From assembly GCA_011050235.1 (NCBI GenBank), contig DRGC01000077.1, forward strand, positions 1 to 33,361: a stretch of 33,361 nucleotides of DNA, written 5' to 3'. This DNA is from Phycisphaerae bacterium. GTDB lineage: Bacteria > Planctomycetota > Phycisphaerae > SM23-33. The position numbers and the translations under genes were made by a program. Under the pieces are notes generated by a model, which worked only from the letters and a program-made list of their open reading frames with translations, was not told the DNA's origin and did not search any database. This document shows, in pieces, positions 1-33,361 of this stretch. Positions within the stretch are counted from its first letter, which is position 1. Each line of letters starts with the position of its first letter.

Positions 1-2
1 AC

Positions 3-128
3 CAGGCCCTGTACGAGTCTCGGATGCACTACGTCCAGGTGGCCAATGCCGTCGCCAACCAGGTCATGGGCACGCCCCCCGCCGATGCCGGCGGCCCGGC
101 CGAGCCCGCCCCCGACGCCCAGGCGTAA
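3..128 (+). CDS. C-terminal fragment of an unknown protein
   Basis: An open frame enters from the left edge and ends at a TAA at 126-128, giving about 41 residues. The first half looks like an amphipathic helix (ALYESRMHYVQVANAVANQV). The tail is rich in Pro and Ala, as in disordered C-termini. A hairpin follows 33 bases after the stop, which supports this being a genuine gene end. Too little is present to assign a family, and the start lies outside the window. Confidence 0.55.
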   Translation, partial: QALYESRMHYVQVANAVANQVMGTPPADAGGPAEPAPDAQA

Positions 129-160
129 TCCGCGTCAGCGCGTTGACCGCTGAAATACCA

Positions 161-187
161 AAGCCCCGGCCCATGGGACCGGGGCTT
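161..187 (+). terminator. Hairpin after the left-edge gene
   Basis: A perfect 9-bp inverted repeat, AAGCCCCGG (161-169) and CCGGGGCTT (179-187), encloses a 9-base loop. It stands just after the stop codon at 128. There is no real T-run after it, only TT within the stem, so it is a plausible but not classic intrinsic terminator. Confidence 0.5.
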
Positions 188-241
188 GGGTGTCTCTACC
201 ATCTGACCGTTGGGCGGACCGAATCGCTCACTCACCCCTAG

Positions 242-265
242 CGTCATCAGCCGGCGCCGATGACG
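242..265 (-). terminator. Possible terminator hairpin after the lipoprotein gene
   Basis: CGTCATC (242-248) and GATGACG (259-265) pair over 7 bp around a GC-rich loop. The site lies about 40 bases beyond the minus-strand stop at 305. No T-run follows, so the call rests on stem and position only. Confidence 0.3.
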
Positions 266-304
266 AGAGAGGCCGTCGCGCTATCGTTGACGCTGCTGGA
301 GGGG

Positions 305-616
305 TTACGACTCCGTCTCGGCCAGCTTGGCGTCCTTCTCTTCGTCAGACAGCTTGTCCCAGGCCACGGGGCATTTGGCACAGCAGAAGCCGATCTTCTT
401 GCCCTTGAACTCGCGCGTCAGATCTGCCGAGACCTTGGCCGGGTCCATGGCCGTGCCCATCATGGGGCAGGCACTGTTGATCACAACCTCAGTAGCGGGG
501 GCTTTTGCTTCGGTGCTCTTGGCGCCTTTGTCCCCACAGCCGACCAGCAGGCCGACGCCGAAAGCGCCGACGACGAACAGGGCCAGCAACATCACGTGGT
601 TTCTCTTGGTGAACAT
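305..616 (-). CDS. Small lipoprotein with a Cys-rich YHS/TRASH-like domain
   Basis: A 103-residue protein. The N-terminus is a lipoprotein signal: a Lys/Arg start, a hydrophobic stretch (residues 9-26) and lipobox LLVG-C with the lipidated Cys at 27. After a short Ala/Lys linker comes a small Cys-rich domain with CPMMG (Cys50) and GFCCAKC (Cys78, 79 and 82). This spacing is typical of YHS/TRASH-type domains that bind heavy metals such as copper. The start at 616 is chosen because AGGAG lies 7 bases upstream; an ATG 24 bases further upstream has no such site. The gene upstream on the same strand encodes a membrane protein with a His/Cys tail, which agrees with a metal-handling role at the envelope. 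The metal and partner are unknown. Confidence 0.75.
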   Translation of the reverse strand: MFTKRNHVMLLALFVVGAFGVGLLVGCGDKGAKSTEAKAPATEVVINSACPMMGTAMDPAKVSADLTREFKGKKIGFCCAKCPVAWDKLSDEEKDAKLAETES

Positions 617-661
617 TGGGGTTCTCCTGCTCTTGATCATGGTTGATGAGTACGGAAATCA

Positions 662-677
662 ATTCTATCAAAGTATA
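662..677 (-). promoter_or_regulatory. Possible -10 elements for the lipoprotein gene
   Basis: On the minus strand two -10-like hexamers follow each other: TATACT (672-677) and TAGAAT (662-667). The predicted start would leave a leader of about 40 bases before the ATG at 616. Neither has a good -35 at 16-18 bp, so this is tentative. Confidence 0.3.
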
Positions 678-752
678 GCGCCCATTTCGAACGGGCACGT
701 CGTGTCGAGCATTATTCGGTGTTGATGTGCAGCGGTCAAGATGATTTCGCCG

Positions 753-1433
753 TCACGCGTCGCCGGGGTCGTGAGCGTGGGGATGTTCGCAGCCCCCCCG
801 GTGGTGGCTGGGCACCAGCAGCAGCGGAAAGACGATGTCGCTCGTGCAGCAGGGGACCCAGACCGCCAGGAACAGAAAGATCGATGCGCCGACGATCGTC
901 CATACGCCGATACCGTGGGTCATGGCCGCCGTCATGTGGAACAGCGAGGCGGCCGTGCTGAGCAGGACGTGGCCGGCGTGGGGGAACTTGGTCTTGGGCC
1001 AGAGGTACCCGATCCCCGCCCCCGCCAACGCCAGGGGATTCACGATCCACCACAACTCGATGAAACCGATGTGCGCGTGGGGGTGGACGTGCTGGTCGCC
1101 GGCTTGCAGCAGCAACTCGCCCAGAAACGGAATCAGGCTGTCGCTGACGGTCCCCACGGCGATCGCGCCGACGTATCCGACGACCATGCACGCCCACCAT
1201 CCGCCCTTGCCGTAATGGCGGTACATGGCGGCCGTGACGACCGCGCTGAGCAGAATGTGAACGGGATGGAAGACGGCGAAAAGCCGCTCCGATAGCGCCG
1301 GCGACGTCTTGCCGTGCACCATGGCCACCAGGATCGCAATGCCCACCACCGTGCCGCCCAGCGTGAACGGGGCATGGGCCTTCAACTCGTGCGCGATCCG
1401 TGCAAGCATGGTCGACGATTGGTCGGAAGCCAT
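753..1433 (-). CDS. Polytopic membrane protein with PCC motif and His/Cys-rich tail
   Basis: A 226-residue protein with about five hydrophobic segments (near residues 24-40, 52-70, 80-97, 124-145 and 175-205). Its loops are rich in His: His115, 117, 119 and 121 between segments, then His152 and His155 in the following loop. Near the end is a PCC motif (194-196), and the cytoplasmic or periplasmic tail carries Cys215 and five His residues (210, 211, 217, 219, 221). Such a distribution suggests metal transport or sensing. I recall uncharacterised relatives in environmental bacteria but no named family. The start has AAGAGG about 10 bases upstream. The Cys-rich lipoprotein lies 136 bases downstream on the same strand, so the two may form one functional unit. 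Confidence 0.7.
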   Translation of the reverse strand: MASDQSSTMLARIAHELKAHAPFTLGGTVVGIAILVAMVHGKTSPALSERLFAVFHPVHILLSAVVTAAMYRHYGKGGWWACMVVGYVGAIAVGTVSDSLIPFLGELLLQAGDQHVHPHAHIGFIELWWIVNPLALAGAGIGYLWPKTKFPHAGHVLLSTAASLFHMTAAMTHGIGVWTIVGASIFLFLAVWVPCCTSDIVFPLLLVPSHHRGGCEHPHAHDPGDA

Positions 1434-1479
1434 TGCGTCTGTGCCTCTTGCCCATCAGTCCCAAAGATGTGCTCAGGGG

Positions 1480-1507
1480 ATTCTATCATGACCGGCCAAC
1501 GAAAGAA
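1480..1507 (-). promoter_or_regulatory. Weak promoter candidate for the membrane protein gene
   Basis: On the minus strand TTCTTT (1502-1507) is followed after 16 bp by TAGAAT (1480-1485). The -10 matches other promoters in this window; the -35 is poor. It would give a leader of about 40 bases to the ATG at 1433. Confidence 0.3.
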
Positions 1508-1521
1508 CCCCCGCCCCGTTC

Positions 1522-1550
1522 GACGAGCCCATTTCCCAACCAGGCCGACC
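1522..1550 (+). repeat. Direct repeat copy A upstream of the TPR gene
   Basis: These 29 bases match 3970-3998 at 26 positions in the same orientation. Weaker similarity extends on the left to 1501 and 3952. The two copies bracket the TPR gene and its promoter. Confidence 0.55.
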
Positions 1551-1556
1551 GCCCCG

Positions 1557-1585
1557 TTGCGTCTCCGCGGCCGCAGAGCTAGAAT
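1557..1585 (+). promoter_or_regulatory. Promoter for the TPR gene
   Basis: TTGCGT (1557-1562) and TAGAAT (1580-1585) are separated by 17 bp, the optimal spacing for a housekeeping sigma factor. The same TAGAAT box recurs in front of other genes here. The predicted start near 1592 leaves a leader of about 140 bases. Confidence 0.5.
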
Positions 1586-1731
1586 CCGGGCGGCAGCGGG
1601 GCGTGCGGATGCATCGTGTCTCGTGGAAGAAAACGGTCGCATCTGTGTCCCGTCTGGCCGTGCAGGGGAGCAAGGGCTTTCGCCGCTCCCCGGGTTGATC
1701 ATTGTCGCAAGTCGTTTGGGAAGGACAAGGC

Positions 1732-3924
1732 ATGTGGGAATGGATAACGAGAACGTGGATGAGGCCTTGGGAGTTCTCTGAAGGCGACAATGCTGGGCGC
1801 ATCACGACGTTGAGTAGTTCGTGCATCGTCAGTGTTGCCCTTCTCGGTTTCGCGTTGCCACTGGGGTGCCGAGAGCAAGCCACCCAATCGAGTCAGATCG
1901 AGGCGGGCAATGCCCGTGAGGTCCTCGCCGAGCGTGAGAGCGGAACGGAGAGCCTTGAGGCCGCGGTGACCGCTTGCAAAGAGGCCTTGAAGGAGCATTC
2001 TCGCGAGCGCGCTCCACTGGCTTGGGCCAGGGCGCAACACAACCTGGGCAATGCTCTGGCAGACCTTGGCGATCATGAAAGCGGAACGGAGAGTCTTGGG
2101 GCCGCGGTGGTCGCCTTCAAAGAGGTGTTGAAGGAGTACACCCGCGAGCGTGTTCCACTGGCTTGGGCCATGGCGCAAAACAAGCTGGGCAATGCTTTGC
2201 TGGACCTTGGCAAGCGCGAAAGCGGCACGGAGAGTCTTGAGGCCGCAGTGACGGCCTTCAAAGAGGCGTTGGGGGAGTACACTCGCGAGCGAGTTCCGCT
2301 TAAGTGGGCGATGACGCAAAACAACCTGGGCATAGCCCTGTGGGCCCTCGGCAAGCGTGAAAGCGGCGCGGACAGTCTTGAGGCCGCGGTGGTCGCCTAC
2401 AACGAGGCCTTGAAGGAGTTTACTCGCGAGCGCGCTCCGCTCAATTGGGCAATGATGCAAAACAATCTGGGCATAGCCCTGCAGGTCCTTGGCATGCGTG
2501 AAAGCGGCACGGAGATGCTTGAGGCCGCGGTGATCGCCTATGAAGAGGCGTTGAAGGAGTATACTCGCGAGCGTGTTCCACCCGATTGGGCCATGACGAA
2601 AAACAACCTGGGCGCTGCCCTGCAGATCCTTGGCGAGCGTGAGAGTGATACGGAGATGCTTGAGGCCGCGGTAACCGCGTATGAAGAGGCATTGAAGGAA
2701 TATTCTCGCGAGCGTGTTCCACTCAAGTGGGCCATGACGCAAAACAACCTGGGCATAGCCCTTCAGGTCCTTGGCGAGCGTGAAAGCGGCACGGAGATGC
2801 TTGAGGCCGCGGTGATCGCCTATGAAGAGGCGTTGAAGGAGTATACTCGCGAGCGTGTTCCGCTCGATTGGGCCATGACGCAACACGGCCTGGGCTATGC
2901 CCTGTGGTCCCTTGGCAAGCGTGAAAGCGGAACGGATAGCCTTGAGGCCGCGGTGACCGCCTGCAACGAGGCCTTGAAGGAGCGTACTCGCGAGCGTGTT
3001 CCGCTCAAGTGGGCGGCGACGCAAAACAACCTGGGCAGAGCCCTGTGGGCTCTCGGCGAGCGTGAAAGCGGAACGGAGAGGCTTGAAGCCGCGGTGATCG
3101 CCTACAAAGAGGCGTTGAAGGAGTATACTCGCGAGCGTGTTCCGCTCAATTGGGCAATGATGCAATACAATCTGGGCATAGCCCTGCAGGTCCTTGGCGA
3201 GCGTGAAAGCGGCACGGAGCGGCTTGAGGCCGCGGTGACCGCCTACAACGAGGCGTTGAAGGAACGTACTCGCGAGCGTGTTCCCCTCGATTGGGCGTCG
3301 ACACAGAACAACCTGGGCAATGCCCTGCAGGGTCTTGGCGAGCGTGGAAGCGGCACGGAGATGCTTGAGGCTGCGGTGACCGCCTACAAAGAGGCGTTGA
3401 AGGAACGTACTCGCGAGCGTGTTCCACTCGATTGGGCGTCGACGCAATACAATCTGGGCAGGGGCCTGTGGGTCCTTGGCAAGCGTGAAAGTGGAACAGA
3501 TAGCCTTGAGGCCTCGGTGATCGCCTACAAAGAGGCGTTGAAGGAACGTACTCGCGAGCGTGTTCCGCGCGATTGGGCGGCGACGCAAAACAATCTGGGC
3601 ATGGCCCTGCAGGTCCTTGGCAAGCGTGAAAGCAGAACGGATAGTCTTGAGGCCGCGGTGACCGCCTACAAAGAGGCCTTGAAGGAACGTACTCGCGAGC
3701 GTGTTCCACTAAAGTGGGCCATGATGCAATACAGCCTGGGCAGTGCCCTGCGGGCCCTTGGCGAGCGTGAAGAAGGCACGGTGAATCTGACCAAGGCCGT
3801 GGAAGCTTACAGGAACGCTATCGAAGTGTATGAGGCGACCGGCCCATTGCGCTACTTGGAAGGGGCCCGCAGTAACCTCGCCAAGGCCGAGGCGATGATC
3901 GACTTGCGTCAAGGCGAGGAGTAG
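1732..3924 (+). CDS. Exported protein of tandem 47-residue TPR-type repeats
   Basis: A 730-residue protein. The first 46 residues end in a hydrophobic export signal with a possible but imperfect lipobox (LPLG-C). From nt 1936 onward there are thirteen repeats of exactly 47 residues with consensus features ESGTE-LEAAV-AYKEALKE-TRERVPL-WA-TQNNLG-AL--LGER, then a fourteenth degraded unit that caps the array. A half unit (NAREVLAER) precedes the first. The pattern is a known tetratricopeptide variant forming pairs of antiparallel helices, normally a protein-binding scaffold. No catalytic domain is attached. The ATG at 1732 is preferred over one 30 bases upstream because AAGGA lies 6 bases before it. 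The DNA repeats are nearly identical in places, so copy number may vary. Partners are unknown. Confidence 0.85.
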   Translation: MWEWITRTWMRPWEFSEGDNAGRITTLSSSCIVSVALLGFALPLGCREQATQSSQIEAGNAREVLAERESGTESLEAAVTACKEALKEHSRERAPLAWARAQHNLGNALADLGDHESGTESLGAAVVAFKEVLKEYTRERVPLAWAMAQNKLGNALLDLGKRESGTESLEAAVTAFKEALGEYTRERVPLKWAMTQNNLGIALWALGKRESGADSLEAAVVAYNEALKEFTRERAPLNWAMMQNNLGIALQVLGMRESGTEMLEAAVIAYEEALKEYTRERVPPDWAMTKNNLGAALQILGERESDTEMLEAAVTAYEEALKEYSRERVPLKWAMTQNNLGIALQVLGERESGTEMLEAAVIAYEEALKEYTRERVPLDWAMTQHGLGYALWSLGKRESGTDSLEAAVTACNEALKERTRERVPLKWAATQNNLGRALWALGERESGTERLEAAVIAYKEALKEYTRERVPLNWAMMQYNLGIALQVLGERESGTERLEAAVTAYNEALKERTRERVPLDWASTQNNLGNALQGLGERGSGTEMLEAAVTAYKEALKERTRERVPLDWASTQYNLGRGLWVLGKRESGTDSLEASVIAYKEALKERTRERVPRDWAATQNNLGMALQVLGKRESRTDSLEAAVTAYKEALKERTRERVPLKWAMMQYSLGSALRALGEREEGTVNLTKAVEAYRNAIEVYEATGPLRYLEGARSNLAKAEAMIDLRQGEE
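1936..3768 (+). repeat. Tandem array of thirteen 141-bp units
   Basis: Thirteen 141-bp units in frame within the TPR gene. Similarity persists at silent positions; for example 2496-2579 and 2778-2861 are identical over 84 bases and lie exactly two units apart. This implies recent duplication or gene conversion rather than old protein-level conservation. Confidence 0.9.
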
Positions 3925-3952
3925 GCCGCAGGTGATGGGCCCAAAGCGCATG

Positions 3953-3977
3953 AAAAAGGCCCGCCATTTGACGGGCC
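3953..3977 (-). terminator. Intrinsic terminator between convergent transcripts
   Basis: GGCCCG (3958-3963) and CGGGCC (3972-3977) form a hairpin. Read on the minus strand, the stem is followed directly by five T residues, as in a factor-independent terminator. It lies about 30 bases after the TPR stop and downstream of the minus-strand tRNA, so it may serve both directions, though only the minus strand has the T-run. Confidence 0.6.
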
Positions 3978-3998
3978 CATTTCGCAACGAGGCCGACC
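3970..3998 (+). repeat. Direct repeat copy B downstream of the TPR gene
   Basis: Partner of 1522-1550 (26 of 29 identical). Its left end overlaps the terminator hairpin. Eleven of its last 12 bases also match the tRNA-Asp 3' end region at 4135-4146. Confidence 0.55.
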
Positions 3999-4101
3999 CG
4001 CCTTCGTCCCCAAGGGACTTCGGCGGGCAGGCGGGATTCCGCTTCGCGGGCGCCTTCGGCGGACATGCGGATCCTCATCGCGACGAAAGTCCCAAATGCA
4101 C

Positions 4102-4128
4102 AAAGGCCGGCCAAGAAGGCCAGCCTTT
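4102..4128 (-). terminator. Terminator hairpin downstream of tRNA-Asp
   Basis: AAAGGCCGGCC (4102-4112) pairs with GGCCAGCCTTT (4118-4128) with one mismatch around a 5-base loop. It begins 8 bases after the tRNA 3' end on the minus strand. The stem ends in TTT, the only T-run. Confidence 0.6.
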
Positions 4129-4135
4129 GTGCAAA

Positions 4136-4209
4136 CGAGGCCGACGGGAGTCGAACCCGCAACCTCCGGATCGACAGTCCGGTGCTCTAACCAATTGAGC
4201 TACGGCCCC
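4136..4209 (-). tRNA. tRNA-Asp (anticodon GTC)
   Basis: A full 74-base cloverleaf on the minus strand. The acceptor stem is GGGGCCG with CGGCCTC, with one G-T wobble. The D-arm is GCTC/GAGC, and the anticodon stem CCGGA/TCCGG holds loop CTGTCGA with GTC at positions 34-36. The T-arm contains TTCGACT. The discriminator base is G, an identity element of tRNA-Asp. The 3' CCA is not encoded. A near-consensus promoter lies about 47 bases upstream and a hairpin terminator just downstream, so it is a single-gene transcription unit. Confidence 0.95.
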
Positions 4210-4255
4210 ATATTCGGTTGTCACCGGCCGAATCCACGCGCCAGGCGAACCGTGA

Positions 4256-4285
4256 AGTATAGCTATTCCGGCGGGGGGGTGTCAA
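4256..4285 (-). promoter_or_regulatory. Strong promoter of tRNA-Asp
   Basis: On the minus strand a perfect TTGACA (4280-4285) is followed after 18 bp by TATACT (4256-4261). The predicted start near 4249 is about 40 bases before the tRNA 5' end. The spacer contains seven consecutive C residues on this strand (G on the plus strand). It is among the best matches to the sigma-70 consensus in the window, as expected for a stable RNA gene. Confidence 0.7.
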
Positions 4286-4308
4286 CTTGGATTCAGTATC
4301 GGCACAAA

Positions 4309-4337
4309 ATCCCGCCCGGACGCCGCCCGGACGGGAT
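4309..4337 (-). terminator. Strong intrinsic terminator after the small conserved gene
   Basis: ATCCCGCCCGG (4309-4319) and CCGGACGGGAT (4327-4337) form an 11-bp stem with one wobble pair and a 7-base loop. On the minus strand the stem runs into TTTTG. It lies about 30 bases past the stop at 4367 and insulates the tRNA promoter from that gene. Confidence 0.75.
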
Positions 4338-4366
4338 AGGGACCATCAGCGGCGTCGGCTGGTCGG

Positions 4367-4831
4367 TCAGAACAGCCAACTTTCCTGTTCGATATTGCTG
4401 CTCGGAGAATCGTCCACCGTTGTCGCAGCTGCGACGGGCTGGGGCTGTTCAGTTGGGGTATGCAGGTCCGGACGCTCGCGCTCGATCGCGGCAGCGGCGA
4501 CGGTTTCGACCGGCAGGAGTTCGGGCATCTCGGCGGCGACGCGGGGTCCGGCAAAGAAACGTCGGACCTCGTCGCGGCGGGGCTTCCATCGCGGTTTGGC
4601 TGCGGGGCAGGGCAGGGCGTCGGGCGCCACCTCGACCGGGGCCGGCTGAGGCGCTGATGAGCGGAAATGGCTGACGTATCGCACCGGCGCGGGGGCCGGA
4701 TGTGGGATATTGAGGCTGCTGAGATTCCGCAGATAGGCCAGCAGATCGGTTTGGTCAAACTGGGACAGAAAGTCCGGTCCTGCGGAGGGGTTGGTCTGGC
4801 GAATCTCGTCGATGAGTTGTCGTTTTGTCAT
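4367..4831 (-). CDS. Small conserved protein of unknown function
   Basis: A 154-residue protein. Residues 1-41 form a compact, charged, probably helical unit (starting MTKRQLIDEIRQTNPSAGPD, then a FLSQFDQTDLLAYLRNL-type helix) that I associate with short planctomycete proteins. The remaining residues are a low-complexity Pro/Ala/Glu-rich tail with the basic patch KPRWKPRRDEVRRFF and are probably disordered. There is no signal peptide or membrane segment. AAGGA stands about 7 bases before the ATG, and a strong terminator follows the stop, so it is a genuine single gene. It is divergent from the methyltransferase. Function is not recognised; a helix-plus-tail shape would fit an adaptor or nucleic-acid-associated protein, but nothing shows this directly. 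Confidence 0.7.
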   Translation of the reverse strand: MTKRQLIDEIRQTNPSAGPDFLSQFDQTDLLAYLRNLSSLNIPHPAPAPVRYVSHFRSSAPQPAPVEVAPDALPCPAAKPRWKPRRDEVRRFFAGPRVAAEMPELLPVETVAAAAIERERPDLHTPTEQPQPVAAATTVDDSPSSNIEQESWLF

Positions 4832-4947
4832 GACGCCATCCTTGGCCTTGGGAAATCCGTTTCAACTGGGTGCAACATCACCACTGCGCAAGGATTTATC
4901 GGCCAGGTCGGTTGCGGGGCTTTAGGCGAATTCCCCCGAATTCGGCG

Positions 4948-4975
4948 TCGAAATTCAGGCCAAAATGAGTATAAT
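4948..4975 (+). promoter_or_regulatory. Promoter of the methyltransferase-LarA pair
   Basis: TATAAT (4970-4975) is a perfect -10, preceded at 16 bp by TCGAAA (4948-4953). The start would fall near 4982, only about 5 bases before the ATG at 4987. A minus-strand TATACT overlaps the same bases (4968-4973) and could serve the divergent small gene, but it lacks a -35. Confidence 0.5.
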
Positions 4976-4986
4976 GCTACGCCAAT

Positions 4987-5844
4987 ATGAGTTCCCAGGA
5001 CCAGACCACCATGAGCGAGTGGGTCCGGGACATTGACTTCGAGCAGCACGGGCCGTTGAAACGGGCCTTGAAGACTGTCCTAGGAAATCCCATCGCCAAC
5101 TATATGCCCGCCGGTTTGATGCGCGGGCTGCTGCGCCTGACCGAAAGCGAGCTGGCGGCGGCCAACTGGGCCGACCCGGGGGGCTGGCGGAGCATGGTGA
5201 TCAGCTACGAAGGCAAACCGCGCCAGATCGCCGACAAGCTCCTGGTCGGGGCGGGCACCGTGCCGACGGCCCTGCGGAATCGCCGGCGTCTGGCGACGCG
5301 GCTTCTGGCGAGGCTGATCGACCAGGCCGATCACGACGACGTCCACGTGTTGTGCCTGGGCGCCGGGCCGGGGCTGATCGTCATCGACGCCCTCACCCAG
5401 GCCACCCGCCGGGCCCACGCGACGCTGGTGGACATCAGCCCGGACGCCTTTGATTACGGCTGCTCGCTGGCCGCCCAAAAAGGCGTGGTCGACCGGGTCC
5501 GATACGTGCTGGGGGACATTCGCGATATCGATGAGCTTCTGGACACACCGCCCGACATCGTCAAGATGATCGGCATCTGCGAGTATCTGACCGACGAGCA
5601 GATCATCGAGATCGTCCAGGCCACCGCCGGCGTCATGCCGCGCGGGGCCTCCATCGTCTTCAACACCATCTCCCAGGCCCACGGCACGGATCGGTTCTTC
5701 CGTCGGGTCTTTGGCATTCACATGACCTACCGCGACGTGACGCATCTGCAGGGCCTGCTGGGCCAGGCGGGGTTCGGTAACTTCGCGGCCTTTCCGGAGC
5801 CATTGGGCGTCTACAACGTGGTGGTCGGCCGACGTTTGGGCTAG
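4987..5844 (+). CDS. Class I SAM-dependent methyltransferase
   Basis: A 285-residue soluble protein. The central region has the Rossmann motif I VLCLGAGPGLIVID (about residues 119-132), followed by an acidic strand end (LVDISPDA) and GDIRD, as in class I methyltransferases. The first hundred residues are a helical substrate-side domain. It resembles the Methyltransf_20-like group, but the substrate cannot be read from sequence. The ATG at 4987 is almost at the predicted transcription start; an alternative ATG at 5011 has AGGA 10 bases upstream. The LarA-like gene starts 20 bases after the stop and is surely co-transcribed, so the two may act on related hydroxy-acid or lipid substrates. That link is inference. 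Confidence 0.8.
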   Translation: MSSQDQTTMSEWVRDIDFEQHGPLKRALKTVLGNPIANYMPAGLMRGLLRLTESELAAANWADPGGWRSMVISYEGKPRQIADKLLVGAGTVPTALRNRRRLATRLLARLIDQADHDDVHVLCLGAGPGLIVIDALTQATRRAHATLVDISPDAFDYGCSLAAQKGVVDRVRYVLGDIRDIDELLDTPPDIVKMIGICEYLTDEQIIEIVQATAGVMPRGASIVFNTISQAHGTDRFFRRVFGIHMTYRDVTHLQGLLGQAGFGNFAAFPEPLGVYNVVVGRRLG

Positions 5845-5864
5845 TCGGCAGCGAAAGGATATTC

Positions 5865-7193
5865 ATGCCTGAGATCTCCGTCCCATGGGGTGATGATTCG
5901 TGGACCATCTCGCTGCCCGAGTCATGGACAGTCGAACAGGTCGCCAAGCCGACCACCTGGCCGGCGCCCGACGATTGGGCCGACCGGCTGGCGCGGGCCC
6001 TGGCCGAACCGTCATCGGGCATGCCGCTCTCGAAATTGCTCTCCGCCAGACGCAACGGGCGGATCGCGCTGATCCTGGAGGACATGACGCGCCACAGCCC
6101 CTTGGACAAAATCCTGCCGATCGTTCTCCGCGAGATCGACCACGCAGGTATCTCGCGAGAGCGGATCGAGGTGGTCTTCGCCGGCGGCATGCACCCGCCG
6201 ATGACGCCGCGCCAGGCCGCCCAGAAACTCGGCCCCGCGATGGCGAACAGTCGATGGCGCTGCAATCCGTGGAAAGACGACTCCGCCTACGAGTATGTCG
6301 GGCGCATCGGGCGGATGAAGCTGCACATCGATCGCGGTGTGGTCGAGTCCGACCTGCGAATTGTCATCTCCTCGGTAAGCGTGCACGTGCAGGCGGGCTT
6401 TGGGGGCGGGTACAAGATGCTCCTGCCCGGCTGTGCGTCGCTGGAGACTATTCGCCACCTTCACCGCCTCGGGCTCGACGAGATGCGCCACCAACTGGTC
6501 GGCACCGAAAGCGTGCTCAACCCGATGCGCCGGGTCATTGACGCCGGCGGCCTGCTGGTGGACCAGGCCCATGGCGCGACGTTCGCCGTGCAGTACGTGC
6601 TGGACGACGACAATCGGCCGAGTTTTGTCTCGGCCGGTGAGGTCATCCCCACCCAGCAGATGTTGGCCAAGCAATGTGCGGTCACCAGCGGCGTGCTGAT
6701 CGAGAAGCCCGCCGACATCGTGATCACCAACGCCTTCCCGCGCGATACCGATTTGTGGCAGTCATTCAAATCCATCGCCAACACCCGCTGGGCGCTTCGG
6801 CCGGGAGGGATCATCATTTGCCTCACCCGCTGCGAGGCCGCCATGCAGGGCATGCGCGTGCCGCGCTGGCCCATCAACCCCGCCTGGATGCGCCGCATTG
6901 TCCGATGGCTCGGGCCGGAGACGCTCAGCTCGCTGGTCACGCGCCTCGTGCCGCGTCTGGCGGGCGACGCGGCGTTCTTCGTCAGCATTGCCACACAGAC
7001 ACTGCATCGCAACCCGATCGTGCTCGTCTCGCCCATCCTGCACGCCACCGGCGGGAAGTTCCCGGGCATCGAGCTGTTCGCCGCCCCCGCCGAGGCGATG
7101 GCTCTGGCCGATGAGCTGTTGGGCGGCGGGCCGCAGCGTGTCATCGTCTTCCCCACCGGCGGGACAACCTATCCCGTCCCCCAGGAAAATTGA
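5865..7193 (+). CDS. LarA-family nickel-pincer racemase/epimerase homologue
   Basis: A 442-residue protein of the lactate racemase family, which racemises or epimerises 2-hydroxy acids using a nickel-pincer cofactor. Visible motifs: DMTR (73-76); the first catalytic His in GGMHPPMT (His110); a second His at 174; Lys184 in GGGYKMLLPG; and His200 shortly after. These match His108, His174, cofactor-bearing Lys184 and nickel ligand His200 of Lactobacillus plantarum LarA, so the protein should be active. The family GGRK is GGYK here, pointing to a divergent subfamily with another substrate. AAAGGA stands 6 bases before the ATG. LarB, LarC and LarE, which make the cofactor, are not in the window. 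Confidence 0.85.
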   Translation: MPEISVPWGDDSWTISLPESWTVEQVAKPTTWPAPDDWADRLARALAEPSSGMPLSKLLSARRNGRIALILEDMTRHSPLDKILPIVLREIDHAGISRERIEVVFAGGMHPPMTPRQAAQKLGPAMANSRWRCNPWKDDSAYEYVGRIGRMKLHIDRGVVESDLRIVISSVSVHVQAGFGGGYKMLLPGCASLETIRHLHRLGLDEMRHQLVGTESVLNPMRRVIDAGGLLVDQAHGATFAVQYVLDDDNRPSFVSAGEVIPTQQMLAKQCAVTSGVLIEKPADIVITNAFPRDTDLWQSFKSIANTRWALRPGGIIICLTRCEAAMQGMRVPRWPINPAWMRRIVRWLGPETLSSLVTRLVPRLAGDAAFFVSIATQTLHRNPIVLVSPILHATGGKFPGIELFAAPAEAMALADELLGGGPQRVIVFPTGGTTYPVPQEN

Positions 7194-7207
7194 CCCACCC
7201 CCAGGGT

Positions 7208-7231
7208 CGATCTCCGCATCCGACGAGATCG
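7208..7231. terminator. Short hairpin between convergent genes
   Basis: CGATCTC (7208-7214) pairs with GAGATCG (7225-7231) in the 44-base gap between the LarA-like gene and the minus-strand STAS gene. No T-run is seen on either side, so the terminator call is weak. Confidence 0.3.
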
Positions 7232-7237
7232 CCGGGA

Positions 7238-7588
7238 TCAGATCGGGTTCAGCAGCGAGACCGCTTTGGTTTCGTCGTCGGCGATGTGAAGGATCTTATC
7301 CAGGCGGGTGATCCGAAAGCCCTCGAGGACTTTAGCCGTCATGCCGCAGAAGACCACCTTGCCCTTGATGGCCTCGGCCTTCTTGTGCATCTTCAGGACG
7401 ACGCCGATCATCTGGCTTGACAGGTAGCGAACGCGGCGAAAATCGACCACCACCTTGCGGATCGCCTCGTCGTCAACGAGCCGATACAGCCGTCGGCCGA
7501 TTCCTTCGATCGCGACGGGGTCCAGCAGGGAGACGTCCTCGATCAATGCGATCCTCACGTCATACACTTCGGAAATAACCAGTCCCAT
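7238..7588 (-). CDS. STAS-domain protein (anti-sigma factor antagonist type)
   Basis: A 116-residue single-domain protein with the SpoIIAA/RsbV fold: VISEVYDVRIALIED, a helix, then VVVDFRRVRYLSSQMIGVVLKM. Ser57-Ser58 lie where the regulatory serine is phosphorylated by an anti-sigma kinase in this family. Such proteins bind and release anti-sigma factors, or act in stressosome-like or lipid-asymmetry complexes. No kinase, phosphatase or sigma factor gene is nearby. The ATG at 7588 has GGAG 6 bases upstream; a GTG 12 bases further upstream is less likely. The DUF2617-like gene ends 40 bases upstream on the same strand, so they probably share a transcript. Confidence 0.8.
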   Translation of the reverse strand: MGLVISEVYDVRIALIEDVSLLDPVAIEGIGRRLYRLVDDEAIRKVVVDFRRVRYLSSQMIGVVLKMHKKAEAIKGKVVFCGMTAKVLEGFRITRLDKILHIADDETKAVSLLNPI

Positions 7589-7628
7589 CGGGGGCTCCAC
7601 AGACCTGCCCGGCCGGGCCCAGAGGCGC

Positions 7629-8174
7629 TCAAGGAACTTCGAAGATGCTCTGGACCTTCACCAGCGTCAGGTCTTCCGGAAATGCGTGATAGGAAAACAC
7701 GTGCAGATGCCGCGTTTTGGCGTCGTAGTCGAGATAGGAAAACGGCGTCAACGGCGGCCGCCGCATCCATGTCGGGAAAGGCACAAACAGCCCGCGCTTG
7801 GCCCCTTGGCGGGCCAGGTCGTGGTGGGTCTTGGCGAAGACCTGTTCGCTCATCGTCTCGACCTGGAAGTTCATCATGTAACGCAGACCCTTGGCCTCGA
7901 CGTGTTCGTGTTCCTTTTCGCCGCGGAAGGGGAGCTCGGCCAGCAGGCCCCGGCGGGGCAGCTCAGAATCGGCGTCGGCGAGGACCTCCACCATCCACTG
8001 CTTGCCACGCCCGAACATGATCACGTGGGAGCAGCCCGTCACCCACAACTGCGCTTCATAATGCTTGCGGGCCAGCCGTTCGCCGCTGTGAATCTCGAAC
8101 AGCTCGGGGTGAAGCGGGCGATCGTATAAATAGTATCGCAGCGAGGCGACGCGCTGTTGATGTCCAATGGCCAT
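7629..8174 (-). CDS. DUF2617-like protein
   Basis: A 181-residue soluble protein without signal peptide or membrane segment. Features recalling DUF2617 are a central GCSHVIMFG segment and a C-terminal YHAFPEDLTLVKVQSIFE segment; the biochemical role of that family is unknown. The ATG at 8174 is chosen because a minus-strand TATAAT (8214-8219) lies between it and the next upstream in-frame start at 8267, and a GAAGAGAG purine stretch precedes it. A STAS protein follows 40 bases downstream, hinting at a regulatory role, but this is only context. Confidence 0.65.
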   Translation of the reverse strand: MAIGHQQRVASLRYYLYDRPLHPELFEIHSGERLARKHYEAQLWVTGCSHVIMFGRGKQWMVEVLADADSELPRRGLLAELPFRGEKEHEHVEAKGLRYMMNFQVETMSEQVFAKTHHDLARQGAKRGLFVPFPTWMRRPPLTPFSYLDYDAKTRHLHVFSYHAFPEDLTLVKVQSIFEVP

Positions 8175-8213
8175 ATAAGCTCTCTTCGGCAAAATCCCCC
8201 CCGAAAAACCCCT

Positions 8214-8242
8214 ATTATAGCCCGGATGGGCCGAACAGAAAA
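8214..8242 (-). promoter_or_regulatory. Promoter of the DUF2617-STAS pair
   Basis: A perfect minus-strand TATAAT (8214-8219), with TTTTCT (8237-8242) 17 bp upstream as a weak -35. The predicted start near 8207 leaves a 33-base leader with a purine-rich ribosome site. The -35 lies 8 bases from the large inverted repeat at 8250. Confidence 0.45.
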
Positions 8243-8249
8243 CCCCTGT

Positions 8250-8335
8250 ATAAAGGGGACGGAGCACTAATTAGCAACCCAAGACCAGACGCACCGGGGC
8301 GAGCGCATGGCTAATTAGTGCTCCGTCCCCTTTAT
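8250..8335. repeat. Perfect 26-bp inverted repeat (REP/REPIN or MITE-like)
   Basis: The 26 bases at 8250-8275 are the exact reverse complement of 8310-8335, with a 34-base GC-rich spacer between. The arms contain AAAGGGGACGGAGCACTAAT and are more AT-rich toward the loop (TAATTAGC). Arms of the AAAGGGGAC type resemble REP motifs mobilised by REP-associated tyrosine transposases, recalled from other genomes rather than checked here. The element fills the intergenic space between the DUF2617-like gene and the DUF2062 gene, contains no ORF, and could also act as a terminator for the operon ending at 8353. Confidence 0.7.
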
Positions 8336-8352
8336 TCGCCGGCAGGCGCCCA

Positions 8353-8907
8353 TCAGTCGTCGTCGTCCGTCGTCGCCGGTGGCTCGCGGTGGCGGCGGTA
8401 TCGGTGCGGCAGCTTCAGCCGCAAATGCGGGCGGGCCTTGCGGTAGTAGATCACCCCGTAGTAGGCCCCGACATACACGATCGCCGCCAGCACCAGGCCG
8501 ATGAGCAGGCTGCCCACCCACAGGGGCCAGACGATCTCGTTGGTCAGCTCCCACCAGTTCTGGATCTTCCGCCACCAGGTGTCGTGGCCGGTCAGGGCGG
8601 CCCCCCAGTTGATCTCCTTGGCCGGGCTCCCGAGGATCCATCGCCCAAAGAGGTAGTTGGGATAATAGATGGGCACCAGTGTCGCCGGGTTGGACACCCA
8701 CACGAACGGCAGGCCGACCAGCTTGTTCGCCCCAAACAGCAGGCACAGCAACAGCAGTCCGACCGTCTGCAGGCCGATCGCCGGCGTCCAGGCGGCGAAA
8801 ATGGCCAGGGCAATACTCAATGCGATGCGATGCGGCGTGTCGTCCACGTGCAAGATACGGTACTTGAAGAAGCTCCCCAGCCAGCTGATTGTTGTCTTGA
8901 TCGGCAT
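8353..8907 (-). CDS. DUF2062 membrane protein
   Basis: A 184-residue protein with the DUF2062 pattern: an N-terminal amphipathic stretch, a hydrophobic hairpin (about residues 28-65), a WVSNPATLVPIYYPNYLFG loop, and another pair of membrane segments near 125-150, then a basic tail ending in acidic residues. DUF2062 proteins often lie beside, or are fused to, glycosyltransferases; their activity is unknown. The start codon overlaps the stop of the upstream GT9 gene by one base (TGATG), and GGGGAG stands 6 bases before it, so translation is coupled. It is the last gene of the envelope operon and probably acts at the inner membrane in glycolipid assembly or transport. Confidence 0.8.
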   Translation of the reverse strand: MPIKTTISWLGSFFKYRILHVDDTPHRIALSIALAIFAAWTPAIGLQTVGLLLLCLLFGANKLVGLPFVWVSNPATLVPIYYPNYLFGRWILGSPAKEINWGAALTGHDTWWRKIQNWWELTNEIVWPLWVGSLLIGLVLAAIVYVGAYYGVIYYRKARPHLRLKLPHRYRRHREPPATTDDDD

Positions 8908-9962
8908 CAACGACTCCCCGAAGCTAGCATCTCGCGCGCCAATGATACCACGTCGGCCGGATCGATCAACTCCATACACACCGCCGGACGGCACCGCCGC
9001 CTCAGGCACCCCTGGCAGGGAACGTTGGCGACAATCGCCCGACCGATGCGATACGGGCCCGTCCGCTCCGTCTGTGTCGGCCCGATTAGCGTCACCGCGG
9101 GCACACCGACCGCCGGGGCGATGAACTTTGCCGCCGAGTCGCAGCAGACCACCCCGGCCGACGCCGCAATGACCGCCACCATCTGCGAGACGCTCGTCGC
9201 TCCGGCCAGATTCACGACACGGTCGCCCAGCCCCTCGACGATGCGGCCGCAGGTATCCTTGTCCGCGGCCGTGCCCAGCACCACCACCGGCCGATCGACG
9301 CTCAATTCGCCAATGACCGCCCGCCAGTGTCGAACGGGGTATTCCTTGGACTGCCACCGCGTCGGCGGGACGCAGACGAGGAAGTCCCCGTCGGCCAGAT
9401 TGGCCTGGCGCTTGAGGAGGTCGGTGGCGAAGTCCTTCGCTGCCGGGGCGACCTCGAGGGTCATGTCCTCTGGGCGGGCGTCCAGGCCCAGTTGCTGGGC
9501 GAGGGCGATGTTCCGATCGACGGTGTGTGGGGCGGTGGGCTCGACGAGCCTGTCATAGAACAGCCAAGCAGCTTCCCGGGCGTCGGAGAAACCCGCCCGG
9601 ATAGGCGCTCGGGTCGCCAGCGTCAGCAGCCCGCTTCGCAGGAGGCCCTGCAGATCGATGACCCAGTCATAGTCGCTGCGTCGCAGGTCCCGCAGCAGCC
9701 GCCACAACGCCGCCGCCGCCGTCGCCGACCGCCACGCCCGCCCGAGCTTGCGCCGTCGAAACGGCACGACCTCGTCGAGTTGGCTGTCGTGGGCCACCAG
9801 CGGCGCGCAGGCATCGCTCAACAGCCAGGCCGTGCGGACCTTGGGGAAGGTCCGCTTAAGTCCGCGCAAGACGGGCATCGCCGTCACCACGTCGCCCAGC
9901 GCGCTGGGCTTGATGATCAGCACGCGCCGAGGAACGATATGGCGACAACGATGAGCGATCAC
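8907..9962 (-). CDS. GT9-family glycosyltransferase (heptosyltransferase-like)
   Basis: A 351-residue protein of the ADP-heptose:LPS heptosyltransferase family (GT9, GT-B fold). The N-terminal domain begins RRVLIIKPSALGDVVTAMPV, the family signature. The C-terminal domain has WQSKEYPVRHW, VVLGTAADKD, a cluster around SAGVVCCDSAAKFIAPAVGVP, and GPTQTERTGPY. These are the nucleotide-sugar binding side of WaaC/WaaF-like enzymes. A Cys-rich segment (CQGCLRRRC) near the end also occurs in many relatives. The GTG start at 9962 overlaps the kinase stop by 4 bases (GTGA) and has GGGAG 8 bases upstream. It presumably adds a sugar to a lipid A core in the cytoplasm; the sugar need not be heptose. Confidence 0.85.
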   Translation of the reverse strand: MIAHRCRHIVPRRVLIIKPSALGDVVTAMPVLRGLKRTFPKVRTAWLLSDACAPLVAHDSQLDEVVPFRRRKLGRAWRSATAAAALWRLLRDLRRSDYDWVIDLQGLLRSGLLTLATRAPIRAGFSDAREAAWLFYDRLVEPTAPHTVDRNIALAQQLGLDARPEDMTLEVAPAAKDFATDLLKRQANLADGDFLVCVPPTRWQSKEYPVRHWRAVIGELSVDRPVVVLGTAADKDTCGRIVEGLGDRVVNLAGATSVSQMVAVIAASAGVVCCDSAAKFIAPAVGVPAVTLIGPTQTERTGPYRIGRAIVANVPCQGCLRRRCRPAVCMELIDPADVVSLAREMLASGSR

Positions 9963-11725
9963 GCGCCGGTCTCCCTGGTAGCCTGCTGCCGTCGGATAAG
10001 CTGCACATTGCGGCGAGAGCGAATCTGCTGATCGAGCTTCCGCGCCGACCAGGTATCCAACACCCGCCAGTACGGTTTGAAATGAATGCGCCCGCTGCCG
10101 GGGCGGCGGAGGTAGCCCAGGAGCATCCGCAGCTTGCCGGCGTGGTTGACGGCGGGGCACTTCAGCAGCGATACGTTCAGCCGCATCAGGCCCTGGAATC
10201 GCTGGCGCATCGAAATCCGCCGCACCCGGCGAAGCCCGTCCAGGTCGATCAGCACGATCTCCGGCGGCTGGCCCAGTTCCCACCGGACGAACATGTTGGA
10301 CGCTTTCAGGTCGCGATGCGCGAAATTGTTGTCGTGCAACTGCTGCAGCACGCGCCCCATCTGCCAGAGCACTTCCTTGGCCAGTTGATGTTGCTGCCTG
10401 GCCGACAGGCGTGCGGGCCCGGTGGGCTGCGGCGCCAGCCACGTCGCCAGGAAATCGTCCAGCCGCGGCCAGGTGAGCGCCTCGGTGATGAGGATGTTGT
10501 CGGTGAGAAAAGGCCCCACGCGCCGCTCCAGTGCGACCAGGGGCAGGGCGGCCGCAATGCGCCGCGTCAGCAGCGCGTGGCCCAGCCGAAACGCCCGCAA
10601 CGCGCGCGAAGGGCGGAAGCAGTCCAGCAGCACTTTCCACCGGCGCTTGCGGCGATGTTGCTTGATGTAGACGTCGACGTCCTTGTCCCCGACCCGGATC
10701 GTTCGGCGCAGGACCAGGCTCGAACGGGATTTCTTGGCCCGCTCGGCGGTCGTCTCGTCCAGCAGGGCGTCCAGATCTCCCAGCGTCTGATGCCATTGGT
10801 CGAGCGTGAAGGTTTGCTCGGCCGCCTGCGAGCGGGCCAATCGCCGTTTGGAGGCCAACACCACGTGTCCCCGCCACCCGTCGGCCAGGGCGATCCGCGC
10901 AAAGTATCGGTTGGTCCCAAGCGCGCGGCGGTCGCGTTGCGTGTGTTGATGGCCCGTATGCTGGGCGGTAAAGTGTTCGACCATGATCTGCCACCCGCGC
11001 AGCGACCCCTCGGCCCCGCTGGCCCGCAGGTAGTGGGCCAGGAACCGAAGCCGCTCCGTCCGCGTGGTGAAATTGCTTCGGTCGTGGAACAACTGGGCCA
11101 GATTGGCCGCCCGGGCCCGGCGCGAAACGCGCCGGCGGCGGCGCGCGCGGTGCAGGTCGATCAGGATCAGTTCGAGCGTGGGGCTATCGGTCCGCACCAG
11201 CACGTTGCCGCAATGGACGTCCCCGTGCACCACGCCGGCGGCGTGCATCCGGCCGAACAGTTCGGCCAAGGCGACCGTCGCGCGTTGAATGGCGCGGCGG
11301 CCGGGGAGGCCTTCGGCCAGACGCTTGAGGTGCCACACGTCCGCCGGTTCGGCCGGGGCGACCGTTTCGGTGACGAGCCACTGCTCGCCCCGGCCCCAGC
11401 GGGCGGCGAGCGGGCGGGGCGTCTGGACACCGCGCTGGGCCAGGAAGAGCGAGAACTCCATTTCGTGGCGGGCGTCGAAACGTCCCAGCATCCGCCTAAT
11501 GCGATGCAGCAGCGTGCGGCTGTGGTAGTGCTTGACGTAGACGGGCTGGCCGTTGATGACGCCGCGGTAGACCGTGCGCGAGGGGTTGTGCTTGAACTGC
11601 TCCATCCCCGCCTCCAGCGGGTTGGAAATCGCCTCCAGACTCTCGCCCAACAGCGCAGCGGAGGCCGCATCAGCGAACACGACGTCGCCGGCGGTCGAAG
11701 TTGTATGGGTCCCAGCCCGGTTCAT
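9959..11725 (-). CDS. Two-domain WaaP/Kdo-kinase-like protein
   Basis: A 588-residue protein with two lipopolysaccharide-kinase-type domains in tandem. Domain 1 (about 48-235) has a putative ATP-binding Lys65 (VYVKHY), catalytic HGD (167-169) with Asn174, and the metal Asp190 in ILIDLHR. Domain 2 (about 335-560) has Lys355 (VYIKQH), HRD (470-472) with Asn477, and Asp494 in VLIDLDG. Both therefore keep Lys, Asp, Asn and Asp, so both may be active. WaaP/KdkA proteins, normally single domain, phosphorylate core heptose or Kdo. The ATG at 11725 lacks a clear ribosome site; a GTG at 11731 is possible. It lies 46 bases after the GT4 stop and overlaps the GT9 start. Confidence 0.85.
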   Translation of the reverse strand: MNRAGTHTTSTAGDVVFADAASAALLGESLEAISNPLEAGMEQFKHNPSRTVYRGVINGQPVYVKHYHSRTLLHRIRRMLGRFDARHEMEFSLFLAQRGVQTPRPLAARWGRGEQWLVTETVAPAEPADVWHLKRLAEGLPGRRAIQRATVALAELFGRMHAAGVVHGDVHCGNVLVRTDSPTLELILIDLHRARRRRRVSRRARAANLAQLFHDRSNFTTRTERLRFLAHYLRASGAEGSLRGWQIMVEHFTAQHTGHQHTQRDRRALGTNRYFARIALADGWRGHVVLASKRRLARSQAAEQTFTLDQWHQTLGDLDALLDETTAERAKKSRSSLVLRRTIRVGDKDVDVYIKQHRRKRRWKVLLDCFRPSRALRAFRLGHALLTRRIAAALPLVALERRVGPFLTDNILITEALTWPRLDDFLATWLAPQPTGPARLSARQQHQLAKEVLWQMGRVLQQLHDNNFAHRDLKASNMFVRWELGQPPEIVLIDLDGLRRVRRISMRQRFQGLMRLNVSLLKCPAVNHAGKLRMLLGYLRRPGSGRIHFKPYWRVLDTWSARKLDQQIRSRRNVQLIRRQQATRETGA

Positions 11726-11770
11726 GGTCACCGCGGAGATTCACTTCGCCAAACATATGCGCAGCGAAGG

Positions 11771-11800
11771 ATTATACCGGCAGAGAGCGCGGCCCTTCAA
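11771..11800 (-). promoter_or_regulatory. Possible internal promoter before the double-kinase gene
   Basis: On the minus strand TTGAAG (11795-11800) and TATAAT (11771-11776) are 18 bp apart, at the very end of the GT4 gene. It would let the kinase, GT9 and DUF2062 genes be transcribed without GT4. Confidence 0.45.
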
Positions 11801-12848
11801 GCGAGGTCGACTCGGCGAGAGCATAGATCGTCGCCAGCGTCTCGCCAATGGCGGCTACGTCGAAGCATTGGGCGGCGCGTTGGCGACCGGCGTCGGCCAG
11901 CGTTTGGGCCAAGGCGGGGTCGTCGGAGATCGCGAAGATCGCCTGGGCGGCCCCACGCGGTGTGGCCAGCTTGCTCGCCAGAACCGCCTGCCCGCCCCAC
12001 TCGATCAGATCGTCGACGCCGAAAATGACGGTCGGCAGGCCGGCCGCCAACGCTCCCGCCAGCGCCGTGGTCCCGCAGTTGCGGTCGTGACAGAATATCG
12101 CAATATCGCAGGCGGCCAGGACATCCGCCCGGCGCGAGGGCGGCCAGGGGCCGTAGTGGTCCTCGACGAAGCCGACCCCCCGAGCGAACGCAAGAATCGC
12201 CTCACGGTGCGGCCCGTCGTCGGACGTGATCAGCCGGATCTTCGGCAGGACGTGTCGCAGAATCGCGTGGACCCAGCAGGCGGCCTTGTGGCCGCCGTGG
12301 CGGACCATTTCGCCACCGGCCAGGATCACCAGGTAGTCGGGATCGAGCCCGATCTCGGCCCGAAAGGCCTGGCGCCGCTCGGCGGCGCGGTCGATGGGCT
12401 GGGCGGCCGGCGGGAGAACGTGGACCCGATCGGCCGGGGCGGCGACGCCGATCAGCCGGTTACGGGCGCCCTCGGTCGCAACGGTCCAGACGGCCTCACT
12501 ACGCTCGTTTCGCCTCATCCATTGTCGCTGCCGATTCGCGGGGGGCGCCGTCACGAGCGAGCGGACCAGTGTGCACGGCCGGCCCCGGGCGAGAATCTCA
12601 CCCGCCCGTTGGGCGTTGTCCGACCAGGTGTGGATGATGTCCACCTTGTCCGCCCAGTTCGGCATCCGCAGCGCGCACAGCCCGGCCGACCCCAGCGGCA
12701 CGTGCAACGACCGGACCGTCAGCCGATCCTCCCACGCCGGGCCCGGGCCGATCGACACGATCGGGTCGCTTTCGCCAGCTAGCAGGGCCAACTGGTCCAA
12801 CATGTCGGCCGGTGTGTTCCCGTCGATAATGTGTAGCACGCGCGGCAT
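11772..12848 (-). CDS. GT4-family glycosyltransferase
   Basis: A 358-residue GT-B glycosyltransferase. The N-terminal half begins MPRVLHIIDGNTPADM and has VDIIHTWSDNAQRAGEI, the acceptor-side pattern. The C-terminal half has the donor-side elements YLVILAGGEMVRHGGHK, IRLITSDDGPHRE, RADVLAACDIAIFC and an LAGALAAGLPTVIF segment that replaces the EGFG-type motif of classic GT4 enzymes. It is first in the envelope operon with a WaaP-like kinase and a GT9 enzyme, so it likely acts in LPS core or glycolipid synthesis. No ribosome site is visible, and a promoter ends two bases from the ATG, suggesting a leaderless message. Confidence 0.8.
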   Translation of the reverse strand: MPRVLHIIDGNTPADMLDQLALLAGESDPIVSIGPGPAWEDRLTVRSLHVPLGSAGLCALRMPNWADKVDIIHTWSDNAQRAGEILARGRPCTLVRSLVTAPPANRQRQWMRRNERSEAVWTVATEGARNRLIGVAAPADRVHVLPPAAQPIDRAAERRQAFRAEIGLDPDYLVILAGGEMVRHGGHKAACWVHAILRHVLPKIRLITSDDGPHREAILAFARGVGFVEDHYGPWPPSRRADVLAACDIAIFCHDRNCGTTALAGALAAGLPTVIFGVDDLIEWGGQAVLASKLATPRGAAQAIFAISDDPALAQTLADAGRQRAAQCFDVAAIGETLATIYALAESTSLEGPRSLPV

Positions 12849-12856
12849 GGCGGCGG

Positions 12857-12885
12857 ATGATAAACAAGCTCGGCCTCCCAGGCAA
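12857..12885 (-). promoter_or_regulatory. Promoter of the envelope glycosylation operon
   Basis: Minus-strand TTGCCT (12880-12885) and TATCAT (12857-12862) with a 17-bp spacer. The predicted start near 12850 is 1-2 bases from the ATG (12848), so the transcript should be leaderless. Confidence 0.5.
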
Positions 12886-12946
12886 GCGGGCGTCCGGCCC
12901 GGCAGGCGGGGCGGGTGGAAATCGTCCCGGGCGAGGCTAAGATAAC

Positions 12947-12976
12947 AAAGGCCCGCTCGACGGGCGAGGGGGCTTT
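12947..12976 (-). terminator. Terminator after the ASCH gene
   Basis: GCCCG (12951-12955) and CGGGC (12961-12965) form a hairpin about 20 bases after the stop at 12987. On the minus strand it runs into a T-rich tail (CTTTGTTATCTT). Partial outer pairing between AAAG (12947-12950) and CTTT (12973-12976) would extend it. Confidence 0.55.
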
Positions 12977-12986
12977 GGGGGGGGTG

Positions 12987-13325
12987 CTAGGAGCACTTGG
13001 GGGCCGGCCCAGTCGCCTGCCCGTCGCCGCCCTCAAACGCAAAGCACACTCGGTACAGCGACCGCTCGCCCCGCTGCTGGGGGGTGTAGAGCGTATCCAA
13101 GGCGTCCTGCAGTGCGGCGACATCCGCATACCCGTCCGCCTGCGCGTCGGCGTCGGTCAGCATGTCGGCCGTGACGGGGGTGATGTCTTCAATACGAATC
13201 ACACCGAGGCCCCGCACGCGGTGAACGCTGCCGGCGGCCACCATCGGCCGACGCCAGTAGCGAAACGTGGTCGTCTTGCGCCGCTGGCGGATCGCCTCGA
13301 AAAACTCTTTCTTCATCAGGAGCAT
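12987..13325 (-). CDS. Small ASCH-domain-like protein
   Basis: A 112-residue soluble protein. The start (KEFFEAIRQRRKTTTFRYWRR) and the segment VAAGSVHRVRGLGVIRIEDITPV resemble the ASCH fold, a PUA-like beta-barrel that binds RNA or modified nucleosides in other proteins. The C-terminus ends in a Gly/Pro-rich tail. Family assignment is moderate because the core motif is short. ATG codons at 13325 and 13316 are both possible, neither with a clear ribosome site. The gene is head-to-head with the ABC ATPase/acetyltransferase gene, the start codons being only 4-13 bases apart, and a strong -35 lies inside that neighbour. Confidence 0.6.
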   Translation of the reverse strand: MLLMKKEFFEAIRQRRKTTTFRYWRRPMVAAGSVHRVRGLGVIRIEDITPVTADMLTDADAQADGYADVAALQDALDTLYTPQQRGERSLYRVCFAFEGGDGQATGPAPKCS

Positions 13326-13329
13326 GGAG

Positions 13330-14625
13330 ATGACCTACCATCGTAGTAACGCATTGTGGCGGGTGCGTGTCAACGTTCGCATTCGCCGTCCGCGCCCGAA
13401 AACGCCCGACGCGCGCCGCCTGGCGAGGATCTTCGGCCTGACCGACGGGCTGGACGAGACGCTCTACGACGAGTTCGAACTCCCGCTGGCGGCAGGGAAG
13501 ATCGTCGCGCTCGTGGGGCCTTCCGGCTCGGGCAAGAGCCTGCTCCTGCGGGACGTGATGCGACAGGCGCGCCGGGGGATGTGGATGGACGCCCGCCAAC
13601 TCGTCGCCAGCGACCTGCCGGCGATCTCGCTGCTGGGCGGCCCGTCGGTGGGTCGGACCGACCAGAGCAATGAGCGCTCCCTGGCCGGTCGGCTGGCTAT
13701 GTTGGCGCGTTGCGGGCTGGCCGAGCCGGCGGCCCTGATCACGCCGGCGCGGCGCCTCTCCGGCGGGCAGGTGCACCGCCTGGCGCTGGCCCGCGTTCTG
13801 TGGGAGGCCCAACGGCGGGCGGCGGGCGGCCCGAGGGCATCGGGCGATCGGCAATCGGCCCGGCCTGTCGTGGTGGCCGCCGACGAGTTCGCCGCCTCGC
13901 TCGACTGGCCGACCGGCTCGGTGCTCTGTCGCCACGTGCGTAAGTTGGTCACATCGTCCGGCATCTGTCTGCTGGTGGCGACGCATCGATGGGACCTGCT
14001 GGACGATCTGCAACCCGATCGCGTCATCGTCAAGCCGCTGGGCCAGCCCCCGCGCGAGTTGCCTCGGCGGCGTTGGTTGTCGCCGTCGGCCTGTCGCCGC
14101 TGGAGCGGCCGATGGCGAGTCCACCGCGGCAGACTGGCCGACTACAAGGCCCTGGGGCGGTTCCATTACCTCACCGGCCCGCCGGCCGCCCACAAGCGCG
14201 TCTATGTGATCCCGGCGCCGCGGGTCCATCGCCCCCACGGCGGCCCGGCCGTCGCGGCGGTGGCTGTCGTCAGCCCGCCCGTCCTGCAGTGTCGCGCCCG
14301 CAACATCGTCACCGGCGGGCGCTACTGCCGGCCGCCGCGCCGCCGAGCGGTGGGGTGGCTCAACGCCGAGGTGGAAACGATCTCGCGCGTCATCGTCCAC
14401 CCGATCTATCGCGGCGAGGGGCTGGCGGTTCAACTCGTCCGCCACATCCTGCGGACCAGCCCGGTCGCCATGGTCGAGGCGCTGGCCATCATGGGCCGCT
14501 ACCACCCGCTGTTCGAGCGGGCGGGCATGACGGCCATGATCGACGACGAGTTTCGATACGCCTACTACCACCACCACGTCGACTCCGGCGGGCCGGCCGT
14601 TGCGGCCGCGACGGCGACGCCATAG
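13330..14625 (+). CDS. ABC-type ATPase fused to an acetyltransferase-like domain (COG2401 type)
   Basis: A 431-residue protein. The ATPase half has Walker A GPSGSGKS (63-70), signature LSGGQVHRLALARVL (from 143), Walker B VVVAADE (180-186) and H-loop His219. It lacks membrane segments and is a soluble cassette. The C-terminal half (about 285-410) contains ISRVIVHPIYRGEGLAVQLV, the acetyl-CoA-binding motif A of GNAT enzymes. This matches the ATPase-acetyltransferase fusion of COG2401, whose function is unsettled. The ATG at 13330 has AGGAG 7 bases upstream; an ATG at 13324 is too close to it. Divergent from the ASCH gene, whose promoter is inside this gene. Together they may act on RNA or translation, which is speculative. 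Confidence 0.8.
   Translation: MTYHRSNALWRVRVNVRIRRPRPKTPDARRLARIFGLTDGLDETLYDEFELPLAAGKIVALVGPSGSGKSLLLRDVMRQARRGMWMDARQLVASDLPAISLLGGPSVGRTDQSNERSLAGRLAMLARCGLAEPAALITPARRLSGGQVHRLALARVLWEAQRRAAGGPRASGDRQSARPVVVAADEFAASLDWPTGSVLCRHVRKLVTSSGICLLVATHRWDLLDDLQPDRVIVKPLGQPPRELPRRRWLSPSACRRWSGRWRVHRGRLADYKALGRFHYLTGPPAAHKRVYVIPAPRVHRPHGGPAVAAVAVVSPPVLQCRARNIVTGGRYCRPPRRRAVGWLNAEVETISRVIVHPIYRGEGLAVQLVRHILRTSPVAMVEALAIMGRYHPLFERAGMTAMIDDEFRYAYYHHHVDSGGPAVAAATATP
13345..13373 (-). promoter_or_regulatory. Promoter of the ASCH gene, inside the divergent gene
   Basis: Minus-strand TTGACA (13368-13373), a perfect -35, with GTTACT (13345-13350) as a weak -10 at 17 bp. The start near 13338 would lie inside the first codons of the ABC ATPase gene. 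Confidence 0.35.
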
Positions 14626-14628
14626 ACT
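14600..14628 (+). promoter_or_regulatory. Promoter of the URO-D family gene
   Basis: TTGCGG (14600-14605) and TAGACT (14623-14628) are 17 bp apart at the very end of the ABC ATPase gene. The predicted start near 14635 leaves a leader of about 24 bases. Confidence 0.45.
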
Positions 14629-14658
14629 TGCCATCCTTGTGATGGTGAGCAACACTCC

Positions 14659-15807
14659 ATGATGACACGGCGCGAGCGCCTGATGGCGACGCTCGAAGGC
14701 AGGCCCGTCGACCGCCCGGCGGTCAACTTCTACGAAATCGGCGGGTGGAATGTCCTGGCGGCCTGCGACGATCCCGACGAGTTCAACGTCTACAACGACC
14801 CGTCGTGGCGGCCCCTGGCGCAACTGGCCGAGGAGAAGACCGACATCATTCGCATGGTGGGGCCGATCTGGAAGGGCCGCTCCCGGCGCGACGCGGCCAT
14901 CGGCACGCGTAGCGAGACGTGGCGGGAAGGGCGGTCGAGCTTCACCCGCACGGTCCTAACCGCCCCTGGCCGCGATTTGACGTCCGTCACGCGGCGCGAC
15001 CCTGAGACGATGACGACTTGGACGATCGAGCACGTGCTCAAGAGCGTCGAGGATGTGAAGGCGTATCTGCAGTTGCCGGAGGAGCCCTTCGAGGGCGACC
15101 TGGACGTCGAGGCGATGGCCGCCGGCGAGCGGGAGCTCGGCGAGGCCGGGATCGTCATGATCGATAGGGGGGATCCACTGTGCGAGGTGGCCGGGCTGTT
15201 TTCGATGGCCGACTACACGGTCCTGGCCATGACCGAGGGGGCGCTGTTTCACCGCCTGCTGGAACGCAGCGCGCGCCGCGTCCATGAGGAGACTGAGACG
15301 ATCGCCCGTGAGTTTCCCGGGCGGCTGTGGCGAATCTGCGGGTCCGAGTACGCCTCCGAGCCCTACCTCCCGCCGTCGTTATACGCCGAGTATGTCAACC
15401 GCTACGCCGGGCCGATGGTCCGGGCCATCCAGGACCACGGCGGCTATGCCCGCATCCATTCGCACGGCAATCTACGCGGAATCCTGCCGCACATCATCGC
15501 GATGGGCCCGGCCGGTCTGGACCCGTGCGAGCCGCCTCCGCAGGGCGACATCGAGCTGATCGATCTTCGCCGGCAGATCGGCGCCGAGACGGTGCTGTTC
15601 GGCAACATCGAATCCAGCGACATCGAGACCCTCGCGCCGGCGGCCTTCGAGACCAAAGTCGTCGCCGCGTTGACCGAAGGGACGGCGGGCGAGGGGCGCG
15701 GCTTTGTCCTGATGCCGTCATCGTGTCCCTACGGGCGAACGATCGTGCCGAACGTGCTGGCCAACTACGAGACAATGGTGCGCCTGGCAACCGGCTGGGG
15801 CGGCTAG
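14659..15807 (+). CDS. Uroporphyrinogen decarboxylase (URO-D) family protein
   Basis: A 382-residue protein with the URO-D/cobalamin methyltransferase barrel pattern: MTRRERLMATLEGRPVDRPA at the start, an SVEDVKAYLQLPEEPFEGD segment, and a C-terminal half with RIHSHGNLRGILPHII, GLDPCEPPPQGD, LFGNIESSDIE and LMPSSCPYG. The HSHGN and SSCPY segments lie where the MtaA/CmuA-type methyltransferases place zinc ligands. True HemE proteins are usually shorter and keep an N-terminal R-x-x-R-P-style pattern not evident here. It is therefore more likely a corrinoid or zinc-linked methyltransferase relative, or of unknown role, than HemE. There is only a weak ribosome site; the next gene starts 54 bases on. 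Confidence 0.75.
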   Translation: MMTRRERLMATLEGRPVDRPAVNFYEIGGWNVLAACDDPDEFNVYNDPSWRPLAQLAEEKTDIIRMVGPIWKGRSRRDAAIGTRSETWREGRSSFTRTVLTAPGRDLTSVTRRDPETMTTWTIEHVLKSVEDVKAYLQLPEEPFEGDLDVEAMAAGERELGEAGIVMIDRGDPLCEVAGLFSMADYTVLAMTEGALFHRLLERSARRVHEETETIAREFPGRLWRICGSEYASEPYLPPSLYAEYVNRYAGPMVRAIQDHGGYARIHSHGNLRGILPHIIAMGPAGLDPCEPPPQGDIELIDLRRQIGAETVLFGNIESSDIETLAPAAFETKVVAALTEGTAGEGRGFVLMPSSCPYGRTIVPNVLANYETMVRLATGWGG

Positions 15808-15834
15808 GCGTCGCTGCAGTCGCGGCGATTTCGA

Positions 15835-15863
15835 TTGTCAGGCCGTGGCGGCAAAACTATTAT
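15835..15863 (+). promoter_or_regulatory. Promoter overlapping the aminotransferase start
   Basis: TTGTCA (15835-15840) and TATTAT (15858-15863) are exactly 17 bp apart. The -10 overlaps the ATG at 15862, so transcripts would begin near 15870-15871, right at an in-frame GTG (15871). Confidence 0.5.
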
Positions 15864-16722
15864 GCCCGGCGTGTCGCAACTCAAGGTCCATCTGAACGGC
15901 CAACTCGTCGACGCCGACGACGCCCGCATCAGCGTATTCGACGTCGGCTTTCTTCACGGCGGCTCGACGTTCACCACCATGCTGGCCCACAAGGGCGTCG
16001 TCTTTCGCCTGGGCCGCCATCTCGAGCGACTGTTGGAGACGGTGGACCTGCTGGGCATCCGCACCTCTGCAACCGACGCGTCTTTGACCGCGGCGATCGG
16101 CGACGTCATTAGAGCTAACGGCGTGGCTGAGGCCCGCCTTCGGGTGACGCTCTCGCCGGGCATGTCCACGGGCGGCGAACCGACCGTCTTGGTGACGGCC
16201 GAGCCGCTGCCCGAGTACCCCAGCCAGTGGTACACCGAGGGGATCATGGTCGTTGTCTCCTCGTTCAAGCAGAACGTGGGCGACCCGACGTTCGGGTACA
16301 AGACCGGATGCTACTTTCCGCGCGTGCTGGCCCGGCAGGAAGCTCAGCGCAAAGGCGCCGAGGAGGCGATCTGGTTCACGGCCGACAAGCGGCTGGCGGA
16401 GGCGTGTTTCTGCAATGTGTTCCTGGTCGCCGGCGGCGCGGTCCGCACGCCGCCGCGCGATACGCCCGTGCTGCCGGGCGTGGTCCGCCAGGCAACGATC
16501 GAACTGTGCGAAACGCTCGAAATCGACTGCGATGCGGAATCGCCGCTGACGGTGCACGACATGCTTTCGGCGCAGGAGATGTTCCTGACATCGTCGACGA
16601 TGGGCATTCGCCCGGTGGTGCATATCGAACAGCACGCCGTGGGCGAGGGGGTCCCCGGGCCCGTGACGCAACGGCTGATGGACGCGTATTGGGCGCTCCT
16701 GGACGAGGAGTGCACCGGATAG
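15862..16722 (+). CDS. Class IV PLP-dependent aminotransferase/lyase (possible PabC)
   Basis: A 286-residue fold-type IV PLP enzyme (283 residues if it starts at GTG 15871). It begins LKVHLNGQLVDADDARISVFDVGFLHG, as in branched-chain and D-amino-acid aminotransferases and 4-amino-4-deoxychorismate lyase. The PLP Lys is Lys147 in FGYKTGCYFPRVLARQEA. The EAIWFTADKRLAEACFCNVF segment with Glu180 binds the cofactor. A PabB gene lies 1.1 kb away, which favours PabC, releasing pyruvate from aminodeoxychorismate to give p-aminobenzoate; motifs alone cannot exclude an aminotransferase. No ribosome site precedes the ATG, and the promoter overlaps it, so the GTG may be the true leaderless start. Confidence 0.8.
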   Translation: MPGVSQLKVHLNGQLVDADDARISVFDVGFLHGGSTFTTMLAHKGVVFRLGRHLERLLETVDLLGIRTSATDASLTAAIGDVIRANGVAEARLRVTLSPGMSTGGEPTVLVTAEPLPEYPSQWYTEGIMVVVSSFKQNVGDPTFGYKTGCYFPRVLARQEAQRKGAEEAIWFTADKRLAEACFCNVFLVAGGAVRTPPRDTPVLPGVVRQATIELCETLEIDCDAESPLTVHDMLSAQEMFLTSSTMGIRPVVHIEQHAVGEGVPGPVTQRLMDAYWALLDEECTG

Positions 16723-16760
16723 ACGAATCGAATAGGCTTTCACCACAAGGGACGCCAATC

Positions 16761-17870
16761 ATGAAGGTCGCCGACGTTGCTCGTGAACTTGAGGCCATCG
16801 CGCCGCTGGACTTGGCGGCGGAGTGGGATAACGTGGGGTTGCTCGTCGGCGACCGCCAGGGGTCGGTCGAGAAGCTGATGCTGTGCGTGGACCTGACCGA
16901 AGCGGTGCTGGCCGAGGCGGTTTCGGCCAAGGCGCAGATGGTGATGGCCTATCACCCGGTGATCTTCAAGACGATCTCCCGCGTGACAGCCGATGCGGCC
17001 CCGGTGGTCTATGCGGCGGCCCGGCGTGGTTTGGCCGTCTACTCGATGCACACCGCGCTGGATTCGGCCCCGGGCGGGACCAACGATGTGCTGGCGGAGG
17101 TGCTGGGGCTGGTTGGCGCTCGCCCGCTCGAAGCGGCGCACGATCACCATCGGTGCAAGATCGTCGTGTTCGTCCCGGCCAACGACTTGGCCAATGTGGC
17201 CGAGGCGGCCTTCGCCGCCGGGGCGGGCCGGATCGGCGAGTATCAGGATTGTGCGTTTTTCTCCCACGGCATCGGCACGTTCGTAGCGGGGCGCGCCGCC
17301 CAGCCGACCGTGGGCAGGCCGGGCCAACACGAGGCCGTCGAGGAGGTCCGGTTCGAGGCGATCGCGCCGATCGCTCGGGTGGCTGACGTGGCGATGGCCA
17401 TCCGGGCCGCCCACAGCTACGAAGAGCCCGCCATCGACGTCTACCGTCTGGAGCATCTGCCGGATGCCTGCGGCATGGGCCGGATCGGGCGGCTGAACGA
17501 GCCTGTCGACGAGTCGGCCCTGGTGGAGCGCATCAAGACCGCCACCGGCCTGAAGCAGGTGTGGATCGCCCGCGCCGCCTCGAAAAGCCCCAGCCACGGG
17601 CCGATCACCGTGGCGGCATGTGCGGCCGGGTCGGCGGGCGGCATGTTCGAGGCGGCGGCATCGGGCGGCGCGACGTTTTACCTGACCGGCGAGATGCGAC
17701 ACCACGACGCCCTGGCCGCCAACGCTGCCGGGCTGACCGTGGCCTGCCTGGGCCACTCCAACTCCGAACGCCTGACGCTGCAACACCTGGCCAAACGCCT
17801 GCGCAAACGCATCTCCGACCTGAAGGTGGCCGTGTCCAAGAAGGACGCCGATCCCTTCGAGATCGTCTGA
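16761..17870 (+). CDS. NIF3-family dinuclear metal-centre protein
   Basis: A 369-residue NIF3/YbgI-type protein in its long form. The N-terminal half has AEWDNVGLLVGD, AYHPVIFK (His65) and SMHTALDSAPGG (His97, Asp101). The C-terminal half has GEMRHHDAL and CLGHSNSERL (His332, Glu336); these supply the ligands of a two-metal site. Between them, about 125-240, lies the extra PII/CutA-like domain of long NIF3 proteins, ending HSYEEPAIDVYRL. The usual HHP is YHP here, a variant I also recall from animal NIF3L1. The physiological role of the family is unknown despite its 'GTP cyclohydrolase I type 2' label. AAGGGA stands 10 bases before the ATG. It probably follows the aminotransferase on one transcript and converges with pabB, 6 bases away. 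Confidence 0.85.
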   Translation: MKVADVARELEAIAPLDLAAEWDNVGLLVGDRQGSVEKLMLCVDLTEAVLAEAVSAKAQMVMAYHPVIFKTISRVTADAAPVVYAAARRGLAVYSMHTALDSAPGGTNDVLAEVLGLVGARPLEAAHDHHRCKIVVFVPANDLANVAEAAFAAGAGRIGEYQDCAFFSHGIGTFVAGRAAQPTVGRPGQHEAVEEVRFEAIAPIARVADVAMAIRAAHSYEEPAIDVYRLEHLPDACGMGRIGRLNEPVDESALVERIKTATGLKQVWIARAASKSPSHGPITVAACAAGSAGGMFEAAASGGATFYLTGEMRHHDALAANAAGLTVACLGHSNSERLTLQHLAKRLRKRISDLKVAVSKKDADPFEIV

Positions 17871-17876
17871 GCGCCT

Positions 17877-19382
17877 TTAGGGGGCGACGGTATCGCCGGC
17901 GGGGGTAGCCCCGACGAGGGCGCGGGCTTCGGCGATGGCTTCCAGAAGCGCGCGGGCCTTGTCGAGGGTCTCTTGATACTCAGCCTCGGGATCGCTGTCA
18001 GCTACGATGCCGCCACCGACCTGGATATGAACGACCGGCCCGTCGCAGACGATCGTGCGGATAGCGATATTCCAGGTGGCCTGGCCGGTGACGCCGACGT
18101 GGCCGATGCAGCCGGTGTAGACGCCGCGGGCGGTCGGTTCGAGCTCGTCGATGATCTGCATCGACCGGATCTTCGGCGCCCCGGTGATCGACCCGCCCGG
18201 GAACGTCGCCCGCAGCAGTTGGGCCGGACCGACGTCGTCGCACAGATCGCCCTCGACCGTGCCGACGAGGTGAAAGACCGTCGGGTGCGTCTCCAGCCGG
18301 CGCGGATTGGTCACGCGGACGGTGCTGTAGTCGCACACCCGGCCGAGGTCGTTGCGCAGCAGATCGATAATCATGGCCAGTTCGGCGTTGTCCTTGCCGC
18401 TGGCCAGCAGCTCGGCGGCGGCGCGGGCGTCGACGTTCGCTTCGCCGGTGCGGGGGCGCGTGCCCTTGATCGGGCGGGTGACGACGTGGCCGTTGCGAAC
18501 GGTCAGGAACAACTCGGGCGAGCTGGACAGAATCGCACACGGCGCCCCATCGCAGTCGAAGCTCAGATACGCGGCGTACGACGCGGGATTGCGACGCCGA
18601 AGGGCGCGATAGATATCGACGGCGCGATCGCCGCCGTCGGTGGTGAGTCGATGCGAGAAGTTCACCTGGAAGATATCGCCGGCGGCGATGTAGTCCGCGC
18701 AGCGCGCGACGGCGCGGAGATACTGGTCGCGGGTAAAGGCCGATCGGGCTTCGACCGCGGGTCGAGCTGTGGCGTCGGCGTGTTCGCTGCGGATGGGCCC
18801 GGCGTCGATCGGGTCGGCGGCGGCCCGGCGGAGCATTGTTCGCAGGACCTGTGCCGCCTCGCCCGCGCCTTGCGGCGGGTGGTCGAATTGCAGATAGGCC
18901 AGCGACCACGACGTGCGGACGGCGTCGTAGACCAGCGCCGCGTCATAGAACGCCAGGCGAAGATCGGGCAGGTGCGTGTCGCGGACGGCCCGGCCCGGCA
19001 GGCGTTCGACGCGCCGACCGACTTCGTACCCGACGTATCCGATCCACCCGGGGCCGAAGTCCAAGTCGTCGTCATCGTCGGCCTGGACCCACGCGAACGC
19101 TTCGCCCAGGGCGGCCCAGAAGTCCTCGTTGCTGCCGCCGCCGTCGGCGAGGATGCCGGTGCGTTCGCTGGTCAGAGTTCCGTCGCGAAGCGTCAGCACG
19201 TCGATCGGGCGGCAGGCGAGAACGCTGTATCGGCCGTGCGTCTCGTCGAAGGCGGCCGAGTCCAGCCAGGCGGGGTCCGGCTGGGCCGTCAGAGACTCCA
19301 GCAGCGCGCCGGGAAGACAGACGGCGTCGAGCGGCTCGACGACGACGTCTGCGCGGCTACGGCCCATGGTTGCCGGCGGCAT
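17877..19382 (-). CDS. pabB: Aminodeoxychorismate synthase component I (PabB)
   Basis: A 501-residue chorismate-utilising enzyme. The N-terminal part (about 15-200) is the variable domain. The catalytic part has DIFQVNFSHRL, SSSPELFL, PIKGTRPR (304-311), DNAELAMIIDLLRNDLGRV, HPTVFHLVGTVEG and FPGGSITGAPKIRSMQIIDELE. Lys306 in PIKGT is the residue that forms the covalent intermediate in PabB; TrpE has Ala there, so this is PabB rather than anthranilate synthase. It aminates chorismate on the folate pathway with ammonia from PabA, which is not in the window. The possible PabC and the NIF3 gene lie on the opposite strand, ending 6 bases away. Upstream on the same strand, 42 bases away, is an unknown anchored protein. 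Confidence 0.9.
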   Translation of the reverse strand: MPPATMGRSRADVVVEPLDAVCLPGALLESLTAQPDPAWLDSAAFDETHGRYSVLACRPIDVLTLRDGTLTSERTGILADGGGSNEDFWAALGEAFAWVQADDDDDLDFGPGWIGYVGYEVGRRVERLPGRAVRDTHLPDLRLAFYDAALVYDAVRTSWSLAYLQFDHPPQGAGEAAQVLRTMLRRAAADPIDAGPIRSEHADATARPAVEARSAFTRDQYLRAVARCADYIAAGDIFQVNFSHRLTTDGGDRAVDIYRALRRRNPASYAAYLSFDCDGAPCAILSSSPELFLTVRNGHVVTRPIKGTRPRTGEANVDARAAAELLASGKDNAELAMIIDLLRNDLGRVCDYSTVRVTNPRRLETHPTVFHLVGTVEGDLCDDVGPAQLLRATFPGGSITGAPKIRSMQIIDELEPTARGVYTGCIGHVGVTGQATWNIAIRTIVCDGPVVHIQVGGGIVADSDPEAEYQETLDKARALLEAIAEARALVGATPAGDTVAP

Positions 19383-19424
19383 GATCCAATCCGTCCAAGA
19401 TCACTGCTGTTGGTGCGGGGCCCT

Positions 19425-20393
19425 CTAAGGGGCGCCCAGCGTGTTAAACTGCGATTTCTTCAGATAGCGCGCCGATTTGGCGGCGGCGGCGATTATCGGA
19501 TCATCGCTGCTCATGTATTTGGTAATCAGGCGCTTGTTTATGCGGCGGTCGGCCGTCCGGCGGGCGGAGAATTTCAGGACTGCCATCGACATGACGGCCT
19601 GGACGCGCCAGGCGCGCCCGGGATCGTTTTCGGCGATGAAGAAAAGGTTCCCCGCCTTGGGAGCCGTGTTCCACAGCTTCTGTCGTTTCGTGCCGCAATA
19701 GGTCCAGGCGGCCGTGGCGGCCCGCTCGTAGGATGAGGCGTTGGCGGCCTCGGCGTCCATGCCCTTGTCGCGGTACAGGCGTAGGAGGTCCTGAGCAGCC
19801 ATGGCCTGGATCGCCAGTCCGCGGCTGGTCATGTCCACGACGGCGCCTTCGTTGAACATGTGCCACCCCATCACGCACGCCGCCTTGCGGATCTGAATCG
19901 CCCGGTCGGTCTGGCCCGTGTTGGCGTAGAGGTCCCCGGCCATCAGGACGATCTTGGCGACGGTCTCCAGGTCCAGGGCGGGTCCGTAGATGCCGCGAAT
20001 CTCGATCTTTCTCTCCGTGTGGACGAACGTGTACCGCATCGCGGCCTTGCCGGCGCCCGCCTGGACTAACTCAACCATCTGGTCGACCGATGTCGGTAAG
20101 CCCAGGAGCGGCTTGTTCTCATAGACCGCCTTGAGGAGTTTGTCCAGCACCTCTTTGTTGGCCTCATAGAGTTCGACGGCCTGGGCATAGTCGTCGCCGG
20201 CATTGCCTCCGCCCGTCGGCGCGGCGCCCACAATGATGCTGATCGGTTGCGCAACTGTGGCAGCCTTGATGTACTGGTACCGCATATCGGTTTCCGGCGG
20301 CGAGGCGGACGGACACGCCACCGGCTTGACCAGCAGCAGCGCCACCATGCCAACCAGGGCGACCGATACAAGCCAGCCAGCCAAATTGCCCAT
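19425..20393 (-). CDS. Membrane-anchored or secreted protein of unknown function
   Basis: A 322-residue protein. Residues 1-27 are an uncleaved anchor or signal (MGNLAGWLVSVALVGMVALL then VKPVAC). The rest is soluble and mostly helical, with TPR-like character in the middle (DLYANTGQTDRAIQIRKAACVMGWHM) and two long helices around EANKEVLDKLLKAVYENK. No catalytic motif is evident. The start has a strong AAGGAG 7 bases upstream and its own promoter at 20466-20494. I do not recognise a family. It lies downstream of the large membrane glycosyltransferase and upstream of pabB, which does not suggest a specific role. Confidence 0.75.
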   Translation of the reverse strand: MGNLAGWLVSVALVGMVALLLVKPVACPSASPPETDMRYQYIKAATVAQPISIIVGAAPTGGGNAGDDYAQAVELYEANKEVLDKLLKAVYENKPLLGLPTSVDQMVELVQAGAGKAAMRYTFVHTERKIEIRGIYGPALDLETVAKIVLMAGDLYANTGQTDRAIQIRKAACVMGWHMFNEGAVVDMTSRGLAIQAMAAQDLLRLYRDKGMDAEAANASSYERAATAAWTYCGTKRQKLWNTAPKAGNLFFIAENDPGRAWRVQAVMSMAVLKFSARRTADRRINKRLITKYMSSDDPIIAAAAKSARYLKKSQFNTLGAP

Positions 20394-20465
20394 GCTCAAT
20401 CTCCTTGCGTCCGCACCGGGTGGCGATCTAGTCCACCCGACGCCGGACGGTCGCGGCAAAGGATG

Positions 20466-20494
20466 ATTCTACAACTCCGATCCCGGCTCAACAA
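20466..20494 (-). promoter_or_regulatory. Promoter of the unknown anchored-protein gene
   Basis: Minus-strand TTGTTG (20489-20494) and TAGAAT (20466-20471) with 17 bp between. The leader to the ATG at 20393 would be about 65 bases, carrying AAGGAG near its end. Confidence 0.5.
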
Positions 20495-20502
20495 GCGGCA
20501 GA

Positions 20503-22707
20503 CTAGGGGCCCTCAGCCGGCGCGGTCGTCGCCGTCGGCGGCAGGACGTAGATCGTCGGCCGGACGTATCGTCCAGGGGCCTCGTCGGCCTGCGGCGCCT
20601 CGAGCTCTCGGGCGCCCAGGGGCACGAGATCCGCCAGGGCCCCCAGGGCGGGCCAGTCGATCCATTGTCCGTGCGGCCACTGCCGGTCGTAGGCGGCCAA
20701 CGGCTCGGCCGCCAGCGACGGGGGGAAACCGTACGTGTGGGCCAGGCGGATGATCTCATCCCAGTTGATCAGAATGTGCGTCACGCCGCGGCCCTGCAGG
20801 TCGTCGAGCATCTGCCGGGGGGAGCGTCCCTGCTCGATCATCTCCGCCAGCGGATGGGCGTCGAAGGCGGTCGCATAAACGCTGCCGGCGGGCATGTAAA
20901 ACGCCAGCGGATGGCCGACCAACATCACCCGGGCCTCGGCGTCGGGCCCGAACCACGCCTCGCGTTTGGCCGCGGCGAGGGTCTTCACGTCGGTCCCGTT
21001 AATTGCCGCCGGTATCCCTTGCCGCCGCAGAAACTCGTTGGTGGCGGCATGGACCCGAAAGCCGATGAACAGATTTTGCCCCGCGATGATCACCAGCAGA
21101 ACGCCCGCGACAACGGCCCCCCAGGCGCCGGGGCCCTCCCCGTCGCGGCGGCGCATCGGGTTGTGGCGCACGCGCGACAGCCGCTCCAACACCCCGCCGG
21201 CCAGCAACGCAGCGGGCACGATGACGGGCACGATGAACCGGGACGGCATCTCGTGCGTCCACAGCGTCCAGACGGTCAATTGGACGCCGCCGACGATGAC
21301 CAGCATCCAGTCCCACAGGTCGGGCGGCCCGCGCAGGGCCACCAGTACGCACACCGCCATCGCCGCCATCGCCAGCAGAAGCGGGCCGAACATCTGGAAG
21401 GAAAGAAAACTGCGGAAGAAGCGGCTGGGCCGCGTCGGCTGGGGCGGCATTGTCCAGCCGGCCGGGGTGGGAACGGGCGGGCGTTTGTCGGGCCCATGGC
21501 CGTCGACCCATCGCTGCTGCGACTCGGCCGACCAGTGCCCGCGGCCGAATGTCGACGTCGCCAGCGGAAACACAGGATTGCCCGTCGCCGCCGTGTTGCG
21601 GATCAGCCAGGGCGAGAAGAACACCAGCATCGCCAGTGCAGCGCCCCCGATGTGGGCGAGCTTCCCCGGCCGGTCGCGCGTCAGCAGCGCCGCCAAGACC
21701 ATCGCCGCCGTGACGGGGGCGGCCACAAACCCGACCGCCAGGTATTTCGTCGCGCAGGCCATTCCGGCGGCGCCGCCCACCCACCATGCGGAGCGGCCGT
21801 CGCGATCGGCGATCCATTGTCGAAGCCACAGCAGCGCCAGCGTCAGGTAGCAGATCTGCGCCAGTTCGACCATGCCCAGCCAGCCGAGGTAGAGCACAAA
21901 CGGCGCGGTCGCCAGCAGCACGCCGGCATATCGCCCGCGGAGGGCGTCTTTATCTTTCAGCGTGGTCGCTACCGCGACTACAGCCAGAACGGCGAACAGC
22001 CCGTGGATGAATTTGGCCGCGTACACTCCGGCGTAGACCCCCCCGCGCAGGCACATGCACAGCAGAGACAGCATCTCCACCCCGCCGGGGAAGAAACTGT
22101 AGACGTTGTGGCGCAGAGGCGTGATCCGCCCGGCGTCGTAGTATTCGCGGGGGACCTGCAGATGGTATTCCAGCACGTCGTATTCGTCGGGGCCGGCCCC
22201 GACCAGACCGGGCGGACGGGTGACTCCGGAAATCCAGATCGCGATGGCTACGGCGATCAGCACCCAGATCAGCGCCCGGCCGTGCACGCGATTGGGCCAG
22301 GACATTCGCGGCGTGCGGTCGCGCAGTTGCCACGCCGCCAGCAGCACGCCACCTGCCGTGACCGGCCACCACACCCAGATCGTCAGCAGGCCCGATGCGA
22401 CCGACCCGACAATCAGCATCAGCGTCGACAGCCCCCACAATCCCAGCCCGCACGCCGTTGCAATCCGCAGCCCCGCGGGTGCGCCCGCCGGAGCGATCTT
22501 CCGCAACACCAGCGCCCCGTAGCCGCCGGCTGCGACGAACACAATCACCGCCAGGCCGCCATCGACCAGCGCCGTCATCGCCGCCAGGGCCGCCCCCAGC
22601 GCGCCGCCCGTCGATCGGACGAGCACCAACCCAGCGGCCACCACAGCAATGACCAGGACCACCCACGGCGAGAGGGCGTGCTCGGACTCAGCCTTGCTAT
22701 CGATCAC
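20503..22707 (-). CDS. Large polytopic glycosyltransferase (GT39/ArnT/PMT-like)
   Basis: A 734-residue integral membrane protein with about 12-14 hydrophobic segments over residues 12-560 and a soluble C-terminal domain of roughly 170 residues. The first large loop after the early segments has AGPDEYDVLEYHLQVPREYYDAG, with the acidic residues that lipid-linked-sugar transferases of the GT-C type use there. It resembles PMT/ArnT-like enzymes that take sugars from a polyprenyl donor at the outer face of the membrane. The acceptor is unknown. The GTG start at 22707 overlaps the exporter's TGA by 4 bases (GTGA), so translation is coupled, and the two proteins probably serve one glycolipid. Confidence 0.8.
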   Translation of the reverse strand: MIDSKAESEHALSPWVVLVIAVVAAGLVLVRSTGGALGAALAAMTALVDGGLAVIVFVAAGGYGALVLRKIAPAGAPAGLRIATACGLGLWGLSTLMLIVGSVASGLLTIWVWWPVTAGGVLLAAWQLRDRTPRMSWPNRVHGRALIWVLIAVAIAIWISGVTRPPGLVGAGPDEYDVLEYHLQVPREYYDAGRITPLRHNVYSFFPGGVEMLSLLCMCLRGGVYAGVYAAKFIHGLFAVLAVVAVATTLKDKDALRGRYAGVLLATAPFVLYLGWLGMVELAQICYLTLALLWLRQWIADRDGRSAWWVGGAAGMACATKYLAVGFVAAPVTAAMVLAALLTRDRPGKLAHIGGAALAMLVFFSPWLIRNTAATGNPVFPLATSTFGRGHWSAESQQRWVDGHGPDKRPPVPTPAGWTMPPQPTRPSRFFRSFLSFQMFGPLLLAMAAMAVCVLVALRGPPDLWDWMLVIVGGVQLTVWTLWTHEMPSRFIVPVIVPAALLAGGVLERLSRVRHNPMRRRDGEGPGAWGAVVAGVLLVIIAGQNLFIGFRVHAATNEFLRRQGIPAAINGTDVKTLAAAKREAWFGPDAEARVMLVGHPLAFYMPAGSVYATAFDAHPLAEMIEQGRSPRQMLDDLQGRGVTHILINWDEIIRLAHTYGFPPSLAAEPLAAYDRQWPHGQWIDWPALGALADLVPLGARELEAPQADEAPGRYVRPTIYVLPPTATTAPAEGP

Positions 22708-24857
22708 GATGCAGGGCCGCCTGTATCTTCGAACTGCGTTCGGTACAGATGGGCGTACAGGCTGCACCGCTGCATGAGTTCCTCATGGCTGCCGACGTCG
22801 ATGATCCGCCCGGCGTCCATGGCCACGATCCGGTCAGCCGACATGATCGTCGCAAAACGGTGGGCGATCATGATGGTCGTTCGCCCCCGGGTGAAGTCCT
22901 CCATGGCCTGATGAATCCGATGCTCACTGTTGGCGTCGATCTGGCTGGTGGCCTCGTCGAAGATCATAATCGCCGGGTCGCGCAGGATCGCCCGGGCGAT
23001 GGCGATTCGCTGTCGCTGCCCGCCCGAAAGCGTCGCGCCGTGCTCGCCGACCATCGTGTCGTAGCCGTCCGGCAGGTCGCGGACGAACTCATCGACATAG
23101 GCCCGTTTGGCCGCGGCCAAAACGGCCGCCTCGTCGGGCCTGCGAAGCCCGTAGGCGATGTTCTCGCCGATGGTGGCGTAAAATAGGATCGTATCCTGCG
23201 TGACCAGCCCGATCTGCTTGCGCAGCGAGCGTAGCGAGACGGTTGCGATCTCCTGCCCGTCGATGAGGATGTGCCCGCCGGTCGGTTCGAGCAGTCGCGG
23301 CAACAGCGACACCAGCGTGGTCTTGCCGCAGCCGTTGGGCCCGACGATCGCGAGGGTTTCGCCGTGATGGATCGTGAGGTTGACATCGGCCACCGCGTCG
23401 GTCTCGGCCGAGGGGTAGCGGAGGCTGACGTCGCGAAACTCGATGGACTCGCGGTGGGGGGGCAAGTCGGGGGCGTTGGGGATGCGGACCTCCTGCGGCT
23501 GGTCGTGCAGTTCGAAGACGCGCGTGGCGGCGGCCTCGGCGCGCTGGAACCGCGTGGCGACCTTCGCCAGCTTTCGCACCGGGTCGAACATCGCGCCCAG
23601 GCAAACCATCATGGCCAGGAACCGCGCGGAGTCCATTTGGTCATTGAACACCCACCAGCCCGCCATGCCCCCCGCGGCCAGGGCGGCTGTTATCCCCAGC
23701 GCTTCGACGCTCGGGGACGTGGCCGAATCGATCCGCGCCATGCGGCGCTGTTGTTTGATCAGGCGCCGGTTGACGCGATAGAACCGCTTGCGCTCGGCGG
23801 ACTCCATGGTATAGGCCTTGATGACGCGCAGGCCTGTCAGGGTCTCATCCAGCGACCGGATCAGGAGGGCGTGGCTCTCCAGCGCCCGCTTGCTCGCGCG
23901 CTTCATGACCTTGCCGAACTGGTGAATCAGCACAAAGGCGGGCGGGCCGGCGATCAAGGCCAGCAGCGTCACCTGCCAACTGCACAGCAGGGCGGCGCCC
24001 AGCGCGGCGAGGGCCTTGGCGGGCTCGACCATCGTCTTGCCGAACAGCGTGACCTGCCCGCGAGACAGTTCGCCCATGTCGGCGAGGAACCGGCTCATCG
24101 TGTCGGTCGTGCCGTGGGATGAGTAGAACGTCATCGGCAGGCGAAGGACGACGCCGTAGTTCTGGCATCGCAGATCGCGGATGCCGCTGAACACGGCTGT
24201 CTGGACGAGGTACTCCTGGAAGAACCGCAGGATGTTCCGCAGCCAGGTCATTGCCAACGTCAGGGCGAACAGCCAGAGCAGGACCTTGAAGCGATCGCGG
24301 AAGTTGTGGGGCTTGGGCAGGACCGACGTCATCCAACGGAATGCCCGCGTGGAAAAACCCACCTTCGCCGGGTGGACGTCGTAAAGTTTGATATCGCTGC
24401 GATCGGGATCGTTCGGGTCGAAGACGGCCAGCGAGACGACGCCATTGCCGGCCATGCTCGCCAATCGATCCGCCAGAATGTCGCCGCGAATGAGCCGGTA
24501 TTCGCCGGCCTCGCCGAGGCCGATGAGCCATTGCCCCTGCTTGATGCCGGCCTGTGCGGCCGGGCCGTCGTCGTCCACAGCGACGACATCGATGATGATC
24601 GAAAGCTTCTGAAGTTCGCCACCGGTGGTCGCCGGCATGTCGCGCCGGACGAGCCGGATGCCTAACATGTTCTGCGTGATGGCGTTATAAGCCCAGCCGT
24701 GCAGGCCCTCCGGGCTGATCAGCGCCTTGGTCGCCGGCAGCATCATCGCCAGCCCGCCGCCCCACAGCCCGGCGATCACTATGACGCAGCCGATCGAAAT
24801 CGCCAGGCGAGTGCGGTACGGCCGAAGGTATCGCAGTGAACGGAAGAAGTTCTGCAT
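22704..24857 (-). CDS. MsbA-type ABC exporter with a PDZ-like insertion
   Basis: A 717-residue fused half-transporter. TM1 is at about 18-42. TM2 (about 190-210) follows only after a 145-residue insertion; normal exporters have a short loop there. Within it, residues about 83-160 look like a PDZ domain: LSIIIDVVAVDDDGPAAQAG, then IKQGQWLIGLG, then a helix and a final strand. It would lie on the outer face of the membrane. The ATPase is complete: Walker A GPNGCGKT (506-513), Q-loop, LSGGQ (610-614), Walker B IMIFDEA (630-636) and H-loop. It is coupled to the GT-C gene by a GTGA overlap. Lipid or glycolipid flipping is likely by family. It has its own promoter. Confidence 0.85.
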   Translation of the reverse strand: MQNFFRSLRYLRPYRTRLAISIGCVIVIAGLWGGGLAMMLPATKALISPEGLHGWAYNAITQNMLGIRLVRRDMPATTGGELQKLSIIIDVVAVDDDGPAAQAGIKQGQWLIGLGEAGEYRLIRGDILADRLASMAGNGVVSLAVFDPNDPDRSDIKLYDVHPAKVGFSTRAFRWMTSVLPKPHNFRDRFKVLLWLFALTLAMTWLRNILRFFQEYLVQTAVFSGIRDLRCQNYGVVLRLPMTFYSSHGTTDTMSRFLADMGELSRGQVTLFGKTMVEPAKALAALGAALLCSWQVTLLALIAGPPAFVLIHQFGKVMKRASKRALESHALLIRSLDETLTGLRVIKAYTMESAERKRFYRVNRRLIKQQRRMARIDSATSPSVEALGITAALAAGGMAGWWVFNDQMDSARFLAMMVCLGAMFDPVRKLAKVATRFQRAEAAATRVFELHDQPQEVRIPNAPDLPPHRESIEFRDVSLRYPSAETDAVADVNLTIHHGETLAIVGPNGCGKTTLVSLLPRLLEPTGGHILIDGQEIATVSLRSLRKQIGLVTQDTILFYATIGENIAYGLRRPDEAAVLAAAKRAYVDEFVRDLPDGYDTMVGEHGATLSGGQRQRIAIARAILRDPAIMIFDEATSQIDANSEHRIHQAMEDFTRGRTTIMIAHRFATIMSADRIVAMDAGRIIDVGSHEELMQRCSLYAHLYRTQFEDTGGPAS

Positions 24858-24889
24858 GGTTGAGTCCGGGAGTCGCTGTTAAGCGTCTG

Positions 24890-24918
24890 TTTATAGAGGG
24901 ACTACGATGCGGCGTCAA
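24890..24918 (-). promoter_or_regulatory. Promoter of the exporter-glycosyltransferase operon
   Basis: Minus-strand TTGACG (24913-24918) and TATAAA (24890-24895) with an exact 17-bp spacer, in the 99-base gap after holB. The predicted start near 24883 leaves a 26-base leader to the ATG at 24857. Confidence 0.6.
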
Positions 24919-24956
24919 CGTGCAAGCGGCCGCCGCTGAAGCGGGGCCGGGCGGCG

Positions 24957-26108
24957 TCAGACATGCAGCGGCGCCGCCGAGGCGCAGGTGATGACGGCGT
25001 TGTCCCAGACGAGCTTGGGGTTGACGTTCCGCCACAGCATCTGCTCGAACGCGCTGAGCTGCTCGACGACGTCGGCCAGTTGCGTGGGGGTGAGGCGCTG
25101 GGCGACGGCTTCGATGGCGTCGGCCTGATCGGCGTGGCCGAGCGGGCGGTCGATGCCCAGGGCGACCGTCAGTGCATCGCGATAGACCGACGCGATCATG
25201 CTCAGAAGCGTGCCGGTCGCTTGGCGGGTGGCCAGGGCCTTGGAGAGCGTCACGCCGCTCTTTCGGCTGGCGGTGACGGCCGATTCGGCGAGCTTGTCGG
25301 TTAGCTTGACCAGGTGCTCGGCCAGGTCCTCGTCGCCTCCGATTTCCAGGGCGCCCAGGCGGGCGACCAGGTCCGACTTGACGGCATACATGCCCTCCGC
25401 TGATAGCCGCAGCGCGCGCCCAAGGGAGCCTTCGGTGAAGCTCGCCCAAAATGCCGCCTCGGCCGCGTCGAGGCCGCTCTCGGCCAGCGTCCGTGCGACA
25501 AACTCCTTCGGCAGGGGGCCGAAGCGGACCATCGCGCATCGGCTGAGCGTCGTGGGCAGCAGCAGCTCGCTGCGCCGACACAGTAGGATGAGGGTCACGC
25601 CGGGGGGCGGTTCTTCGAGCGTTTTCAGCAGGGAGTTTTGGGCGGGGGCGCTCATCAGGTCAGCCTCGCGGACGATGAACACCTTGCCGCGCCCGCGGAC
25701 GGGCGCCTGATTGGCCGGAGCGATCAGGAACTGGCGGATCACGGCGATGCCCAGGTCCTGCATGACGCGGTTACGGACATCGGCGTCGTCGTGGTAGGCG
25801 GCCAATTCCTTATAGACGTGATGCAGGTCCATGTGCGACCCGACGGCCGTCATTCGACAGTCGTCGCACTGCCCGCACGCCTGGATCAGCGGCGCATCGT
25901 CGGGCAGATCGGCCAAGCGGCCGCTATTGGGCTTGGTCGTAGGCTGGCCGCACAGCAGGGCGGCGGCAAGCGCTTCGGCCGTCGTGCGGCGCCCCACGCC
26001 GGTGGGCCCGGCGAAGATAAAGGCGTGCGGCCGGCGACGGCCGGCCAGGGCTTGCTGAAGATAGCCCACCGCAGCGTCCTGGCCGACGATATCGAGCAGG
26101 TGGGCCAT
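24957..26108 (-). CDS. holB: DNA polymerase III delta-prime subunit (HolB-like)
   Basis: A 383-residue AAA+ clamp-loader subunit. The start is the family's LLDIVGQDAAVGYLQQAL with RPHAFIFAGPTGVGRRTTAEALA. The P-loop Lys is Arg here (GPTGVGRRT, 34-42), so ATP binding is probably weak or lost, as in many delta-prime proteins. Zinc ligands are Cys53, 78, 81 and 84. Further on come KVFIVREADLMSAPAQNSLL, KTLEEPPPGVTLIL and the SRC motif in LSRCAMVRF. The C-terminal domain packs in the clamp-loader collar. GGAAG stands 6 bases before the ATG, which begins 2 bases after the tmk stop; tmk-holB pairing is common in bacteria. Confidence 0.88.
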   Translation of the reverse strand: MAHLLDIVGQDAAVGYLQQALAGRRRPHAFIFAGPTGVGRRTTAEALAAALLCGQPTTKPNSGRLADLPDDAPLIQACGQCDDCRMTAVGSHMDLHHVYKELAAYHDDADVRNRVMQDLGIAVIRQFLIAPANQAPVRGRGKVFIVREADLMSAPAQNSLLKTLEEPPPGVTLILLCRRSELLLPTTLSRCAMVRFGPLPKEFVARTLAESGLDAAEAAFWASFTEGSLGRALRLSAEGMYAVKSDLVARLGALEIGGDEDLAEHLVKLTDKLAESAVTASRKSGVTLSKALATRQATGTLLSMIASVYRDALTVALGIDRPLGHADQADAIEAVAQRLTPTQLADVVEQLSAFEQMLWRNVNPKLVWDNAVITCASAAPLHV

Positions 26109-26110
26109 GG

Positions 26111-26776
26111 TCAGCTTCCCGCCTGTGCGTTCGCCCAGTCGGCCAGCGCGCGAATGATATTGTCGTGGGTCTGGTCGACCGTGCCGGCCGCGTCGATGAC
26201 GACGACCTTGTCCGGTTGTCGCTCGCCCTGCCGGCAGAACGCCTCGCGCACCTTGCGATGAAAATCGGGCCCCTTGGATTCCATCCGATCCGGGGCCATC
26301 GCGATGCGGGCCAGCCCGGCGGCGCTGTCGATATCGAGGATCACGGTCACGTCCGGCCAGGTGTCGCCCACGGCGGCGCAGCCGAGCTGGTGAATCGTCT
26401 CAACGTCGACGCCGCCGGCCCCCTGATAGGCGATGGTCGAGGAAATGAACCGGTCGCACAGCACGCACTGCCCGGCGGCCAGGGCCGGGCGGATGCGCTG
26501 GTGGGCGAGTTGCGCGCGGCTGGCCATGTACAGCAACAGTTCGCACTCGACGCTCATACCGTCGTGCGCCCGGTCGAGCAGGATGTCCCGGATGCGGTCG
26601 CCGATCTCCGTCCCGCCGGGGTCGCGCAATCGGCAGACCGACAGCCCCGCCGAGGCTAGCCCATCGGCCAGGAGGTCCAACTGCGTGCTCTTGCCGGCGC
26701 CGTCGGGCCCGTCGAGGACGACAAACTTCCCGGCCAGCTTGCCCGCAAGGGCGGCGATGGGGGGCGTTCCGCTCAT
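26111..26776 (-). CDS. tmk: Thymidylate kinase
   Basis: A 221-residue dTMP kinase, phosphorylating dTMP to dTDP. P-loop GPDGAGKST is at 23-31. Then come RDPGGTEIGDRIRDILLD (the usual EPGG is DPGG here), LLYMASRAQL, the nucleotide-binding DRFISSTIAYQG (Asp108) and a LID region near DRMESKGPDFHRKV. The N-terminus is about 14 residues longer than usual before the first strand, so a later start is possible, though I see no other good codon. There is no ribosome site, and the predicted transcript start falls within two bases of the ATG at 26776. It is the first gene of tmk-holB and divergent from hypF. Confidence 0.9.
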   Translation of the reverse strand: MSGTPPIAALAGKLAGKFVVLDGPDGAGKSTQLDLLADGLASAGLSVCRLRDPGGTEIGDRIRDILLDRAHDGMSVECELLLYMASRAQLAHQRIRPALAAGQCVLCDRFISSTIAYQGAGGVDVETIHQLGCAAVGDTWPDVTVILDIDSAAGLARIAMAPDRMESKGPDFHRKVREAFCRQGERQPDKVVVIDAAGTVDQTHDNIIRALADWANAQAGS

Positions 26777-26784
26777 GACGGGCC

Positions 26785-26813
26785 AGTATCCCCTGCCCGG
26801 GGGCGTTTGGCAA
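26785..26813 (-). promoter_or_regulatory. Promoter of tmk-holB
   Basis: Minus-strand TTGCCA (26808-26813) and GATACT (26785-26790) with 17 bp between. The predicted start near 26778 is within two bases of the tmk ATG. The -35 overlaps that of the divergent hypF promoter. Confidence 0.5.
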
Positions 26814-26836
26814 GCGGGCGGCGGTTGGGCTATCAT
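26807..26836 (+). promoter_or_regulatory. Promoter of hypF-hypE
   Basis: TTGGCA (26807-26812) and TATCAT (26831-26836) with an 18-bp spacer. The predicted start near 26843 leaves about 6 bases before the hypF ATG. The -35 shares five bases with the tmk promoter's -35 on the other strand. Confidence 0.5.
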
Positions 26837-26848
26837 GCGGGGTCGGAC

Positions 26849-29221
26849 ATGGCTGACAAGAGACACCATCGCGCTGGTCTGACGGTCACCGGGCAGGTGC
26901 AGGGGGTTGGGTTTCGCCCGTTCGTCTACCGTCTGGCGACGGCGGAGGCGCTGACCGGCTGGGTGCTCAACGCCCCGGCCGGCGTGACGGTCGAGGTGCA
27001 GGGCGACCGGGCGGCGGTGGATCGGTTCGTCGATCGCCTGGGGCGTGAGCTGCCGCCGTTGGCGTCGATCGAACGTTGCGACCGGCAGGACGTCGCGCCC
27101 GTCGCCGGCGAGAAACATTTCGAGATTCGCCAGTCCATCGGCGGGGAGATGACCGACGCCCAGGTGACTGTCGACACGGCTGCGTGCCAGGACTGCCTGC
27201 GTGAGCTGCGCGATGCCGGCGACCCACGATTCGGGTATCCGTTTATCAACTGCACCAACTGCGGGCCGCGGTACAGCATCGTGCGGCGGATTCCCTACGA
27301 CCGGCCGAACACGACGATGGCCGACTTTGCCATGTGTCGGCTGTGCGCGGGCCAATACGGCGACCCGGGCGACCGGCGGTTCCACGCTCAGCCTGTGGCG
27401 TGTGCGGTCTGCGGGCCGGCGGTGTGGCTGGTCGACGTGCACGGAAAGCAGATCGAGTGCGACGATGCTATCGCCGCCGCGGCCGAGATGCTGACGGGGG
27501 GGCGAATTGTGGCGATCAAGGGGTTGGGCGGCTTTCAGTTGTGCTGCCGGGGCGATGACGAACACGCCGTCGGTCGCCTGCGGCGGCGGAAACGCCGCGA
27601 TGCCAAACCGTTCGCTTTGATGGCCTCTGACCTGGCGGCCGCGCGCGAGCTGGCCGAGATCGACGCTGCAGCGGCCGACCTGCTGGCCGGGCCGCTTCGG
27701 CCCATCGTTTTGTTGCCGTCGCGCCGCGACGCGCCGGTAGCCGGGGCGGTCGCCGACGGCCTGGCGACGCTGGGGGTGATGCTGGCGTACACGCCGCTGC
27801 ATCATCTGCTCTTTGACGCCCTGGGGCAGGGGGGCTACTCGGGCCCGCTGGTGGCCACCAGCGGCAACTGGTCCGACGAGCCGCTGGTCAAGGACAACGA
27901 CTCGGCCATCGCCCATCTCGGCCGGATCGCCGATGCGGTGCTGCTGCACAACCGCCCAATCGCCCGCCGCGTCGACGACAGCGTCGTGCAGCAGTCGGCC
28001 GACGGTGCGATGATGGTGCTCCGGCGGGCGCGGGGGTACGCTCCGCGGCCCGTTGGCCTGGACGTGTTGGCCGATGCGCCGGCCGTGCTGGCGGTGGGGG
28101 GCGAGCTGAACAACGCCATCTGCCTTTTCCGCGGCGGCCGGGCCGTGGTGAGCGAGCATATCGGCGACCTGAAGGATGGGCGGACGTATCGACACTTCAT
28201 CGACGTGATCGGTCATCTCGAAGAGTTGTTCGACATCCAGCCGCAGATGCTGGCCGCCGACATGCATCCGCAGTACTTGTCCACCGAGTACGCCCTGCGC
28301 CGCCACCGGGGCGACCTGGCGGGGCGCGAGGCCCTGCCGATCATTCGCGTGCAGCACCATCACGCGCACATCGTTTCGTGCATGGCCGACAACGGCGTCA
28401 GCGATCCGGTGATCGGCCTGGCGTGCGACGGCGTGGGCTATGGCGATGACGGGGCGGTGTGGGGGTGCGAGATTCTGCGAGCCGATTTTGCGACCTGCGA
28501 ACGGCTGGGCCACCTGCGTTACCTGCCGTTGGTCGGCGGCGATGCGGCCGCTGCCGAGCCATGGCGCGTCGCGGTTGCGGCGCTGGTTGAGACGTTCGGT
28601 GAGGATGCGGGGCGATGGATCGACCGGCTGGAGATAGACGCCGACGGCGAGCAGATCGACTCGGCGTTGGAGATGCTGTCGCTGGGCGTGAACTGTCCGC
28701 CGGCCAGTTCGCTGGGGCGCTGGTTCGATGCCGTCGCGGCGCTGGCGGGCGTGGCGCAGGCCAATCGGTATGAAGGCGAGGCGCCGATGCGGTTGGAAGG
28801 GGCGATCGCCGGCGGCATCGAGGAGGCCTATCCGTTCCGGCTGGAATCCATCGGGCCGTTTGCGATTGACCTGCGGCCGATGGTCGAGCAAATCGTCGCG
28901 GACCTTGTTGGCGGCGAGGGCGCGGGTGTCGTGGCGGCGAAGTTCCATAATACGGTGGCGGGGTTCCTCCGCGCGTCGGCGCTGCGGGCGCGCGAGCAGA
29001 CGGGCATCGCGACGGCAGCGCTATCGGGCGGATGTTTTGCGAATCGATATCTAACGGCCCGGCTGGCGGCGGCGCTGGCCGGCGACGGGTTTACGGTGCT
29101 CAGGCATCGGAGTATTCCGTGCGGCGACGGCGGCGTGGCGTTGGGCCAGGCCGTTGTGGCCGCTGCCAGGCTGCAGGCAGGCGTGGCGGCTGGGACAGTC
29201 AGGAGTCAGCGTGGCAAGTGA
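26849..29221 (+). CDS. hypF: Carbamoyltransferase HypF
   Basis: A 790-residue full-length HypF, which uses carbamoyl phosphate and ATP to load a carbamoyl group onto HypE for the CN ligands of NiFe hydrogenases. Domains in order: acylphosphatase (about 10-95; GQVQGVGFRPFVYRLA with Arg23, and Asn41); two zinc fingers (Cys113/116/135/138 and Cys163/166/185/188); a YrdC-like domain (about 200-390; FQLCCRGDDEHAV, then LVATSGNWSDEPL); and a Kae1-like domain (about 400-785) with DMHPQYLST and HHHAH (503-507). The ATG at 26849 lies about 6 bases from the predicted transcript start and has no clear ribosome site. hypE overlaps its end by 11 bases. No hydrogenase genes are in the window. Confidence 0.93.
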   Translation: MADKRHHRAGLTVTGQVQGVGFRPFVYRLATAEALTGWVLNAPAGVTVEVQGDRAAVDRFVDRLGRELPPLASIERCDRQDVAPVAGEKHFEIRQSIGGEMTDAQVTVDTAACQDCLRELRDAGDPRFGYPFINCTNCGPRYSIVRRIPYDRPNTTMADFAMCRLCAGQYGDPGDRRFHAQPVACAVCGPAVWLVDVHGKQIECDDAIAAAAEMLTGGRIVAIKGLGGFQLCCRGDDEHAVGRLRRRKRRDAKPFALMASDLAAARELAEIDAAAADLLAGPLRPIVLLPSRRDAPVAGAVADGLATLGVMLAYTPLHHLLFDALGQGGYSGPLVATSGNWSDEPLVKDNDSAIAHLGRIADAVLLHNRPIARRVDDSVVQQSADGAMMVLRRARGYAPRPVGLDVLADAPAVLAVGGELNNAICLFRGGRAVVSEHIGDLKDGRTYRHFIDVIGHLEELFDIQPQMLAADMHPQYLSTEYALRRHRGDLAGREALPIIRVQHHHAHIVSCMADNGVSDPVIGLACDGVGYGDDGAVWGCEILRADFATCERLGHLRYLPLVGGDAAAAEPWRVAVAALVETFGEDAGRWIDRLEIDADGEQIDSALEMLSLGVNCPPASSLGRWFDAVAALAGVAQANRYEGEAPMRLEGAIAGGIEEAYPFRLESIGPFAIDLRPMVEQIVADLVGGEGAGVVAAKFHNTVAGFLRASALRAREQTGIATAALSGGCFANRYLTARLAAALAGDGFTVLRHRSIPCGDGGVALGQAVVAAARLQAGVAAGTVRSQRGK

Positions 29222-30227
29222 CGACAGCATCCAACTCGCCCACGGCGGCGGCGGGCAATTGACGGCTGAGTTGATTCGGGACGTGATCCTACCGGCCCTG
29301 GGCGGCCAGAGGGCCGAGGGCCTGACGGATGCGGCCGTGCTGGCCGGCGACGGGCCGATGGCGTTCACCACCGACAGCTACATCGTCCAGCCGCTGGAGT
29401 TTCCCGGCGGCGACATCGGCAAGCTGGCCGTTTGCGGAACGATCAACGATCTGGCCGTCAGCGGCGCGCGGCCGGTAGCGCTGAGCCTGTCGCTGGTGCT
29501 GCAGGAGGGGCTCCAGATCGCGCTACTGGAGCGGGTGTTGGCCTCGGCGGGGCGGGCGGCGCGCGATGCGGGCGTGGAGATCGTCACGGGCGATACAAAG
29601 GTCCTGCCGCGCGCCGCGCTGGATGGGATGGTTATCAACACCTCGGGCGTCGGGGCGATGTTGCCGGGGGCGTCGCTGGGGTTCGACCGAATCGAGCCGG
29701 GCGATGCGGTCGTGCTGTCGGGGCCGTTGGGCGAGCACGGGCTGGCCGTGATGAGCTGTCGCGAGGGGCTGGCGTTCGCCACCGAGCTTCGCAGCGATTG
29801 CGCCTCGCTGCACGAGCTGACGGCGGCGCTGATCGGCGAGTTGGGCGAGGCGGTCCGGTTCATGCGCGACCCGACGCGGGGCGGCCTGGCGGCGGTGGTT
29901 GTGGAGATCGGCCAATCGTGCGGGTGCGATGTGGAAATCGACGAGGCGGCGCTGCCGGGCAATGCGACCGCGCGCGCGGCTGCCGACATGCTGGGGCTGG
30001 ACGTGCTGACGGTGGCCAATGAGGGCAAGCTGGTCGCTTTTGTCGCCGCCGCCGCCGCCGACCGGGCGGCAGCGCTGCTGAGGCCCTTCGACGTAGCCGC
30101 AGCCGCAGCCGTCATCGGCCGCGTCGGCCAGCGCAGCGATTCGCCACTGGTGGAGATGGTGACATCAGCGGGCGGACGCCGAATCGTCCAGATGCCCTAC
30201 GGAGAAGAACTGCCGCGGATCTGCTGA
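29211..30227 (+). CDS. hypE: Hydrogenase maturation protein HypE
   Basis: A 338-residue HypE, which dehydrates the carbamoyl group on its C-terminal Cys to a thiocyanate, the source of hydrogenase CN ligands. It starts with the family's LAHGGGGQLTAELIRDVILPALGG and has TTDSYIVQPLEFPGGDIGKLAVCGTINDLAVSGA, VTGDTKVLPR and MRDPTRGGLAAVV of the PurM/SelD fold. The protein ends PRIC, with the essential Cys as the last residue. The GTG start at 29211 is chosen because AGGAG lies 5 bases upstream. It overlaps hypF by 11 bases, so translation is coupled. An Ala-rich GCC run near 30047-30060 is a simple repeat within the gene. It converges with topA, 6 bases away. Confidence 0.93.
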   Translation: MASDDSIQLAHGGGGQLTAELIRDVILPALGGQRAEGLTDAAVLAGDGPMAFTTDSYIVQPLEFPGGDIGKLAVCGTINDLAVSGARPVALSLSLVLQEGLQIALLERVLASAGRAARDAGVEIVTGDTKVLPRAALDGMVINTSGVGAMLPGASLGFDRIEPGDAVVLSGPLGEHGLAVMSCREGLAFATELRSDCASLHELTAALIGELGEAVRFMRDPTRGGLAAVVVEIGQSCGCDVEIDEAALPGNATARAAADMLGLDVLTVANEGKLVAFVAAAAADRAAALLRPFDVAAAAAVIGRVGQRSDSPLVEMVTSAGGRRIVQMPYGEELPRIC

Positions 30228-30233
30228 CCGGTT

Positions 30234-32936
30234 CTACTTCTTTGCCTTCTTGGTCTTCTTCGCCACCTTCTTGGCTTTCTTGACTGTCTTGGCCTTGGCG
30301 GCTGGGGCCTCGTCTTCGGCGGCGGGGGTTTCGCCCTTGGCGGCGGCGGCTTTCAGTTCGTCAAGCTTGCCCAGGTCCATCGCGTTGCGACATTTGGGGA
30401 AGCCCGAGCAAGCCAGGAACTCGCCGCGCGGCCCTTCGCGAATGAGCATGGGCTTGCCGCACTTGTTGCAGGGCACGCCGGCGTCCTTGGGCTCAGCCTT
30501 GGGCGGGGGCAAGATGGCGATGCCTTCCGGCAGGCTCGTGGTGTTCTTGCACTTCGGGTAGTTGGTGCAGGCCAGGAACGCCCGTCGGCCCTTGAACTTC
30601 ACTCGCATGGATCCGTTGCACAGTTCGCAGGTTTCGTGGAGGTCGTCGGCCTTGACCAGTTTGAGCGGCTCGCCGTCCTTGTCGCACGGATGCGTGCCCT
30701 TGCAGTCGGGGTAATCGCTGCAGCCCAGGAACACGCCGAAGCGACTGCGGCGGACGACCATGGGTTCTTTTCCGCAGGTCGGGCAGGCCACGGCGACGTC
30801 TCGCCGCTCGAGCTTCTTGCCGTCCTTGTCGACGGGGTGGGTCTGCTTGCAGTCGGGGTAGCCGGTGCAGGAGAGGTACTGGCCGGTCTTGGAGAAGCGG
30901 TAGACCATGGGCTTGCCGCACTCTTGGCAGACGTAATCGCTGGGCTCGGCTTCGGCGTGGACGTGGACCATCTCTTCGCCGGCCTTTTCCAGGTCCGCGC
31001 TGAACGGCTCGTAGAACTCCTTCAGCACGCCGACCCAATCGAGGTGGGCTTCCTCGATCTTGTCGAGCTGATCCTCCATGTGCGCGGTGAACCGCACGTC
31101 GAAGATATCGGGGAAATGCTGAACGAGCTTGCCCGTGACGACCACGCCCAAGTGGGTCGGCAGGAACGTGTTGTTCTCCAACTCGACGTATTGGCGATCC
31201 TGGATCGTCTGGATGATGGTGGCGTAGGTGCTGGGCCGGCCGATGCCCTCGGCCTCGAGGGCCTTGATCAGCGAGGCCTCGGTGAAGCGAGGCGGCGGCT
31301 GGGTGAAGTGCTGCTTCGGCGACAGATGGCCGGGCCAGACTCTCTGACCGTCGGCCAGGGCGGGCAGGAGTTGGTCTTTGGTTTTGGGTAGGCCGGCCAG
31401 TCGCATGAATCCGTCGAAGACCAGGCGTCGTCCCAGGGCCCTGAAGACGGCCTCGCCCGCATCGGACCGGGCCGTCAGTTGGGCCTCGGTGACCTGCCAT
31501 CGGGCGGGCGACATCTGGCAGGCGACGAAGCGCGTCCAGATCAGCTTGTAGAGCTTGAACTGCTCGGCCGTCAGGGCGTTTCGCAGATCGTCGGGTGTGC
31601 GGGAGGCATCGGTGGGGCGGACGGCCTCGTGGGCTTCCTGCGCCCGCTCGCCCGAACTGTAGACGTTGGGCTTTTGCGGCAGGTAGTCGTCGCCGAAGTC
31701 CCGTCGGATCATCTCGCGGACGTGGGAGACAGCTTCGGCGGACAGTTGTCGGCTGTCGGTACGCATGTAGGTGATCAGGCCGGTCGCTTCCTCGCCGGGC
31801 AGATCGATGCCTTCGTAGAGCTGCTGGGCGATCCGCATGGTCCGCGCGGCGCCGAACCGCAGTTGCACGGCGGCGGCCTGTTGGAGCGTCGCGGTGATAA
31901 ACGGCGCCGGCGGGCGGCTGACGCTGTCACGCGTCTTGAGCTGCTCGACGGTGAAGGCGGGCCCGTCGGGGTCGACCTGGCCGACCACGACAGCCAGATG
32001 GGCGGCGGGGCCTTTGCCGTCGGGGTCCTCGCTGCGCTGGACGTCGTCGACGGTCAGGCCAATCGCCTTGGCGACGGCCAGCGTTTCCTCGACGGTAACG
32101 GGCTTGAACTTTTCGCCGTTGACGGTGGACAGTTCCGCCTGGAAGGCCCCGCGCTCGGCCAGGAACGCCTGCTGGGCGTCGCGCGTGGGTGGGTTGCCCT
32201 TGTCGTCGGTGGTCGCGAGGAAGGCGGGCCATTCGTCGGTCAACGTGCGGGCGGCCTGGGCGTCGGGGTGGAAAATGCTGCCGATGCGCCAGTACTCGTC
32301 CGGGATGAAGGCGTCGATTTCCGCCTCGCGATCGACGATCAGGCGGACGGCGACGCTCTGAACGCGACCGGCCGACAGACCCGGAGCGACCTTGCGCCAC
32401 AGCAGCGGGGAGATCTGATAGCCGACGATGCGGTCGAGAATCCGCCGGGCCTGCTGGGCGTTGACCTTGTCCATGTCGATGCTGCGGGGGTGTTCGAACG
32501 CAGTCCGAATGGCCTGGGCGGTGATCTCGTTGAAGACGACGCGGCGGATCTTGCCCTTGGCGACGCCCAGAGTTTCCGCCAGATGCCACGCGATCGCCTC
32601 GCCCTCGCGATCCAGGTCGGTCGCCAGAAACACCTCGTTGGCCGACCGGGCGTAGCGCTTCAGTTCCGTCAGGACCTTGCTGCGGGCGGCCAGCGGCTCG
32701 TAGGTGGGGCGGAAGTTGTCGTCGGTGTCGACGCCCAACTGCTTCTTGGGCAGATCGCGGACGTGGCCTATGGACGCGCGGACGACGTAACCGCTGCCGA
32801 GATAGCGATTAATCGTCTTGGCCTTGGCGCGCGATTCGACGATGACGAGGCTCTTGCCGGCTGCGGTTGCAGGGGCTCGTTTGGCGGTCGACTTCTTGAC
32901 CGTCTTCTTTCGCGTTGTCTTTGCGCGTTTGGCCAT
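30234..32936 (-). CDS. topA: DNA topoisomerase I (TopA)
   Basis: A 900-residue type IA topoisomerase that relaxes negative supercoils. A Lys/Arg-rich extension (1-28) precedes the Toprim domain, with Glu34 (VIVESRAKAK) and Asp107/Asp109/Glu111 (ATDLDREGEA) binding magnesium. Then come APGLSAGRVQS and the active-site Tyr390 in GLITYMRTDS. The C-terminus has four Cys4 zinc fingers: Cys670/673/690/696, 718/721/739/745, 770/773/790/796 and 823/826/843/849. A low-complexity Ala/Lys tail (about 862-900) ends the protein. Both basic ends probably add DNA contacts. Its 3' end is 6 bases from hypE. No convincing ribosome site or promoter is visible in the 115 bases upstream. Confidence 0.95.
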   Translation of the reverse strand: MAKRAKTTRKKTVKKSTAKRAPATAAGKSLVIVESRAKAKTINRYLGSGYVVRASIGHVRDLPKKQLGVDTDDNFRPTYEPLAARSKVLTELKRYARSANEVFLATDLDREGEAIAWHLAETLGVAKGKIRRVVFNEITAQAIRTAFEHPRSIDMDKVNAQQARRILDRIVGYQISPLLWRKVAPGLSAGRVQSVAVRLIVDREAEIDAFIPDEYWRIGSIFHPDAQAARTLTDEWPAFLATTDDKGNPPTRDAQQAFLAERGAFQAELSTVNGEKFKPVTVEETLAVAKAIGLTVDDVQRSEDPDGKGPAAHLAVVVGQVDPDGPAFTVEQLKTRDSVSRPPAPFITATLQQAAAVQLRFGAARTMRIAQQLYEGIDLPGEEATGLITYMRTDSRQLSAEAVSHVREMIRRDFGDDYLPQKPNVYSSGERAQEAHEAVRPTDASRTPDDLRNALTAEQFKLYKLIWTRFVACQMSPARWQVTEAQLTARSDAGEAVFRALGRRLVFDGFMRLAGLPKTKDQLLPALADGQRVWPGHLSPKQHFTQPPPRFTEASLIKALEAEGIGRPSTYATIIQTIQDRQYVELENNTFLPTHLGVVVTGKLVQHFPDIFDVRFTAHMEDQLDKIEEAHLDWVGVLKEFYEPFSADLEKAGEEMVHVHAEAEPSDYVCQECGKPMVYRFSKTGQYLSCTGYPDCKQTHPVDKDGKKLERRDVAVACPTCGKEPMVVRRSRFGVFLGCSDYPDCKGTHPCDKDGEPLKLVKADDLHETCELCNGSMRVKFKGRRAFLACTNYPKCKNTTSLPEGIAILPPPKAEPKDAGVPCNKCGKPMLIREGPRGEFLACSGFPKCRNAMDLGKLDELKAAAAKGETPAAEDEAPAAKAKTVKKAKKVAKKTKKAKK

Positions 32937-33051
32937 GAGCTATCCGTGCTCGACTGCGCTCAGCGGGAGCTGGGTCCCAGAGACAATACGGCGGCATTAC
33001 GGCCATCGGCAGGAGGGTAGAGAGAACTTGACTGCATAAGCTCCGAAAAAA

Positions 33052-33361
33052 TCACTGCTTGGGTCTCGCCTGGCTCCCGCGGCTCGTCGGGCCGGAGACC
33101 ATAACGTCCTGCATCGCCCGCTGCGAGAGAATAATGCGCTGAACATAGACCAACTCGTCAAACGATTCCCCCGCCTCGCCGCGCGTCCGCTCGGCCAGGA
33201 TGAAGGGGCCGGGCCGGGTCGTGGCCCCCTCGCCGGCCCCGGCGGCGGGGCCGGCGAGAGTGATGGGTTGGCCCTTGATGGTCCCAGTGATCGTGCTTCC
33301 GTCGGCCAGGCGGACGACCCAGCGGAGCCGGCGGGTCGGGTAAAGTCGGCCCGTATAGATG
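33052..33361 (-). CDS. C-terminal fragment of an unknown conserved protein
   Basis: An open minus-strand frame enters from the right edge and ends at a TGA (33052-33054), giving at least 102 residues. The visible part has RLRWVVRLADGSTITGTIKG, GPFILAERTRGEAGESFDEL and VYVQRIILSQRAMQDVM, alternating short beta strands and one helix, then a polar tail. I associate similar tails with planctomycete proteins of unknown function. The N-terminus, and so any signal or domain before it, lies outside the window. It is upstream of topA on the same strand with 115 bases between. Confidence 0.65.
   Translation of the reverse strand, partial: IYTGRLYPTRRLRWVVRLADGSTITGTIKGQPITLAGPAAGAGEGATTRPGPFILAERTRGEAGESFDELVYVQRIILSQRAMQDVMVSGPTSRGSQARPKQ

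Follow-up and report, generated by a model that had tools for sequence, protein, structure and literature searches.

A probable RAYT-linked miniature element between the DUF2062 and DUF2617 genes of a Phycisphaerae bacterium

Seventeen base pairs past the stop codon of a DUF2062 gene, a Phycisphaerae draft genome carries a long perfect hairpin sequence. Is this a native regulatory structure of the neighbouring gene, or a mobile element that landed there, and if the latter, of which kind? The original prediction, a possible REPIN or MITE, proved right in substance: the unit occurs in four copies, is absent from the orthologous site in relatives, and shares an arm core that brackets a Y1 transposase gene in a sister genus. 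Taken together, our analyses make it very probable that the element is a non-autonomous miniature moved in trans, in which a short remnant separates the two inverted ends of a RAYT-like transposon (IS200/Y1, HUH tyrosine).

A multi-copy inverted repeat at an otherwise conserved gene junction

A repeat search of the window (the whole 33,361-nt stretch analysed here) confirmed the predicted inverted repeat exactly. Its 26-bp arms (8250-8275 and 8310-8335) are 100% complementary, with 0 mismatches, are separated by 34 nt, and form the longest perfect inverted repeat in the window, the runner-up being 13 bp. In 100 dinucleotide-preserving shuffles the longest arm averaged 11.65 bp and never exceeded 18 bp. 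Folded as a single strand, the element reached -31.8 kcal/mol (z -8.0). The arms contain no GTAG or GTGG tetranucleotide, and their motif, GGGGACGG, departs from the GGGGWSAS consensus at one position. An Rfam search of the window gave a single match, a tRNA elsewhere and none on the element, and plasmid BLAST gave no match. The features of the locus are as follows.

8250..8335, no strand: whole 86-bp non-autonomous inverted-repeat element (repeat search and copies elsewhere in the genome)
8250..8275, plus strand: left arm ATAAAGGGGACGGAGCACTAATTAGC; its core AAGGGGACGGAGCACT exactly matches the ends of the RAYT element in the sister genus
8276..8309, no strand: 34-nt spacer, ending CATG before GCTAATTAG
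8310..8335, minus strand: right arm, the exact reverse complement of the left arm
8353..8907, minus strand: neighbouring DUF2062 gene, stop codon 17 bp from the element (context)
7629..8174, minus strand: neighbouring DUF2617 gene, start at 8174 (context)
8214..8219, minus strand: TATAAT, probable -10 box of the DUF2617 gene, present in the orthologous gaps of other genera

The repeat is multi-copy rather than single-copy. Four copies lie in the draft genome, an assembly of 4.01 Mb in 98 contigs that is 95.5% complete: the window copy on contig C77 (8250-8335), two on contig C44 about 0.9 kb apart (C44a and C44b; locus L008, 1608-1693 and 2583-2665), and one on C97 (L009, 1571-1654). In two other copies, uninterrupted stretches of 29 and 24 of the 34 spacer bases are identical to the window spacer; the fourth copy matches it over 17 nt and then has a 3-nt deletion. 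Because the spacer is conserved together with the arms, it was the whole 86-bp unit that was copied. Flanking sequences are unrelated except in the C44 pair, where about 24 bp of flank (AAAGACCTCGCCCACCTCATT) from the first copy recur at the second; this pair therefore arose by a local event in which the flank was included. No direct target duplication was visible beside the window copy.

The two arms are identical to each other in the window copy and in C44a, differ at three positions in C44b, and also differ in the C97 copy. These mismatches in other copies are uncompensated, so that perfect pairing in the window copy is better read as youth or recent correction than as demonstrated structural selection. 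The strong structural selection first offered as one explanation cannot be read from the perfect identity.

Each of the four copies lies 0-17 bp from the stop codon of a neighbouring open reading frame (ORF). The window copy is 17 bp away, the C97 copy and C44b about 5-6 bp, and C44a overlaps. We do not claim a preference for gene 3' ends from four copies, and one sister-genus doublet that we examined (L052) sits 123 bp past a stop codon. An arm supplies a GTEH C-terminus and a TAA stop to ORFs that enter it, as in a 357-aa ORF on C44 that takes its stop codon from C44a (L008, 555-1628), a 170-aa ORF in another family (L083, 1505-2017), and window 8315-8746 on the minus strand. A second repeat family of similar style (AAATAGGGACAGTCACCTATTTC) also forms inverted doublets (L008 on C44, 2486-2554; C44:15368-15423; C64:464-1228), which cluster at the end of contig C44, alongside elements of the window type.

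The element is intergenic, as originally stated, but it lies between two co-directional minus-strand genes, DUF2062 and DUF2617, rather than between two operons. Nor did a consensus scan find a good -35 element next to it. The probable -10 box begins about 30 bp downstream of the repeat's end, and a TATAAT some 40-50 bp before the DUF2617 start recurs across the gaps of other genera, placing the element just upstream of the probable DUF2617 promoter. Elsewhere in the window (1702-3924), a 740-aa ORF is built of many similar TPR-like repeats of about 45 residues (ESGTExLEAAVxAYKEALKExTRERVPLxWAxTQNNLG).

The two genes are adjacent in the same order in 10 other genomes of the family (8 other genera; the count leaves out an eleventh, weak match, L107). 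The hairpin is absent from the gap in 10 of these 10, and is thus not a terminator conserved at this site. In the other genomes the gap measures 49 to 339 bp, with several values close to 100 bp; in the window it spans 178 bp, or 92 bp once the element is removed. Since the gene pair is conserved without the element elsewhere and the gap is of ordinary size when it is subtracted, comparison of these sites indicates an insertion in this lineage, although the relatives compared are distant and the empty site is not base-exact. For genome annotation, the hairpin is thereby explained as an insertion and not as a native regulatory structure.

RAYT-like genes bracketed by the arm core

Searching some 85,000 species for AAGGGGACGGAGCACTWA gave 17 stretches. 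Fifteen of these lie in three Planctomycetales MAGs, which coordinates and sequence match to the genomes G024, G025 and G027 of one other genus (g22) in the same family. There, the 16-bp core AAGGGGACGGAGCACT brackets RAYT-like genes as inverted ends, in L053/L076 and in L067. In L053, for example, the core at 769 (plus) and 1510 (minus) flanks a RAYT-like gene at 832-1503, and the inverted ends around these genes read AATTAAGGGGACGGAGCACTTAATTAT. The encoded protein matches Pfam Y1_Tnp and, at 65.5 bits, falls below the cut-off of 80 for NCBIfam REP_Tyr_transpos; its HUH motif (NHVH) and tyrosine motif (YVERN) are intact. A PDB sequence search with this transposase gave no match. The association with a REP-associated tyrosine transposase that the original prediction raised is thus found in the sister genus, where the gene is bracketed by the same arm core.

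Neither the genome itself nor 397 genomes of the class, the contig collection of 85,000 species or viral contigs yielded a transposase gene with exactly the window's arms (the CTAATTAGC version). The 16-bp core matches the ends of RAYT-like genes, while no gene carried the inner CTAATTAGC of the window family. The host draft genome contains two RAYT-like genes, both with other ends. The one on C2 is 51% identical to the sister-genus RAYT, has AAATAGGGACAG ends and is accompanied by its own doublet. The other, on C16, is present as a start only, with left end GGGGACACACACCTATTT, and is cut within about 200 bp by the contig end; its end sequence GGGGACAC fits GGGGWSAS in the same genome as the window. 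Other Y1 genes of the genome (on C76, C61, C6 and C12) were checked, and none carries GGGGACGGAG ends. A general scan for GGGGAC...GTCCCC showed no excess over a reversed-pattern control, so this motif alone is not evidence.

The C2 gene and its flanks (L047, C2:134000-136400) look like an intact element that has a repeat family of its own: a RAYT-like gene at 647-1430 (226 aa from ATG), with AAAATAGGGACAGACCCTATTTTT upstream and an inverted doublet of AAAATAGGGACAGACCCTATTTTT downstream. The C16 locus (L081, 1395-1690) encodes a RAYT N-terminus followed by other sequence after about 34 residues, and its left end AATCAGGGGACACACACCTATTTCTCTTGACG resembles the start of the sister-genus RAYT leader (TCTTGACG).

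Sister-genus doublets and the origin of the window family

The core also forms doublets of about 100 bp in the sister genus. In three of these the spacer matches the RAYT gene leader at 35-36 of 44 bases, a similarity equalled by none of 1000 shuffles (0/1000). Each spacer reaches as far as the start-codon position, which reads ATGGCAA in L063, and is followed directly by the right arm. The doublets are thus built as internal-deletion derivatives of the autonomous element would be. The junction is common to all three and speaks for a single deletion that then spread, although deletion may also have recurred at this place. Because the sister genus retains both the autonomous element and doublets structured as its internal deletions, the origin of the doublets can be read from sequence.

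The window spacer does not resemble the leader from the sister genus, 736 of 1000 shuffles having aligned as well. It does enter ATGGC before TAATTAG, at a position analogous to the start codon; this is only a hint, since it comprises five bases and the C44 copies read AGGGC. We offer only tentatively the broader reading that the family records the birth of RAYT-dependent miniatures. On this reading, a deletion would have removed the transposase gene, beginning immediately behind the start codon and reaching the right end; the leader and both ends would have remained and spread. The window family may have arisen independently in this way, with its parent gene lost since then. In our main interpretation, too, the window family would have formed by the same deletion route as in the sister genus, its own transposase having been lost or left unassembled, and the parent RAYT-like gene would carry AAAGGGGACGGAGCACTAATTAGC ends and a AACCCAAGACCAGACGCACC leader. 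As for movement, the ends, once single-stranded, would most likely form a hairpin; a Y1 transposase acting in trans would recognise and cut them, and the unit would be copied or moved into new intergenic sites. We infer this mobility from the multi-copy unit, its orthologous absence and the shared arm core.

Three other explanations were weighed. A plain intrinsic terminator or mRNA-stabilising hairpin of the DUF2062 gene, evolved in place, would account for the strong fold 17 bp past the stop codon, and a small terminator-like stem with a T run does overlap the element edge (8258-8243). However, the big hairpin is followed directly by ACAGGGG, with no T run, and would have a 34-nt loop that is conserved as a spacer in all four copies; it is missing from orthologous gaps, and the arm mismatches elsewhere are uncompensated. 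Termination as the origin of the sequence is refuted by the copies elsewhere, and we consider this account as a whole highly unlikely. Once inserted, the element may nevertheless act secondarily as a terminator or stabilising hairpin.

A MITE derived from an ordinary DDE insertion sequence, with terminal inverted repeats of 26 bp, would agree in size and in its perfect terminal repeats with bacterial MITEs (PMC3733652), but the gene that the arm core flanks in the sister genus encodes a Y1 transposase, and the window site lacks a visible target duplication; we give this explanation very little credence. We regard as just as improbable a REPIN of the E. coli/Pseudomonas type with its canonical GTAG tag. 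Such an element would likewise be an intergenic, hairpin-forming inverted doublet with a short spacer and a RAYT link in relatives, yet the arms here have no GTAG/GTGG foot, four copies are few for a REPIN-type family, and the transposase belongs to the longer, TIR-associated RAYT type. A miniature derivative of a RAYT-like element is a more exact description than REPIN because the arms are terminal inverted repeats close to the GGGGWSAS type, one base off its consensus, and not GTAG-tagged REPs.

Comparison with known systems

Bacterial MITEs (RUP, NEMIS, ERIC and others) are non-coding, 70-300 bp long, and have terminal inverted repeats of 15-30 bp (PMC3733652). The window element resembles them in length, terminal inverted repeats and absence of coding capacity, but differs in that its related autonomous element carries a Y1/HUH transposase and its site has no target duplication. 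REPINs, the functional analogue of this kind of repeat, are high-copy, non-autonomous inverted REP doublets linked to RAYTs, of which clusters duplicated with their flanks have been reported, and RAYTs are usually partnered by GTAG-tagged REPs (Bertels and Rainey, 2011; PMC3116915). In common with them, the element is an extragenic, non-autonomous, hairpin-forming inverted doublet with a short spacer and a RAYT link; in contrast to them, its family lacks the GTAG tag, numbers four copies and has a spacer conserved between copies.

The nearest known kind is probably that of the TIRtrons, or TIRYT repeats. The names TIRYT and TIRtron were given to RAYT genes that lie between long terminal inverted repeats, many of them with GGGGWSAS in common (Di Nocera et al., 2013; PMC3733652); their repeats occur as dimers or clusters in some genomes, and Planctomycetes are among the hosts discussed. 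Most fall in subclass 2.1 of PMC6006769, which is probably the one that corresponds to the kind compared here. The likeness lies in a sister-genus RAYT-like gene between long terminal inverted repeats with a GGGG motif, and in repeats also dispersed as dimers (four here). The differences are that GGGGACGG is one base off GGGGWSAS, that the arm and spacer sequences represent a new family, and that the cognate transposase gene was not found in the 95.5% complete draft assembly. Since the GTAG tag and high copy number of REPINs are lacking, we assign the element to the TIRYT-associated kind and describe it, from its sequence, as a putative new family within it, with a motif one base off and without its own transposase found. 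In the literature searched, non-autonomous repeats linked to TIR-type RAYTs are treated in outline only, and the formation of repeat families is left open. The element itself is ordinary in kind; what is mildly interesting is the direct view that the sister genus, with its autonomous element and deletion-structured doublets, gives of a likely mode of birth.
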